Part shown: piece by piece, positions 1 through 64,000 of the stretch
How the letters are laid out: each line of letters opens with the position of its first letter
Position numbering within the stretch: position 1 is the stretch's first letter
Source of the DNA: Phenylobacterium sp.
GTDB taxonomy: Bacteria > Pseudomonadota > Alphaproteobacteria > Caulobacterales > Caulobacteraceae
Direction: 5' to 3'
Length of the DNA stretch: 64,000 nt
Assembly: GCA_018001015.1 (NCBI GenBank)
Contig: JAGNIV010000014.1
Location: forward strand, 25,356 to 89,355
Position numbers and translations under genes: made by a program
The notes under the pieces: model-generated
What the model was told of the DNA's origin: nothing
The model's input: only the letters and a program-made list of their open reading frames with translations
Database searches by the model: none

Positions 1-1
1 C

Positions 2-892
2 GCCATCGAGCTGCACGAGAAGGGACCGCGCCGCATCGGGCCGTTCTTCATCCCGTCGGCGCTGATCAACCTGGCCTCGGGTCAGGTCTCCATCCGCTAC
101 GGCTTCAAGGGCCCCAACCACTCGGTGGTGACGGCCTGCGCCACCGGGGCCCACGCCATCGGCGACGGCGCCCGGCTGATCAAGTACGGCGACGCCGACA
201 TCATGATCGCCGGCGGGGCCGAGGCGGCCATCTGCCCGGTGGGCATGGCCGGCTTCATCGCCGCGCGCGCCATGTCGACCAACTTCAACGACCAACCGAC
301 CAAGGCCAGCCGCCCCTACGACAAGGACCGCGACGGCTTCGTGATGGGCGAGGGCGCTGGTGTCGTCGTCCTTGAGGAGTACGAACACGCCAAGGCGCGC
401 GGCGCGAAGATCTATGCCGAGGTCGTGGGCTACGGCCTGGCCGGCGACGCCTACCACATCACCTCACCGGCCGAGGACGGCGACGGCGGCTTCCGCGCCA
501 TGAAGATGGCCCTGAAGGACGCCGGGATCGCCCCGACGCAGATCGACTACGTCAACGCCCACGGCACCTCGACCCCGATGGGCGACGAGATCGAGCTGGG
601 CGCCGTCACCCGGCTGATGGGCGACCACGCCAAGGACATCTCGATGTCGTCGACGAAGTCGGCCACCGGCCACCTGCTGGGGGCGGCCGGCGCCATCGAG
701 GCCGCCTTCGCCTGCCTGGCGATCCGCGACCAGATCGCCCCCCCGACCCTGAACCTGGACAATCCCTCGGTTGAGACGGTCATCGACCTGATCCCGCACA
801 AGGCGAAACCGATGGCCATCGAGTACGCCCTGTCCAACAGCTTCGGCTTTGGCGGCACCAACGCCTCGGTCGTGTTCAAGAAGGTCACGTGA
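2..892 (+). CDS. fabF: 3-oxoacyl-[ACP] synthase II (FabF), C-terminal 296 residues; 5' end outside window
   Basis: Condensing enzyme of type II fatty-acid elongation: decarboxylates malonyl-ACP and joins it to an acyl chain held on cysteine, in the cytoplasm. The frame is open from base 2, so the gene starts upstream. The thiolase-fold catalytic triad is complete: Cys in VVTACATG (codon at 137-139), His in NAHGTSTPMGD (560-562) and His in KSATGHLLGAAG (671-673). The glycine-rich end SFGFGGTNAS is also typical. The stop overlaps the mltG start (GTGA), so the two are translationally coupled, the usual fabF-mltG arrangement in alphaproteobacteria. The visible length fits the last 70% of a roughly 420-residue FabF. 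Confidence 0.97.
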   Translation, partial: AIELHEKGPRRIGPFFIPSALINLASGQVSIRYGFKGPNHSVVTACATGAHAIGDGARLIKYGDADIMIAGGAEAAICPVGMAGFIAARAMSTNFNDQPTKASRPYDKDRDGFVMGEGAGVVVLEEYEHAKARGAKIYAEVVGYGLAGDAYHITSPAEDGDGGFRAMKMALKDAGIAPTQIDYVNAHGTSTPMGDEIELGAVTRLMGDHAKDISMSSTKSATGHLLGAAGAIEAAFACLAIRDQIAPPTLNLDNPSVETVIDLIPHKAKPMAIEYALSNSFGFGGTNASVVFKKVT

Positions 893-1995
893 GCAAGAGG
901 CCGCGAACCCCCAAACGGACCGGCGGCCTATCCCCCATGCGCCGATTGATGATCATGCTGCTGAGCGCCGCGGCGACCCTGGCGGTCACGGCGATGCTGG
1001 TGGCGGTGTGGGTGGCCTGGTCGTTCCAAGGCCCCGGCCCCGCCGCCAAGAGCGGCGACATGACCACGGTCATGCTGCGCCAGGGCTCCAGCCTGCCCGA
1101 GATCGCCTCGACGCTCGCCCGTGACGGCGTGATCCGCTCGGCCCCGATCTTCGTGGCCGCCGCCCAGGTCACCGGCGCGGCGCGGCGGCTGAAGGCCGGC
1201 GAGTACGAGTTCGCCAGCCGCGCCTCGATGGCCAGCATCCTGGCCGATGTGCGCGACGGCAAGATCATCCGCCACCAGATCACCATTCCAGAGGGCCGGA
1301 CCAGCGAGATGGTGGTGGAGGCCCTGGCCGCCAAGGCTGACCTGACCGGGGTGGCCGCCGCCCCGCCGGAGGGCTCGATCCTGCCCGAGACCTATCAGTA
1401 CGAGCGCGGCGAGGACCGTTCGGCCGTGCTGCGCCGGATGATGGACGCCCGCGACCAGCTGATCGCCTCGCTGTGGGCCAAGCGCCAGCCGGACCTGCCC
1501 TTCACCACGCCCGAGGAGGCCATCACGCTGGCCTCCATCGTGGAGAAGGAGACCGGCAAGGCCAGCGAACGGCCCCGGGTGGCGGCGGTGTTCATCAACC
1601 GCCTGCGCCAGGGCATGCGCCTGCAGAGTGACCCGACCATCATCTACGGCATCACCCAGGGCCGGCCGCTGGGACGCGGCATCCGCGCCTCGGAACTGGC
1701 GGCGGAGACGCCCTACAACACCTACGCCATCAACGGCCTGCCGCCGACGCCGATCGCCAATCCGGGCCGGGCGGCCATCGCCGCCGTGCTGGATCCGCCC
1801 AAGACAACGGAACTGTTTTTCGTGGCCGATGGCACCGGCGGCCACGTCTTCGCCTCGACGCTGGCCGAGCACAACGCCAACGTCGCCAAGTGGCGCAACA
1901 TCGAACGCACGCGCGGGGCGGCGGTCTCGAACCAAACCCCGGTCCTGGCCGGCGAAGCGCCCGTGGACGCCCCGGCCGTGACGGTGGAGCCGTGA
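889..1995 (+). CDS. mltG: Endolytic murein transglycosylase MltG
   Basis: Cleaves nascent glycan strands in the periplasm, acting as a terminase of peptidoglycan polymerisation. The 368-residue protein has a cytoplasmic basic N-terminus, one membrane anchor (about residues 20-46, LMIMLLSAAATLAV), a LysM-like segment and the YceG/MltG catalytic domain. The catalytic glutamate is E219 in LASIVEKETG, followed by FINRLRQGMRLQSDPT, the family signature. The start is the GTG overlapping the fabF stop; an ATG at residue 17 (MRRLMIML) would also keep the anchor. A Pro/Ala-rich tail closes the protein. Probably co-transcribed with fabF. Confidence 0.95.
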   Translation: MSKRPRTPKRTGGLSPMRRLMIMLLSAAATLAVTAMLVAVWVAWSFQGPGPAAKSGDMTTVMLRQGSSLPEIASTLARDGVIRSAPIFVAAAQVTGAARRLKAGEYEFASRASMASILADVRDGKIIRHQITIPEGRTSEMVVEALAAKADLTGVAAAPPEGSILPETYQYERGEDRSAVLRRMMDARDQLIASLWAKRQPDLPFTTPEEAITLASIVEKETGKASERPRVAAVFINRLRQGMRLQSDPTIIYGITQGRPLGRGIRASELAAETPYNTYAINGLPPTPIANPGRAAIAAVLDPPKTTELFFVADGTGGHVFASTLAEHNANVAKWRNIERTRGAAVSNQTPVLAGEAPVDAPAVTVEP

Positions 1996-2003
1996 ACCAG
2001 GTT

Positions 2004-2287
2004 CCTTCTCCCCTTGCGGGAGAAGGTGGCCCTGCGGAGCAGGGTCGGATGAGGGGTCGTGCTCCCTATCTGGAAAATTCACACCGTCATCCCGGCCGCA
2101 GCGAAGCGGAGAGCCGGGACCCAGGAGCCCAGCCCAGTCACCTGGGTGACTGCTTCGCGCCGCCGCTTCGCGGTCCCGGGTCTTCCCTGCGGGTCGCCCG
2201 GGATGACGTGAGTTATTGCTCTGAGGGGAGCGCGACCCCTCATCCGTCGGGCCTTCGCCCGACACCTTCTCCCGCAAGGGGAGAAGG
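2004..2287. repeat. Composite palindromic repeat (class C, about 60-bp arms) interrupted by a class B repeat
   Basis: Fills the 313-bp gap between mltG and yicC. The outer arms at 2004-2066 and 2226-2287 are near-perfect inverted copies; both carry the hairpin CCTTCTCCCC/GGGAGAAGG and GGATGAGGGGTCG. Between them lies a complete class B element (next entry). The outer arms could therefore fold as one long stem with the inner element at its tip. No protein-like reading frame is credible here. Confidence 0.85.
2085..2208. repeat. Class B palindromic repeat, copy 1 (nested)
   Basis: Bounded by CGTCATCCCGG on the left and CCGGGATGACG on the right, with an internal hairpin at each end (TCCCGG...CCGGGA), so the layout is two REP-like hairpins facing each other. 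The same termini occur at 7035-7131, 17715-17812 and 28444-28541. This copy is about 25 bp longer than the others because of an extra segment around 2125-2165. Confidence 0.85.
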
Positions 2288-2308
2288 ACGTGCGCGGCGG
2301 GCATCATA

Positions 2309-3193
2309 ATGCCCCTTTCCGGGATGACGGGGTTTGGCCGCGCCGAGGGGGCGCACGGCGACTGGAGCTGGTCGGTGGAGGCGCGGTCGGTGAACGGCCG
2401 CAACCTGGAGATCCGCTATCGCGGGGTTCCGGGGTTCGACGCCCTGGACCGCGTGGCCCGCGAGGCGGCGCAGGCCCGCTTCCAGCGGGGCAATGTCACC
2501 ATCGGGGTGACCGGCAAGCGGACCGACGCCGGCGGCAAGGTCACCATCAATTTCGACCAGATCGAACGCTATCTGACGGCGGGCGCGCAGCTGGTGGCCG
2601 AGGGGCGGGCCACGACGCCGAGCCTGGACGGCCTGCTCGCCCTGCGCGGCGTGATCGAGGCCGGTGAGGCCACCGACGATCCCGACACCCTGGCCGCCGT
2701 CGAGGCCGCCATGGCGGTTAGCCTGAATGCGGCGCTGGACGCCCTGCTGGCCAACCGGCGCGAGGAGGGCGCGTCGCTCGCCGTCGTGCTGACCGGCCAG
2801 ATAGACAAGGTCGCGGCCCTGGTGATCCAGGCCGAGACCGAGGCCGCCGGACAGTCGGCCGCCATCAAGGAGCGCTTCGAGCGCCGGATGAACGAACTGG
2901 CCCCCGACACGCCCGGCCTCGCCGACCGCATCGTGGTGGAGGCCGCCGCCCTGGCGGTGAAGGCCGACGTCCGCGAGGAGCTGGACCGGTTGGCGGGCCA
3001 TGTGGACGCCGCCCGGTCGCTGATGGCCGGCGAGGGCCCGGCGGGGCGCCGGCTCGACTTCCTGACCCAGGAATTAATGCGCGAGGCCAACACCCTGTGC
3101 TCCAAGTCGGCCCTGCCGGGCCTGACCACCGTGGGCCTGGACCTGAAGGCCACCATCGAGCAGTTCCGCGAGCAGGTGCAGAATGTGGAATAG
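2309..3193 (+). CDS. yicC: YicC/YloC family endoribonuclease
   Basis: Family members are Mn-dependent endoribonucleases linked to small-RNA and mRNA turnover. The 294-residue length is normal. The N-terminal YicC domain begins with the signature MTGFGRAEG, and the C-terminal DUF1732 domain has DFLTQELMREANTLCSKS near residues 250-267, which is almost invariant in the family. The chosen ATG is at 2309, but MTGFGRAE starts five codons later and could be the true start. It lies 6 bp before gmk, the common yicC-gmk pair. The class C repeat ends about 20 bp upstream, so its promoter may lie in or before the repeat. Confidence 0.93.
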   Translation: MPLSGMTGFGRAEGAHGDWSWSVEARSVNGRNLEIRYRGVPGFDALDRVAREAAQARFQRGNVTIGVTGKRTDAGGKVTINFDQIERYLTAGAQLVAEGRATTPSLDGLLALRGVIEAGEATDDPDTLAAVEAAMAVSLNAALDALLANRREEGASLAVVLTGQIDKVAALVIQAETEAAGQSAAIKERFERRMNELAPDTPGLADRIVVEAAALAVKADVREELDRLAGHVDAARSLMAGEGPAGRRLDFLTQELMREANTLCSKSALPGLTTVGLDLKATIEQFREQVQNVE

Positions 3194-3199
3194 CCCGCG

Positions 3200-3853
3200 A
3201 TGACCGACGATCACGCCAAACCCTGGGAAACCACCCGGCGCGGCCTGCTGCTGCTGGTGTCGAGCCCGGCCGGGGCGGGGAAGACCTCGCTGTCGCGGCG
3301 GCTGGTGGCCGATCACGGCGACATGACCCTGTCGATCTCGGCGACCACGCGGGATGCGCGGCCCGGCGAAGAGGAGGGGCGGGAGTATTTCTTCGTCGAC
3401 CGCGCGCGGTTCGAGACGATGATCGGCGAGGGGCACTTCCTGGAGTGGGCCGAGGTGAACGGCAACCTCTACGGCACCCCCAAGGCGCCGGTGATGGCCG
3501 CCCTGGAAGAGGGCAAGGACGTGCTGTTCGACATCGACTGGCAGGGCGCCAAGCAGATCGCCGAGGCCGCGCCGGATGACAGCGTGCGGGTGTTCATCCT
3601 GCCGCCCTCCTGGGAGGACCTGTCGCGGCGCCTGCATGCCCGCGCCCAGGACAGCGAGACGGTGATCCAGCAGCGCCTGGAGCTGGGCAAGGACGAGATC
3701 GCCCACTGGGGCGCCTATGACTATGTGATCGTGAACAAGAACTTCGACCGGGCCTATGCCGACCTGATCCACATCTACCGCGCCGAGCGGCTGAAGCCGG
3801 GGCGGAACATCTGGTTGCCGGAGTTTGTGGTGGGGTTGTTGAACGAGGGGTAG
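3200..3853 (+). CDS. gmk: Guanylate kinase
   Basis: Phosphorylates GMP to GDP with ATP, a step in GTP and dGTP supply and in recycling of cyclic GMP and (p)ppGpp. The 217-residue protein shows the P-loop SSPAGAGKTS (residues 21-30), the GMP-binding segment TRDARPGEEEGREYFFV and the DIDWQGAKQ motif, in family order. The stop codon is followed directly by repeat-derived DNA. Confidence 0.97.
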   Translation: MTDDHAKPWETTRRGLLLLVSSPAGAGKTSLSRRLVADHGDMTLSISATTRDARPGEEEGREYFFVDRARFETMIGEGHFLEWAEVNGNLYGTPKAPVMAALEEGKDVLFDIDWQGAKQIAEAAPDDSVRVFILPPSWEDLSRRLHARAQDSETVIQQRLELGKDEIAHWGAYDYVIVNKNFDRAYADLIHIYRAERLKPGRNIWLPEFVVGLLNEG

Positions 3854-3910
3854 GGGGCTCTCTCCACCTCCGCCAACGCAAGGTGTTGCACTTCGTTTGA
3901 GAACTCAGGG

Positions 3911-4017
3911 GATCCAGGTAAAGCCCACTTTGCTGTCAGATGGATCGCCGCCTGATGGTGGGTCAAACCCAGGCGCCGGAGATGAATCTGGGTCCCGGCC
4001 TTCGCCGGGATGAGCGG
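3911..4017. repeat. Class A BIME-like repeat, copy 1 (left end missing)
   Basis: Matches the repeat at 4527-4656 almost base for base from GATCCAGGT to GATGAGCGG but lacks the left-hand hairpin. It sits in the 366-bp gap between gmk and the GIY-YIG gene, which contains two repeat copies and no credible protein gene. Bases 3854-3910 show nothing recognisable. Confidence 0.8.
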
Positions 4018-4042
4018 ATATTGGGATGGCGCCGGGTTTCCT

Positions 4043-4199
4043 CCGCTCCTCCCGGCGAAGGCCGGGATCCAGGTGAAGCCCACTATGTCCTCAGATGAAC
4101 CGCCAGCCCTTTGCGGAGCAAACCCAGGCGCCGTAGGTGAATCTGGGTCCCGGCCTTGGCTGCTTCGCGCCGCCCCTTCGGGGTCGCCGGGACGAGCGG
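4043..4199. repeat. Class A BIME-like repeat, copy 2
   Basis: Ends are CCGCTCCTCCCGGCGAAGG and its inverted counterpart ending GACGAGCGG. Each end folds on itself (CCCGGC-GAAG-GCCGGG), so the element is two opposed hairpins. The right end carries about 24 extra bases (CTTCGCGCCGCCCCTTCGG) relative to other copies. It ends 21 bp from the stop codon of the GIY-YIG gene. Confidence 0.85.
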
Positions 4200-4219
4200 T
4201 TTGGGGGTGGGTTATTGGG

Positions 4220-4516
4220 TCAGAATGGCAGCAGGTTGTTGAGGTCGTCACCCAGGTCTCGCCAGTCCGGGTTCTTCTCCTCGATCAGCCGAAGCTTCCA
4301 GGCACGGCGCCATTCCTTGATCTGGCGCTCGCGGCGGAAGGCGTTCTCGCGCAGTTCGAAGGCCTGGAACCAGACCAGCCTGTCGACGCCGTAGTTGGCG
4401 GTGAAGCCGCGGCGCACCTTCTCGCGATGTTCGAAGACCCGCTTGGCGAGGTTGTCCGTCGAGCCGGTGTAGAGCGTGCCGTTCCGCTGGCTGGCGAGGA
4501 TGTAGGTATAGAACAT
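4220..4516 (-). CDS. GIY-YIG family nuclease-like protein, single domain, flanked by class A repeats
   Basis: 98 residues that form just one GIY-YIG domain of the small YhbQ/UPF0213-like type. The first strand YTYILAS (3-9) stands for GIY and LYTGST (15-20) for YIG; the expected catalytic Arg is R26 in AKRVFEH with H30 after it, and the metal-binding Glu is probably E57 in RENAFRRE. The tail KEWRRAWKLRLIEEKNPDW is typical of the subfamily. I chose the ATG at 4516: an upstream in-frame extension to 4567 only translates repeat DNA. Class A repeats lie on both sides (4043-4199 and 4527-4656), the right one 10 bp from the start codon. Family members are predicted DNA nucleases; the substrate is unknown. 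See finding on the repeat association. Confidence 0.85.
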   Translation of the reverse strand: MFYTYILASQRNGTLYTGSTDNLAKRVFEHREKVRRGFTANYGVDRLVWFQAFELRENAFRRERQIKEWRRAWKLRLIEEKNPDWRDLGDDLNNLLPF

Positions 4517-4526
4517 GTCCCTCCCT

Positions 4527-4656
4527 CCGCTCGTCCCGGCGAAGGCCGGGATCCAGGTGAAACCCACTTAGCTGTCAGATGGATCGCCGCCTGATCGTGG
4601 GTCAAACCCAGGCGCCGGAGATGAATCTGGGTCCCGGCCTTCGCCGGGACGAGCGG
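4527..4656. repeat. Class A BIME-like repeat, copy 3
   Basis: The most complete copy. Left end CCGCTCGTCCCGGCGAAGG and right end CTTCGCCGGGACGAGCGG are inverted copies of about 27 bp, each self-complementary (CCCGGC-GAAG-GCCGGG). The core carries a further weak inversion, AACCCAC/GTGGGT. It directly precedes the GIY-YIG start codon, so its 5' untranslated RNA would fold strongly. Confidence 0.88.
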
Positions 4657-4682
4657 GTTTGGGGTTTTGCTCCCGGCTCAAT

Positions 4683-4708
4683 GTTCTTCATATGTTCTTG
4701 CATGGTTC
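4683..4708. promoter_or_regulatory. Tandem LexA-type SOS operator: three GTTC half-sites at exact 11-bp spacing
   Basis: GTTC occurs at 4683-4686, 4694-4697 and 4705-4708, separated by exactly 7 bp each time, giving two overlapping GTTC-N7-GTTC sites. This direct repeat is the known LexA box of alphaproteobacteria; the first site, GTTCTTCATATGTTC, is close to the common GTTCTCTATATGTTC form. It sits in a locally AT-richer stretch, 90 bp before the terminase-like gene and 167 bp before the divergent GIY-YIG gene, so it could control either or both. Confidence 0.7.
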
Positions 4709-4797
4709 GCGCATTTATGGCAAGAGATGGCCATTGGTCAGGGCTGCGCGCGGCGCGTCCTCAAGGCCGTTGATCCCAATCAATTCAGGATATTGCC

Positions 4798-5583
4798 ATG
4801 AGCCGGAAGCGGGTCTGGGGCGAGGTCGCCCCGGTGGTGGACGAGGTGTGCCTGCGGCTGGAGGCGGGAGAGCCGCTGGCCGTGGTATGCCGGGAGGCGG
4901 AGATGCCTCATGAGAGCACGCTGCGGGCCTGGCTGCGGCGGCATCCGGACCTGAAGGCCCGCGTGGACGCGGCGCGGGCGGCGGGGCTGGCGGTGCAGGC
5001 GGCGCGGCCCTTGGTGGGACGGGTGCGGCCGGTGGTGTTCGACGAGGCCCTGGCGAACGCGGTGTGCGAGCGGCTCGCGGCGGGGTCGCAGGGTCTGGAG
5101 GCGGTGTGCGCCGACCGCGACCTGCCGTCGTCGGCGACGGTCTATCGCTGGCTGGCGGACTATCCGGAGTTCGCGGCGCAGTACGGGGAGGCGCGCCGCA
5201 TCCAGGCGCACCGGATGTTCGACGAGGCCCGCGCCATCGCCAAGGCGGCCACGGCCAAGTCGGTGGCGGTGGCCAAGCTGCGGATCGACACCCTGAAATG
5301 GCAGGCGGCCAAGCTGGCGCCGCGGGTCTATGGCGCGCGGGTCGAGCGGGACCTGGAGCCGGAGGCGCCGGTGTTCAATGTGCAGATCCGCGACTTCAGC
5401 CTGGAGAGCGAGGTGGAGGTCCTGCGGAAGATGGTGACGGAGGCCGGGATGAGCCTGCCGGAGGAGTCGGCGATGAACCCGATCCCGCCCCATCTGCCCG
5501 GTCTGAGGCGGGGGGCGGCGGCCAAGGCGATGGCGGCGGCGGCGGCGGAGGACGGACGGGCGGCCGGGTCCGAGTGGCTGTAG
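4798..5583 (+). CDS. Terminase-small-subunit-like DNA-binding protein with duplicated HTH-type segment
   Basis: 261 residues. The segment from about residue 70 to 190 (CERLAAGSQGLEAVC, SSATVYRWLADYPEFAAQY, AKLRIDTLKWQAAKLAPRVYG) matches the small terminase subunit type of Sf6-like phages, which recognises DNA by an HTH domain. A second, diverged HTH unit lies ahead of it (about 12-58: VCLRLEAGEPLAVVC, STLRAWLRRHPDLKARV), so the DNA-reading unit is duplicated. No large terminase subunit or other phage gene is nearby, so it is an orphan: a domesticated phage gene or a regulator. ATG at 4798. A tandem LexA-type operator lies 90 bp upstream, suggesting DNA-damage control. Function beyond DNA binding is not known. 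Confidence 0.75.
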   Translation: MSRKRVWGEVAPVVDEVCLRLEAGEPLAVVCREAEMPHESTLRAWLRRHPDLKARVDAARAAGLAVQAARPLVGRVRPVVFDEALANAVCERLAAGSQGLEAVCADRDLPSSATVYRWLADYPEFAAQYGEARRIQAHRMFDEARAIAKAATAKSVAVAKLRIDTLKWQAAKLAPRVYGARVERDLEPEAPVFNVQIRDFSLESEVEVLRKMVTEAGMSLPEESAMNPIPPHLPGLRRGAAAKAMAAAAAEDGRAAGSEWL

Positions 5584-5711
5584 GGCGCAGACCAGGCGCC
5601 CCCGGTGGCGGCGTCGGCGGTGAAGGCGGGTGCGCCTTGATCTGAATCAGGTCGTGTGGCGCGGTGTGGGCCCAAGCTCGCACTCCCACCCGGGTAGAGA
5701 CCGTGACGGCC

Positions 5712-6227
5712 ATGAGCAACATTCTCTCCCGCGCCATCGGTGCCGCCCTCCTGGCCCTCGGCCTGGTGGTCGGGGGCTGCGCCTCGACCCGCGACGGGCC
5801 GCCGCCCGCGCCGTCGGCGGCGGACCAGCGGTCGGGCGCCTTGACGCGGGGCGGGGAGAGCGGGCTGGGGATATCCGGGGCGGTGACGCCGCCGGAGCTG
5901 AAGGCGGTGGCCGCGGCGCCCTATGTCCTGGCCACGCCCCCCGACTGCGCCGCCATGGCCAAGGAAATCCTCCAGCTCGACGACCTGCTGGGCCCCGACG
6001 TCGATGTGGTGGCGGCGGCCGAGACCCGTTCGGGGGCCATGGCGCGGGCGGCCGACCGGGCGATTGTCGGCGCGGTGCGCGGCGCGATCCCCTATCGCTG
6101 GGTGCTGCGCTGGGTGACCCAGGCCGGCAAGCTGGATCGCGAGCTGCGGGAGGCGATCCTGGCGGCCACCGCGCGGCGGGGTTATCTGAAGGGGGTCCGC
6201 CTGGGCCTGGCCTGTCCGGCCGTCTGA
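5712..6227 (+). CDS. Hypothetical lipoprotein
   Basis: 171 residues with a lipoprotein signal peptide: basic start, hydrophobic AIGAALLALGLVVGG and lipobox VGGCAS with the modified Cys near residue 23. The mature part has a Pro/Ala linker and a soluble helical region including LDDLLGPDVDVVAAAETRSGAM and a segment with PYRWVLRWVTQAGK near the end. I recognise no catalytic motif. The ATG at 5712 places the signal peptide at the N-terminus; a GTG three codons earlier is possible. The 128 bp upstream hold nothing clear. It stands alone ahead of the DUF3606 gene. Confidence 0.75.
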   Translation: MSNILSRAIGAALLALGLVVGGCASTRDGPPPAPSAADQRSGALTRGGESGLGISGAVTPPELKAVAAAPYVLATPPDCAAMAKEILQLDDLLGPDVDVVAAAETRSGAMARAADRAIVGAVRGAIPYRWVLRWVTQAGKLDRELREAILAATARRGYLKGVRLGLACPAV

Positions 6228-6287
6228 CGGGGCTTGCCCTGCTCCGGCGGCGGTGACACTCCAGGGACCCGGATTCAAGGAGCTGAC

Positions 6288-6470
6288 ATGGCCGAACCCA
6301 AGGGCAAGCGGGATTTCCGCGACTCGCCGCGGCTGGATCCCAAGGAGCGGCATCAGGTGCAGTACTGGGCCAAGCGCTGGGGCGTGACCGACGACCAGAT
6401 CATCAACGCCTATCGCAAGGTCGGCATGATGGTGAAGGACATCGCCGCCGAGCTGGGCAAGAAGCGCTGA
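6288..6470 (+). CDS. DUF3606 domain small protein
   Basis: 60-residue basic protein made of a single DUF3606 domain (RHQVQYWAKRWGVTDDQIINAYRKVG), an uncharacterised alphaproteobacterial family. The RBS AAGGAG (6277-6282) sits 5 bp before the ATG at 6288. Length and sequence are normal for the family. No partner is evident. Confidence 0.85.
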   Translation: MAEPKGKRDFRDSPRLDPKERHQVQYWAKRWGVTDDQIINAYRKVGMMVKDIAAELGKKR

Positions 6471-6579
6471 GCATGGCGGGGTACGCCGTCACCTATCGGC
6501 TGGAGCCGTACGACCTGACGGCCGGACGGCGGCTGGCGGCGCGTGACCCGAGCCGGGGCTAGGCTGTAAGGTTCAGGGC

Positions 6580-7023
6580 ATGCATCTCATTCGAACCCAG
6601 GCGGTTATCGCGGCCTCGCCCCAGGCGGTGTGGGCGGTGCTGGCCGACTTCGCGCGCTACCGCGACTGGAACCCGCTGAACCTGGAGGCGCACGGGGAGG
6701 CTGCGCTCGGCGCGAAGATCCCCATGGTGTTCCGCAACCTGGCCTCGTCCAAGCCCGGCGCGACGATCTCCCAGACCGTGACCCTCGTCGCCTGCGAGCC
6801 GGGCAGGACCCTGGCCTGGGCCGGCCATGTGCCGCTGTTGTTCCGCGGGCGGCACCACTTCACCCTGGAGGCGGTGGCCGGCGGCACGCGGGTTCTGCAC
6901 GGCGAGGACCTGAGGGGGGTGATCCCGATGACCTTTTCCAAGGCGCAGATCGCGCGGGATTTCACGCCGGCCTATGAGGCGGTGAACGCCGCCCTGGCCG
7001 CGCGCGTGGCGGGCCAGGGATGA
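6580..7023 (+). CDS. SRPBCC family (START-like) protein
   Basis: 147 residues. Begins IRTQAVIAASPQAVWAVLADFARYRDWNP, the classic entry of the SRPBCC/polyketide-cyclase-like fold, in which a deep pocket holds a hydrophobic ligand. The ending FTPAYEAVNAALAARV forms the long C-terminal helix. The ligand cannot be told from sequence. Stands alone, followed by a class B repeat 11 bp after its stop codon. Confidence 0.85.
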   Translation: MHLIRTQAVIAASPQAVWAVLADFARYRDWNPLNLEAHGEAALGAKIPMVFRNLASSKPGATISQTVTLVACEPGRTLAWAGHVPLLFRGRHHFTLEAVAGGTRVLHGEDLRGVIPMTFSKAQIARDFTPAYEAVNAALAARVAGQG

Positions 7024-7034
7024 GCCCCACACGC

Positions 7035-7131
7035 CGTCATCCCGGGCGTCGCGTCGCGGAGACCCGGGACCCAGGTGCGGTGCGCGGGGCCCCTGGGTCC
7101 CGGCTCGGCCTGTCGGCCGTCCGGGATGACG
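7035..7131. repeat. Class B palindromic repeat, copy 2
   Basis: CGTCATCCCGG at the left end and CCGGGATGACG at the right end, with paired inner arms GGGACCCAGG and CCTGGGTCC. Fits exactly between two + strand genes, 11 bp after one and 16 bp before the next, so it would be transcribed as a double hairpin in any read-through message. Confidence 0.88.
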
Positions 7132-7147
7132 TCAGGCGGCGCCCACG

Positions 7148-7366
7148 ATGAACATCAAGGACCTTGTGGACCTGGCCTGCGACGAGGACCTGCGCGCGCC
7201 CTGCCTGTGGGTGCCCAGCGAGCACTGGGAGGACTTCCTCGCTGTGTTGGGCCGCACGCCGAACCGGATCGGGGTGGTGATCTATCGTGGCAAGACCGTC
7301 CGGGACGGCGGACCGGGGACCGACGTGGTGACCGGGTCTGACCAGGGCGGAACTTGGCGGCGGTGA
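7148..7366 (+). CDS. Hypothetical small protein
   Basis: 72 residues, no family recognised. The body (LVDLACDEDLRAPCLWVPSE, HWEDFLAVLGRTPNRIGVVI) looks like a compact soluble fold, whereas the last 20 residues are low in hydrophobics. ATG at 7148 immediately after the class B repeat; the stop overlaps the proposed start of the permease gene by 13 bp, suggesting coupling. Codon use is like its neighbours. Confidence 0.5.
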   Translation: MNIKDLVDLACDEDLRAPCLWVPSEHWEDFLAVLGRTPNRIGVVIYRGKTVRDGGPGTDVVTGSDQGGTWRR

Positions 7367-8130
7367 TCACCGACCCGTGGTTCTACGCGCTGGCCGCGCC
7401 GGCGGTGATCCTGCTGGGCCTGGCCAAGGGCGGGTTCGGCGGGATCGGGGTGATCGCGGTGCCGTTGATGGCGCTGGCGGTGTCGCCGGTGCTGGCGGCC
7501 TCCATCACCCTGCCGATCCTGATCGTCCAGGACGTGGTGAGCGTCTGGGCGTTCCGGAAAACCTGGGACCGGGCCATCCTGATGCTGATGCTGCCCAGCG
7601 CGGCGGTGGGAATCTTCGTGGGCTTCGCCCTGGCGGCCTTCGTCAGGCCCGGCGCCGTGGAGCTGGCGGTGGGGGCGGTCTCCGTGGTGTTCGCCGTGCA
7701 GCGGCTGTGGCTGGAGCGGACCGGGGCGCCGGTGCGCGAGGCCCGCGTCGAGGGGCTGCCCTGGCGCGGGGTGCTGGCCGGGATCGCGGCGGGCTTCACC
7801 AGCCAGATCAGCCATGCCGGCGGGCCGCCGTTCCAGATGTACGTCCTGCCCAAGCAGCTGGCGCGCGACGTGTTCATCGGCACCAGCGCCATCTTCTTCG
7901 CGGCGGTGAACTGGATGAAGGTTCCGGCCTATCTGGCGCTGGGGCAGTTCACGCACGAAAGCCTGGCCACCTCGGTGGCGCTGCTGCCCCTGGCCGTCGC
8001 CTCGACCTGGGCCGGGGTGTGGCTGGTGCGGCGGGTTCCGGGGCGGGCCTTCTACCGGATCATCTACGGGCTGCTGATCGCGGTGGGGGGGAAGCTTGCC
8101 TGGGATGGCGCGGTGTCGCTTTTCGCCTAA
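7354..8130 (+). CDS. Sulfite exporter TauE/SafE family permease
   Basis: 258-residue polytopic inner-membrane protein with about eight hydrophobic segments. The first, APAVILLGLAKGGFGGIGVI, and the repeat-like SQISHAGGPPFQMYVLP after mid-length are the characteristic glycine-rich TauE/SafE motifs. The family exports or imports sulfite, sulfoacetate and other organosulfur anions; the substrate here cannot be assigned. The start is a TTG at 7354; a GTG three codons later is equally good. The 111 bp after it hold only a short weak hairpin. Confidence 0.88.
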   Translation: MAAVITDPWFYALAAPAVILLGLAKGGFGGIGVIAVPLMALAVSPVLAASITLPILIVQDVVSVWAFRKTWDRAILMLMLPSAAVGIFVGFALAAFVRPGAVELAVGAVSVVFAVQRLWLERTGAPVREARVEGLPWRGVLAGIAAGFTSQISHAGGPPFQMYVLPKQLARDVFIGTSAIFFAAVNWMKVPAYLALGQFTHESLATSVALLPLAVASTWAGVWLVRRVPGRAFYRIIYGLLIAVGGKLAWDGAVSLFA

Positions 8131-8241
8131 GGCTGCAACAGTCGGCTGTTCGGCAAGGATGGATCGCGGGCCCGACGGGCGCGGGCTGGGCGACGGGCCG
8201 GGCGAGCGCGCCTGCGCCAACGACGAGCGGGATCTGGCGCG

Positions 8242-9057
8242 CTAAACCGCTCTGGCCAGGGCGAGGAACTCCTCGATATCCAGGGTTTCGGCGCGGCGTG
8301 ACGGGTCGATGCCGGCGGTCTCGCAGAGGGCTTCTCCGCCCATCTGCTTGAGGCTGGAGCGCAGCATCTTGCGGCGCTGTCCGAAGGCCGCGGCAGTGAG
8401 GGTCTGCAGGCGGTCCAGCAGGGGCTGCTCAAGGCGCCCGGCGTGCGGAACGATGTGAACCACGGCGGAGGTGACCTTGGGCGGCGGGGTGAAGGCCCGC
8501 GGCGAGACCTCCATCACCAGCTTCGCCACCGAGGTGGCCTGGGCGATGACCGCCAGCCGGCCATAGGCGTCGGAGCCCGGCTCGGCGACGATCCGCTCGG
8601 CGACTTCCTTTTGAAACATCAACGTAAGAGACGTGGGCTGGAAGCGACCGGTCAGCCACTTGATCAGCAGCGGCGTGCCGACATTGTAAGGCAGGTTGGA
8701 GACGATGGCGGTGGGCCGTCCGGCGGCCAGCGCCCCCTCGTCGGCGGTGAGCGCATCGTCGAGGTGGACGGTCAGGGCGCCGTTCGCGGCGTCGCTGAGC
8801 TCGGCCAGCAGGGGCAGGAAGCGGGGGTCCTTCTCGATGGCCGTGACGCTCGCGCCGGTCTCCAGGAGCGCGCGGGTCAGGCCGCCGGGACCAGGCCCGA
8901 CCTCGATCACATGGTCGTCCTCGCCGACGCCCGCGAGGCGGGCGATCTTTCGGGTGATGTTGAGGTCAAACAGGAAGTGTTGGCCAAAGCTCTTCTTGGC
9001 CGCGAGATCGTGGGCGTCGAGGACGTCGCGCAGGGGCGGGAGGTGGTCGAGGTTCAC
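8242..9057 (-). CDS. rsmA: 16S rRNA (adenine1518/1519-N6)-dimethyltransferase RsmA
   Basis: Dimethylates two adjacent adenines of the 3' hairpin of 16S rRNA late in 30S assembly, using SAM. 271 residues. [10 protein letters not shown] (22-31) is the N-terminal family mark, [10 protein letters not shown] (53-62) the SAM loop and NLPY (121-124) the catalytic motif IV of N6-adenine methylases. Last gene of the lptF-lptG-lptD-surA-pdxA-rsmA run, 4 bp after pdxA. Confidence 0.97.
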
Positions 9058-9061
9058 GAGA

Positions 9062-10069
9062 TCAAGCCGCGCGGCGGGTGGCGATCCCGTCGGCCATGCG
9101 GATGGCGGCGACCAGGCTGTCGGGGCGGGCGAGGCCGCGGCCGGCGATGTCGAAGGCGGTGCCGTGGTCGGGAGAGGTGCGCACGATGGGCAGGCCCAAG
9201 GTCACATTAACGCCGCCCCAGAAATCCAGCATCTTCACAGGGATAAGCGCCTGATCATGATACATGCAGAGCGCGGCGTCATAGCGGGCGCGCATCTCCT
9301 CGGGGAACAGGCTGTCGGCGGGGATCGGTCCCGTCGCGTCGACGCCGAGATCGCGCAGGGCGCGGACGGCAGGGGCAATGATGTCGTGCTCCTCGCGGCC
9401 GATGGTCCCGCTCTCCCCGGCGTGCGGGTTGAGGCCGGCGACGGCCAGGCGGGGAACCTCGATCCCGAAGTCGCGGCGCAGGGCCTGGGCGGTCACCAGG
9501 CCGGCATTGACCACCTTCTCGATGCTGAGCACCGAGGCCACCTTGGAAAGCGGCTCATGGACGGTGACGAGGGTGGTGCGCAGGCCGGGCACGGCCAGCA
9601 TCATGACGGGCCCACGAGCGCCATCGAAGCGGGTGGCCTGGGTCAGCTCGCCGAGGAACTCGGTATGGCCCGGGAAGGCGAAGCCGGCCTCGTAGAGCGG
9701 GGCCTTGGCGATGGGGGCGGTGACCACGCCGCTGACCTGGCCAGAGAGCGCCAGGCCCACCGCGGTCTCGATCCAGGCGATCACCGACTTGGCGGCCGCC
9801 GAGGTCGGCTGGCCCGAGACCACGGGCGCGCGCAGGGGAATGTCGAGGACGGGAATGGCGTCGGGGAAGACCTTGGCGGCCTCGCCAGGCGAAATCACCC
9901 GGCGCACGATGGTCGCGCCGGACCCTGACGCCGAGGCCAGGGACTGGCTGTCGCCCACGACGAGGAAGGCGGGGCCGGTTCGCCGGAGCTGCGCCCACGC
10001 CTTGACGATGATCTCCGGACCGATGCCGGCGGGATCGCCAAGGGTCAGGGCGAGGGGGCGGGTTTTCAC
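9062..10069 (-). CDS. pdxA: 4-hydroxythreonine-4-phosphate dehydrogenase PdxA
   Basis: NAD-dependent oxidation of 4-phosphohydroxy-L-threonine in the DXP-dependent pyridoxal phosphate pathway. 335 residues, normal length. Begins [15 protein letters not shown]; metal-binding His residues appear in [20 protein letters not shown] and [12 protein letters not shown], all in family context. The start ATG overlaps the surA stop by 4 bp. Confidence 0.97.
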
Positions 10070-11406
10070 TTGGTCTCGATTGTCGCCGAGTTCCTAAGGT
10101 CGCGCATGTAACGCCGGGCGATCATGGACAGTTGTTGTCCGAACAGGCGGTTTTCGATCTGCTCGGTGGACTGGCCATCCTGGCCGCTGGCGCGCTTGGC
10201 GCAGACGGCGAGCAGGTGCAGGCCCGCCGAGGTGCGGATCGGTTGGGAGATCTGGCCGGCGGCGAGGCTCTCGGCGGCGTCGCGGAAGGCGGGCGCCAGG
10301 TCCTTGATCTCAGCTTCCCCGAGGTCGCCGGCGATGACGCCGGGCACCTTGGCGGCCTGGGTCTCAAGGTCGCCACAGCCGGTGACCGTGGCCCGCAGGG
10401 CGGTCAGCTTGGTGCTGGCCGCGTCCACGGCGGCCTGGTCGGCGGTCTGGGGCAGGCCGATGGCGGCCTGCTTGAGGTTGACCATCATCCCGCCGGCGCC
10501 GGCCCGCTTGTCGCGGAGATAGATGATGTAGACGCCGTCCTTGACCTGGATCGGACGCGACAGCTGGCCGGGGCGCATCTGGTCCAGGGCGGTGTCGATT
10601 TCCGGAGCCATCTCACCGGCGGTGATCCAGCCGGCGTCGCCGCCGGCCGCCGCGGTGGCGGCGGCGGAGAACTGACGGGCCACGGCGGGGAAGGGCGCGC
10701 CCTGCTGCATCTGGGTGATGAGCTGGCCGGCGCCGGTCATGGCGGTGTCCATGCCGCCGACGCGGTTGGCGTCGATGAAGACCTCGCTGATCTGGTACTG
10801 CGGCTTGGAGGCGGCGGCGGCGAGGCGCTGCTGCACGGCCTTGACCTGATCCTCGCCGATGCGGAGGCGCGAGCCGTAGCGGCCCCGGATCCAGCGCTGC
10901 CAGCTGGTGTTGGCGCGGACCTCCTGGCGCAGGGTCTCCTCACCGATGCCTTGGGCCTTCAGATTGCCCAGGAACTGCTCCAGGGACATGTTGTTGCCCT
11001 TGGCCATCTCGGCGAGTTCTCCGGAGACCTCGTCGTCGGTGGCGATGATCTCCATCTTCTGATCGCGCTCGACACGACGCAGCTCCTGGAGCTGCAGGCG
11101 CTCGTCCACCAGGCCGATGAGGGCCTCGCGCTGGAACTGGGCCAGGTTCTGCTGGGTCGGCTGCACCCCCGAGGTGGCGATCAGCAAACGCATGCGCTGG
11201 GCCAGGTCGTAGGTCGAGATGATGTCGTCATTGACCACGGCGGCCACCGACTCATTGATCCCGGCCGGCGCCACAGGGGCGGGGGCGGCGGCCTCCGGCG
11301 CGGCTTCCTGGGCCCAGAGGACCTGGGGCAGCGCCGTGGTCGCCAGGGCGATCGCCAAGGCGGCGCCGCGCGCCGAAAGGCCCGTGACATTACGCGCACG
11401 CATCAT
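10066..11406 (-). CDS. surA: SurA-like periplasmic chaperone / peptidyl-prolyl isomerase
   Basis: Escorts unfolded outer-membrane proteins, including LptD, across the periplasm. 446 residues from ATG 11406 (another ATG follows at once). A signal peptide ends near VLWAQ, followed by an Ala/Pro linker. The SurA N-terminal domain reads INESVAAVVNDDIISTYDLAQRM, then a parvulin-type domain beginning YQISEVFID and a second, degenerate one with PGVIAGDLGEAEIKDL. The frame stays open upstream to 11487, but that would place the signal sequence internally and overlap lptD. Located between lptD and pdxA, as in many proteobacteria. Confidence 0.92.
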   Translation of the reverse strand: MMRARNVTGLSARGAALAIALATTALPQVLWAQEAAPEAAAPAPVAPAGINESVAAVVNDDIISTYDLAQRMRLLIATSGVQPTQQNLAQFQREALIGLVDERLQLQELRRVERDQKMEIIATDDEVSGELAEMAKGNNMSLEQFLGNLKAQGIGEETLRQEVRANTSWQRWIRGRYGSRLRIGEDQVKAVQQRLAAAASKPQYQISEVFIDANRVGGMDTAMTGAGQLITQMQQGAPFPAVARQFSAAATAAAGGDAGWITAGEMAPEIDTALDQMRPGQLSRPIQVKDGVYIIYLRDKRAGAGGMMVNLKQAAIGLPQTADQAAVDAASTKLTALRATVTGCGDLETQAAKVPGVIAGDLGEAEIKDLAPAFRDAAESLAAGQISQPIRTSAGLHLLAVCAKRASGQDGQSTEQIENRLFGQQLSMIARRYMRDLRNSATIETK

Positions 11407-11476
11407 GGGTGGAGGGTTTCCTTGGAGGCGATGGCCATGGGCAGGTCTATGCGAAGGGCCAATTCGGTGGCGATTT

Positions 11477-13756
11477 TCAATTCGCATACAACGGTCCGCC
11501 CAATGTGGCGAGGGTGAGGCGTATGGCCAGAGACTCTGTCGGCCCTAGCCGCCCGACCACAGTGTCTTCGCGCCGATAGATGATGTCCACGCGGGTGCAG
11601 TCGTCGCGATAGGTGATCCCCAGGTCGCGGATCACCCAGGCGTCCTGCACCAGGTCGCGGTTGCCGTAGGCGGTGACGCCCCAGTGTTCGGTGAGATACA
11701 GGTCGCCGCCCAGGTCCAGGTTCTCGACCTTGGTCCCGTTGGCGTCGGCGCGGTCGCGCAGATAGCGGAAATAGCCATTGGCCCGCTTCATCGACAGGTT
11801 GGCGCCGGCTTCCGCGCGCTGGACCGTAAAGTCGTCTGAATCCAATCGCGTACGCGCGAAAAGTGAGAGGCCCTTGATGGGCTGGGCGTCGGCGGCGACG
11901 ATCCAGTCGGACTTGGTCTGGCGCAGGCCGCTCTGGGTCGAGAAGACGTTGTTGCTCTCGTTGCGGAAGCTGCGGCCCACCAGAAGGCTGGCGCGGCGTC
12001 CGTCGTCCCAGAACACCGAGGCGCGGCCGCCGGCGTTCACTCGCAGTCCATCCTCGTAGAGGTCGTAGCCGGGGAATTTGTTGGCCCGGAACAGGTTGGT
12101 CTCATCGAACTCGAAGGCGACGGAGTCTTCGTTGAGATAGATCGGGGCGCCCGCGGCCGAGGTTCCCACGATCACCTGCTTGGCGTCGGGAGAGGCTGCG
12201 ACCTGGACGATGGGCTCCAGGATCACCGTGGAGTCCGAGAACCGGCGCACGAAGGGCCAGGTGACATCCGCGCCAGCCACCGCGAGGCCACGCGAAAGGG
12301 TCCGGGACGTGCCCTTGACCCCGTTCAGGTCATCGAGGCTGTAGGCGTCCCCGCGGACGTTCAGGAACGGCGAAACCCTTATGCCGACAGGGGCTGTGTA
12401 GGTGGCGCGCCAGTCGGCCTCGCCGGTCACGCGGCGGCTGTCGAGGCCGGGCAGGTGCAGGGGCGGGGCGCCGGTGGGGGCCTGGTCGCGGGTCAGCGCC
12501 ACGGCTGATCCCAGCAGGCGCAGACGGCCGCCGGCGATATTGGCTTCCGGCTCCCAGCGGGCCTCGATCAGCGGGCCGACGGTGGGGAAGGTGCGATCGT
12601 TGTCGCCCGGGCGCAGACCCTGGATGGAGAAGGCCGCGGCGGAGAAATAGGATCTCTGATCCTGGCGGGTCGCATAGACCTGGGAGATCAGTCGTCGGTC
12701 GTCGGCCAGGAAGGCGCCACGGGAGGCGTAGACGTCGCCGACCTCGTACTTGTCGAAAAGCAGGTCGTCGGAGGTGCGCTCGGCGGTGAAGCCCCAGTCC
12801 CACTTCTCGTCGATGGCGAATTGGCCGGCGGCCAGGATGTAGCTGCGGCTGGTGGCGTCGCCGAAGCCGTTGCCCTTACCGTCGAAGTCGGTGTCGTAGG
12901 TGTAGCCGAACCGCGCATCGACCGTGCCGGAATAGAACCGCTTGCGGTAGCGTCCATTGAAGAACGGATTAACTTTCGTGTTAATCTGGGGGCTTAGCGT
13001 CAGATCTGAAGACGGCGAGAGAACCTGAAGATAGGGCTGCTCGTAGCTCAGGCCTCGGCGGTTCGAGACGCCGAGCTTGGGCGGCAGGAAGCCAGACTTG
13101 CGGACCGCCTGGGGATCGGGGTGCCAGAACAGCGGCAGGTACAGCACCGGGGCGCCGAACACGCGGATCACGGCGTTGCGGTAGTAGACCAGCTGACGGT
13201 CGCGGTCCTGCACCACCTTGTCGGCCTTGATCGACCAGGTGGGGGTCTTGGGCGAACCGTCCTGAGCGCAGATCTCACAGGGCGTGTAGATCGCGCGGTT
13301 CAGTTCGTTGACGCGGTCGCTGCGCTTGAGGGCCGTGGCCGCCGCCATCTTGATGCTGGGCGCCATCCGCGCGGCGAAGCCAGTGGCCACCCCGGCCTTC
13401 ATCTGGTCGTCGAGAGTCAACTCGTCGGCATATTCGACGCTGCCATCCTCGTTGATGACCTGGACGTGTCCCTTGGCGGTGACCACCCCTCGGGTCTCGT
13501 CATAGACCAGCTCGTCGGCGCGCAGGGTGCGGCCCTCATAGCGAACCTCGGCCTCACCCCGGGCGGTGGTGATCTTGTTCTTGTCGTCACGGATGACGAG
13601 GTCGGCTTCCATATAGAGCTGACCCGTCTCCAGCCCATCGGCGGACGGCTTGGCCGGCGCCTGGGCGTGCGCCTGCGCCGCCATCGAAACGACGATGACC
13701 GCCACGCTGGCCAGCAGACCGCGCTTAACGGATACGGGAAGGCGACCGCGACTCAT
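11477..13756 (-). CDS. lptD: LPS-assembly protein LptD
   Basis: Outer-membrane beta-barrel that, with LptE, inserts lipopolysaccharide in the outer leaflet. About 759 residues. The signal peptide is VKRGLLASVAVIVVSMAAQAHAQ; an OstA/LptA-like periplasmic domain follows (VIRDDKNKITTARGEAEVRY), then the LptD barrel ending in VDIIYRREDTVVGRLGP. Cysteines CEIC near residue 160 could form or exchange disulfides, as known for LptD. The ATG at 13756 puts the signal peptide correctly at the N-terminus; an upstream ATG at 13813 adds 19 unlikely residues. Follows lptG in the same operon. Confidence 0.95.
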   Translation of the reverse strand: MSRGRLPVSVKRGLLASVAVIVVSMAAQAHAQAPAKPSADGLETGQLYMEADLVIRDDKNKITTARGEAEVRYEGRTLRADELVYDETRGVVTAKGHVQVINEDGSVEYADELTLDDQMKAGVATGFAARMAPSIKMAAATALKRSDRVNELNRAIYTPCEICAQDGSPKTPTWSIKADKVVQDRDRQLVYYRNAVIRVFGAPVLYLPLFWHPDPQAVRKSGFLPPKLGVSNRRGLSYEQPYLQVLSPSSDLTLSPQINTKVNPFFNGRYRKRFYSGTVDARFGYTYDTDFDGKGNGFGDATSRSYILAAGQFAIDEKWDWGFTAERTSDDLLFDKYEVGDVYASRGAFLADDRRLISQVYATRQDQRSYFSAAAFSIQGLRPGDNDRTFPTVGPLIEARWEPEANIAGGRLRLLGSAVALTRDQAPTGAPPLHLPGLDSRRVTGEADWRATYTAPVGIRVSPFLNVRGDAYSLDDLNGVKGTSRTLSRGLAVAGADVTWPFVRRFSDSTVILEPIVQVAASPDAKQVIVGTSAAGAPIYLNEDSVAFEFDETNLFRANKFPGYDLYEDGLRVNAGGRASVFWDDGRRASLLVGRSFRNESNNVFSTQSGLRQTKSDWIVAADAQPIKGLSLFARTRLDSDDFTVQRAEAGANLSMKRANGYFRYLRDRADANGTKVENLDLGGDLYLTEHWGVTAYGNRDLVQDAWVIRDLGITYRDDCTRVDIIYRREDTVVGRLGPTESLAIRLTLATLGGPLYAN

Positions 13757-13817
13757 GAAGCTTGGAAACCCCCTCCGGGCGACTGTTGGCGGATGGATAG
13801 CGGGGAACGCCAACGAT

Positions 13818-14921
13818 TCAACCGTCTTCGGTGTAGCAGAGCAAGGTCAGCCCGGACAGCAGGGCGACCAAGGGCGGGGCCCAGGCCGCCGCGTAGAGCG
13901 GAATGATCTCCGCATCGGCCAAGGCGCCGGAGAATTCGTTGAAGAAAAAGAAGATGAAGCCGACAGCCACGCCGGCCCCGGCAAGGCCCGCGAGCCCTCC
14001 AAGGCGGGCCAGCCGAAGCGAAAAGGCCGCGGCCAGCACTGACATGGCGGCGAACAGCAGCGGCGTGGCCAGCAGCTGCTGGAAGCGCAGCCGATAGCCA
14101 TCGGCGGAGAAACCGGCCTGTTCGGTCTGGTGGATGGCGGCGGGCAGGCGCCAGAAGGCGATAGCGTCGGGCGATGCGAACCGCTCCATGGCCGATTCGG
14201 AATCCAGAGCCGATCGGATCGACAGGGATTCGGAACGGACCGAGCTTTCGCCGGCGGTGGCCTCGCGGACGTCGGTGAGTTTCCAGAAGCCCGGCAGCAG
14301 TTCAGCCTCGGCGGCCTCCAGCCGGCGCTTGAACTCGGGCAGGCCGTCCTTGTTTTTCTGGTAGACGAACAGCGAGACGCCCTTCAGGCGGACCCGCCCG
14401 GCGACGGCGTCGCGGGCCTTGGCGTGGATGACGATCTGGTTGCGGTCATCACCCTGGCGCAGCCAGACCTCCTTGGGCGCGTCGGTGAGATAGTTCTCCA
14501 TGAGGCCGGCGCGATCGGCCTCGAACCGGGCGCTGAGCGCCGAAGCCAAGGGGTTGAAGGCGGTGATCGCCAGAACGCCGACGAGGAAGGCCGCCGCCGC
14601 CGAGGGCAGGATGAAGCGCCAGGCCGAGATGCCCGCCGCGCGCATCGCCACCAGCTCGCTGGAACGGTTCAGTCCGACATAGGCGCTGATGCCGCCGGCC
14701 AGGAAGACGAAGGGCAGCAGCAGCAGGATGAGGGCCGGCGCCTTCAGCAGGGTCAGGCCGAAGAGCTGAGCCACGCCCACGTCGGCGCGGACCCCCACGG
14801 AACGGGACAGGTCGACGAACTGCACCAGCAGGATCACCGCGGCGATGACGGCGAGCGCCGCCCCGACCCCGGTGAAGGTCCGGAGCAGGACGTAGCGTTC
14901 GAGGCGGCCGGTCCCGATCAT
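13818..14921 (-). CDS. lptG: LPS export ABC transporter permease LptG
   Basis: Inner-membrane half of the LptB2FG extractor that pulls LPS from the membrane into the Lpt bridge. 367 residues: three N-terminal membrane helices, a periplasmic jellyroll domain (about 130-260) and three C-terminal helices, as in the YjgP/YjgQ family. The coupling region LNRSSELVAMRAAGISAWRF (about 80-99) is the signature that contacts LptB. Overlaps the lptF stop by 4 bp. Confidence 0.95.
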   Translation of the reverse strand: MIGTGRLERYVLLRTFTGVGAALAVIAAVILLVQFVDLSRSVGVRADVGVAQLFGLTLLKAPALILLLLPFVFLAGGISAYVGLNRSSELVAMRAAGISAWRFILPSAAAAFLVGVLAITAFNPLASALSARFEADRAGLMENYLTDAPKEVWLRQGDDRNQIVIHAKARDAVAGRVRLKGVSLFVYQKNKDGLPEFKRRLEAAEAELLPGFWKLTDVREATAGESSVRSESLSIRSALDSESAMERFASPDAIAFWRLPAAIHQTEQAGFSADGYRLRFQQLLATPLLFAAMSVLAAAFSLRLARLGGLAGLAGAGVAVGFIFFFFNEFSGALADAEIIPLYAAAWAPPLVALLSGLTLLCYTEDG

Positions 14922-16057
14922 GCGGCCTGGACCCCGGCGATGCGGGGGGGGCGCTTGCGCATGTCGATGAAGCGGCTGACCGGCTGCCTGAAGATGCCGC
15001 GCAGGGCCAGGCCCATGGCGCCGAGGGGCACGACATACTGCAGGACGTTGATCCAGGGCTCGGACTCGCTGGCGGCCTGGATGACGAAGCCCAGGATGCG
15101 GACGCCCACCGCCACGGCGCCGATGACGGCGATCCTCCGACCGTAGCCCAGGCGCGAGAAACCGCCGCCGACGATGGCCAGCAGGGCCAGGCTCATTAAG
15201 GTCAGGTTGTAGAGCGGCGTGGTGAGGCGGGCGTTGCCCTCGGCCAGCATCTTATCGCGGTTCTGCTGCTCCCAGATCTGCTGCAGGTCGGGGAAGAACA
15301 GCTCATGCAGGTAGCGGTCGGAGGGCTTGTAGTGGACCAGCTCATCGCTCTCCAGGAAGGTGGAGAGGTCGAACACGTACTCGTCGAAGGACAGGAAGTT
15401 CAGCACCCCCGTGCGGCTGAATTCCTGGTTGGAGCCCTTGCGCATCAGCAGGACCGGCTTATCGCCGCGCTTGACCACCCGGCCCTCGTCGGCGGTGTAG
15501 GTGGTGGCCCCGCCGTCGTCCTTGGTCTGGTGGATGAAGAGGTTGTGGATCAGGCCGCCGTTGTCCACCGACTGGGCATAGACCGTCAGACCGGGAGCGG
15601 GCTCGGTGAACTCACCCTCGCGCACGAGGGTGGAGGCGAGGTCGGTGCGCACCTGGAACAGGGTCTCGCGCATCTGCCGCGACGCGGCCGGTTGGACCCA
15701 GAGGTTCATGAACAGAGCGATGAGGGTGACGATCCCGGCCAGCCGCAGGGCGGGCGCGATGACCCGCCAGCGGCTCATGCCGCCGGCGAAACAGACCACG
15801 ATCTCCTGCTCCACCTGCAGGCGGTTGAGCGCCACCAGGGCGGCCACCAGCAGGGCGATGGGCAGGACCATGTTGATCAGCTGGGGCATGGCCAGCAGGG
15901 TCACCTGGAGGAAGACCAGGGCGCTCTGTCGCTGGCTGACGATGATGTCGAGCTGCGACAGGCTGGTGGACAGCAGGGCGACCGCCGTCAGCGCCGCCGT
16001 CGCCATGACGGTCGGCCCCAAGAGCTGACGGAGCAGGTATCGATCGATCAGGCGCAT
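14918..16057 (-). CDS. lptF: LPS export ABC transporter permease LptF
   Basis: Partner of LptG in LPS extraction. 379 residues with the same 3+3 helix layout and periplasmic domain. MRLIDRYLLRQLLGP is the usual start of the family, and ALNRLQVEQEIVVCFAGGMS is the LptB-contacting coupling helix. I chose ATG 16057; a TTG two codons upstream is possible. First gene of the block, divergent from pepA across 160 bp that must contain both promoters; I see no confident -35/-10 pair there. Confidence 0.95.
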   Translation of the reverse strand: MRLIDRYLLRQLLGPTVMATAALTAVALLSTSLSQLDIIVSQRQSALVFLQVTLLAMPQLINMVLPIALLVAALVALNRLQVEQEIVVCFAGGMSRWRVIAPALRLAGIVTLIALFMNLWVQPAASRQMRETLFQVRTDLASTLVREGEFTEPAPGLTVYAQSVDNGGLIHNLFIHQTKDDGGATTYTADEGRVVKRGDKPVLLMRKGSNQEFSRTGVLNFLSFDEYVFDLSTFLESDELVHYKPSDRYLHELFFPDLQQIWEQQNRDKMLAEGNARLTTPLYNLTLMSLALLAIVGGGFSRLGYGRRIAVIGAVAVGVRILGFVIQAASESEPWINVLQYVVPLGAMGLALRGIFRQPVSRFIDMRKRPPRIAGVQAA

Positions 16058-16217
16058 CGGCAAGAAATATAGGGCGGGCCAAGATATTTGCCGCGCCCGT
16101 GACGGGAAGCTGCTCTAAACCATGCGTCGCCCCGCCACACAACCGCCGCACGAACGGTCAGGCTGGGTGAGGTTCAGGGCGCTTGCCGCGCCGGGTCGAG
16201 AAGTTTGAGAGAAATCC

Positions 16218-17675
16218 ATGGATATCCAGTTCGTCGCGGCCGACGCCGCGCTTGGTGAAAAAAGCGCCCTGGCGATCGTCGTGTTCGAGGGCGAAGCCGC
16301 CAGCGCTCAGGGCGGCGCCTTTGCGAAGGCGGTCGCGGGCAGCCGGTTCACGGGCGCCAAGGGCCAGAGCCTGGACTTGCTGGCCCCAGCCGGTTCGGAC
16401 GCCGCCCGCGTTGTGCTGGTGGGCGCCGGCAAGGCCGACGCGTTCGACGGCCTGGGCGCCGAGAACGCCGCCGCGAGCGCCTATAACGCGATGAAGGCCT
16501 CGGGCCTCACCACCCTGCGGGTTCAGATCCCCGGCGATGCGAGCGTGGCGGCCCGGGCGGCCTTTGGCGTGCGCCTGGCCTCCTACCGCTTCGACAAGTA
16601 CCGGACCAAGGAAGCCGCGGAGAAGAAGCCCTCGGTCACCAAGGCCGAGGTGGTCACCGGCGACGTGGACGGCGCCATCGGGGCCTTCGCCGATCTCGCG
16701 GCCTTGGCCGACGCTATCGCGTTTTCCCGCGACCTGGTCTCCGAGCCGCCGAACGTCCTCTATCCCGCCGAGTTCGCCAAGCGGGTGAAGCAGCTGGAGG
16801 AACTGGGCCTGGAGGTCGAGATCCTCGGCGAGCCCGAGATGATGAAGCTCGGCATGGGTTCGCTGCTCGGGGTCGGGCAGGGGAGCGTGCGCGAGAGCCA
16901 GCTGGCCATCCTCAAGTGGAACGGCGCCGACGACAAGAAGGCCCAGCCCATCGCCTTCGTCGGCAAGGGCGTCACCTTCGACACCGGCGGCATCAGCATC
17001 AAGCCCGCCGACAACATGGAGCACATGAAGACCGACATGGGCGGCGCCGCCGCCGTCTCGGGCGTCATGCACGTGCTGGCCGCCCGCAAGGCCAAGGTCA
17101 ACGCCATCGGCATCCTGGGCCTGGTGGAGAACATGCCCGACGGCAACGCCCAGCGTCCGGGCGACGTGGTGACCTCCATGTCGGGCCAGACCATCGAGAT
17201 CATCAACACCGACGCCGAGGGCCGCCTCGTGCTGGCTGACGCCATCTGGTACTGCCAGCAGCGGTTCAAGCCGAAGTTCATGGTGGATCTCGCCACCCTG
17301 ACCGGGGCGATCATTATCGCGCTGGGGGATGATATCGGCGGCCTGTTCAGCAACAATGACGAACTGTCCGCCAATCTGCTGGCCGCATCCAACACGGAGG
17401 GCGAGCCCCTGTGGCGCCTGCCCCTGCCGGCCCAGTACGACAAGAAGATCGACTCGGCGATCGCCGACATGAAGAACACCGGCGGCCGGCCGGGGGGCTC
17501 GATCACCGCGGCCATGTTCATCCAGCGTTTCGTCAACGGCGTGCCGTGGGCCCACCTGGACATCGCCGGAGCCGCCTGGATGAAGCCGTCGGCCATTCCC
17601 ACCATTCCCGAGGGCGCCACCGGCTTCGGCGTTCGGTTGCTGAACCGCATGGTGGCGGACAAGTACGAAGGCTGA
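16218..17675 (+). CDS. pepA: Leucyl aminopeptidase (cytosol aminopeptidase, M17)
   Basis: Two-metal aminopeptidase that trims N-terminal residues from peptides; in some bacteria it also binds DNA. 485 residues: N-terminal macro-like domain to about 170, then the catalytic domain. Metal and catalytic residues are present in [19 protein letters not shown] and the signature [13 protein letters not shown]. Its divergence from lptF and closeness to the Lpt block repeat a common proteobacterial order. Confidence 0.96.
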
Positions 17676-17714
17676 TCAGCTTCCGTCGATCCTTCCCGGT
17701 CATGCAACTCAACA

Positions 17715-17812
17715 CGTCATCCCGGACGGCCTGCAAGGCCGATCCGGGACCCAGGGGCGGTGCGCTGGGCTCCTGGGTCCCGGCTCTCCGCTTCGCTGCG
17801 GCCGGGATGACG
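17715..17812. repeat. Class B palindromic repeat, copy 3
   Basis: CGTCATCCCGG ... CCGGGATGACG with two inner hairpins (TCCCGGACGGCC/GGCCGATCCGGGA and TCCCGGC/GCCGGGA). Lies 39 bp after the pepA stop. Close in sequence to the copy at 28444-28541, which suggests recent spread. Confidence 0.9.
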
Positions 17813-17841
17813 TTCTGGGGGCTATCGCTCCGCGACGTCCA

Positions 17842-17862
17842 CCCTCCCCATGAAGGGGAGGG
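17842..17862 (+). promoter_or_regulatory. Perfect 8-bp hairpin that contains the ribosome binding site of the next gene
   Basis: CCCTCCCC (17842-17849), loop ATGAA, GGGGAGGG (17855-17862). The 3' arm is the only Shine-Dalgarno-like sequence before the TTG start at 17870 (7-bp spacing), so folding would hide it. It may be a remnant of another palindromic repeat rather than a dedicated switch. Confidence 0.5.
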
Positions 17863-17869
17863 ATGAGAA

Positions 17870-18559
17870 TTGCGCTTCGCCCTGGTGCATAGCCCGCTGG
17901 TGGGTGCGAGCTGCTGGCGCGCGGTGGCGAGCGATTTCGCCGAGCGGGGAATCTGGGCGGCGGCGCCGGCGCTGCCGACCTGGGACGCCGTCGAGCCGCC
18001 CTACTATCCGGCCCTGGCGTCCAGCGTGGCCGAGCAGATCGCCCTGATGCATCCCGTGGTGCTGGTGGTCCATTCGGGCGCGGGGTCGCTGGCGGCCCCC
18101 ATCGTCGCGGCGGCGGGCGGCGGGGTGAGCCAGGTGATCTTCGCCGACGCCATCCTGCCCCATCCCGGACGGACCTGGTTCGAGACGGCCTCTCCGGTGC
18201 TGGGAGACGCCCTGCGCGGCAAGGTCAAGGACGGCGAGGTTCCGGCCTGGGATCAGTGGTTTCCCCCCGGCGCGCTGGCGGCCACCCTGCCGGAGGGCTC
18301 GGCGCGGGAGACCTTCGTTTCCGAACTGACGACGACGCCGCTGGCCTATCTGGAGGAGGCGGCGCCGGAGCTGGATCTGCCCGGCGACATCGGCTGGGCC
18401 TACCTGCGGCTCTCCAAGGCCTATGAGGACGAGGCCAAGGTGGCGCGCGGACAGGGTGTTCCCACGCTTCGCCTGGCGCGGCATCATCTGGCCATGATGA
18501 CCCATGCCGACGAGGTGGCGAGCGCCCTGGTAAACCTGGTGCGAGGCGACCATGGCTGA
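17870..18559 (+). CDS. Alpha/beta-fold hydrolase
   Basis: 229 residues. Oxyanion region FALVHSPLVGASCW, nucleophile elbow VVHSGAGSL (Ser near residue 64) and His in RLARHHLAMMTHAD close to the end give a complete minimal hydrolase. Substrate unknown. The start is a TTG at 17870, supported by a strong GGGGAGGG site; no ATG gives a better N-terminus. The stop overlaps holC by 8 bp, so the two are translated together. Confidence 0.8.
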   Translation: MRFALVHSPLVGASCWRAVASDFAERGIWAAAPALPTWDAVEPPYYPALASSVAEQIALMHPVVLVVHSGAGSLAAPIVAAAGGGVSQVIFADAILPHPGRTWFETASPVLGDALRGKVKDGEVPAWDQWFPPGALAATLPEGSARETFVSELTTTPLAYLEEAAPELDLPGDIGWAYLRLSKAYEDEAKVARGQGVPTLRLARHHLAMMTHADEVASALVNLVRGDHG

Positions 18560-19007
18560 CGCCTGCGAGGTCTGGTTCTACCACCTGGAGCGTACGGGGC
18601 TGGACCAGGCCCTGCCCGAACTGCTGGAGAAGACCCTGGCGCGGGGTTGGAAGGCCATCGTGCGCGCGACGCGGAGCGAGCGGGTGGAGCATCTGGATGG
18701 CTGGCTGTGGGCCTATCGCGACGAGAGTTTCCTGCCCCATGCACCGGCCGACGAGCCCGGCGCCGCGCGGCAGCCGATCCTGCTCACCACCAACGACGAG
18801 AACCTGAACGGGGCCGACGCCCTGTTCCTGGTGGACGGCGCGGAGCCGGGCGAGCTTGGCGACTACACCCGGTGCGTGGTCTTGTTCGACGGCGGCGACG
18901 AGGAGGCCCTGGCCACGGCGCGCCGCCAATGGCGGGCGGTGAAGGCCAAGGGCCTGCCGGCGTCGTATTGGAAGCAGCAGGGCAGAGGCTGGGAGAAGCA
19001 GGCATGA
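18552..19007 (+). CDS. holC: DNA polymerase III subunit chi
   Basis: Part of the clamp-loader complex; in E. coli it links the holoenzyme to SSB. 151 residues, the usual size. CEVWFYHLERTGLDQALPEL, the mid-protein WLWAYRDESFLPH and DNENLNGADALFLVDG-like stretches fit the family. It overlaps the hydrolase upstream by 8 bp and the lipoprotein downstream by 4 bp, so three genes form one operon. In most proteobacteria holC follows pepA, as here with one gene and a repeat inserted between. Confidence 0.95.
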   Translation: MADACEVWFYHLERTGLDQALPELLEKTLARGWKAIVRATRSERVEHLDGWLWAYRDESFLPHAPADEPGAARQPILLTTNDENLNGADALFLVDGAEPGELGDYTRCVVLFDGGDEEALATARRQWRAVKAKGLPASYWKQQGRGWEKQA

Positions 19008-19321
19008 AGATCAAGATCGCGGCGGGCCTGGGCCTGCTTCTGCTGATGAGCGCCTGCGCCAGCGACGCCCCGAACTCGCCGCCCCCGTCCGCCCCGCCGC
19101 CGCGTTACGAACCGCCGCCGCCGCCCGCCGACCAGTGCGGCGCAGCCGAGGCGCAGAAGTATGTCGGGCGTCCGCGCACCGAGATCCCGATCCCGGTGCT
19201 GCCGGCTCTGCAGCGCGTGGCCTGCACCACCTGCCCGGTGACCCAGGACTACAGCCCCCGGCGGTTGAACTTCTTCTACGATGCCCAAACCGGGATCGTG
19301 AAACAGGTGAAGTGCGGTTGA
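19004..19321 (+). CDS. Peptidase inhibitor I78 family lipoprotein
   Basis: 105 residues. Lipoprotein signal AAGLGLLLLMSACAS with the lipidated Cys at residue 18, a Pro-rich spacer of about 30 residues, then a domain of about 62 residues: CGAAEAQKYVGRP, DYSPRRLNFFYDAQTG and the closing VKCG. That pattern (start Cys, RLNxxxD, final CG) is the I78 potato-inhibitor-I-like serine protease inhibitor family. A lipid-anchored inhibitor would guard the periplasm or outer membrane. An unusual pair CTTC replaces the plain loop before the RLN motif. ATG overlaps the holC stop by 4 bp. Confidence 0.82.
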   Translation: MKIKIAAGLGLLLLMSACASDAPNSPPPSAPPPRYEPPPPPADQCGAAEAQKYVGRPRTEIPIPVLPALQRVACTTCPVTQDYSPRRLNFFYDAQTGIVKQVKCG

Positions 19322-19369
19322 CCTGACGAGGGGTCAATCTGGCCTGCTGCCTGAAACGAGGGAATGGGC

Positions 19370-20326
19370 ATGAAGTGGCTGATCGGACTGGTGGCGGTGC
19401 TCGGCGCGGGCTTGACCCTGGCCGGATGCGCCCTGACCGCCAAGGACATTCCCTATCCGACGCTGGAGGCCAAGTACGGCGGCCCGGCCTCGCGCTACAT
19501 GGACCTGCCGGGCGAGCTGCGCGTCCACTACCGTGATCAGGGCAAGGCCGATGGGCCCGCCGTGGTGCTGGTGCACGGGTTCGCGGCCTCGCTGCACACC
19601 TGGGAGCCCTGGGTGGCGCGGCTGGCGCCCGAGTACCGGGTGATCAGCCTGGACTTGCCCGGCCACGGCCTGACGCGGGCGCCGGAGGGCTATACCGCCG
19701 CCCAGGCGACCAATGTCGCGGTGGTGGATGAACTGACCCGCCGCCTGAAGGCCGACCGGTTCGTCATCGTCGGCAATTTCATGGGCGGCGGCGTCTCCTG
19801 GGCCTATGCCCTGGCCCATCCCGAGCGGCTGAACGGTCTGGTGCTGGTGGACGCCGCCGGCTGGCCGCGAGAGGACAAGGGCAATGAGAAGCCGCCGGTG
19901 GTGTTCAAGCTGCTGGGCAATCCGGCCGGCCGCGCCCTGCTGCGCAACATCAATCCCCGGCCGCTGGCGACGCGCGGGCTGAAGTCGGCCTATGTGGACG
20001 AGGCGGTGGTCACGCCGGCCCTGGTGGACCGCTATGTGGAGCTGGCGCTGGCGCCGGGCCACCGGGCGATCCTGACCTCCGGCCGCGACGGCCCGCAGCG
20101 GCGGGTCGACAGGTCGGCATTCGGAACGATCAAGACGCCGACCCTGGTGATGCACGGTGAGGCCGACACGGTGATCGACGTCGCCGCCGGTCGCGGACTG
20201 GCCAGCGCCATCCCCGGCGCCAAGCTGATCACCTATCCCGGCGTCGGCCACGTGCCGATGGAGCAGATCCCCGACCAGTCGGCCAAGGACCTGCGTGCGT
20301 TCCTGGCGAGCCTGCCGGCTACTTGA
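19370..20326 (+). CDS. Alpha/beta-hydrolase-fold lipoprotein lacking the nucleophile serine
   Basis: 318 residues with lipobox LAGCAL (Cys20). The fold is clear: VVLVHGFAASLHTW for the oxyanion loop, DLPGHGLTRAPEGY, acid D266 in MHGEADTVID and base H294 in GVGHVPMEQIP. The nucleophile elbow, normally GNSMGGG, reads GNFMGGG: Phe137, codon TTC at 19778-19780, one base from TCC serine. As written the protein cannot work as a serine hydrolase. Its normal length and intact other motifs argue against decay. Start: ATG 19370 has GAGGGA six bases upstream; the ATG at 19364 touches it. Convergent, 8-bp overlap with the next gene. Confidence 0.82.
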   Translation: MKWLIGLVAVLGAGLTLAGCALTAKDIPYPTLEAKYGGPASRYMDLPGELRVHYRDQGKADGPAVVLVHGFAASLHTWEPWVARLAPEYRVISLDLPGHGLTRAPEGYTAAQATNVAVVDELTRRLKADRFVIVGNFMGGGVSWAYALAHPERLNGLVLVDAAGWPREDKGNEKPPVVFKLLGNPAGRALLRNINPRPLATRGLKSAYVDEAVVTPALVDRYVELALAPGHRAILTSGRDGPQRRVDRSAFGTIKTPTLVMHGEADTVIDVAAGRGLASAIPGAKLITYPGVGHVPMEQIPDQSAKDLRAFLASLPAT

Positions 20327-21029
20327 TGGCGAAGCAGTAGAACAGGCCGGCGCCGCCGGTCGACACCAGGTCGGGTTGCGAACAGCTGCGGGTCTGGTGG
20401 GCGGAGTTCCAGGAGGTGGGGTTCTGGCCGCCGCCGACGCGGTCGTGATGGCCGACCATGGTCCGGCTCTCGGCCGACGACGTCCAGTTGTTGCAGGTCA
20501 GGTTCGGGGGCGCGACGGGGGCAGGCGTTCCGGCCGGGGCGTTGGCGGGCAGGGGCATGGCCACCGGCGGGGCCAGGCGGCCGTCGGTGAGCGAGCCGGT
20601 CATGATGTCGTGCTGGTTGGGGCTGTCGCCGCGGCCTTTGACGGGGTTCCCCTTCTCGTCGAGGGAGTTGGCCTTGCCGGTCAGCGCCGCCTCGCTGTGC
20701 AGGTCATCGAGACTGGAGGCGATCTGCACGCCCTTGGCGTTGAACCAGGGGCCCTTGCCGATGCGGTCGCGGGCGTGGATCGCCTTGCCCTTGGCGTCGG
20801 TGGCCGAGAGGTAGGCGCGCCAGGCGTGGTCGCCGATCCCGGCCTCGGTCGCCAGCTTCTGGCACCAGGCGTCGGCGCCCTTCAGCCCGCCCAGGTCGCC
20901 ACCCTTGCCCGGACCGACGCTGGTGACGAAGAAGGTGGTCTTGGACTTTTCCTTGGCGACAACGGCGGTGGTGGTCAGGGCGCCCGCCGCGATGAGCGCC
21001 GCGGCGCCGCCGATGATCAGCCGGTTCAT
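20319..21029 (-). CDS. Secreted C-type-lectin-like / endostatin-like domain protein
   Basis: 236 residues with a signal peptide ending near TTTAVVAKEK. The mature part (GADAWCQKLA, HAWRAYLSATDAKGKAIHARDRIGKGPWF, LTCNNWTSS, final GAGLFYCFAIK) has the cysteine and tryptophan spacing of the C-type-lectin-like fold found in collagen NC10/endostatin and DUF1554 proteins. Role unknown; probably periplasmic or surface binding. ATG 21029 is fixed by the signal peptide. It starts 52 bp from the divergent NTF2-like gene. Confidence 0.7.
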   Translation of the reverse strand: MNRLIIGGAAALIAAGALTTTAVVAKEKSKTTFFVTSVGPGKGGDLGGLKGADAWCQKLATEAGIGDHAWRAYLSATDAKGKAIHARDRIGKGPWFNAKGVQIASSLDDLHSEAALTGKANSLDEKGNPVKGRGDSPNQHDIMTGSLTDGRLAPPVAMPLPANAPAGTPAPVAPPNLTCNNWTSSAESRTMVGHHDRVGGGQNPTSWNSAHQTRSCSQPDLVSTGGAGLFYCFAIK

Positions 21030-21081
21030 GCTTGCCTCCCTGGATTTGCGCGCGATGCTAGCAGCAAAGAGGGAGAAGACG

Positions 21082-21465
21082 ATGGCTGACTTCACCGCCG
21101 AGATCGCCGCCGCGCAGGGGGTGCTGGACGAGTTCATGGCCGGGTTCAATGCGCGGGATGTGGCGCGCTGGGACGCCACCTTCAACTTCCCCAGCGTGCG
21201 GCTGGCCTCGGGGACCCTGGTGATCCTGCAGGCCGGCGACCACAAGCCCGGCATGTTCGACAAGGGCGCCCTGGCCGACTGGGATCACTCGGCCTGGGAA
21301 CGGCGCGAGGTGATCCATGCCGGGGCCGACAAGGTGCATATCGACACCCGCTTCACGCGCTATCGCAAGGACGGCAGCGTGATCGGCGGGTTCGATTCCA
21401 TCTATGTGATCACGTGCGAAAACGGCCACTGGGGCGTCAAAGCGCGCTCCAGCTACGCGCCGTAG
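21082..21465 (+). CDS. NTF2/SnoaL-like small protein
   Basis: 127 residues. Starts with a helix (FTAEIAAAQGVLDEFMAGFNARD), followed by alternating strands including VHIDTRFTRYRKDGSVIGGFDSIYVITCENGHWGVKARSSY, the layout of SnoaL-like/NTF2-like cone folds. It may bind a small hydrophobic molecule or catalyse an isomerisation; nothing shows which. GGGAGA lies before the ATG at 21082. Confidence 0.75.
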   Translation: MADFTAEIAAAQGVLDEFMAGFNARDVARWDATFNFPSVRLASGTLVILQAGDHKPGMFDKGALADWDHSAWERREVIHAGADKVHIDTRFTRYRKDGSVIGGFDSIYVITCENGHWGVKARSSYAP

Positions 21466-21476
21466 GGCCTGACGGC

Positions 21477-22814
21477 CTATTTGGTGACGCTGAACGACCC
21501 CGCCGCGCCGGGGAAGACCACCGGGCTCTCATAGCCGTCGGCGGAGATGGCCGAGACCCCGAAGAACCAGTCGTCGATGACGACATTCTTCAAGGTTTCC
21601 GCGGTCGCCGTGGTGTCCTTGGCGTGCTGCCAGCGCGGGGCCGTGGTCTCACGCCAGTGGACGCGGTAGCTCGCCGCGCCGGGGCTGGCGGTCCAGGAGA
21701 GCTTGGTGTCGGGCGAGACCGCGCCCTCGATCTTGACGCCCTCGGGCGGGGCCGGCGCGCGGGCCAGCGCCGCCATCATCACCACGTTGAGCTGGGTGAC
21801 CTTGGTCAGGTAGGGGAAGTCGACGCCATCGAGGGTGTCGCCATAGACCCGGCCGTTCTCGGTCCGCAGATCCTGGTGCTGGCGGTCATAGTGCTCGGCG
21901 GCCTCGGTGACGCGGATGGCCGGGATACCGGCGTTGAGCATCTCCACCTGGTCGCCGCCACGGCCATAGCGGTCGGTGCGGTAGACCATCACCACGTCGA
22001 GGTTCTTGAGGTAGGTGTCGGCCAGGCCGTCGGCGAAGCGGGCGAGGTTGCGTGACGGCGAGTCCACCTCACCGCCGTTGTAGCGACGGCTGTTGGCCTG
22101 CTCCTGGGTCTCCACCGCCTTGGTGCCCTCGGAAAAGACGCGGACCTGGCGATCATTGTGGACGCCGCTGACGCCATGGGTGTTGCCGATGATGTCGTTG
22201 TTCAGGTCGGCCTCGACCCGCCAGCCCTGCTCCTTGGCGTAGGCGGCCAGCACCTTGCCGCCGTAGAGGCCCTGTTCCTCGCCCTCCAGCACGGCGAACA
22301 CCAGGGTGGCGGGGAACCTGTGCTTCGACAGCACGCGGGCGGCCTCGATCACCGCCGCCGTCCCCGAGCCGTCGTCATTGGCGCCCGGAGCGTCGGAGGT
22401 GGCGTCCATGACATCGGTGACCCGGCTGTCGATATGGCCGGAGATGACGATCACCCGGTCCGGATCGGTGGTCCCCTTCTGGATGGCGAGGATGGCGCCG
22501 ATCTCGGTGGGGTTGGGCACGCGGCGGCCGGTGAAGGTCTGTTTCGGCACGGCCACCGTCAGGCAGCCGCCGCAGTCTTTCGAGATCGCCTCGAATTCGG
22601 CGGCGGTCCAGCGCTCGGCGGCCCCGATGCCGCGGGTGGCCGACGTGCGGTCCGAAAGGGTGTGGCGGGTGCCGAAGCTCACCAGCTTGGCGACGGTGGC
22701 GTGCAGCCGCGCCTGCTGGACCCCCTTGGCGATCTGGACCAGCTCGGGCTGCGGCTTCGCGGCGGCGGTGAGCAGGGGGAAGGCGAGGAGGGCGGTCAGC
22801 AGGATGGGGCGCAT
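21477..22814 (-). CDS. Secreted M28 family zinc aminopeptidase
   Basis: 445 residues with a signal peptide (ILLTALLAFPLLTAAA). Zinc ligands fit the M28 pattern: H127 in SGHIDS, bridging D147 in GANDDGSG, E179/E180 in LEGEEQGLYG, D207 in NNDIIGN and a later His in AAEHYDRQH. A fibronectin-III-like module covers about residues 345-440. It releases N-terminal amino acids from peptides in the periplasm or outside. Convergent with the NTF2-like gene, 11 bp apart. Confidence 0.92.
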   Translation of the reverse strand: MRPILLTALLAFPLLTAAAKPQPELVQIAKGVQQARLHATVAKLVSFGTRHTLSDRTSATRGIGAAERWTAAEFEAISKDCGGCLTVAVPKQTFTGRRVPNPTEIGAILAIQKGTTDPDRVIVISGHIDSRVTDVMDATSDAPGANDDGSGTAAVIEAARVLSKHRFPATLVFAVLEGEEQGLYGGKVLAAYAKEQGWRVEADLNNDIIGNTHGVSGVHNDRQVRVFSEGTKAVETQEQANSRRYNGGEVDSPSRNLARFADGLADTYLKNLDVVMVYRTDRYGRGGDQVEMLNAGIPAIRVTEAAEHYDRQHQDLRTENGRVYGDTLDGVDFPYLTKVTQLNVVMMAALARAPAPPEGVKIEGAVSPDTKLSWTASPGAASYRVHWRETTAPRWQHAKDTTATAETLKNVVIDDWFFGVSAISADGYESPVVFPGAAGSFSVTK

Positions 22815-22881
22815 GGGGGGACCTTCGAAGAGCTGTGACGACTGTTACGCCAGCCGCCCTGCCTCTGCTAGGAGAGCGCCC

Positions 22882-23493
22882 ATGAAACTCCCCATCGATA
22901 TCGACAGCGTCAAAGGCTTCATGGATCCGGCGGAGGGCGCGGCCCTCTACGAGGCGGCGCTGGCCTGCGCCCCGCGCGGGCCGTGCCTGGAGATCGGCGC
23001 CTATTGCGGCAAGTCGGCGGTCTATCTGGGGACCGCCTGCCAGGCGGCAGGCGGGGTGCTGTTCTCGGTCGATCACCATCGCGGCTCGGAGGAGAACCAG
23101 CCCGGCTGGGAGTATCACGACGCCGAGCTTTGGGACGACGCGGCGAACGCCATGGACACCCTGCCGTTCCTGCGCACCACCCTGCGCCGCGCGGGGCTGG
23201 AGGATGTGGTGTTTCCGGTGGTGGGCCGCTCAGCCCTGATCGCCAAGGCCTGGGCGACGCCGCTGAGCTTCCTGTTCATCGACGGCGGCCACACGATGGA
23301 GCACGCGCTGGGGGACTGGCGGCACTGGACGCCGCACCTGATGGCGGGCGGGACCCTGGCCATCCACGACGTGTTTCCCGATCCGGCGGACGGGGGCCGG
23401 CCGCCCTTCGAAATCTACCAACGGGCGCTGGCGTCGGACCTCTATGAAGAGGTGGCGACGGTGAAGAGCCTGCGGGTGTTGCGGCGGGTTTGA
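22882..23493 (+). CDS. Class I SAM-dependent methyltransferase
   Basis: 203 residues. EIGAYCGKSAVYLG (37-50) is the SAM-binding loop in the CmcI/PF13578-type form, and FLFIDGGHTMEHALGDWRHW the second conserved block with metal-binding-like Asp/His. Relatives act on sugars and antibiotics, so the acceptor cannot be inferred. ATG 22882 follows AGGAGAGCGCC. Single gene, divergent from the M28 peptidase (67 bp). Confidence 0.85.
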   Translation: MKLPIDIDSVKGFMDPAEGAALYEAALACAPRGPCLEIGAYCGKSAVYLGTACQAAGGVLFSVDHHRGSEENQPGWEYHDAELWDDAANAMDTLPFLRTTLRRAGLEDVVFPVVGRSALIAKAWATPLSFLFIDGGHTMEHALGDWRHWTPHLMAGGTLAIHDVFPDPADGGRPPFEIYQRALASDLYEEVATVKSLRVLRRV

Positions 23494-23539
23494 ACCGCTC
23501 CCGCCCCGCCGTGAAGCACAATGGGCGCCGTAAAGTCGA

Positions 23540-25168
<1,629 letters not shown>

Positions 25169-25271
25169 GGGCCGGTCTGCTAGCTCGGCTCGGCGGGGAA
25201 GGCCAGCCTCAGGGCCGCCAATTCACGCACGACGACTGGGGCCGGCGCCAATTCCCTCCTCGACGAATGTC

Positions 25272-26321
25272 TCAGCGCGAGATCAACACATCCGAGGCCG
25301 CCGACGCGCCCAGCCGGGCGTCGAAGGCGAGGATGGCGGCGGCCTGGGTCCAGGTGGGGCGTTCGCGGGGCCAGACGATCTGTTCGGCGAACTGCCAGCC
25401 CATCCAGAAGGCGCCGTCCTGGTCGCGGTGATTGAGCTGGGCGTCCAACAGGGCGCAGGCCGCGGTGCGGGCGCCCAGACTGAGCAGGGCCAGGGCCAGT
25501 TCGCAGGACTCCGCCACGGTGACCCAGGGCTCGCTGGCCACGCAGCGGCAGCCGCGGCCCAGGACGGCGAAGCGCGGGGCGCGGGCCTCGAGCCTGGCGA
25601 AGGAGGCGCCCGGCGACAGCACGCCGGCGAGCGCCGGATAGTACCAGTCCATGGCGAAGTCCGAGCGGTCCTGCAGCCGGTCGAAGCGGTGCGGGGCGTT
25701 GCGGATGGCGCAGCTGAGCCGATCCTTGGCCAGGTGCCAGGCGGGCTGGGGCTCGCCCAGCAGGTCGGCCAGATTCAGCGCGCAGTCGAGGCTCTTGAAG
25801 ATCGAGGCGTTGCCGGCCAGGACGGCGTCGTCGGCGCCGGTCCCGAAGGCTTCCTGGCTCCAGGAGATGTCACCTTCCGGGTGCTGCAGGGTCAGGACGA
25901 AGTCGATGGCCGACTTCACCATCGGCCAATAGCGGCGCGTGAAGGCCAGGTCGTTGTCGAGCCGGTAGCGGTGCCACAGGGCCACGGCGGGGTAGGCGGC
26001 GAAATTGGAGTCCCGGAAGGCCGCGGCCGGCGTGCGGGCCATATGCAGGCGGTCGGCCATGGGCAGGGTGTTGCCGTATTCGCCGAGCCAGGCGCCGGAC
26101 CGCTCCTGCGACCAGGCGAGGTATTCGAAACCCCGATCCGCCGCCTCGAACTCGCCCATGGCGCCGAGCGCCATCAGGCATTCGGCGTGGTTCCAGGGAT
26201 CCCAGGGGCCCTTGTCGAACCAGGGGATGGCGCCGTTCGGGGTCTGTTGCGCCAGGATGACGTCCAGGGCGCCGGTGAAGGGCGCGAGCGGGCCGCCGAC
26301 GCGGTCGAAGGCCAGGCTCAT
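25272..26321 (-). CDS. Alpha/alpha-toroid (prenyltransferase/hairpin-glycosidase-like) protein
   Basis: 349 residues. TPNGAIPWFDKGPWDPWNHAECLMALGAMGE and DGAFWMGWQFAEQIVWPRERPTWTQAAAILA are repeats of the helical-hairpin toroid also used by terpene cyclases and glycosidases. Databases often call this family prenyltransferase, but no DxDD or isoprenoid-binding motif is visible. Last gene of a three-gene operon, with a 4-bp overlap to the methyltransferase. Similar glycosyltransferase-methyltransferase-toroid trios are known to me from actinobacteria; pathway unknown. Bases 25169-25271 after it show nothing. Confidence 0.7.
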   Translation of the reverse strand: MSLAFDRVGGPLAPFTGALDVILAQQTPNGAIPWFDKGPWDPWNHAECLMALGAMGEFEAADRGFEYLAWSQERSGAWLGEYGNTLPMADRLHMARTPAAAFRDSNFAAYPAVALWHRYRLDNDLAFTRRYWPMVKSAIDFVLTLQHPEGDISWSQEAFGTGADDAVLAGNASIFKSLDCALNLADLLGEPQPAWHLAKDRLSCAIRNAPHRFDRLQDRSDFAMDWYYPALAGVLSPGASFARLEARAPRFAVLGRGCRCVASEPWVTVAESCELALALLSLGARTAACALLDAQLNHRDQDGAFWMGWQFAEQIVWPRERPTWTQAAAILAFDARLGASAASDVLISR

Positions 26322-27037
26322 GCGAGGCCTTTGCGGAAGTAGAGGGCGACACTCTTGCCGGCCAGGGGGTTGGCGATCGCTTCCAGAACCCGGGTGAGGG
26401 CGGGGCGGTCCATCAGGTCCCAGACCAGGAAGCGATGGTAGAGCTTCACCAGCGGGTGGTCGTCGCGGCGGTCCCAGAAGGCGCACTTCAGCCACCAGTA
26501 GGGCGAGTGGAGCGCGTGGGCGTAGTGCTTGCCGCGATAGGAAAAGCCGAGGTCGCTGATGGACTTGCGCAGGTCCGGCTCGTGGAAGATGCGCACATGG
26601 CCGCCGGGCTGGTCGGCATAGCCGTCCTTGCCGGGGGCGAGCGCCCAGCAGATGCGCTCGGGCCAGGCGCGGGGGACGGTGGGGACGAAGCGGCCGCCGG
26701 GCTTCAGGACCCGGCGGATTTCGGCCAAGGCGCGGTCATACTCGTGCAGATGCTCCAGCACCTCGGAGCAGATCACCACATCGAAGGCGTTGTCGGCGAA
26801 GGGCAGCCGGTAGGCGTCGCCGGACAGGAAACCGGTGGCGGCGGCGTCCGTCACCGGGGGCAGGTGGTCGAGGCCTTCGCGGGCCTTGATCAGGCTGGGG
26901 ATGTCGAGGTCCAGGCCCACGACGTTGACGCCGGGGATCATGTGGACGCCATGGACATGCCGGCCCTCGCCGCAGCCCAGGTCGAGAACCCAGTCGCCGG
27001 CCTTGAGGTCCAGGGTTTCAAGTCTGACGGTCAGCAT
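26318..27037 (-). CDS. Class I SAM-dependent methyltransferase of the glycosyltransferase operon
   Basis: 239 residues. LDLGCGEGRH (19-28) is motif I, then DVVICSEVLEHLHEYDRALAEIRRVLKPGGRF, a near-perfect Methyltransf_11 block. The C-terminal third (LRKSISDLGFSYRGKHYAHALHSPYWWLKCAFW) is probably the substrate lobe. Overlaps the GT4 gene by 7 bp and the toroid gene by 4 bp, so the three are translated together. Confidence 0.9.
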   Translation of the reverse strand: MLTVRLETLDLKAGDWVLDLGCGEGRHVHGVHMIPGVNVVGLDLDIPSLIKAREGLDHLPPVTDAAATGFLSGDAYRLPFADNAFDVVICSEVLEHLHEYDRALAEIRRVLKPGGRFVPTVPRAWPERICWALAPGKDGYADQPGGHVRIFHEPDLRKSISDLGFSYRGKHYAHALHSPYWWLKCAFWDRRDDHPLVKLYHRFLVWDLMDRPALTRVLEAIANPLAGKSVALYFRKGLA

Positions 27038-28335
27038 GGGCGGGCGATGGCGCGGCGCAGGACCGCCTCATAGGCCTCGGCGGCGCGGTCCCAGGCGAAG
27101 GCCTTGCGCGCGCGCTGTCGGGCGGCCGCGCCCAGGTCGGCCCGGCGGCCCGGATCGTCCAGCAGGGCGCCGATGGCGCGGGCCAGGGCGACGCTATCAC
27201 CCTTGGGCACGACAACACCGGCGTCGCCGACGACCTCGGGCAGGGAGCCACCGTCGGTGACCACCACCGGGGCGCCGCAGCTCATGGCCTCCGCCGCAGG
27301 CAGGCCGAAGCCTTCGTAGAGGGACGGGGTCACGCAGATGGTGGCCCGCGCATACTGCTCGGCCATCTCGTCGTTGCTGAGATCATGGATGAAACTGACG
27401 CGGTCCAGCAGGTTGAGGTCGTCCAGCAGTTCGGCGGTCGGGCCTTCGCGCAGTTTGCCGATCACCACCAGCTCAAGGCGTGGATAGGTCTCCAGCAGGG
27501 CGGAGTAGGCCTCGATCAGGTGCTTCAGCCCCTTGAGCGGCACGTCGGCGCTGGCGGTGGTGAGCAGGCGATTGTCGCGACGGCGGATGTCGGGCTGGGG
27601 TTTGAAGATCTCTTGGTCGATGCCCAGGTGGATGACGCTCATCGCCCGGCGATCGACCTTGAGGCAGGCGGCGACATCGGCGGCGGCGGCCTCGGAGACC
27701 AGGATCACCTCGGCCAGGCGCGGGGCGACCTTCTCCTGCATCTTCAGGAACGAGTACCACTGGCGGATCAGCAGGCGCATGCCCCACTCGGGCTCGGCGG
27801 CGAGGGCCAGTTCCAGGTCGCGGCGGATCGGGTGGTGAACGACGCCCACCACCGGCAGGCCGGCGCGCTCGATGGCCAGCAAGCCAGAGCTGAGGGACTG
27901 GTTGTCCAGCACCACATCATAGTCGCGGCGGTGGGCGCGCAGGTACTTCGCGGCGCGGCGGCCGAAGGTCCAGGGCTCCATGAACTTGCCGGCCCAGTGG
28001 CCGAAGTACTCGGCGGTGTCGGTCCAGCTCAGCAGGTGACGCCAACGCAGGGCGCGGTGGCCGTTGTGCGGCTGGTTGTAGAGATCCAGCGACGGCAGCT
28101 TGATGAGGCGTACCCCCTCGGGCACGTCGGGGTAGGGCGGGCCGGACAGGATATCGACCTTGTGTCCCCGGCGGGCCAGGGCGGCGGCGGCCTGGCTGAG
28201 ATAGACTCCCTGGCCGCCCACGCGCGGATCGGACCGGTAGGAGAGGAAGGCGATGCGCAGGGGAGGCGTGTCCATCACCCCGATCGGGGCGCGCGTCTCC
28301 GAGACGCCGACAGCGGGAGAGGGTGTTTTCAGCAT
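27031..28335 (-). CDS. GT4 family glycosyltransferase
   Basis: 434 residues, GT-B fold. N-terminal Rossmann lobe starts PLRIAFLSYRSDPRVGGQGVY; donor-binding lobe has HLGIDQEIFKP, VVIGKLREGPT and the EX7E motif in SLYEGFGLPAAEAMSCGAPVV. First gene of the trio. It resembles glycogen-synthase/PimB-like enzymes that use activated sugars; the acceptor is unknown. Starts: ATG 28335 or the ATG at 28275 (MDTPPLRIAF), the latter closer to usual family beginnings. Confidence 0.9.
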   Translation of the reverse strand: MLKTPSPAVGVSETRAPIGVMDTPPLRIAFLSYRSDPRVGGQGVYLSQAAAALARRGHKVDILSGPPYPDVPEGVRLIKLPSLDLYNQPHNGHRALRWRHLLSWTDTAEYFGHWAGKFMEPWTFGRRAAKYLRAHRRDYDVVLDNQSLSSGLLAIERAGLPVVGVVHHPIRRDLELALAAEPEWGMRLLIRQWYSFLKMQEKVAPRLAEVILVSEAAAADVAACLKVDRRAMSVIHLGIDQEIFKPQPDIRRRDNRLLTTASADVPLKGLKHLIEAYSALLETYPRLELVVIGKLREGPTAELLDDLNLLDRVSFIHDLSNDEMAEQYARATICVTPSLYEGFGLPAAEAMSCGAPVVVTDGGSLPEVVGDAGVVVPKGDSVALARAIGALLDDPGRRADLGAAARQRARKAFAWDRAAEAYEAVLRRAIARPC

Positions 28336-28443
28336 CGCCGCTGTCCTTAACGCGTCAGCGGCGGAAAGGACTAGAACCAAACCCTTGGCCGGCCTGACTT
28401 TGTTGTTTCAGGACGGATATCTGGCGGGCTTGCGCCCCCACGC

Positions 28444-28541
28444 CGTCATCCCGGACGGCCTGCGAGGCCGATCCGGGACCCAGGGGCCGAGCGCTCCGCC
28501 CCTGGGTCCCGGCTCTCCGCTCCGCTGCGGCCGGGATGACG
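28444..28541. repeat. Class B palindromic repeat, copy 4
   Basis: CGTCATCCCGG ... CCGGGATGACG, almost the same as the copy at 17715-17812. Ends 6 bp beyond the P450 stop codon, and 108 bp before the GT4 start on the same (-) strand. As a double hairpin it could end P450 transcription or protect its 3' end. Confidence 0.9.
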
Positions 28542-28547
28542 GGGAGG

Positions 28548-29927
28548 CTACACTCGCTCGACGATCAGCGGCAGGCCGCCCTTCGGCCGGATGGCGATGT
28601 CGCCGGTGGGTTCCACGGCGTGGCCGGCGACCGGGCGGAAGCGGAAGCGGGCCAGCCAGTGGGAGAGCACCAGCAGGCCCTCGGCCTGGGCGAAGGCCGC
28701 TCCGATACAGACCCGCGGACCGGCGCCGAAGGGGATGTACTGAAAGCGATGATGGACGGCCTTGGCCTCGGGGTCGAAGTTCTCCGGGTTGAAGATGTCG
28801 GGATCGTCCCAAAGCCGGCGGTGGCGGTGCACGATCCACGGCCAGATCGAGATCTGGTCGCCCTTGCGGATGGCGTGGCCGCAGAGTTCGTCGTCGGCCA
28901 TGGCCTCGCGGTCGACGCGCAGGGCCGGGGGGTAGAGGCGCAGGGTCTCGTCCCAGACCATCTTCAGATAGGGCAGGCGGGCGAGGATTTCCTCCGGGGT
29001 TCCGCCGGCGTCCCAGGCGGCGCGGGCCTCCTCGCCGGCCCAGGCCTGGGCCTGGCGGTCACGGCTGAGCAGGTAGAGCGCCCAGGTGAGCGCATTGGCG
29101 GTGGTCTCGTGGCCGGCGCCCAGGAAGGTGACGGCGTTGTCCAGGGCGAGCTTGGCGGCCTCCTTCGGCGGGTGGGTCTGGCTGAAGGCGTCAATGACCC
29201 GGGTCATGAAGTCCTGCGGCGGGTTCGGATCGGCCTGCCGCCGGGCGATGAAGTCGGCCAGCTTGCCGATGATGAAGCGGCGGCCCGCCGCCCCGCGCCA
29301 CTGGACGGGATTCTGGTCCAGCCAAGGCATGCCGAAGATCGGGCCCAGGCGATACTGGGTCATGGCCTGCATGACCGCGGCCATGTGGCCCGAAGCCTCC
29401 TGAACGGTGAATCCGGCCGCCGAGGAGAAGAGGGTGGCGTTGATGATGTCGAAGGTGGTGCGCAGGCTCTCGGCGGCCACGTCGATCACATCGCTGTCGC
29501 CGGTGGCCCAGCGGTCAGCGGTCTGCTCGGCGATGCGTGCGAAGGTGGGGGTGAACTCGGTCACCATGCCCGGGGTGAAGACCGGGGCCATCATCCGGCG
29601 CTGTTCGCGCCAGTCTTCGCCGTTGGTGGTGAGCAGGCCCTCGCCCAGGGCGACGCTGAGCATCTTATTGACCAGGGCTGGCTTCTGATACCTTCCCATC
29701 TTGTCGAGCAGCACCTGCTGGATGGCGGCCGGGTCGCTGATGAAGTGGTAGTTCAGATTGAAGACCCTGCGAGCCTTGTGGTGGGTCTCGAAGGCCAGGG
29801 TCGGCCAGCCGTTCAGCGGATTCTGAGCCTCCTTGTTGACGAAGATCCGCCAGACCGGCAGCCAGTCGTCGGGACGCTCCGGCGCGGCGGGTCTGAAGTG
29901 GTGCGCGAAGGCGGTGGCGTCGGTCAT
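28548..29927 (-). CDS. Cytochrome P450 (class similar to CYP102/CYP4-like bacterial enzymes)
   Basis: 459-residue soluble heme monooxygenase. Oxygen-activation helix FLGAGHETTANALTWAL, ExxR as DETLRLYPPA, and the heme loop FQYIPFGAGPRVCIGAAFA with the cysteine thiolate. N-terminal WREQRRMMAPVFTP is the C-helix. It lacks an attached reductase domain and no ferredoxin gene is adjacent, so partners must be elsewhere. Substrate unknown; the sequence resembles fatty-acid or terpene type P450s. Divergent from a LysR regulator, which probably controls it. Confidence 0.93.
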   Translation of the reverse strand: MTDATAFAHHFRPAAPERPDDWLPVWRIFVNKEAQNPLNGWPTLAFETHHKARRVFNLNYHFISDPAAIQQVLLDKMGRYQKPALVNKMLSVALGEGLLTTNGEDWREQRRMMAPVFTPGMVTEFTPTFARIAEQTADRWATGDSDVIDVAAESLRTTFDIINATLFSSAAGFTVQEASGHMAAVMQAMTQYRLGPIFGMPWLDQNPVQWRGAAGRRFIIGKLADFIARRQADPNPPQDFMTRVIDAFSQTHPPKEAAKLALDNAVTFLGAGHETTANALTWALYLLSRDRQAQAWAGEEARAAWDAGGTPEEILARLPYLKMVWDETLRLYPPALRVDREAMADDELCGHAIRKGDQISIWPWIVHRHRRLWDDPDIFNPENFDPEAKAVHHRFQYIPFGAGPRVCIGAAFAQAEGLLVLSHWLARFRFRPVAGHAVEPTGDIAIRPKGGLPLIVERV

Positions 29928-30045
29928 GACCTATCCCCTTGGGTCGTGAACGGGTGAAGTGCGACGCCAGGATGAGAGAAATTGATGCAGCGCAACAAAC
30001 GATATAACGGTGTTGTTCTTGTGAGCTGAGATCACAGACTGAGCG
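29928..30045. promoter_or_regulatory. Divergent promoter region between P450 and LysR gene
   Basis: 118 bp with a sharp AT-rich centre. An interrupted inverted repeat AACAA (29994-29998) and TTGTT (30013-30017), 14 bp apart, flanks GATATAACGG; it is a plausible LysR binding site, close in size to the T-N11-A class. Inference only. Confidence 0.35.
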
Positions 30046-30936
30046 ATGACCCGACGTTCGCTTCCACCCTTGACCGCCCTGCGCGCCTTCGAGGCCTTCG
30101 CACGGTTGGGCAAGATGACCACGGCAGCCGACGAGCTGTGCGTGACCCACGGGGCCATCAGCCGGCAGATTCGTAGCCTGGAGGAAGCGGTGGGCCTGGC
30201 GCTGACCGAGGGGCCCCGGCACCGGCTGAAGCTGACAGACGCCGGGGAGCGGTTGGCGGCGTCGCTGTCGGGCGCCTTCGACCGGGTGGAGCGGACGCTG
30301 GCGGATCTGAAATCGGCCGGCGACACAGAGCTGCACCTGTCCTGCCTGGGCACCTTCGCCATGCGCTGGCTGATCCCCCGTCTCGGCTCCTTTCACGAGC
30401 AGCATCCCGGCCTGAGGGTGCGGGTGACCGAGAGCTTCGCGCCGGCCGACTTCGCCCGGGAACGCTATGACGCGGCCATCCGCCTGACCGAGCACGTGCC
30501 GGCCCATGGCGGGGAGGCCATCGCCTTCCTGGACAACTTCCATGGCCCGGTCGCAGCCCCGCAGCTGACCGGGGCGACGCCGGGGGTGAAGGCCTTCGCC
30601 AGCCTGCCGCGACTGCACACTCGGCCGCACCTGCAGGCCTGGTCGGAATGGGAAAGCCACACGGGTCTCTCCCTGCCGGAGGCGCCGCAGAACCGGGAGT
30701 TCGAGCACCTGTTCTACATGCTGGAGGCGGCGGTGGCGGGCCTGGGCGTGGGGCTCAGCCCCTTCATCTACGTGGCGGCGGACATCGAGGCGGGACGGCT
30801 GGCGGCGCCGGTGGGGTTCGTGCGGACGCCCGCCCAGTTCTACCTGATCCTGCCGCCGGGACCTGCCCGGCCGGCGGCCTCGGCGTTCCGGGACTGGCTG
30901 CTGGACGAGGCAGGGAAGGTGGCCCTGCCTAGTTGA
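30046..30936 (+). CDS. LysR family transcriptional regulator (GcvA-like)
   Basis: 296 residues. N-terminal winged HTH (LTALRAFEAFARLGKMTTAADELCVTHGAISRQIRSLEEAVG) of the GcvA-like type, then the two-lobed effector domain (LHLSCLGTFAMRWLIPRLGSF). Divergent from the P450 gene, the classical position for a regulator of its neighbour. Its stop overlaps the convergent tadC end by 8 bp. Confidence 0.92.
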   Translation: MTRRSLPPLTALRAFEAFARLGKMTTAADELCVTHGAISRQIRSLEEAVGLALTEGPRHRLKLTDAGERLAASLSGAFDRVERTLADLKSAGDTELHLSCLGTFAMRWLIPRLGSFHEQHPGLRVRVTESFAPADFARERYDAAIRLTEHVPAHGGEAIAFLDNFHGPVAAPQLTGATPGVKAFASLPRLHTRPHLQAWSEWESHTGLSLPEAPQNREFEHLFYMLEAAVAGLGVGLSPFIYVAADIEAGRLAAPVGFVRTPAQFYLILPPGPARPAASAFRDWLLDEAGKVALPS

Positions 30937-31858
30937 ACACCTGCGTCAGCCGGAAGGCGGCCGGCAGCAGCAGGACGCCCAGCAGGCAGGGGAAAATGAA
31001 CAGAATCAGGGGGACGGTGAGCTTCACCGGCAGGGCCAGGGCCTTTTCCTCGGCCCGCAGCATCCGCTTCTGGCGCATGTCCTGGGAGAAGACCGACAGG
31101 GTTTCCCCCAGGCTGGTGCCCATGTCCTCGGCCTGGCGCAGCATGGTGGCGAAGGCGCGTGCGTCGTCGATGCCCAGGCGGTCGGCGAAGGCGGTCCAGG
31201 CCTCCTTGCGGGACTTTCCGGCGCGGAGTTCCAGGGTCAGCATGCGCAGGTGGATGGTCAGGCGCGGATAGCGGCGGAACAGTTCATCGGTGACCCGACC
31301 GACGGTGGCGTCCAGCGACAGGCCCGCCTCCACCGACGCCACCAGCAGGTCCAGCAGGTCGGGGAAGCCGTCGGCATATTCCCGCTCGCGGTCCTTCTGC
31401 CTCAGGGAGAGCACCTGGTCAGGGCCGAGCAGGGCGATGAGGGCCAGGATCGCGGCCAGCAGCACCGGGGCCATGCCGTGCCCTGGCTTCAGGGCGAAGG
31501 GCAGCAGGACGATGGTGCCGAGGGTGGCGGCGGCCAGGGCGGCGGCGCGGGCGCCGAGATAATAGATCGCCGCCTCCCGGCCGAAGAAGCCGGCGCGGAC
31601 CAGGCGCATGCGGACGTCCGAGACCTTGGACGGGTCGCGGACGGCGGCCTGTTGGCCCAGGCGGCGCACGCTGGCGGTGACCTGGCCCAGGATTCGGACC
31701 TCGCCGCGCCCGGTGTCGATGGGAGACGCGGGGTCTTGGAATCTCGCCTTGCGCAGGGACCGCACGCGCAGTTCGCTGAACACCAGGGCGCCGCCGCCGG
31801 CCACGCCGACGCCCACCATGGCCAGGCCGAACCAGAGGATCAGGGCTTGCAGGTCCAT
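30929..31858 (-). CDS. tadC: Tad pilus inner-membrane protein TadC
   Basis: Type II secretion F-domain protein of the platform on which the CpaF ATPase works. 309 residues: one membrane helix at the N-terminus, the T2SSF domain (YADGFPDLLDLLVASVEAGLSLDATVGRV, SLGETLSVFSQDMRQKR) and C-terminal helices ending LLGVLLLPAAFRLTQVFN. Last gene of the cluster, 4 bp after tadB. Confidence 0.93.
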   Translation of the reverse strand: MDLQALILWFGLAMVGVGVAGGGALVFSELRVRSLRKARFQDPASPIDTGRGEVRILGQVTASVRRLGQQAAVRDPSKVSDVRMRLVRAGFFGREAAIYYLGARAAALAAATLGTIVLLPFALKPGHGMAPVLLAAILALIALLGPDQVLSLRQKDREREYADGFPDLLDLLVASVEAGLSLDATVGRVTDELFRRYPRLTIHLRMLTLELRAGKSRKEAWTAFADRLGIDDARAFATMLRQAEDMGTSLGETLSVFSQDMRQKRMLRAEEKALALPVKLTVPLILFIFPCLLGVLLLPAAFRLTQVFN

Positions 31859-31862
31859 GGCG

Positions 31863-32822
31863 CTAGATCCGCATATCGACCATGCGGCGCATGATCATGT
31901 TGCCGATGGCGATCCAGATGCCCATGCCGATCAGGCCGGTCTGGATGAAGGGCTCTCCCAGGACCTCGCCGTAGAAGTCGGGATTCATCAGATGGATGGC
32001 GCCGCCGGCGATGAAGGGGGCGGCCGTCAGGATCAGGGCGGAGATGCGCCCCTCGGCCGAGGCGGCCTTGATCTTCAGGCGCATGCGGTGACGCTCGCGC
32101 ACGGTGGCGGCGTTGAGCTTCAGCAGGCCGGTCAGGTTGCCGCCGGCCCGCTCCTGCAGGCGCACGGTGGCGGCGAAGAGGTCGACATCGGGGTGCTGGC
32201 AGCGCTGGGACATGCGGCCGATGGCCTGTTCGAGGGTGGCGCCATAGGCGATCTCATCGGCGGCCATGCCGAACTCCGAGCCGATGGGGTCGGCCATCTC
32301 GCGGCCCACCAGCTGGATGGCGGTGGGGACAGGGTGGCCGGCCTCCAGGCTGCGGACGATGATCTCCAGGCCCTGGGGCAGCTGGTGACCTAGGGCCTTG
32401 GACCGGCGCCCGGCCATGAATTTCAGGAAGAAGACCGGACCCGCGCCACCGAACAGGATCGCGCCGACCGGGGCCATCAGCAGACTATGGGTGAAGACGA
32501 CGATGAGGATGGCGCCCGCGACGGCCGCCGCAATCACCGCCATCAGCCACTTCTTCGGGTCATAGGGCACGCCGGAGCGGACGATCAGTTCAGCCAGCCA
32601 TTTCACGCCCGCGCGCAGGTCGCCGGCCGCGGTGAGGCCGCGCTGCTTGCGCAGCTCCACCACCAGCTCCTGGATGCCGCCGACGCGCTCGGAGACCTTC
32701 AGGCGCTGGTTGACCCGGCGTTTGACCTTGGCGGACCCCAACAGGCCGAAACAGGCCTGGCCGGCGGCGAAGACGGCGGCGAAGACCAGGACCAGATAGG
32801 CGCTCTTGGCGTCGAAGCCCAT
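31863..32822 (-). CDS. tadB: Tad pilus inner-membrane protein TadB
   Basis: Second T2SSF platform subunit, pairing with TadC. 319 residues: N-terminal helix, two central helices (AVIAAAVAGAILIVVF and MAPVGAILFGGAGPVFFLKF), the F-domain (LPQGLEIIVRSLEAGHPVPT, LQERAGGNLTGLLKLNAATVRER) and C-terminal helices. The start overlaps the cpaF stop by one base. Confidence 0.93.
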   Translation of the reverse strand: MGFDAKSAYLVLVFAAVFAAGQACFGLLGSAKVKRRVNQRLKVSERVGGIQELVVELRKQRGLTAAGDLRAGVKWLAELIVRSGVPYDPKKWLMAVIAAAVAGAILIVVFTHSLLMAPVGAILFGGAGPVFFLKFMAGRRSKALGHQLPQGLEIIVRSLEAGHPVPTAIQLVGREMADPIGSEFGMAADEIAYGATLEQAIGRMSQRCQHPDVDLFAATVRLQERAGGNLTGLLKLNAATVRERHRMRLKIKAASAEGRISALILTAAPFIAGGAIHLMNPDFYGEVLGEPFIQTGLIGMGIWIAIGNMIMRRMVDMRI

Positions 32823-34213
32823 CAGCCCAGCACCCGGGAGGGATCGAAGTTGGCGGTGTCGTAGGCGATGCCCCGGCGGGTCATTTCATCGAGGCACCGG
32901 GCGCGCAGGCCGCTGGCGCGGAACTCGCCGTGAACCACGCCGTCGGCGGAGGTGTGCAGGCGGTTGAAGAAGAAGATCTCCTGCATCTGCACCACCTGGC
33001 CTTCCATGCCGGTGATCTCCGTGACGCTCATCAGCTTCCGTTTGCCGTCCGACAGACGCATGATCTGGATGATCAACCCCACCGCCGAGGCGATCTGGCC
33101 GCGCACGGCCTCGGGGCTGAGCTTCATGCCCGACATCGCCACCATCTGCTCCAGGCGGGTGATGGCGTCGCGCGGCGTGTTGGCGTGGATGGTGGCCATG
33201 GAGCCCTCGTGGCCGGTGTTCATGGCCTGGAGCATGTCGAAGGCTTCCTCGCCCCGGACCTCCCCCAGGATCACCCGGTCGGGGCGCATCCGCAGGGCGT
33301 TCTTGACCAGCTCCCGCTGCCGGATCTCACCCTTGCCCTCGATGTTGGGAGGGCGGGTCTCCAGGCGCACGATGTGCGGCTGCTGCATCTGCAGTTCGGC
33401 GGCGTCCTCGATGGTGATCAGCCGTTCCTTGTGGCTGATGGCGGCCGAGAGCGCGTTGAGCAGGGTGGTCTTGCCCGAGCCGGTGCCGCCGGAGATCACG
33501 GTGGACACGCGCGCCTTGATGGCGCCGTGCAGGAAGTCGGCGACGCACTGGGGCATGGCGCCCACGTCCACCAGCTTTTCCAGGGTGTAGGGCTTTTTCG
33601 AGAACTTGCGGATCGAGACGCAGGCCCCGTCGATGGCGATGGGGGCGATGGCGGCGTTGACCCGGCTGCCGTCCGGCAGGCGGGCGTCCACCATCGGCTG
33701 GCTCTCGTCGATGCGACGGCCGACGCCTGCGACGATGCGGTTGACGATGCGCAGCAGGTGATCGTTGTCGCGGAAGCGGACGGCGGTGGGCTCCAGCTCG
33801 CCGCGCCGCTCGACATAGACCTGGAAGGGGCCGTTGATCAGGATGTCATTGATGCTGTCATCCTTGAGCATGGGCTCAAGGGGCCCCAGGCCCATCATCT
33901 CGTCATAGACCGACGCGCCCAGGTCCTCGAGTTCGGCGGTGTTGAGCACCAGCCGCTCAGCGCGGGCGAAGTCGCCCACCAGCGCCATGACCTGACGGCG
34001 CAGCTCCTTCTCGCCAACAGTCTCTAGCTTTGAGAGATCAAGTTCTTCAATTAGTTGTGCGTGCAACTTCAGCTTGACGTCCAGCATCTGGCGCTCGGCC
34101 AGGGCGGTCGCCGCCGAGGTGCTGGGCGGCGGCGCGCTGTCCGCCGTCGGCGCGGGCGCTTGCGTCTCGACCACCTCGAGGACCACGGGCTTGGCGGGGC
34201 TGAAGCGTCCCAT
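32822..34213 (-). CDS. cpaF: Tad pilus assembly ATPase CpaF (TadA)
   Basis: Hexameric ATPase that drives both extension and retraction in Caulobacter Tad pili. 463 residues: disordered Pro/Ala start, N-terminal domain, Walker [10 protein letters not shown] (242-250), Asp box [13 protein letters not shown], Walker B region [19 protein letters not shown] and His box [13 protein letters not shown]. Start ATG 34213 shares its A with the cpaE stop (TGATG). A much longer upstream in-frame stretch is only the cpaE shadow. Confidence 0.95.
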
Positions 34214-35400
34214 CAGGCGGCTCGCGACGGGGCTGAAACCGGTGGGACGAAGGGCGCGCGGCGCCCGCGGTCGGCCAGCATCCGGTCCACCAGGGAGCCG
34301 ATATCGCGGACGATCTTCGACTTGGGCCGGTGCTGGCTGATGGCGCCGCCCAGGTTCACCGAGGCCGCGGCGGCCTCCCAGTCCGAGGAGATCCCACCGT
34401 CGGCCTTGCGTTGCAGGGCCTTCTCGGCCTCGGCGGTGGACGGCGCCGGGCCGAACATGCGGTTGGCCAGGCGGTTCAGGACGATGCGGGGGCGCAGCGC
34501 GGTGGCGGCCTCGATCTCTTCGGAGAGGGCGCGAGCGGCCAGCAGCGCCGGGACTGTCAGCTCGGAAACCACCACCACTTCGTCGGAGCCGGACAGGGCG
34601 TCGAGGCTCCAGGAGTGTCGGTGGCGGGGCATGTCGAGGACGACATGGTCGTAGGCCTCGCAGGCGATCTCCAGGATGCGCAGGACCGCCTCGCGCGAGA
34701 TGGACGAGAAGGCGTCCGGATCGCGGGGACAGGCCAGGAGGTCCAGGCCCTTGCCCACCGGAGTCGCGAAGGCGGCCAGAAGGGCGGCGTCCATGCGTTC
34801 GGCGGCGGGTCCGAACTCGGCCAGGCCCATGGCGGGCGCCGCGCCGAGATAGGGGGCGCAGGCGCCGTCGGCCAGGTGAAGGTCGATGAGGCAGACGCTG
34901 TTGGCGCGGGAAGACCGGGCGGCGAGCGCGCTGGCGATCTCGATGGCCGCCATGGTGGCGCCCGCGCCGCCGACCGCGCCCATCACCGACCAGCACCGGG
35001 AGTGGTGTCCCTGGCCGCTGGGCGCCTGGGCGGCCGCCTCGTCGAGCAGGGTGTAGATGGCGTTCTGCAGCTGGTCGTTGGTGAAGGGGGTCTCCACCAC
35101 GTCGGCATGGGGCAGGCGCATCAGGGCGCGGACCAGCCCGACCGGTAGATGCCCGCCGAGGAACAGGGTGGGCGGCAGGTCGGGCACGTCCGATAGTGTG
35201 GCCACGGCCGCGGCCAGGGCGGCGGGCTCGGCATGGTCGGCGTCGATGAGGATGAGGTCGGTCATCCCCGGGCGCAGGTCGGAGAGACGGTCGAGGCCCG
35301 CGACCTCCATGGCCGCGCCGAACAAGGGACCGCGCGCCAAGGGGGCAAGGCTGTCGCCGATCGCCAGGACCCGGCGGCCCAGAAGGCTCCAGTTGCTCAT
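34213..35400 (-). CDS. cpaE: Pilus localisation protein CpaE (TadZ-like)
   Basis: Polar localisation factor of Tad pili. 395 residues: an atypical receiver-like N-terminal domain (about 8-120) and a MinD/ParA-like ATPase domain. The P-loop region reads GAVGGAGATM (141-150), with neither the signature nor the standard lysine, so ATP hydrolysis is doubtful. Later motifs VCLIDLHLADG and HVVLDMPRH are kept. TadZ proteins are often deviant in this way. Overlaps cpaC by 4 bp. Confidence 0.88.
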   Translation of the reverse strand: MSNWSLLGRRVLAIGDSLAPLARGPLFGAAMEVAGLDRLSDLRPGMTDLILIDADHAEPAALAAAVATLSDVPDLPPTLFLGGHLPVGLVRALMRLPHADVVETPFTNDQLQNAIYTLLDEAAAQAPSGQGHHSRCWSVMGAVGGAGATMAAIEIASALAARSSRANSVCLIDLHLADGACAPYLGAAPAMGLAEFGPAAERMDAALLAAFATPVGKGLDLLACPRDPDAFSSISREAVLRILEIACEAYDHVVLDMPRHRHSWSLDALSGSDEVVVVSELTVPALLAARALSEEIEAATALRPRIVLNRLANRMFGPAPSTAEAEKALQRKADGGISSDWEAAAASVNLGGAISQHRPKSKIVRDIGSLVDRMLADRGRRAPFVPPVSAPSRAA

Positions 35401-36722
35401 GTGGGCGCCCCCGTGTGGGCCGAGCCCTCGACCTTGGCCAGAGGCTTGTCGAGGGCCAGGCCGTTGAGGATCAGGTCGATGGCGGTCGCCTCATTGCCGG
35501 CCATGATGGTGGATGTGGCGTGATAGTCGTCGCCGCCGGCCATGCGCGGGGTGACGATGATCACCAGTTCAGTCTCGGACTTCCTCCAGCGGGAGGAGCG
35601 GAAGAGGCTGCCCAGGACCGGCACCTCGCCGACGCCGGGAAGCTGGCGCACGGCGTTGGAATAGTCCTGCTGGAAGAGGCCCGCGATGGCGAAGCTCTCA
35701 CCCGAGCGCAGTTCGACCGTCGTATTGGCGCGGCGGACCACCAGGCTGGGGATCTCGATGCCGTTCAGCTTCAGCGGCGTGCGGCTGTCCAACTGGCTGA
35801 CCTCGGGGGCCACCTGCAGGCGGATCAGGCCGTTGTCCTGGACCGTGGGCTGGAAGTCGAGGGTCACGCCGAAGGGACGGAACTCGATGGTGACGCTGTC
35901 GCGGCCATTGGGAACGGGGAAGGGGAACTCGCCGCCGGCCAGGAAGCTGGCCTTCTCGCCCGAAAGGGCCACCAAGTTCGGTTTGGCCAGGGTGCGGATG
36001 ACGCCCTTTTCTTCCAGCGCGCGGAGGACCACGTCGATGGTGGCGGTTCCCAGCGTGCCACGCAGGGACAGGCCGCCCTGTGGCGCGGTATTGCCGATCA
36101 AGCCGGAGCCGGTCTGCAGGGCGAAGGTGGAGCCGTTGCTGGCGTTGATGTTGAAGCCGATGTCCTTCAGCGACGAGCGGCTGGCCTCCAGGACGCGAAC
36201 CTCAAGGATCACCTGCTGCGAGGCCCGCACGGTCAGGGCCGAGGTCACCGAGCCGGGGGCGAATTTCTCCGCCAGGCCCTTGGCCTTGGCCGCGGCGGCG
36301 GTGGTGGAGACGTCGCCGGCCAACAACAGGCCCTCGCCGAGGTTGCGCACCTGAATCATTTCGCCGGGGAGGGCGGCGGCCAGGTCTTCCTGCAGCGCGT
36401 CGGCGTCGTAGCCCACGCGGACGTCCACGACTTCCTGCAGGGCGCCGCCCGAGCCGTAGATCAGCAGGTTGGTGGCGCCGAGCGCCTTGCCGCGCACATA
36501 GAAGCTGCGGTCGGTGGTGGCGACGATCTGCGCGGTTTCCGGTTGGGCGACCACGATCTTGCTGGCGGGGCTATCGAGCCGGAACGAGGCTGACTTGTTG
36601 CGCGGCACGGTGATGACCCGTGAGCGGGCAGCCTCGCTGGAGAACTGTTCCGCGGCGGCGGGGAGGCCTGAGCCGAAGACCAGGGCGGCGGCGAGCGCAC
36701 CAATGATGGGAGAGCGGAGCAT
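35397..36722 (-). CDS. cpaC: Tad pilus secretin CpaC (RcpA)
   Basis: Forms the outer-membrane channel for the pilus. 441 residues: signal peptide ending near LPAAAEQ, an N-terminal pilus/secretin domain (RVITVPRNKSASFRLDSPAS), a BON-like part (QVRNLGEGLLLAGDV), and the secretin domain with EFRPFGVTLDFQPTV and the C-terminal signature VPVLGSLFRSSRWRKSETELVIIVTP. ATG 36722 places the signal peptide correctly; upstream frame is longer but not credible. Confidence 0.94.
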   Translation of the reverse strand: MLRSPIIGALAAALVFGSGLPAAAEQFSSEAARSRVITVPRNKSASFRLDSPASKIVVAQPETAQIVATTDRSFYVRGKALGATNLLIYGSGGALQEVVDVRVGYDADALQEDLAAALPGEMIQVRNLGEGLLLAGDVSTTAAAAKAKGLAEKFAPGSVTSALTVRASQQVILEVRVLEASRSSLKDIGFNINASNGSTFALQTGSGLIGNTAPQGGLSLRGTLGTATIDVVLRALEEKGVIRTLAKPNLVALSGEKASFLAGGEFPFPVPNGRDSVTIEFRPFGVTLDFQPTVQDNGLIRLQVAPEVSQLDSRTPLKLNGIEIPSLVVRRANTTVELRSGESFAIAGLFQQDYSNAVRQLPGVGEVPVLGSLFRSSRWRKSETELVIIVTPRMAGGDDYHATSTIMAGNEATAIDLILNGLALDKPLAKVEGSAHTGAPT

Positions 36723-36735
36723 GGCTGGGGTGTCC

Positions 36736-37590
36736 TTAGGCCGCGGGCTTGGCGCTGGCGGCCGGAGCGGAGTTGTCGCCCTCGACGATGGTGATACGGC
36801 CGCCGGAGGGGGCTCCGGACGCCCGCGCGGGGCGAAGCTGGCGGCGGGCCCGGGGCGCGGCCGATGCGACCTCCGCCACCGGTTCAATGTCCGAGGCGCC
36901 GAGCGGACGCAGGGCCAGCGAGAGGGAGCCGAGCTCGGCGGCGATGGCCAGCTTCTGGGCGTCCTTGACGCTGACCTCCAGGGTGGTGGTCGATGGCTTC
37001 TCGGCCTTGGTGGAGGTGGGGTCGGCGTTGAGGTCGACGCCGAGGACCCGGACGTTCTGGACCACCAGTTGCGAGGTCAGCACCTTGTGCGGCCCCTCCG
37101 GGGTCATGTTGCGCATCATCACCACATCCACCCGGTCGCCGGGCAGGGCATGGCCGCCGACGCCGGAGATGTCATTCACCCCAATGGCGTAGGCGCGCAT
37201 GCCGGGCTCGAGTTCGGCGGCCACCGAGGGGCGGGCGCCAGGGCCGGAGAGCTTGGCGGGCAGCAGGGGTTCGCGGGCGGCGATGAGGGTCAGGGCGACG
37301 GGGGCGCCGCCGTGATCCTGGGCCAGGACCTGGGCAACGGAGGCGAAGGCGTTGGCCGGAGCGGCGTCCTTGGGCACGCGGATCAGCTTCAGGTGACCGG
37401 CGTCCAGGCGCTCGCCATAGGCGATGTCGCGGGCGGCCACGACCACCGAGACGGCGTTGGCCATGGGGGAGACCACGACCTGCGCGGCCTGCACTTTTCC
37501 GGTGTCGGGCAGGGCGACCCGGGCCACGATGATGGCGCCCAGGCCCAGGGCGACGGACGCCCCCAGACTGCCGATTGTAACGAGCCGCAT
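36736..37590 (-). CDS. cpaB: Tad pilus assembly protein CpaB (RcpC)
   Basis: 284-residue protein with an N-terminal membrane anchor (LGASVALGLGAIIVARVAL) and SAF-type domain (VVAARDIAYGERLDAGHLKLIRVP), followed by the RcpC domain (ALPGDRVDVVMMRNM, NVRVLGVDLNAD). RcpC helps secretin assembly in the outer membrane. First gene of the run. The 140 bp upstream (37591-37730) hold no gene, so cpaA and pilA are absent here. Confidence 0.9.
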   Translation of the reverse strand: MRLVTIGSLGASVALGLGAIIVARVALPDTGKVQAAQVVVSPMANAVSVVVAARDIAYGERLDAGHLKLIRVPKDAAPANAFASVAQVLAQDHGGAPVALTLIAAREPLLPAKLSGPGARPSVAAELEPGMRAYAIGVNDISGVGGHALPGDRVDVVMMRNMTPEGPHKVLTSQLVVQNVRVLGVDLNADPTSTKAEKPSTTTLEVSVKDAQKLAIAAELGSLSLALRPLGASDIEPVAEVASAAPRARRQLRPARASGAPSGGRITIVEGDNSAPAASAKPAA

Positions 37591-37730
37591 GCCCCGCCCC
37601 TGGTGCTAATAGCGTCAAACTATCAGCCAGTTATTGGTTGGGGCTCTTGCGATAGGGCGAAGAAAGACAGTGAGCGGGTGTAAACTCTAACCGCGCAGTT
37701 TCCGTTGACCGTTCGCGCCGGAGCGCGGTT

Positions 37731-39608
37731 TCAAGCGTCGGTCTTCAAGGCCTCATACGCTTCCACCGCCGCCATCCATTCCTGTTCGGCGGCATCGAGC
37801 ACAGCCTGCGCCTTGGCGCGGTCGGCGCCCAAACGAGCAGCCTTGCTGGGGTCCTTGGTGAAGACGTTGGGGTCGGTCAGAGCCTTGTCGAGCTCGGCGA
37901 CGGCGGTGGTGGCGCGGGCCAGGGCGGCCTCGGCCTGTTCGGCGCGACGGCGTGCGGTGCCGGTGGGGACCTTGGCCTTCGGAGCCGCCTTGGGCGGCGG
38001 CGACGCGGCGGCCTGGGGGACCTGCGACGGGCCCTTGGCGGCCTGACGGGCGCGGTCGATCACCAGCTTGGCGTAGTCATCCATGTCGCCGTTGAAGGGC
38101 GCGATGGTGCCGTCGGAGGCCAGCCACAGACGGTCGGCCACCAACTCCATCAGCGAGCGGTCGTGGGTGATCAGGATGACGGCGCCGGCATATTCGTTCA
38201 GGGCGTCCAGCAGGGCGCGGCGGCTGTCGATATCCAGGTGGTTGGTGGGCTCATCGAGGATCAGGAGGTGAGGCGCCTCCATGGCCACCATGTTCAGCAG
38301 CAGGCGCGCGCGCTCGCCGCCGGACAGGTTAGCGACCGTGGTCTCGACCTTCTGCACCCCCATGCCGAACTGGGCCAGGCGAGAGCGGCGGGCCGCATCG
38401 CTGGCCTCGGGCATCGCCCGGCGGATGATCTCCAGCGGGGTGTCGGAGGGATCGAGCGCCTCGATCTGGTGCTGGTGGAACCAGCCCACCTTCAGGCGGC
38501 GGTCGCGGCGCAGGTCGCCGTGCATGACCTGTAGGGCGCCGGCGATGAGCTTGGCGAAGGTGGACTTGCCGGCGCCGTTGACCCCGAGCAGGCCGATGCG
38601 ATCGTCGAGGTCCAGGCGCAGGTCCATGTTGCGCAGGATCGGGGAGCCGTCATAGCCCGCGGAGGCGCCCTCCAGGCGGATCAGGGGCGGCGCCACGGGG
38701 CGCTCGGGGGACGGCAGGATGAAGGGGGCGGTGCGCTCGGCCGCGACGATGGAGACCGGCGGCAGCTTGGCCAGCTGCTTCAGGCGCGACTGGGCCTGGG
38801 TGGCCTTCGACGCTGTGGCGCGGAAGCGGTCAACGAAGGCCTGCAGGTGGGCGCGCTGGGCGTCGATCTTGGACTTGTTGGATTCCAGCAGGCGCGCCCG
38901 CTCGGCGCGCTGGGTTTCGAAGTTGTCGTAGTTGCCGGGATAGAGGTCGAGCTTGCCCGAGTGCAGGTGGAGGATGTGGTCCACCGAGTTGTTCAAGATC
39001 TCGCGGTCGTGGCTGATGATGATGGCGCTGTTGGGATACTTCTTCAGCCGGGCTTCCAGCCAGAGCGCGCCTTCCAGATCGAGATAGTTGGTCGGTTCGT
39101 CCAGCAACAGCAGGTCAGGCTCGGCGAACAGGGCCGCGGCCAGGGCCACGCGCATCCGCCAGCCGCCGGAGAACTCCGCCATCGGCCGCGCCAGGTCGGC
39201 GTGGGAGAAGCCCAGGCCGGAGAGGATTTCCGCCGCCCGGCTGGGGGCGCGGTCGGCGCCGATCTCGCTGAGCCGCGCATAGATCTCGCCCAGGTGCTCG
39301 GGATCGGCGGTTTCCAGCGAGGCGGTCAGGGTCTCGCGCTCGACGTCGGCGGCGAGCACCGTGTCCAGCAGGCTGACCGGGGTGGCCGGGTGCTCCTGAT
39401 CCACCGAGGCGATACGGGCGGCCTTCGGATAGCCGATCTCGCCCGAACCCTGGTGAAGCTGGCCCAGGATCAGCTTGAACAGCGTGGACTTGCCCACCCC
39501 ATTGCGGCCCACTAGGCCCACCTTCGAGCCCACCGGCAGGCTGATGGTGGCGTCGTCGAAGAAACGACGGCCCCAGGAGTCGAAGACCAGTTCGTGAATC
39601 TGCAGCAT
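37731..39608 (-). CDS. ABC-F family ATPase, Uup/YheS-like with C-terminal coiled coil
   Basis: 625 residues: two ABC domains (Walker A GRNGVGKST and GVNGAGKST; signatures EFSGGWRMRVALA and NLSGGERARLLLN; Walker B LLDEPTNYLDLE and ILDEPTNHLDID) joined by a tRNA-interacting linker, then an Ala/Pro spacer and a charged C-terminal coiled coil (RRAEQAEAALARATTAVAELDKAL). The tail matches the Uup/YheS layout, which differs from the shorter copy at 23540. Translation-factor type function, probably on stalled ribosomes. Confidence 0.9.
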   Translation of the reverse strand: MLQIHELVFDSWGRRFFDDATISLPVGSKVGLVGRNGVGKSTLFKLILGQLHQGSGEIGYPKAARIASVDQEHPATPVSLLDTVLAADVERETLTASLETADPEHLGEIYARLSEIGADRAPSRAAEILSGLGFSHADLARPMAEFSGGWRMRVALAAALFAEPDLLLLDEPTNYLDLEGALWLEARLKKYPNSAIIISHDREILNNSVDHILHLHSGKLDLYPGNYDNFETQRAERARLLESNKSKIDAQRAHLQAFVDRFRATASKATQAQSRLKQLAKLPPVSIVAAERTAPFILPSPERPVAPPLIRLEGASAGYDGSPILRNMDLRLDLDDRIGLLGVNGAGKSTFAKLIAGALQVMHGDLRRDRRLKVGWFHQHQIEALDPSDTPLEIIRRAMPEASDAARRSRLAQFGMGVQKVETTVANLSGGERARLLLNMVAMEAPHLLILDEPTNHLDIDSRRALLDALNEYAGAVILITHDRSLMELVADRLWLASDGTIAPFNGDMDDYAKLVIDRARQAAKGPSQVPQAAASPPPKAAPKAKVPTGTARRRAEQAEAALARATTAVAELDKALTDPNVFTKDPSKAARLGADRAKAQAVLDAAEQEWMAAVEAYEALKTDA

Positions 39609-39765
39609 GGGATCGGACTTACAGCAAAGGTTGAGAGAACGGCCGGCCAGGTGGCGGTCGCTGGATGTCTTCGCTCGCGGCGTTGACTAGGGTCTCATCA
39701 ACCGTCTCTCCGAATGACGGCCGCTCCATATCAGAGGTCGGCGGTCACGTCGCGCGCAACCTGCC

Positions 39766-39794
39766 TTGGCGCTGTCGCGCCGGGCGGCTATAAG
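39766..39794 (+). promoter_or_regulatory. Housekeeping promoter of ndk
   Basis: TTGGCGC (39766-39772), 14 bp, GCTATAAG (39787-39794). Caulobacter sigma-73 promoters follow TTGaCgS, N10-14, GCTANAWC; the fit is 6 of 7 and 7 of 8. The expected start is near 39802, about 50 bp before ndk. Of the sites I inspected this is the strongest two-part promoter match. Confidence 0.6.
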
Positions 39795-39851
39795 CCCGCA
39801 CCCTTGAGCGCGGACGGCCGCGCCACAGATACAAAGAACAAGCCAAAGACC

Positions 39852-40271
39852 ATGACTGAACGCACTTTCTCGATCATCAAGCCGGATGCCACCCAGCGGA
39901 ACCTGACCGGCAAGATCAACGCGGTGATCGAAGGCGCGGGTCTGCGCATCGTCGCCCAGCGCCGGATCAAGATGACGCAAGACCAAGCCAAGAAGTTCTA
40001 CGAAGTCCACGCCGAGCGTCCCTTCTACGGCGAACTCGTCGAGACCATGACCTCGGCCCCGGTGGTCGTGCAGGTCCTGGAAGGCGACAACGCCATGGCC
40101 CGCTACCGCGAAATCATGGGCGCCACCAACCCCGAGCAAGCCGCCGAAGGCACCATCCGCAAGCTGTTCGCCCTGAACGTCGGCGAGAACTCTGTGCACG
40201 GTTCGGACAGCGTCGAGAACGCCAAGATCGAGATCGCCCAGTTCTTCAAGGACGAAGACATCGTTGGCTAA
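39852..40271 (+). CDS. ndk: Nucleoside-diphosphate kinase
   Basis: Transfers the gamma phosphate of ATP to NDPs and dNDPs through a phosphohistidine. 139 residues. [15 protein letters not shown] starts the fold; the catalytic His is H116 in NSVHGSDS. Complete and of usual length. Own promoter (39766-39794) and strong terminator (40318-40362), so a single-gene unit, as expected for a highly expressed gene. Confidence 0.98.
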
Positions 40272-40317
40272 ACGAACCTAGGTCCGCTCGCCGGACCTTG
40301 CGTCACCGTTTCCAATG

Positions 40318-40362
40318 AGCCCTCCATGCGCTAGCTGAGGCTGGTCGCAGGGAGGGCTTTTT
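40318..40362 (+). terminator. Rho-independent terminator of ndk, overlapping the next gene's ribosome binding site
   Basis: Stem AGCCCTCC (40318-40325) with GGAGGGCT (40351-40358), a 25-base loop with some inner pairing, then a T run to 40361. The GGAGGG of the 3' arm lies 7 bp before the GTG start at 40364, so it is also the Shine-Dalgarno sequence of the acyl-CoA dehydrogenase gene. Confidence 0.75.
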
Positions 40363-40363
40363 C

Positions 40364-41527
40364 GTGGGCGCAACAGCGGGTGAGAGCTTCCCCGAGATCC
40401 GCGAGGCGGTGCGAAGGCTCTGCGCGCAGTTCCCCGGGACCTATTGGCGCGCCCTGGACCGTGACCGCATCTATCCCACCGAATTCGTCCAGGCGCTGAC
40501 GCAGGCCGGTTTCCTGTCGGTGCTGATCCCCGAGGCCTATGGCGGCTCCGGCCTGGGCCTGGCGGCCGCCACGGCGGTGCTGGAGGAAATCCACCGTTCG
40601 GGGTGCAACGGCGGCGCCTGTCACGCCCAGATGTACACCATGGGCGCCCTGCTGCGGCACGGGAGCGAGGCGCAGAAGCAGGCCTATCTGCCGAAGATCG
40701 CCAGCGGAGAGCTGCGCCTGCAGGCCTTCGGCGTGACCGAGCCGACCGCCGGCACCGACACCACCCGTATCTCCACCTTCGCGCGGCGCGAGGGGGACCG
40801 TTATTTCGTCACCGGCCAGAAGCTATGGATCAGCCGGGCCGAGCACTCCGACCTGATGATCCTGTTGTGCCGCACCACCGCGCGGGAGGATGCCGTCAAG
40901 CCCACGGCCGGGATGAGCGTGCTGCTGGTGGACATGCGCGAGGCGGTGGGGCGCGGCCTGACCATCAGTCCGGTCCGCACCATGCTGAACCACGCCACCA
41001 CCGAGCTGTTCTTCGACAATCTGGAGGTGCCGGTCGCCAACCTGATCGGCGAGGAGGGCAGGGGGTTCGGCTACATCCTGGACGGCATGAACGCCGAGCG
41101 CATCCTGATCGCCGCCGAGTGCATCGGCGACGCCAAGTTCTTCATCGACAAGGCCAGCGCCTACGCCAGCGAGCGCGAGGTGTTCGGCAGGCCGATCGGC
41201 CAGAACCAGGGGGTGCAGTTCCCCATCGCGCGGTCCTATGTCCAGATGACCGCAGCCTCGCTCATGGTGGACAAGGCTGCGAATTTGTTCGACGCCGGGG
41301 AGCCTTGCGGGACGGAGGCCAACATGGCGAAGCTTGTGGCCTCCGAGGCCTCCTGGTTCGCCGCCGACACCTGCCTGCAGACCCACGGCGGTTTCGGCTT
41401 CGCCGAGGAGTATGACATCGAGCGCAAGTTCCGCGAGACGCGGCTGTACCAGGTGGCGCCGATCTCAACCAACCTGATCCTGAGCCACGTGGGCACCCAC
41501 GTGCTCGGCATGCCGAAATCCTTCTGA
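40364..41527 (+). CDS. Acyl-CoA dehydrogenase
   Basis: 387 residues. FAD-dependent alpha,beta-oxidation of an acyl-CoA thioester. Motifs FGVTEPTAGTDTTRI and YFVTGQKLWISRAEHSD bind flavin; LQTHGGFGFAEEYDIERKFRE is the C-terminal block. The usual C-terminal catalytic Glu (as in the YEGT of medium-chain enzymes) is replaced by APIST. A Glu occurs instead in MNAERILIAAE, the position used by isovaleryl-CoA type enzymes. The start GTG overlaps the RBS-containing terminator. Forms a likely pathway with the CoA-transferase and hydratase downstream. Confidence 0.93.
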   Translation: MGATAGESFPEIREAVRRLCAQFPGTYWRALDRDRIYPTEFVQALTQAGFLSVLIPEAYGGSGLGLAAATAVLEEIHRSGCNGGACHAQMYTMGALLRHGSEAQKQAYLPKIASGELRLQAFGVTEPTAGTDTTRISTFARREGDRYFVTGQKLWISRAEHSDLMILLCRTTAREDAVKPTAGMSVLLVDMREAVGRGLTISPVRTMLNHATTELFFDNLEVPVANLIGEEGRGFGYILDGMNAERILIAAECIGDAKFFIDKASAYASEREVFGRPIGQNQGVQFPIARSYVQMTAASLMVDKAANLFDAGEPCGTEANMAKLVASEASWFAADTCLQTHGGFGFAEEYDIERKFRETRLYQVAPISTNLILSHVGTHVLGMPKSF

Positions 41528-41541
41528 TGAAAAACAAGAAC

Positions 41542-41649
41542 CCGCTCATCCCGGCGAAGGCCGGGACCCAGATTCATCCGCTGAATTCAGGATCCTTGGT
41601 CGAGACCGTGACCTGCGATCTGGATCCCGGCCTTCGCCGGGACGAGCGG
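41542..41649. repeat. Class A BIME-like repeat, copy 4
   Basis: Same terminal hairpins (CCGCTCATCCCGGCGAAGG ... CTTCGCCGGGACGAGCGG) as the copies at 3.9-4.7 kb but with a different core. Separates the dehydrogenase from the CoA-transferase gene, 14 bp after the first and 6 bp before the second, 37 kb from the GIY-YIG gene. Confidence 0.85.
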
Positions 41650-41655
41650 TAGATC

Positions 41656-42879
41656 ATGTACGATCTGCTCAAGGGCTTGAGGGTGGTCGAAGGCTCGGCC
41701 TTCGTGGCAGGGCCGACCTGCGGCCTTTACTTGGCCCAGATGGGCGCCCAGGTGATCCGCTTCGACAACATAGGCGGCGGACCCGATTTCCGACGCTGGC
41801 CGCTCTCGGCAGGTGGTGACAGCCTCTACTGGGAGGGGTTGAACAAGGGCAAGCTGTCGGTGGCCCTCGATCTGGCCCGCCCCGAGGGCCGCGAACTGGC
41901 CCAGCGGCTGGCGGCCGCGCCGGGTGAGGACGGCGGCCTGTTCGTGACCAACTTCCCGGTGGACGGATTTCTCTCCTACGAGAAGCTGAGCGCCCTCCGG
42001 CCCGACCTGATCTGCGTGCGGGTGATGGGGTGGGCCGATGGCTCGCAGGGCATGGACTACACGATCAATTCGGCGCTGGGCCTGCCGCTGATGACCGGAC
42101 CCGTGGGGGACGACCGGCCGGTGAACCATGTGCTGGCGGCCTGGGACCTGCTGACCGGCGCCTATTGCGCCTTCTCCCTGGTGTCGGCCCTGCTGGCGCG
42201 GATGCGCGGCCAGGGGGGGCGGGAAATCCGCGCGCCGCTGTCGGACATCGGGGCGGCGACCATGGCCAATCTGGGCTTCACGGCCGAGACCCTGCTGGCG
42301 GGCCACCAGCGGCCACGCATGGGCAACGACATCTTCGGCGCCTTCGGCCGCGACTTCACAACCAAGGACGGCCAGAAGCTGATGCTGCTGGCCATCACGC
42401 CCAAGCAGTGGAGCAAGGCCCTGGAGACCCTGGGCATCGCCGCCGAGGCCGCCGCCGTGGAGGCCGAATTGGGGGTGTCCTTCGCCACCGACGAAGGCCT
42501 GAGGTTCACCCACCGCGCCCGGCTCTATCCGCTGTTCGAGCGGGCGTTCGCCGCCAGGACCGCCGCGGAACTGACTCCGGCCTTCGACGCCGGCGGGGTG
42601 ACCTGGGGCGCCTACCAGACCCTGGAGGCGGCGCTGGAGGACCCGCGCCTCTTCAAGGCCAACCCGGTGTTCCAGGATGTGCGCCACCCCAGCGGGCTCA
42701 GCTATCCGGCGCCGGGCGCCATGGCCACGATCCCACAGGACCCACGCGGCGAGGTTCGTCCCGCGCCCAGGCTGGGCCAGCATACCGACGAGGTGCTGGC
42801 GGAGGTTCTGAACATGCCGAGCGGCGAGATCGCCCGGCTGCATGATGCGAAGATCATCGCCGGACCGGAGGGCAAATGA
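41656..42879 (+). CDS. CaiB/BaiF family (class III) CoA-transferase
   Basis: 407 residues. Moves CoA between carboxylic acids through a covalent Asp-acyl intermediate. Begins GLRVVEGSAFVAGPTCGLYLAQMGAQVIR; the catalytic Asp is probably D197 in RAPLSDIGAATMANLG; MGWADGSQGMDYTINSALGLP and the C-terminal half fit the family. Overlaps the hydratase by 4 bp. With the dehydrogenase and hydratase it would activate, oxidise and hydrate a carboxylic acid; the substrate is not visible. Confidence 0.92.
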   Translation: MYDLLKGLRVVEGSAFVAGPTCGLYLAQMGAQVIRFDNIGGGPDFRRWPLSAGGDSLYWEGLNKGKLSVALDLARPEGRELAQRLAAAPGEDGGLFVTNFPVDGFLSYEKLSALRPDLICVRVMGWADGSQGMDYTINSALGLPLMTGPVGDDRPVNHVLAAWDLLTGAYCAFSLVSALLARMRGQGGREIRAPLSDIGAATMANLGFTAETLLAGHQRPRMGNDIFGAFGRDFTTKDGQKLMLLAITPKQWSKALETLGIAAEAAAVEAELGVSFATDEGLRFTHRARLYPLFERAFAARTAAELTPAFDAGGVTWGAYQTLEAALEDPRLFKANPVFQDVRHPSGLSYPAPGAMATIPQDPRGEVRPAPRLGQHTDEVLAEVLNMPSGEIARLHDAKIIAGPEGK

Positions 42880-43655
42880 ACCAGACCATCGCCGTCGAAG
42901 AGACCGGCCCCGGCCTGTTGGTCGTCACCCTGTCGCGCCCGGAGGCGGCCAATTCGCTGAACACCGCCATGGGCCGCGAGCTGCTGGCCCTTTGGATGCG
43001 GATCGCCGACGACGAGAATGTACGCGCCGTGGTGCTGACGGGCGCCGGACGGTTCTTCTGCGCGGGCGCGGACCTGAAGGAGCGCGACGGCATGACCGAC
43101 GCGGCCTGGGGCGAGCAGCACCGGCTGTTCGAGGACATGATCCGCGCCCAGCTGGCCTGTCCCTTCCCCCTGATCGCGGCGATCAATGGGGCGGCCATGG
43201 GCGGCGGGGCGGAGATGGCCCTGGCTTGCGACTTCGCCTGGGCCTCGGACACCGCGCGGATCGGCCTGCCCGAGGCCGGGCTGGGCATCATCCCAGGCCT
43301 GGGAGGCACCCAGCTGCTCACCCGTGCGGTGGGGGAGCGTCGGGCCGCCGAGATGCTGATGTCCGGCGCGCCCCTGGACGCCGCCGAGGCCCTGTCGGTG
43401 GGGATCGTCAACCGGGTCTGCCCGCCCGAGGCCCTGTTGCCCCAGGTTCTGGAGCGCGCCGCGCTGATCGCGGCCAAGGCGCCCTTGTCGGTGAGGGCGC
43501 TCAAGCGCGTCGTGCGGGGCGGCTCCGTCCTGCCCCTGGATCAGGCCATGGCCCTGGAGCTGGAAGCCTACAACCACCTCTTCACGACGCAGGACCGGCG
43601 CGAGGGCGTCGCGGCCTTCAATCAGAAGCGGTCGCCGGACTTCAGGGGGCGGTAG
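42876..43655 (+). CDS. Enoyl-CoA hydratase/isomerase family protein
   Basis: 259-residue crotonase. The oxyanion loop FFCAGADLKER, catalytic E113 in MGGGAEMALACDF and E133 in GLPEAGLGIIPG are both present, so true hydratase activity is likely. The start overlaps the CoA-transferase stop by 4 bp. Its end overlaps the convergent serine hydrolase by 14 bp. Confidence 0.93.
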   Translation: MNQTIAVEETGPGLLVVTLSRPEAANSLNTAMGRELLALWMRIADDENVRAVVLTGAGRFFCAGADLKERDGMTDAAWGEQHRLFEDMIRAQLACPFPLIAAINGAAMGGGAEMALACDFAWASDTARIGLPEAGLGIIPGLGGTQLLTRAVGERRAAEMLMSGAPLDAAEALSVGIVNRVCPPEALLPQVLERAALIAAKAPLSVRALKRVVRGGSVLPLDQAMALELEAYNHLFTTQDRREGVAAFNQKRSPDFRGR

Positions 43656-44760
43656 GCGCCGGGGCGGCCACGGTCGCCGCCAGCGCGCGGGTCGCGGCCA
43701 GGGTGGCCTTGTCGCCGCCCATGCTGTCGGCGGCGTTGGCGATCACCAGGGCGCCGGAGCCCGTCTGCGGAAACAGCACCACCAAGGCGTACCAGTTGCC
43801 GTCCGACCCGGCGTGAGTCAGGGCCGGTCCGGTCAGGCCCATCGGGCGCGGTGAGGCGCCCCAGCCCAGGGCCGAGTGGGTCTCGCCCTGGCCGGCGTGC
43901 AGGAAGCGATAGGTCTCGGTCTTCAGCAGCTTTCCCCGGCCATGCTCGCCGCGCATCTGGTCGATGCAGAAGCGGCCCCAGTCGGCCATGGTCAGGCGCA
44001 TGGCGCCGGCCGGAGCGAACATCCGCGGGTTGGCGTCGGCAGGCTTGTCGGCGGGGCGACCTTCCACATGACCGTAGGGCTCGTGGGCGCCGCCATACTG
44101 GTCGAAACTGATGGAGCCCATGCCCAGCGGGCGGAAGACCTCCTGGACGATCAAGGTCTCGAAGGACTTGCCGGTGGCGTGTTCGGCCACCGCCGCGGCG
44201 GTGAGCAGGCCGGTGTTGGAATAGATCATCGCATCGCGCTTCGGACCGGCGGGCGCGTCGGCGAGGGCTGTGGTCAGATAGCGCAGACGCTGGACGGGAA
44301 GCGGGGCGCCATCAACGTAGAACCCGTTGAAGAACGCTGTGTCGTCATGGTTTTCCGGCAGGCCGGAGCGGTGCGACAAGAGGTCGGGCAGGGTCACGTC
44401 GCGATAGTCCGGGCGCATCGTGATCGCCAGACCGGGCAGCATCTGATCGAGCGGCTTGTCCCAGGCCAGGACCCCGCGCTCCACCAGGCGGGCGATGAGG
44501 GTGGCGGTCATGGCCTTGCCGTTGGATCCAAGGTGCCAGCGGTCTCCAGGGCGCACGAAATCCGGGCGTCCCAGGCGGCGGATCCCGGCCACCTGTTCGG
44601 GTTGCGCCTTGAAGTCCCGCAGCACCATCGCCGCCATGCCGGGCGTCGTCGTCCCCTCCATGGCCTTGGTGAGGACCGGAGCGGCCGGCGTCGCGGCCCG
44701 AGCGGCGACAGGGGCGGCGAGGGCGGCCAGGAGGACGGCGCGTCGGGACGTGGTGATCAT
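43642..44760 (-). CDS. Beta-lactamase-fold serine hydrolase (class C / penicillin-binding-like)
   Basis: 372 residues with a signal peptide (RAVLLAALAAPVAARAA), hence periplasmic. Nucleophile motif S79-N-G-K82, second motif Y180-S-N and HAGSDGN near residue 320 for the third. Relatives include esterases, D-aminopeptidases and non-antibiotic beta-lactamase homologues, so resistance should not be assumed. Single gene; the upstream 128 bp hold nothing clear. Confidence 0.9.
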   Translation of the reverse strand: MITTSRRAVLLAALAAPVAARAATPAAPVLTKAMEGTTTPGMAAMVLRDFKAQPEQVAGIRRLGRPDFVRPGDRWHLGSNGKAMTATLIARLVERGVLAWDKPLDQMLPGLAITMRPDYRDVTLPDLLSHRSGLPENHDDTAFFNGFYVDGAPLPVQRLRYLTTALADAPAGPKRDAMIYSNTGLLTAAAVAEHATGKSFETLIVQEVFRPLGMGSISFDQYGGAHEPYGHVEGRPADKPADANPRMFAPAGAMRLTMADWGRFCIDQMRGEHGRGKLLKTETYRFLHAGQGETHSALGWGASPRPMGLTGPALTHAGSDGNWYALVVLFPQTGSGALVIANAADSMGGDKATLAATRALAATVAAPAPTAP

Positions 44761-44888
44761 CGCGCGAGCTAAGGCCCAGCTTCGGGGCGGGTCAACTTAC
44801 GCTTCGGAAAGGCTGCGCGACATCGATGCCGCATGACGTTCGTGCCATGTGCCGGGGTGAGCTAGAGGCGAGCCCCGATCTCGCGCCT

Positions 44889-45089
44889 CTATTCAGGGCC
44901 CTTGCGGCGCAGGCTGATCTGGCTGTCGCGCAGGTAGGGCGAGTGCAGGCGCTCGTAGTCTGGGATGTCAGCCCCGCAGATCAGGGCGGCCAGCAAATCT
45001 GACCCGTGCAGGCCATCAGGCGGATCGTCGCCCTTCAGGACCTGCCAAAGGCCGCGCGCCTCTCGGTCGATTTGCGGTTCGCGGGTCAC
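44889..45089 (-). CDS. Hypothetical small protein
   Basis: 66 residues from a GTG at 45089 preceded by GAGGA. Charged, soluble, no motif I recognise (REARGLWQVLKGDDPPDGLH, DYERLHSPYLRDSQISLRRK). Located 117 bp after purM on the same strand. In many bacteria purN follows purM, but it is not present here. It may be real; codon use matches the neighbourhood. Confidence 0.5.
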   Translation of the reverse strand: MTREPQIDREARGLWQVLKGDDPPDGLHGSDLLAALICGADIPDYERLHSPYLRDSQISLRRKGPE

Positions 45090-45206
45090 ATCTCGTCCTC
45101 AGTTTCAGGTGGGGATAAGCCCTGGCGTTGAGGTCGGTTCCGGAAAGATCGTGTATTTACGATAACTTGGCGGCAAGCTGGCGGATCGGCGGCCGGATGC
45201 TGACGC

Positions 45207-46232
<1,026 letters not shown>

Positions 46233-46266
46233 GGTGAAATAGGCCTCAAGAAATTCGCCGCCGGGG

Positions 46267-46297
46267 TTGCAGACTCGGGCGTGCGCGGGGCTATAGC
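46267..46297 (+). promoter_or_regulatory. Possible rnd promoter giving a nearly leaderless mRNA
   Basis: TTGCAGA (46267-46273) and GCTATAGC (46290-46297, 7 of 8 to GCTANAWC) with a 16-bp gap, longer than the 10-14 usual. The -10 ends 6 bp before the rnd ATG, so transcription would start at or next to the start codon. There is no Shine-Dalgarno sequence. Confidence 0.4.
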
Positions 46298-46303
46298 TAA
46301 TTG

Positions 46304-47482
46304 ATGACGCCGATTACAACCACCGCCGAACTGGCGGCGTACTGTGACAAAATCAAAGGCCAGCCTTTCGTCGCCGTGGACACCGAGTTCATGCGCGAGA
46401 CGACCTACTGGCCCAAGCTCTGTCTGATCCAGGCCGCCGCCCCCAACGCCGAGTGCGTTATCGACCCCCTGGCCGAGGGGTTGGACCTGGAGCCGTTCCT
46501 CGAGATTCTGCGGGATGAGAGCATCGAGAAGGTGTTCCACGCCGCCCGTCAGGATGTCGAAATCTTCAATAACCTCAAGGCGATGCCCAGGCCTCTCTTC
46601 GACACTCAGGTGGCGGGGATGGCCGCGGGTTATGGCGAGCAGATCGCCTATGACGCCCTGGTGCGCCAGATGCTGAAGATCGAGTTGGACAAGTCCAGCC
46701 GCTTCACGGACTGGGCCCGACGGCCGCTCTCGGAGGCCCAGCTCACCTACGCCCTGGCCGACGTGACGCACTTGGCGGCCCTCTACCCGATGCTCAAGGC
46801 GCGCCTGGAAAAGGAAGGGCGGCTCGGCTGGGTGCACGACGAGATGCAGAACCTCTGCGATCCCGCCGTCTATGATGTGGAGCCGGAGAACGCCTGGAAG
46901 CGGCTGAAGCCGCGCCGGCACACCTCGAAGTACCTGGCGGTCTACAAGGCGGTCGCCGCCTGGCGCGAACGCACCGCCCAGCACCGCGACCAGCCGCGCG
47001 GCCGCATCCTGAAGGACGAGGCGATTGACGAACTGGCGACCCAGGCGCCCACCGACGCCGGGGCCATCGATCGGATGCGTTCGGTGCCCAAGGGCTTCTC
47101 CGGCTCGCGGTTCGGCCCCGACCTGCTGGACGCCATCAAGGAGGCCCTCAAGGACCCCGACTCCTACGCGCCGGTGATCGAACGCAGCAAGATCTCCGCC
47201 TCACCCGCCGCCGGCGCGGTGGTCGAGCTGCTCAAGGTGCTGCTGAAGGCGCGGGCCGAGGACTCCGGCGTGGCGTCCAAGCTGATCGCCACGGTCTCGG
47301 ATCTTGAACAGATCGCCAATGACGACAACGCCAAGACCCCGGCCCTGGTGGGCTGGCGTCGCGAGGCGTTCGGCGAGGACGCTCTCAAGCTGAAGCGTGG
47401 CGAGCTGGCCCTGGTGCTGGACGGCACGCGGGTGCGGGTTGTCGAGGTGCGGCGCGCGCCCAAGGCCAACGCGGCCGAGTAA
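46304..47482 (+). CDS. rnd: Ribonuclease D
   Basis: 3'-5' exoribonuclease for tRNA and other stable RNA 3' maturation. 392 residues. DEDD-type catalytic residues: D26/E28 in [10 protein letters not shown], Asp in [11 protein letters not shown] and Asp in [12 protein letters not shown]. The HRDC domain follows (about 210-285: [28 protein letters not shown]). ATG 46304; a TTG one codon earlier is possible. Its stop overlaps yccF (TAATG). Confidence 0.95.
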
Positions 47483-47880
47483 TGCTGCGCCTGATCCTCA
47501 ACATCCTCTGGTTTGTTCTGGGCGGGTTCGTATCGGGCTTGCTCTGGCTGCTGTCGGGCCTGTTGCTGGCCATCACCATTGTCGGCCTGCCCTGGGCCTT
47601 CGCCGCCTTCCGCATCGCCGGGTTCAGCGCCTGGCCCTTCGGGCGACAGGTGGTGTCGCGTGATCTGCATACGGGCCGAGAGGACCTCGGTACGGGCCCG
47701 TTGGGCTTCCTGATGAACGTGGTGTGGTTTGTTCTGGGGGGCTGGTACCTGGCCCTGAGCCATCTGGTCATGGCCTTTGGCCTGGCGGTCACCATCATCG
47801 GCATCCCGTTCGCGCTCCAGCACGTGAAGCTGGCGCTGATTTCACTGGCGCCGGTGGGCAAGGTCGTCGTCGAGGCTTGA
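47482..47880 (+). CDS. YccF domain inner-membrane protein
   Basis: 132 residues made of two similar halves, each with NxxWFVLGG and a PWAFAAFRIAGF / PFALQHVKLA motif: LNILWFVLGGFVSGL, VGLPWAFAAFRIA, MNVVWFVLGGWYLAL and IGIPFALQHVKLAL. Four membrane helices. Function of the family is unknown; E. coli YccF is its name-giver. The ATG overlaps the rnd stop (TAATG). Confidence 0.88.
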   Translation: MLRLILNILWFVLGGFVSGLLWLLSGLLLAITIVGLPWAFAAFRIAGFSAWPFGRQVVSRDLHTGREDLGTGPLGFLMNVVWFVLGGWYLALSHLVMAFGLAVTIIGIPFALQHVKLALISLAPVGKVVVEA

Positions 47881-47958
47881 ATCCGGTGGATAAGCCGGGC
47901 GGCCCGGCAGAACGGGCTTCGGCAACCCCCGATCCACCACCCATTCACTGGTTGTCCA

Positions 47959-47976
47959 CCGGCGGACCACCGCCGG
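47959..47976. terminator. 7-bp GC-rich hairpin after yccF (no T run)
   Basis: CCGGCGG (47959-47965), loop ACCA, CCGCCGG (47970-47976). No T tract follows, so it is a weak terminator candidate. It lies 27 bp upstream of the ncRNA -10 element, so it may also be part of that promoter region. Confidence 0.35.
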
Positions 47977-48002
47977 GAGGGCGCAGGCTCGTAACCGCGC
48001 TT

Positions 48003-48010
48003 GCTAGAAC
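48003..48010 (+). promoter_or_regulatory. Perfect Caulobacter-type -10 element upstream of the RNA candidate
   Basis: GCTAGAAC matches GCTANAWC at all eight positions. The -35 region is weak: no TTGaC is visible 10-14 bp upstream. Start predicted near 48017. Confidence 0.5.
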
Positions 48011-48016
48011 GGCGCG

Positions 48017-48280
48017 ATGAGCACAGCGTGATGGGGCCGAGAGGGACTGCGGCGCGGGTGGACCGGGAAACCGGATCATCAGGCGGGCAGGAGGTTCGAG
48101 GCCAGAGCCAGCCAGGGCGACCTGGGCATGCTCCGGCCACGGGACACCGGTCGAAGGCGGAGTGGCGCGGGGCGACCTGCAACCCTCACGCGGCGACCGA
48201 CCTTGGAGGCGCAGCTCCCGCAAGGGATCTGGATGAGAGGGCGGCATGTCGGGCGACCGACGTGTCGCCCTCTTGCTATC
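48017..48280 (+). ncRNA. Candidate structured small RNA, about 260 nt (6S-like architecture is one possibility)
   Basis: The 409-bp gap between yccF and the dehydrogenase has no credible protein gene but folds well. Closing stem: GGGACTGCG (48043-48051) with CGCAGCTCCC (48210-48219, one bulge). Inner stem GCAGG (48087-48091) with CCTGC (48176-48180). A long arm: GGCCaGAGC (48100-48108) with GCTCcGGCC (48130-48138), capped by CCAGG-GCGA-CCTGG. Small hairpin CCGG-GAAA-CCGG (48063-48074). Terminator-like hairpin 48235-48274: 18-bp stem (some G-U) and GCGA loop. Three GNRA loops and the stem-bubble-arm layout recall 6S RNA, and GGGCATGCTCC resembles its conserved arm, but the identity is unproven. 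Confidence 0.5.
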
Positions 48281-48289
48281 AGGACTCGG

Positions 48290-49276
48290 CTAGAGACCGA
48301 CCTCCGAGGGCGAGGCCTCGTTGATCAGCGGTTCGCCGGCCAGGAAACGCCTCAGGTTGTCGACGAACAGCTGGTCGCCGCGCAGGGGCGTGCCCTGGCC
48401 TGAATTGGAGGTGTGGGCGCTGATCCGCACATTGGGGTGGTCCCACATCCAGCTGTCGGCCGGCAGGGGCTCGACCTGGAAGACGTCCAGCACCGCGTAG
48501 GCCGGCTTGCCGGCGTCCAGGCCGCGCTTGAGGGCGTCCTCGTCCACCAGGCCGCCGCGGCCGATATTGATCAGGATGGCGCCGGGCTTCAGGGCGTCGA
48601 AGAAGGCGTCGTTGGCCAGGTCGCGGGTCTCGTCGTTCAGGGCGCAGGCCAGGACCACCACGTCGCTCTCGGGCAGCACCCCGGACAGGTCCGCCATGGT
48701 GATGGTGGCGTCCGCCATGTCGGCGGGCTTGTCGCTGTGGCGGACCACGGTGAGGTGGACGCCGAAGGCCTTGGCGCGGCGGGCGATCTCCGTCCCGATG
48801 GCGCCGGCCCCGATCAGCGTCCAGCGGGTCTGGCTGACCTCGCGATAGGGCGTCGACTTCCAGGTCTTGCTGGCTTGCAGCTGCGCCTGGGCCGCGATGG
48901 GGGCGATCAGGGCCAGGGCGTGGGAGAGCACATATTCCGCGATGGCCACGGCCTGGGCGTTGCTCTTGGACAGCCGCACGCCCTTGGCCATCACCGACTT
49001 GAAGATCGGCGCATCGAGACCGGCGTTGAAGGTCTGCATCCACTGGGTCTTGGAGCCCTTGAGAATCCTGCCCATCAGGGTCGGCAGCAGGCCGGCGCCA
49101 TAGGCGTCCAGGGTGGTCCAGACGATCTCCGGATCAACCTCGTCGCCGCTGATGTCCTGGCCGTTCCGCTGGAAACTGTCGGGGTCGGTGACGGTAACGA
49201 TGTCCAGATCGCCGACGAAGGGGGCGATCCGGTCCTTGATACGCTGATGGGCGGCGGCGGAGAGTAGGAGCTGCAT
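48290..49276 (-). CDS. D-2-hydroxyacid dehydrogenase family protein
   Basis: 328 residues, NAD(P)-binding. Nucleotide loop LIGAGAIGTEIARR (155-167), catalytic Arg240 in NIGRGGLVDE, Glu269 in FQVEPLP and His288 in ISAHTS. A glyoxylate/hydroxypyruvate reductase-type member; substrate unknown. Start ATG 49276; an upstream TTG at 49294 would overlap ppx. Lies just after ppx on the same strand. Confidence 0.92.
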   Translation of the reverse strand: MQLLLSAAAHQRIKDRIAPFVGDLDIVTVTDPDSFQRNGQDISGDEVDPEIVWTTLDAYGAGLLPTLMGRILKGSKTQWMQTFNAGLDAPIFKSVMAKGVRLSKSNAQAVAIAEYVLSHALALIAPIAAQAQLQASKTWKSTPYREVSQTRWTLIGAGAIGTEIARRAKAFGVHLTVVRHSDKPADMADATITMADLSGVLPESDVVVLACALNDETRDLANDAFFDALKPGAILINIGRGGLVDEDALKRGLDAGKPAYAVLDVFQVEPLPADSWMWDHPNVRISAHTSNSGQGTPLRGDQLFVDNLRRFLAGEPLINEASPSEVGL

Positions 49277-49280
49277 CGGG

Positions 49281-50774
49281 TCAGGCCATCTCAAGTTTGA
49301 GTTTCAGCGCCTGGGCGAGCGTCGCCGCGCGCTTGGCGGTCTGCTCCCCCAGCAGCATGTCGCGCCAAGCGGGCTCGGCGGTCAGGGTCAGCCGCCCCGC
49401 GTCGATCACCAGACTGGCGTGGGGCAGCAGGGTGGCGTTGCGGCCGGAGAGGTCGCACCCAAGACGGACGGCGGCGCCCAGGGCGCGGGCCCGCTGGCGG
49501 CGTTCCACGCTCAGCACCTTGGCGATGGTGTCCGGCTCCGGCGTCGTGGGGGCGCTGGAGTGACGGGCGAAGGCGACGCAGGCCAGGAAGGCGCGCTCGG
49601 CATGGGTCATGCCCGCGATGGGGGCCCGCAGGACCTGGTCGAAGGCCAGATCGGCGCGATGGTCGGGGTGCAGGCGTGCCCCCAGGTCCGCCAGGCGGCA
49701 GGCCGCCGCGGTCAGCACCCTGTCGCGGTCTCCGAACACCGGCGGCAGCTTGGCGAAGGCGCGGGTCAGCCAGGTTTCGAGGGCCATGCCCAGGTCATGG
49801 GATAGGCCCCGCACGGCGGTGAGCGCCTCGCAGCCTTCGATCAGCGGATCACGGGCGCGCTCGTCAGCGGACATGGCCTCCAGCAGCAGGCCCTCGCGCA
49901 GGCCGTAGGCGGAGATCACCACCCTTTCGACGCCCAGCCGCTCGATCAGGGCGTCCAGCACCAGGGCCGAATAGGGCAGGGTGTCGAAGCGCTTCTTGGA
50001 GAGGCCCTGAATGCGTTCCAGCGAGCCGCGGGACTGCTTGGCGACAAAGCGGGCGACGTCCTGGGCGTCGGCGCGGGTCATCTCGTACTGGTGGGCCACC
50101 CGCAGGGGATAGTCAGCCATCACCATGTGCAGCAGAGCCAGGTTGCGCCACGCGCCGCCTACGGCCTGGAATTGGCGGGTGGCGAAACGCTCGCCCATCG
50201 GCGCCAGCGCGGCATCGATCCGCTTTCGGGTCTTGTCCACCTCCAGCGGGCTTGGCGCACCGAGCGAGAATGGGCCGAGAGCCAGGGTGACACCGTCGCC
50301 GGACCGGCCGTGCTCGAGCCGGATCAGCTCCAGGCTGGAGCCGCCGAGATCGCCCACCACGCCCTGGGCGTCGGGCTGCCCCGCAATCACGCCTAGGGCG
50401 GCATAGCGGGCTTCCTCCTCGCCGGTGAGGATGCGGACCCTCAGGCCGGTTTCGGCATGGACCCGGGCCAGGAATTCCCCGCCATCGACGGCGTCCCGAG
50501 CCGCGGCGGTGGCGACCACCATGATCTCCGAGGCGTTCAGGCCATCCAGAACGGCGCGGAAGCGGCGCATGGCCGCCATGGCGGTCTCGATGCCCTCGGG
50601 CGACAGCCGTCCGGTGGCGGGCAGGTCCCGGCCAAGCCCGGCCAGGGCCTTTTCGTTGAACACAGTCCAGATCGCCCGGCCTTCCAGCCGGTAGATGACG
50701 AGACGCACGGAGTTCGAGCCCAGGTCGATGACGGCGGCCTGGCGACCGGGTGAGCTATCCGTGCGTGGCCACAT
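49281..50774 (-). CDS. ppx: Exopolyphosphatase / Ppx-GppA family phosphatase
   Basis: Releases terminal phosphate from polyphosphate and/or pppGpp. 497 residues. N-terminal ASKHA phosphate loop [12 protein letters not shown] (15-26), catalytic Glu in [21 protein letters not shown] for the second loop, and a helical HD-like C-terminal domain from about 310. Overlaps the ppk end by 20 bp, so ppk and ppx are co-expressed: the same transcript encodes making and breaking of polyphosphate. Confidence 0.93.
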
Positions 50775-52962
50775 GATCGATCGCGCGCGGCATGTCCTTC
50801 ACCTTCTGCCCCCGGCCTGACAGGCTGGGATTGGTCATGAAGTACTCGTGCGCGGAGAAGGCGCCCGGGTGGTCCCACGACGGATCGCGGGTATAGCGGC
50901 CCTCGCCGTCCAGCGTCCAGCTTTGCGCTTCGTCTTTCAGGTTGGCGACCATGATCTGTTGGAGAACCTGCTGGTGAACCGTCGGGTTCTCCACCGGGGT
51001 CAGGCACTCCACCCGTCGGTCCAGGTTACGCGGCATCCAGTCGGCCGAGGAGATGAAGACCCGAGTCTCCGCCGAGGGCATGGGCGCGCCATTGGCGAAG
51101 GCCACGATGCGGGCGTGTTCCAGGAACCGGCCGACGATCGACTTGACCCGGATGTTCTCCGAAAGGCCGACCACGCCGGGGCGCAGGCAGCAGATGCCGC
51201 GCACCACCAGGTCGATGGAAACCCCCGCCTGGCTGGCCTCGTAAAGGGCGTCGATGAGCACCGGATCAACGACCGAATTCAGCTTGGCCCAGATGGCCGC
51301 GGGCCTGCCGGCCCGGGCGTTCTCAACCTCGCGGCCGATCAGCGTCAGAAGATCGTGCTTCATCGTGATGGGCGAGAAGGACAGCTTCTCCAGCCGGTCG
51401 GGGGTGGCGTAGCCGGTGATGTAGTTGAACAGCCGCGCGCTGTCCCGGCCCAGCGCCGGATCTGTGGTGAACAGCGATAGGTCGGTGTAGATGCGGGCCG
51501 TCACCGGGTGGTAGTTGCCGGTGCCGAAGTGGCAGTAGGTGCGAAGGTTGTCGCCTTCCTTGCGGACCACCATCGAGAGCTTGGCGTGGGTCTTGTACTC
51601 CACGAAGCCGAAGACGACGTGGACCCCGGCGCGTTCCAGGTCTCGAGCCCACTTGAGATTTGCTTCCTCGTCGAAGCGCGCCTTGATCTCCACCAGGGCG
51701 GTGACGTTCTTGCCGTTCTCCGCGGCCTCGATCAGGGCCGCGACGATGGGGCTGTCCGATGAGGTGCGATAGAGGGTCTGCTTGATGGCCAACACATTGG
51801 GATCGCGGGCCGCCTGGCGCAGGAACTGCACCACCACGTCGAAGCTCTCGAAGGGATGGTGAACCAGGATGTCCTTCTCGCGGATGGCGGCGAAGCAGTC
51901 GCCGGCATGGTCGCGGATGCGTTCGGGGAAGCGGGGCTCGAAGGCTTTGAACTTCAGGTCCGAACGGTCGGGCGGAATCAACTGGGAGAGTTCATCCAAA
52001 CCCAGCAGGCCGTCGACCATCAGGATGTCATCCTGCTGAGCGTGCAGGTTGTTGACGATGAAGGCCCGCAACTCTTCGGGCATGGCCTGTTCGATCTCGA
52101 CGCGCACAACCGAGCCCAGGCGGCGCTGTTTGAGGCGGGCCTCGAACTCGCGCATCAGGTCCTCGGCCTCTTCCTCGATCTCGATGTCGCTGTCGCGGAT
52201 CAGGCGGAAGACACCCTGGGCCTCGATCTCGCAGTCGGGGAACAGATGGTCGAGGAAGAGGGAGACCATGTTCTCCAGAGAGATGAAGCGGCGCTCGGGC
52301 TTGCGGCGCCGCGAGGCTGTCGCGGGCAGAGACCAGAAGCGCGCGACCTGGGCGGGGATCGGGACCAGGGCGTAGAGCAGCCGGCCGTCCGACTGGCGGC
52401 GCAGCTTCAGCGCCAGGGAGAAGGCCAGGTTCGGAATGAAGGGGAAGGGGTGGGCCGGATCGATGGCCAGGGGGGTCAACACCGGGAACAGCCGGCTGAC
52501 GAACGTTTCTTCCAGAGCCGCCTTCTCGGCGGGCGTGACGTCCTGGGGGCCGACCACGTGCAGACCCTCGCCGGCCAGCTCCTCGCAGAGTTCCCGCCAA
52601 CGGGTCTGCTGACCGCCCATCAGATCGGCGGCCTCGGTATTGACCCGTTCAAGCTGCTCGGCCGGGGTCAGGCCATCCTGGCTGACCACCCGGACGCCCT
52701 CGCGGACCTGAGCCTTCAGGCCGGCCACCCGGACCATGTAGAATTCGTCGAGGTTATTGGCCGAAATCGAGAGGAATCGCAGGCGTTCCAGCAGCGGGTG
52801 GCGGGCGTTCTGGCTCTCGCCCAGCACGCGCCTGTTGAAGGCCAACCAGGAGAGTTCGCGGTTGAAGAACCGGGCCGGTGAGGCCAGCAGCTCAGCATCC
52901 ACACCGAGGGGTTCGCGCCCGATTTCGACACCGTTGGATCGCAGGTGTGCGGCATAGGGCAT
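50755..52962 (-). CDS. ppk: Polyphosphate kinase 1
   Basis: Makes polyphosphate from ATP. 735 residues: N domain [17 protein letters not shown] (31-47), H domain, and PLD-like C1/C2 domains. Catalytic phospho-His H459 in [14 protein letters not shown], with the second His region in [12 protein letters not shown] context. Normal length. Between hdaA and ppx, the usual Caulobacter order. Start ATG 52962. Confidence 0.97.
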
Positions 52963-53025
52963 GGTCAGGCGTTCCCGAGGCTAGCGATCGAACATGTACG
53001 GGTCCAACCGACTTGAGGCTTCAAG

Positions 53026-53697
53026 TCATCCGTCGAAAAGGTCAAGATTGTCCGTATCATCTTCAAGAATCTGTCGCGCAAGCGCGCGCGAGATGGGCCT
53101 TTGCTCCTCGTCGGCGATCTCATCCAGCTTCCTCACGATCTCGCGCGCCGCCGGGATGGACCGTTCCATCCGCCGCAGCAGGTAGGGGAAAACCTCCTTG
53201 GGCGGGCGAATGCTCCGCTCCCGGAAAAATTTCCTCAAAACAGCTTCGAGAACCTCGTCGTCCGGCTCCTCTATAAGGGCCACCGGCAGGGCGTTGAGGC
53301 GCGACCGCAGGTCGGGAAGCTCGGCGGGCCAGGCGGCGGGCGCCAGGCGGGCGGTGAGCAGCAGGCTGCCGCCGTCATGGCCGGCCATGTTGATCAGGTG
53401 GAACAGGGTCTCGGGATCGACGCCCCGGTCGACATCCTCCATCAGCACTGGGCGGCCGTTGGCGGCCGAGGCGTCAGTCGCGCGACGATCCAGGATCAAG
53501 GCGCCGGCCTGCGCGGCCCAGCCCATGGCCAGGTGGGTCTTGCCGATGCCCTCCGCGCCCACCAGCACCAGGCAGCCCCCATGCCAGGCCGGCCATGCGT
53601 CCAGGGCCGCCATGGCCTGCGCGTTGGAAGGGCCCCGGCCGAACTCGCGGCGCGCATAGGACACGGGCCGCCGGAGGCTCAGGCGCAGCTGTCGCAC
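53026..53697 (-). CDS. hdaA: DnaA-inactivating regulator HdaA
   Basis: With the beta clamp it stimulates ATP hydrolysis on DnaA and so prevents over-initiation. 223 residues. Clamp-binding motif QLRLSL at residues 3-8, typical of Hda and near the QLxLPL form but with Ser for Pro. AAA+ Walker A GAEGIGKTHL (47-56), sensor-like LLLTARLAPAAW and the arginine-containing SIPAAREIVRKLDE. The start is a GTG at 53697; it places the clamp motif at the N-terminus as required. Followed at 64 bp by ppk. Confidence 0.93.
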   Translation of the reverse strand: MRQLRLSLRRPVSYARREFGRGPSNAQAMAALDAWPAWHGGCLVLVGAEGIGKTHLAMGWAAQAGALILDRRATDASAANGRPVLMEDVDRGVDPETLFHLINMAGHDGGSLLLTARLAPAAWPAELPDLRSRLNALPVALIEEPDDEVLEAVLRKFFRERSIRPPKEVFPYLLRRMERSIPAAREIVRKLDEIADEEQRPISRALARQILEDDTDNLDLFDG

Positions 53698-53855
53698 TAT
53701 GCGGCTCGTGGGAAGGGTGTGGTCACGGGGGAACCTTAGCGGCGGCGTCCGACGGGGTCGATGCGGACAGCATCGGCAGTTGGGGATGAACCGTGAGATT
53801 GCTGCCGCGCGTACCCGCAGATAGGTTCACCCTCAGGGTGTGCCGAGGGGGCGTC

Positions 53856-54041
53856 GTGAAGTTCAAGATCGCTATTGCAGCCTTCGTCGCGGCCATCGCG
53901 GTGGCGGGCTCCGGGCTCGCTCAATCCTGGACTCCGGTGAGCGGCGATTCAGACAAGAACAGCTTCGAGGTCGACCTCGGATCGATCGTTCCGAATGACG
54001 GCTATTGGTGGAGGAGCTTCGCGGTTCGGTCTTCCTGGTGA
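53856..54041 (+). CDS. Small secreted protein, truncated surface-adhesin-E-like
   Basis: 61 residues from GTG 53856: a signal peptide (IAIAAFVAAIAVAGSGLAQ) and WTPVSGDSDKNSFEVDLGSIVPNDGYW. The W..V...(x)n..VDL.SI pattern is the start of surface-adhesin-protein-E-like domains, which normally run about 100 residues further. The other frames do not continue it, so the 3' end seems lost. Lies in the 537-bp gap between hdaA and the TonB receptor; the rest of the gap has no credible gene. Confidence 0.45.
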   Translation: MKFKIAIAAFVAAIAVAGSGLAQSWTPVSGDSDKNSFEVDLGSIVPNDGYWWRSFAVRSSW

Positions 54042-54234
54042 TCGCCTCAAGCGGCGCGGCGGCGGCCGAACGGGAGTAGCTAGGCGCCGCGAGGCCGGGC
54101 AATCGGCGCCTGTTTGCGCGCCGATGCAGCGATTGCTCCGCGAAATGACAAGCTTGGCCAATTGTCCCTACTGCCAGCCCGGCCGGTAGGCGAGCCTCAC
54201 GCCACACCAAGAACGGTGAGCTGGGGATAGCTCG

Positions 54235-56529
54235 ATGAACATTCTGAACCTGCGCCGCGTGGCGCTGTTGTCTGGTGCGGCGATGGCCGTGGTGCTGAGC
54301 GCGCCGAGCTGGGCGCTGGCCCAGGCGGCCGGCACGGTGGAGGAACTGGTGGTGACCGGGAGCCGGGTCTCCGAGGCCTCGGTGGCCATCGGCACCGACC
54401 AGGCCACCGCCACCGTCGCCATCACCCGCGAGGCGCTGCTGTCGGCGCCCGCCGGGGTGACCGGTCTGAAGATGCTGGAGTCGCTGCCGGGCTTCAACGT
54501 TCAGGCCAACGACGCGCTCGGCATGTACGAATTCGGCAACTCGGTTTCGGTGCGGGCCTTCAACTTCCAGCAGATCGGCTTCCTGCTGGACAACATTCCC
54601 ATGGGCCGCAGCGACCAGTTCGGCGGCAGCCCCATCTATCGCTATGTCGACAACGAAAACCTGCTTCGGGTGACCGCATCTTCCGGCTCAGGCGATGTCA
54701 GCCTGCCGAGCTACGCCTCGCTCGGCCCGATCGTCAGCTACCTGACCCAGGTTCCGGACGAAGAGTTCGGCGGGGTGCTGAGCCAGAGCCTGGGCAGCGA
54801 CAACCTGCGCCGCACCTTCGCCCGCATCGACCTGGGCGAACACGCCGGCCTGTCGGGCTATGTCAGCGGCTCCTGGATCCACGGCGATCTCTGGCGCGGG
54901 CCGGGCGACATCGACCGCACCCACTACGAGGCTAAGCTCCGCTACGAGATCGGGGAGGGGGCGATCACCTTCCAGACCGTCCACAACGACTATTTCGACT
55001 ACGACTCCCCGTCGATCACCAAGGCGCAGTATGCGGGGACGGCCGGCGACATCTTCGGACGGTCGGGCCGCAGCTTCGCCTATCTCGGCTATGTGCCGGT
55101 GTTGCCGGTGACCACCGCCGGAATCACCTACTCCAACACCGCCTACAACCAGTACTACAAGCAGGCTGTGAACAGCCGGCAGGACCATCTCTATGGTCTG
55201 ACCTACGAAACACCGATCGGCGAGGCGTTGAAGCTGGCGGTCGGCGCCTACTATGAGTCCAAGGAAGGCTACGGCGTTTCGCCGGAGGCCTATGCGACCT
55301 CGCTCACCAACTACAACGCCGAGCGGCTGATCGTGCCCGGCCTGTTCGCGCCGCTGGGTCTGCAATACGGCCTGTCCACCGTGGACGGCACCCGGCAGGG
55401 GGCGACCGGCAAGCTGACCTGGACCCTGGGAAACCACAATATTTCGGGCGGCGTCTGGGTGGAAAACGACGACTATCACCGCACCCAGCAGCGCTACAAT
55501 CAGGTGGGCGGCAGCCCCGACGGCGCACCGTTGCTGAGCCAGCCGGTGCACCTGCAGCGCAACTTCGTCTCGACCCGCGACACCGTGGAGTTCTTCCTGA
55601 AGGACACCATCGGCCTCTTCGACGACAGCCTGAAGATCGACCTGGGCTTCAAGAGTCTGAGCGTCGACTACAATATCGCGGGCTACCGCAACCCCGCCGA
55701 CTTCATCGCGCGCCGCCAGCCCTCGATCTCCAAGACCTGGGAGGACAGCTTCCTGCCACAGGTTGGCGCCGTGCTGGACGTGAACGGCCGCGATCAGATC
55801 TTCGCGTCCTACTCAGAGAACATGGCCCTGCCGCGGGGCGCCGACGACATCTTCTCGGCGGCCAGTCCCCTGGCGCCCGGACCTGAGGCCGAGACCTCGA
55901 CCAACTGGGAGATCGGCTACCGCGCCAACCGGCCGACGTTCAACGCCTCGATCGTGGCCTACAAGACCACCTTCGAAAACCGGCTGCAGGCCTTCGCCTC
56001 CGTGGTGCCCGGCTCCACGACGACCGAGACCTTTTCCCAGAATGTCGGCGCCGTGGAAGCCCATGGGGCGGAATTCAGCGGACAGTGGAAGCCCGAGTTC
56101 CTGGGCGGCAAGGTCTATTTCAACTCCAACCTGAGCTACAATATCGCCGAGTTCCAGGACAGCTTCCCGGGTTTCGCAATCGCGGGAAAGCGGGTGCCTG
56201 ACTTCCCTGAATGGCTGTGGACCGGGGGCGTGACCTTCGAGCCCGTCGAGGGCGCCGTGATCAATGTGTCGGCGCGCCACATCAGCTCGCGCTTCACCAA
56301 TTTCGTGAACACCGAGCAGACCGACGGCTACACGATCTACAACGCCTATGTGGACCTGGGCGATGGGTTTGGGGCGGGGCCGTTTGAGCAGATCAAGGCC
56401 CGGGTCAATATCGACAACATCCTGGACGAGGACTACCTGGGCACGGTCAATGTCACCACCGCCACACCGGCAAGCTTCCGTCCCGGTCCGCGCCGGACCA
56501 TCCAGTTCACGATCTCGGCGGAATTCTAG
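54235..56529 (+). CDS. TonB-dependent outer-membrane receptor
   Basis: 764 residues. Signal peptide VALLSGAAMAVVLSAPSWALAQ, TonB box VEELVVTG, plug domain (LKMLESLPGFNVQANDALG, SVSVRAFNFQQIGFLLDNIPMG) and a 22-strand-type barrel ending FRPGPRRTIQFTISAEF with terminal Phe. Caulobacteraceae encode many such receptors for sugars, iron and other nutrients; the ligand here is not shown. GGGGAT before the ATG. A stable hairpin follows. Confidence 0.95.
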   Translation: MNILNLRRVALLSGAAMAVVLSAPSWALAQAAGTVEELVVTGSRVSEASVAIGTDQATATVAITREALLSAPAGVTGLKMLESLPGFNVQANDALGMYEFGNSVSVRAFNFQQIGFLLDNIPMGRSDQFGGSPIYRYVDNENLLRVTASSGSGDVSLPSYASLGPIVSYLTQVPDEEFGGVLSQSLGSDNLRRTFARIDLGEHAGLSGYVSGSWIHGDLWRGPGDIDRTHYEAKLRYEIGEGAITFQTVHNDYFDYDSPSITKAQYAGTAGDIFGRSGRSFAYLGYVPVLPVTTAGITYSNTAYNQYYKQAVNSRQDHLYGLTYETPIGEALKLAVGAYYESKEGYGVSPEAYATSLTNYNAERLIVPGLFAPLGLQYGLSTVDGTRQGATGKLTWTLGNHNISGGVWVENDDYHRTQQRYNQVGGSPDGAPLLSQPVHLQRNFVSTRDTVEFFLKDTIGLFDDSLKIDLGFKSLSVDYNIAGYRNPADFIARRQPSISKTWEDSFLPQVGAVLDVNGRDQIFASYSENMALPRGADDIFSAASPLAPGPEAETSTNWEIGYRANRPTFNASIVAYKTTFENRLQAFASVVPGSTTTETFSQNVGAVEAHGAEFSGQWKPEFLGGKVYFNSNLSYNIAEFQDSFPGFAIAGKRVPDFPEWLWTGGVTFEPVEGAVINVSARHISSRFTNFVNTEQTDGYTIYNAYVDLGDGFGAGPFEQIKARVNIDNILDEDYLGTVNVTTATPASFRPGPRRTIQFTISAEF

Positions 56530-56536
56530 TCGCGCG

Positions 56537-56564
56537 CGCGGCGGTGGCTAAGCCCACCGCCGCG
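56537..56564. terminator. Perfect 11-bp GC hairpin between the TonB receptor and bpt
   Basis: CGCGGCGGTGG (56537-56547), 6-base loop, CCACCGCCGCG (56554-56564), 8 bp after the receptor stop. No T tract. Likely a Rho-aided or bidirectional terminator between two convergent genes. Confidence 0.55.
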
Positions 56565-56656
56565 TCGAACTCGCCGGCGTGTGGTCGCTGATCGTCCGGA
56601 CAATCTCCTGGACGGTGCTCATTGCGTTCCGGGCCTGGGCCGGGCGCGGCGGCGGG

Positions 56657-57418
56657 TCAGACCGTGTCGGCGCCCCGATCGCGGGCCGACATCAGGCGCC
56701 ATCCCTCGGGGCGGAGCAGTTCAATGGGAGAGAAGCGGACCTTGTAGTCCATCTTGTCCGAGCCTCGAACCCAGTAGCCCAGATAGACATAGGGCATGTC
56801 GGTGAGGCCAGCCTGGATCAGATGATCCAGGATCACGAAGGAGCCAAGGCTTCGGCGGGCCTGGGTCGGATCGTAGAAGCTGTAGACCAGGGACAGGCCG
56901 TCGCTCATCAGGTCCACGAGGGCGCAGGCGATCAGGTCGCCGGGACCGCCGTCCCTTGAACGCAGCCGATACTCGATGATGTGGGTGCGAACCGCGGTGT
57001 CTTCGACCATGGCGACGTAGTCGGGCCAGGTCATCTCGGCCATCCCGCCATCGGCGTGACGGGTCAGCAGATAGCGGCGAAGCAGGTCGAACTGCTCCAT
57101 CGTCGCCTCGGCTTCCACCAAATGGCGCTCGATGTCGTCGTTGCGGGCGAGCGTCTTGCGCTCCGAGCGCGAGAAAAGGTAGTCGGCCGTCGGGATGCGG
57201 GCCGAAACGCAGGCTGAGCAGGCCTCGCACGCCGGACGGTAGGCGATGTTCTGGGAGCGCCGGAAGCCGACCTGGGTCAGGGAGTCGTTGACTGTGGCGC
57301 CGTCCGACAGGGGCAGATGGGCGAAGACTTTCCGCTCATGGCGTTCCGGCAGGTAGGGGCAGGGGCTCGGCGCCGTCAGGAAGAACCTGAGTTGTCGGGT
57401 CGGAAAATGTTGCGTCAC
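56657..57418 (-). CDS. bpt: Aspartate/glutamate leucyltransferase (Bpt)
   Basis: Adds leucine to N-terminal Asp or Glu, making N-degrons for ClpS/ClpAP. 253 residues. N-terminal ATE domain QLRFFLTAPSPCPYLPER and the four-cysteine cluster CEACSACVSAR with RPAC; C-terminal domain SFYDPTQARRSLGSFVILDHL and YVYLGYWVRGSDKMDYK. Start is GTG 57418. Single gene. Confidence 0.95.
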   Translation of the reverse strand: MTQHFPTRQLRFFLTAPSPCPYLPERHERKVFAHLPLSDGATVNDSLTQVGFRRSQNIAYRPACEACSACVSARIPTADYLFSRSERKTLARNDDIERHLVEAEATMEQFDLLRRYLLTRHADGGMAEMTWPDYVAMVEDTAVRTHIIEYRLRSRDGGPGDLIACALVDLMSDGLSLVYSFYDPTQARRSLGSFVILDHLIQAGLTDMPYVYLGYWVRGSDKMDYKVRFSPIELLRPEGWRLMSARDRGADTV

Positions 57419-57504
57419 GGACTTGCGATCGCTCTCGAACCACTGCGCCGATCCCGATTAGGCGTCATGCCGGTGGGTTGCGCAAGTGTTCCGAGAGTCA
57501 CAGC

Positions 57505-58407
57505 CTAGAACCCATTATCCGGCGGCAGCACAGGGGCTTCCCGCAGCAGCACGATGGCGATGCGCCGGTTGCCGGGCAGGGTGGGATCGTCCGGGTACAG
57601 CGGCTCGGAGTTGGCCTTGCCGGCCACTTGGTAGACCCGGTCCGGATCGACCCCGGTGGTTTGCAGCAGCCGGCGCGAGGCGTCGGCGCGGGCCGAGGAC
57701 AGGGCCCAGTCGCTGTCGGCCTTGCGCCCGTTCATGCTGGCCGAGGTGTGGCCGGAGATGCTGACCCGGTTGGGGAGCTGGTTGACGATCTTGCCCACCG
57801 CGCGCAGCAGCAGCTTGGCGCGGTCGTTGGGCTGGACCTGACCTTCGTTGAACAGCGAACGGCCCTCCTGGTCCACCAGCTGGATGCGCAGCCCCTCGGG
57901 CGTCTGGTCGATGATGATGTTCTTCGAAAGCTCGGCGAGTTCCGGCATGTCCTGCAGCGACTGGCGCAGGGATTGTGCGGCGGATTGGAATGCGGCCTCC
58001 TCACGCTTCTCCAACGCTTCCTTCATGGCCTCGCTGGACGCCTGGGAATCGATGGCCTTGGCCGCGTCGCTGGCGGTGCCGTCGCTGGGATTCTTCGATT
58101 CCGGGGCCATCTCCTCGATGATCGCCGCCGAGCCCGCGCCCTTGGCTCCGTCTTCCCCGAGCGCCGTGCCCGCCAGGATGCCGCCCGAGCCGGACGTGGT
58201 CTCCGACACGCTGGCCGGTGCGAAGTAGTCGGCGATGCCGCGCTTCTGTTCCGGGCTGGTGGTGTTGATCAGCCACATCAGCAGGAAGAAGGCCATCATC
58301 GCGGTCACGAAGTCGGCGTAGGCCACCTTCCAGGCGCCGCCATGGTGTCCATGGCCGCCGCCCTTCTTGATTTTCTTGATCAGGATAGGGGCTTCGCCGA
58401 CAGCCAT
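57505..58407 (-). CDS. motB: Flagellar motor stator protein MotB
   Basis: 300 residues. Cytoplasmic Lys/Gly/His-rich start, single membrane helix with proton-carrying D32 in AYADFVTAMMAFFLLMWL, an acidic Ser/Gly linker and the OmpA-like peptidoglycan-binding domain (ISGHTSASMNGRKADSDWALSSARADASRRLL). No motA is next to it, as in Caulobacter, where motA and motB are unlinked. Two GANTC sites (58408-58412, 58429-58433) lie just upstream. Confidence 0.95.
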   Translation of the reverse strand: MAVGEAPILIKKIKKGGGHGHHGGAWKVAYADFVTAMMAFFLLMWLINTTSPEQKRGIADYFAPASVSETTSGSGGILAGTALGEDGAKGAGSAAIIEEMAPESKNPSDGTASDAAKAIDSQASSEAMKEALEKREEAAFQSAAQSLRQSLQDMPELAELSKNIIIDQTPEGLRIQLVDQEGRSLFNEGQVQPNDRAKLLLRAVGKIVNQLPNRVSISGHTSASMNGRKADSDWALSSARADASRRLLQTTGVDPDRVYQVAGKANSEPLYPDDPTLPGNRRIAIVLLREAPVLPPDNGF

Positions 58408-58494
58408 GATTCAAATCCGGTTAACGCTGATTCCACGGCAAGGTGCGGTGAGGCTCGTTAAGATGGCGTTGAGTTTGTTCAGAAGGGCTTGGGC

Positions 58495-59352
58495 ATGAGG
58501 GTCGCATTCGTGGGCTTGGGCGTGATGGGGTTCCCGATGGCCGGGCATCTGGCCAAGGCGGGCCACGAGGTGGCGGTGTTCAATCGCAGCCCGGACAAGG
58601 CCCAGCGCTGGGGCCAGGCCCATGCTGGCCGGGTCGGGGGGAGCGTCGTCGAAGCATGCCGAGGCGCGGAGATCGCCTTCCTGTGCGTCGGCAATGATGA
58701 CGATGTCCGGGGCGTCGTCTCCCAAGCCCTGCCGGTCCTGGCGGCCGGCGCAATTCTGGTCGATCACACCACCACCTCGGCGAAGGTGGCCCGTGAGATG
58801 GCCGAGCTGGCGACCGGGGGCGGGCGCTTCTTCGTCGACGCCCCGGTTTCGGGTGGCCAGGCGGGCGCCGAGAACGGCCAGCTGACCGTGATGTGCGGCG
58901 GCGACAAGGCCGCCTATGACCGGGCCGAACCCATCATCATGGCCTTCGCCAAGGCTGTGCGCCTGATGGGCGGGCCCGGCTCGGGACAGCTGACCAAGAT
59001 GGTCAACCAGATCGCCATCGCGGGCCTGGTCCAGGGCCTGGCCGAGGGCATGCACTTCGCCAAGCGCGCGGGGCTAGACCCGCTGGAGGTCTATGAGGCC
59101 ATCTCCAAGGGGGCGGCCCAGTCCTGGCAGATGGACAACCGCTGGAAGACCATGGCCGAGGGAAAATTCGATTTCGGCTTCGCCGTCGACTGGATGCGCA
59201 AGGACCTGGGTCTGGTTCTGGATGAGGCGGGAGCAAATGGGGCCAGGCTCGAGACCACCACCCTGATCGACGGCTTCTACCGCCAGGTCCAGGAGATGGG
59301 CGGCCAACGCTGGGACACCTCAAGCCTGGTGGCGAGGCTCGAAAAGTCGTGA
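58495..59352 (+). CDS. 3-hydroxyisobutyrate dehydrogenase / NAD(P)-dependent beta-hydroxyacid dehydrogenase
   Basis: 285 residues. RVAFVGLGVMGFPMAGHLAKAGHEV binds the cofactor, DAPVSGGQAGAENGQL is the substrate loop and the catalytic Lys is in GSGQLTKMVNQIA. NRSPDKAQRW after strand 2 suggests NADP preference (Arg, Ser after the strand). A valine-breakdown role would match the isobutyryl-CoA dehydrogenase 4 kb downstream. Start ATG 58495 with AGAAGG upstream. Confidence 0.9.
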   Translation: MRVAFVGLGVMGFPMAGHLAKAGHEVAVFNRSPDKAQRWGQAHAGRVGGSVVEACRGAEIAFLCVGNDDDVRGVVSQALPVLAAGAILVDHTTTSAKVAREMAELATGGGRFFVDAPVSGGQAGAENGQLTVMCGGDKAAYDRAEPIIMAFAKAVRLMGGPGSGQLTKMVNQIAIAGLVQGLAEGMHFAKRAGLDPLEVYEAISKGAAQSWQMDNRWKTMAEGKFDFGFAVDWMRKDLGLVLDEAGANGARLETTTLIDGFYRQVQEMGGQRWDTSSLVARLEKS

Positions 59353-59870
59353 TGGAGGTCCGCCTGGCGGTGCTGCCCGACGATGCGGCGGGGATCGCCG
59401 CGATCGACACCACCGTGCAGACCACCAATGTCCTGGCCGCGAGCGTCGGGCTGCACGGCGTCGTCCTCCGCGCGACCCCACAAACCGTGACCAAGCGCTT
59501 CGCGATCGACGATCTGAGCGCGCCGGACCGTCCCTGGACCACCGGCTGGGTGGTTGTGGACGACGCACAGATCATCGGATTCGCCGCCGTGGGCTTCCAG
59601 GCCTGGAACCGGCGGCTGGTGCTCTGGCACTTTTATGTGGATGCGGGCCGGCGCGGTCAGGGCCTGGGGCGGCGGCTGATGGCGGCGGTGCTGGAGGAGG
59701 CCCGGGTCGCCGGCGCCCGCCACGTCTGGCTGGAGACCAGCAACCAGAACCTGCCCGGCGTGGCGGCCTATCAGGCCCTGGGCTTCGCACTGAGCGGCCT
59801 TGACCTGACTCTCTATGACGGCACGCGCTCGGAGGGCGAGTTCGCCCTGTTCTTCAGCCGGCCGATCTGA
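59352..59870 (+). CDS. GNAT family N-acetyltransferase
   Basis: 172 residues. Acetyl-CoA loop RRGQGLGRRLMAAVLEEA and NLPGVAAYQALGFALSG are characteristic. Acceptor unknown. The ATG at 59352 shares its A with the stop of the dehydrogenase (TGATG); a GTG at 59349 is possible. Translationally coupled to it. Confidence 0.88.
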   Translation: MEVRLAVLPDDAAGIAAIDTTVQTTNVLAASVGLHGVVLRATPQTVTKRFAIDDLSAPDRPWTTGWVVVDDAQIIGFAAVGFQAWNRRLVLWHFYVDAGRRGQGLGRRLMAAVLEEARVAGARHVWLETSNQNLPGVAAYQALGFALSGLDLTLYDGTRSEGEFALFFSRPI

Positions 59871-59910
59871 ATGTCGCGCATTTCGCCGGTGAGTAGGCCG
59901 TCGGTGTCGA

Positions 59911-60246
59911 TCAGATGAGATCGTAGGCGAACATCAGAGAAATCGCGGCCAGGGTGATCAGGCCGCATACAAACAGCAAGTCGGCAATGCTGCCGAAGGC
60001 GCCGTGGACCCGGCCCTTCCGGGGCGAGCGGATGGCCAGATAGGCGAAGAAGGCGCTGAACACGAAGATCACCGCCGCACAGCCGGCATACTCGTCCACG
60101 TGGCTGGCGGGCCGCCCGTGCTCCACCACCTTCACAAGGCCGATCAGTGTGGCGCAGACGCCGACCATGGTTCCTGACGTCGACAGGATGCGGTCCTGCA
60201 ACTGCTCGTCAGCCTGGGGCTGGGATCGGCCGGCGTCGTCGGTCAT
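59911..60246 (-). CDS. Small membrane protein of unknown function
   Basis: 111 residues: basic/polar N-terminus, then helices near GTMVGVCATLIGLVKVV, AAVIFVFSAFFAYLAIR and LLFVCGLITLAAISLMFAYD. Three membrane segments, no family recognised. ATG 60246 chosen; the frame is open upstream to 60297. Confidence 0.7.
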   Translation of the reverse strand: MTDDAGRSQPQADEQLQDRILSTSGTMVGVCATLIGLVKVVEHGRPASHVDEYAGCAAVIFVFSAFFAYLAIRSPRKGRVHGAFGSIADLLFVCGLITLAAISLMFAYDLI

Positions 60247-60335
60247 TCTGGCGAAATTCTTCGAGGGCGGATTCGTCGTCGCGCCGAATTCGGGCATACC
60301 TGGGGCGGAAACGCCAGCGCAGGGAGGACGTGGCG

Positions 60336-60851
60336 GTGTCGGTGATGGTGCTTGAGACTGAGCGGCTGTTCCTGCGGCAGCTTACGCCCGACGACGACGC
60401 CTTCATCCTTGAACTGCTGAACGAGCCCGGCTTCCTGGAAAACATCGGCGACAGGCAGGTCCGGAACCTGGAGGGCGCCCGCCGCTACGTGGCCGATGGA
60501 CCCGCCGCCAGCTATGTCCAGCACGGCTTCGGCCTGTGGTGGGTGGGGCTCAAGGACACCGCCGAACCGGTCGGCATCTGCGGCCTGATCAAGCGGGACG
60601 CGCTGGACCACCCGGACATCGGCTACGCCTTCCTGGCGCGGTTCTCGGGCCGGGGGTTCGCGTCGGAGGCCGGCGCGGCAGTGCTCGACTACGGACGCAG
60701 GGCGCTCGGCCTGGCGCGTATCGTCGCGATCACCAAGCCCGACAACGACGGCTCAATCCGGGTGCTGGAGAAGATCGGCCTGAAGTTTGACGGCATGGTC
60801 ACCCTGCCTGACCACGGCGGCGAGAGCCGCTACTTCGTCTCCGACCTCTAG
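60336..60851 (+). CDS. GNAT family N-acetyltransferase (RimJ/RimL-like)
   Basis: 171 residues. TERLFLRQLTPDDDAFILELLN and IGYAFLARFSGRGFASEAGAAVLDYGRRALG are RimJ-type motifs, as is IVAITKPDNDGSIRVLEKIG. Start GTG 60336 has GGGAGG eight bases upstream; an ATG three codons later is the alternative. Its stop overlaps the convergent small gene by 4 bp. The 89 bp back to the divergent membrane-protein gene hold the promoters. Confidence 0.85.
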   Translation: MSVMVLETERLFLRQLTPDDDAFILELLNEPGFLENIGDRQVRNLEGARRYVADGPAASYVQHGFGLWWVGLKDTAEPVGICGLIKRDALDHPDIGYAFLARFSGRGFASEAGAAVLDYGRRALGLARIVAITKPDNDGSIRVLEKIGLKFDGMVTLPDHGGESRYFVSDL

Positions 60852-61174
60852 CGGGCCACCCAGCCGGTGGGCTCGCCGCCGGCGACTTCCACCGCATTGG
60901 TCTGCTTGTTCATGGCGCAGACGTACTTCACGGGCACGCCGCCCTGCGCCTTGCCGGTAAGGACGGCCATGCCAAAGCCCTGGCTGCCGAACGCCGAGAC
61001 CGACACCGTCCAGGTCTTCACGCCGGAGTCCTCGGTCGCCGCGGCCTTGCAGCGGGCGGCGACCTCTTTCTGGAAATCGGCCCAGGCGTCGTCCGAACTG
61101 GCGGAGGCCGAGGCTGGGAGCGACAGGGCAAGAGCGGCGCCGACGAGGGCTGCGCGGAGGAGGGGGTTCGTCAT
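60848..61174 (-). CDS. Hypothetical secreted protein
   Basis: 108 residues with a signal peptide (RAALVGAALALSLPASASA). The mature region has two cysteines (ARCKAA and KYVCAMNKQT) and no known motif. Follows a Nudix gene on the same strand by 12 bp. Confidence 0.7.
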   Translation of the reverse strand: MTNPLLRAALVGAALALSLPASASASSDDAWADFQKEVAARCKAAATEDSGVKTWTVSVSAFGSQGFGMAVLTGKAQGGVPVKYVCAMNKQTNAVEVAGGEPTGWVAR

Positions 61175-61186
61175 GGTCGTCTCCGT

Positions 61187-63076
<1,890 letters not shown>

Positions 63077-63170
63077 GCCACGACTCCCCCGGACGCTGTG
63101 CGCGCGTCGTTGACAGGTTGCGCCAGCGGAGCGAACTCCTCAAGCCAACCGCTTCGAGGCCTGCCAGACC

Positions 63171-64000
63171 ATGGATTTCACCCTCAACGAAGACCAGCGC
63201 GCCATCGAGGACGCCGCCCGTGTCTTCGCGGCCGAGGAACTCGCGCCGCACTCAGCCCGGTGGGACGAAGACAAGCATTTTCCGGTGGATGTGCTGCGCA
63301 AGGCGGCCGGTCTGGGGTTCGCGGGCCTCTATGTGCGGGAGGATGTCGGCGGGTCGGCCCTGACGAGGCTGGACGCCTCCATCGTCTTCGAACAGCTCAG
63401 CTACGGGGACGTGCCGACCGCCGCGTTTCTCTCAATCCACAACATGGTCTCCTGGATGATCGACCGGTTCGGCTCTGATGAGCTGCGCCACCGCTATCTG
63501 CCCAGGCTGACCAGCATGGAGCTCATCGCCTCCTACTGCCTGACAGAGCCCGGCTCGGGCTCGGACGCCGCGGCCCTGGCCACGGCGGCGAGGAAGGACG
63601 GCGACCACTACGTCCTGACCGGCTCCAAGGCCTTCATCTCAGGGGCCGGGACATCGGATATCTACCTGGTGATGGCTCGCACCGGCCCACCCGGCGCCAA
63701 AGGTGTCTCGGCCTTTGTGGTGGAGAGGGACCAGCCCGGCGTCTCCTTCGGCGCCCAGGAACGCAAGATGGGCTGGAACGCCCAACCGACGGCCCAGGTG
63801 AACTTGGACGGCGTCCGGGTGGCCGAGGCCAACCGCCTGGGCGGGGAGGGGGAAGGGTTCCGCTTCGCGATGGCGGGGCTGGACGGGGGGCGGGTCAATA
63901 TCGCGTCATGCTCCCTGGGCGGGGCGCAACTGGCCCTGGATAGGGCCCGGGAATACCTGTTGACCCGCAAGCAGTTCGGCCAGGCCCTGGCCGATTTCCA
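63171..64000 (+). CDS. Isobutyryl-CoA dehydrogenase-like acyl-CoA dehydrogenase; 3' end outside window
   Basis: 276 residues are visible, open to the window end. It is strikingly similar to the eukaryotic ACAD8 enzyme: FPVDVLRKAAGLGFAGLYV, SIHNMVSWMIDRFG, SYCLTEPGSGSDAAAL, GSKAFISGAG, GGRVNIASCSLGGAQ. It would oxidise isobutyryl-CoA to methacrylyl-CoA in valine breakdown. The catalytic Glu lies past the window. Start ATG 63171, 94 bp divergent from the DUF4870 gene. Probably followed by further valine-pathway genes. Confidence 0.93.
   Translation, partial: MDFTLNEDQRAIEDAARVFAAEELAPHSARWDEDKHFPVDVLRKAAGLGFAGLYVREDVGGSALTRLDASIVFEQLSYGDVPTAAFLSIHNMVSWMIDRFGSDELRHRYLPRLTSMELIASYCLTEPGSGSDAAALATAARKDGDHYVLTGSKAFISGAGTSDIYLVMARTGPPGAKGVSAFVVERDQPGVSFGAQERKMGWNAQPTAQVNLDGVRVAEANRLGGEGEGFRFAMAGLDGGRVNIASCSLGGAQLALDRAREYLLTRKQFGQALADF

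Follow-up and report, generated by a model that had tools for sequence, protein, structure and literature searches.

We found a predicted LexA operator, the direct repeat GTTCN7GTTC at 4683–4697, upstream of a gene whose product resembles the small subunit of a phage terminase, in a stretch of 64,000 nucleotides of Phenylobacterium DNA (hereafter the window). Judging from this sequence and its relatives, LexA most probably represses the terminase-like gene and releases it upon DNA damage, a reading to which we assign a probability of about 0.82. By homology, LexA would bind the direct repeat, the 3' half of which abuts the -35 element, so that bound LexA would block RNA polymerase and repress the downstream promoter. 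Upon DNA damage, RecA would trigger LexA cleavage and the terminase-like gene would be derepressed. LexA operators are well known; the gene behind this one is unusual. The features concerned are listed below, with positions counted from the first letter of the window.

4220–4519, minus strand: GIY-YIG nuclease gene (PF01541, 2.1e-16), divergent from the terminase-like gene and a possible second target of the box.
4535–4648, no strand assigned: palindromic intergenic repeat located between the nuclease start and the box, with CTGGRTCCCGGCCTTCGCCGGG arms at 4535–4556 (minus) and 4627–4648 (plus).
4683–4697, plus strand: LexA box 1, the predicted conserved operator, GTTCTTCATATGTTC; an exact GTTCN7GTTC with half-sites kept in 4/4 orthologues and differing spacers.
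4694–4708, plus strand: overlapping second match, GTTCTTGCATGGTTC, whose 3' half (4705–4708) is the third GTTC.
4698–4726, plus strand: putative promoter for the terminase-like gene, with TTGCAT and CAAGAG separated by 17 nt, picked by eye from the box-TTGAC-N17-TAGGTT or similar arrangement of relatives.
4798–5583, plus strand: gene for a 261-aa terminase-small-subunit-like protein with an N-terminal HTH (about residues 13–66) and a complete Sf6-gp1-like core (about residues 77–190).

The case for function at this putative operator is that its first pair of half-sites is conserved; the triple does not contribute to it. Orthologues of the 4798–5583 gene occur in three other Phenylobacterium species (84–89% identity) and lie downstream of the same genes as the window copy, these neighbours being kept in four species; the nearest of them, 3200–3853, we take by eye to encode guanylate kinase. 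The box sits at -113 to -115 before the ATG in all four species (115 bp in the own genome) with fixed half-sites around the spacers TTCATAT, CGTAAAT, TGCAAAT and TCTAAAT. Conservation upstream of homologues, which the earlier note had named as a check of its operator, was thus found for the first pair in 4/4 orthologous promoters of the terminase-like gene. In two of these species (G065 and G008) the alignable upstream sequence begins at 4680, 3 bases 5' of the box, and the examined loci contain the box and no nuclease gene at that place. Taken together, the block conserved from 4680 and the missing nuclease indicate that the terminase-like gene is what the box belongs to. The gene itself is under purifying selection; in comparison with each of the three orthologues, dN/dS is 0.32, 0.46 and 0.30. 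Box 1 ends directly 5' of TTGCAT, at the place where many relatives have TTGAC; a consensus scan of both strands between 4500 and 4830 returned no sigma-70 promoter, the presumed promoter of the window gene fitting the sigma-70 consensus poorly.

The genome encodes LexA: a lexA gene scoring above the cut-off is found at C29 with a GTTCN7GTTC match just upstream, and further boxes precede uvrA, a HhH-GPD glycosylase gene and a gene for an S24 regulator (L067). Together with the box in 4/4 orthologues, the matches before lexA and uvrA lend support to the earlier proposal of a LexA operator before the terminase-like gene. The same genome also has a box in front of a LexA-like protein gene below the lexA cut-off (L281) and a LexA-type box before mraZ (L070). 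Strong LexA boxes were additionally noted before six genes whose products resemble one another at their N-terminal start, in most cases near SVPDP (L266, L268, L259, L277, L272, L270); the four of them that were scanned (L266, L259, L277, L272) gave no Pfam match. In the own genome, strong boxes likewise precede L087, whose product has a DNA/RNA non-specific endonuclease domain, and L088, which encodes a SMI1/KNR4 (SUKH) protein. The SVPDP-type genes, L087 and L088 look like SOS-controlled bacteriocin-type genes.

Beyond the four orthologues, the terminase-like family is widespread in the genus, with a protein match to the 4798–5583 gene in 74 of 101 genomes. A profile search of 249 genomes of the bacterial family found a match in at least 54 (at least 44 Phenylobacterium and at least 10 from other genera), these counts being lower bounds as only part of the candidates per genome was scored. 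We inspected 93 homologues, namely the 92 from the top of the match table and G280 lower down, 90 of them from the genus, over a stretch that begins 450 bp upstream of each match and ends 30 bp inside it. The box was present in gene orientation in 64/93, all from the genus, and in the other orientation in 1/93; the reversed motif occurred in 6/93 on the same strand and 1/93 on the other, and the background elsewhere in the same loci was 0.011 per 480-bp window and strand. The 93 homologues are related, so the 64 boxed copies are not independent, and they are spread over most clades of the gene tree. Three of the four family members in G000 have an exact box. Directly 3' of 68 boxes, TTG was found in 54 and TTGAC in 29, and box positions 9–11, within the spacer, are mostly T. 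The box-TTGAC arrangement is not confined to the family, since a terminase-like member follows in only 7 of 30 loci with GTTCN6TGTTCTTGAC. Among 20 remoter homologues, for which we inspected the sequence between a point 350 bp ahead of the open frame and the match, a box in gene orientation was seen in 8/14 from the genus and 0/6 from other genera (one of these six had a match in the opposite orientation); the other-genus homologues of the main set gave 0/3.

An exact box within 450 bp is lacking in 29/93 homologues, 8 of which lie beside a large-terminase-like gene. Of the remaining 21, five show a box with one mismatch and TTG after it (L180, L182, L208, L212, L213), in three the box is displaced by an IS1595-type insert (L114, L174/L135, L185), one offers no more than 52 bp upstream (L224), three are from other genera (L228, L234, L249) and nine are without explanation. 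Copies with a large-terminase-like gene following them were boxed in 1/9 cases, the sole one being L243, versus 63/84 for the other copies (Fisher p = 0.0003), or 63/81 once the three other-genus loci are excluded. Overall, these upstream regions support SOS control of the terminase-like family as a predicted trait.

The product of the window gene resembles terminase small subunits. The 261-aa protein matches PF20901 at 1e-45 (154.6 bits, cut-off 27), with a second, partial match to the same family over its N-terminal part (1.1e-10), and phrog_1482 terminase small subunit at 5e-45 over residues 75–187. Its predicted structure has a mean pLDDT of 78 and a pTM of 0.45, with helices at 7–69 and 83–173. 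No nuclease domain was found in the protein by Pfam. In a phage collection, 36 records gave a match, none of them spanning 80% of the protein, and the 15 matches listed of these 36 start at residues 76–78. One relative was seen on a viral contig (L365). A tblastn search of the 3.8 kb around the window gene (L002) with four large-subunit-like proteins of the genus, which we take to be large terminase subunits by sequence motifs and position, found no large subunit; one of these queries was scanned and had no Pfam match, falling in a PHROGs family without known function. A true phage terminase is therefore disfavored for the window copy, given that no large subunit was found nearby and that its neighbours are kept in four species. 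The phage-terminase role is kept as a reading for the 9/93 homologues that lie beside a large-terminase-like gene.

What the protein would do once induced can be read in two ways. One, to which we give somewhat short of even odds, is that of an SOS-induced chromosome-binding or regulatory protein which aids repair or damage-induced death and is not a packaging decoy. Copies that sit on the chromosome and contain at least two HTH modules fit such a role, as does the lack of a large-terminase-like gene beside 84/93 copies within the stretches examined, but the gp1 core is kept, which suggests a terminase-like assembly. The other is that of a decoy small subunit, competing with a terminase or misdirecting it; this is a guess and an improbable one. 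Speculatively, the protein, which combines a gp1-like core for oligomerisation with two HTH modules for DNA binding, would bind DNA while prophages or gene transfer agents are being induced as well.

Regardless of the role of its product, the terminase-like gene may not be the only target of the box. The earlier note had described the site as one operator serving both divergent genes, and its intergenic placement was right: the GTTC words lie within 4520–4797, the single intergenic region between the GIY-YIG gene on the minus strand (ATG at 4519) and the terminase-like gene on the plus strand (ATG at 4798). LexA would then repress the nuclease as well, both being SOS genes, which is conceivable and in our view somewhat doubtful. 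Nuclease and box occur together in the own genome and in G009, where nuclease, box and terminase-like gene are arranged as in the window. Nuclease matches were found in 35 of 60 genus genomes, from which 63 (30 + 33) were examined with shorter fragments left out; removal of two truncated copies (L288, L293) and of the two box-sharing ones (own genome, G009) left 59. Of these other copies, 11/59 (4/26 + 7/33) have GTTCN7GTTC in either orientation within 450 bp (L285, L299, L300, L307, L317, L324, L326, L328, L329, L331, L337), with two of the 33 loci offering less than 450 bp upstream (L312, L319). The background density predicts about 1.3, the reversed motif was absent from both sets (0/26 and 0/33), and some of the boxes lie a few bases from the start. 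The nuclease family itself therefore has SOS links, which makes a shared operator possible. Against it, 48/59 copies of the nuclease lack a box, the palindromic repeat (about 114 bp) separates the box from the nuclease ATG in the window, and the block conserved from 4680 in G065 and G008 keeps the box without a nuclease gene. Further CTGGRTCCCGGCCTTCGCCGGG arms are present in the window at 3988–4072 and 41550–41641.

LexA repression of the terminase-like gene remains the preferred reading, and it concerns box 1 only. The earlier note had described three GTTC words with 7 bp between copies and an 11-bp period, and these are indeed present at 4683, 4694 and 4705. Its further step, a three-half-site operator made of two overlapping LexA boxes, fares less well: the first pair is conserved, but the third GTTC, on which the second pair depends, occurs in the own genome only (0/3 other orthologues) and sits in the spacer of the presumed promoter. 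It follows that the three half-sites are not the conserved unit. One cooperative operator for two LexA dimers is accordingly unlikely. The exact 11-bp period in the own genome would suit it, and the spacer score of the second match (0.3, with only 3 of 66 other boxes of the terminase-like family lower) is compatible with it, because an even lower score (-6.1) was obtained for the match before lexA, which makes the low score weak evidence. Box 1 equals the median of those 66 family boxes and also exceeds the match before uvrA (2.2). The triple form, on the other hand, was found once in the own genome, alongside one control match, and 32 times versus 16 control matches across 101 genus genomes (summed columns), and is thus not clearly beyond chance; moreover, about 97% of Caulobacter crescentus SOS promoters have a single box according to the available part of PMC12700426. 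We conclude that 4683–4697 is well supported as an ordinary-looking LexA operator that was mis-described as a triple, and that the third GTTC is, as far as these comparisons go, incidental.

The earlier statement that the arrangement has a small chance probability likewise stands for the pair and not for the triple, with its near-control counts. GTTCN7GTTC occurs 5 times in the window versus 1.07 expected, and 110 times genome-wide (4.0 Mb, 77 contigs) versus 45 for the reversed motif, which indicates that many of these matches are real boxes, though not all. That box 1 itself is a chance match and the terminase-like gene lies outside LexA control is the least probable of the readings considered, for although the same counts mean that a good part of the matches is chance, the box is kept in four orthologues with changed spacers and is associated with the gene family-wide.

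Outside the window, LexA boxes of the genus showed a second pattern, an association with IS1595-type elements. We collected 43 distinct elements from the genus that share 37% identity or more with the transposase of L263, collapsing duplicates by hand and leaving out 18 shorter partial matches of similar identity. In 27/43, a box lies directly before one end of the element, at exactly 12 bp in 24 and at 13, 14 and 15 bp in one each (L114, L135, L384, L385, L388, L392, L394, L395, L402, L408, L414-L417, L422, L424, L426, L430, L432, L433, L435, L437, L438, L441, L442, L452, L453), and a one-mismatch box is found at 12 bp in three more (L423, L427, L434). The remaining 13/43 have no box; some of them end with their contig, and L418, L420, L421, L425, L431 and L439, with both ends, a 7- or 8-base duplication and no box, are real exceptions. 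As controls, the motif pointing the opposite way was found before an IS-like end in 2 of the same 43 loci, the reversed motif in 3, and spacers of 6 or 8 in none. The box lies on the transposase-start side in 16 cases and on the other side in 11, so both orientations occur. Three of the occupied boxes are part of promoters of terminase-like genes (G017, G030, G067).

We considered whether the elements themselves carry the box and rejected this. Duplications of 8 bases adjoining the element, verified by script for 14/27, lie between box and element and differ in sequence among insertions, indicating that the box is target and not cargo. Because the bases 3' of the box vary, what these sites have in common is not a -35 element. 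An 8-bp target duplication with its outer edge 4 bp downstream of GTTCN7GTTC would place the end of the element 12 bp from the box in either orientation. Outside the genus, the pattern was seen in 1/30 loci, for which only 1.5-kb flanks were covered, so that a box next to the more distant IS end may have escaped notice. Nine distant IS1595-type elements (28–35% identity) have no adjacent box, the end pattern perhaps not fitting them. The boxed elements are not monophyletic in the IS tree, within which support varies. We lean toward the view that LexA operators of Phenylobacterium are landing pads for IS1595-type transposons of several lineages, which lodge in SOS promoters, those of the terminase-like family included. 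As the elements are not one clade and the pattern is rare in other genera, a host factor, perhaps operator-bound LexA, may guide insertion. The intact box at 4683–4697 would then be one unoccupied site.

Overall, the presence of the same predicted switch on many copies in the genus suggests that the bacterial DNA-damage response has a branch not described so far. In the literature searched by title, with most subscription papers falling outside it, we found neither a multicopy SOS-controlled terminase-like DNA-binding family in one bacterial genus nor a LexA operator as a transposon target. If true, these readings would mean that hosts have repurposed a phage packaging protein as a damage-response gene many times, and that the operator of a repressor can serve as a targeting signal for transposons.

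The predicted operator agrees with those described for C. crescentus, where SOS promoters have GTTCN7GTTC with the same half-sites and spacing as in the window and usually one box per promoter (PMC12700426, available part). In contrast, PF20901 has no match in the Caulobacter vibrioides control genome, and Bacteroides ihuae was the only one of 14 control genomes to match it. BapE of C. crescentus, an SOS-induced endonuclease from the same bacterial family, is comparable by description, and the bapE promoter fragment contains GTTCGCGTTATGTTC, a box of this type (PMC12340889, available part). The window protein differs from it in that no nuclease domain was found, and BapE as a member of the same protein family was a lead only, in view of the unmatched Caulobacter vibrioides control. 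The available parts of the GTA paper PMC9632790 and the DidA paper PMC4211646 do not mention the terminase-like family. The window protein also resembles gp1, the small terminase subunit of phage Sf6 (3hef, 4dyc): profile positions 77–189 of alignment A2 match residues 6–120 of its 143-residue chain at 5e-34, while the window protein has an extra N-terminal HTH and no large subunit was found near its gene. Phage satellites of the SaPI/PICI type also have a terminase small subunit outside a phage that is tied to the SOS response, as predicted for the window gene. Unlike in those satellites, no island was recognised around it, in the course of a non-systematic search, and its neighbouring genes are the same across four species.
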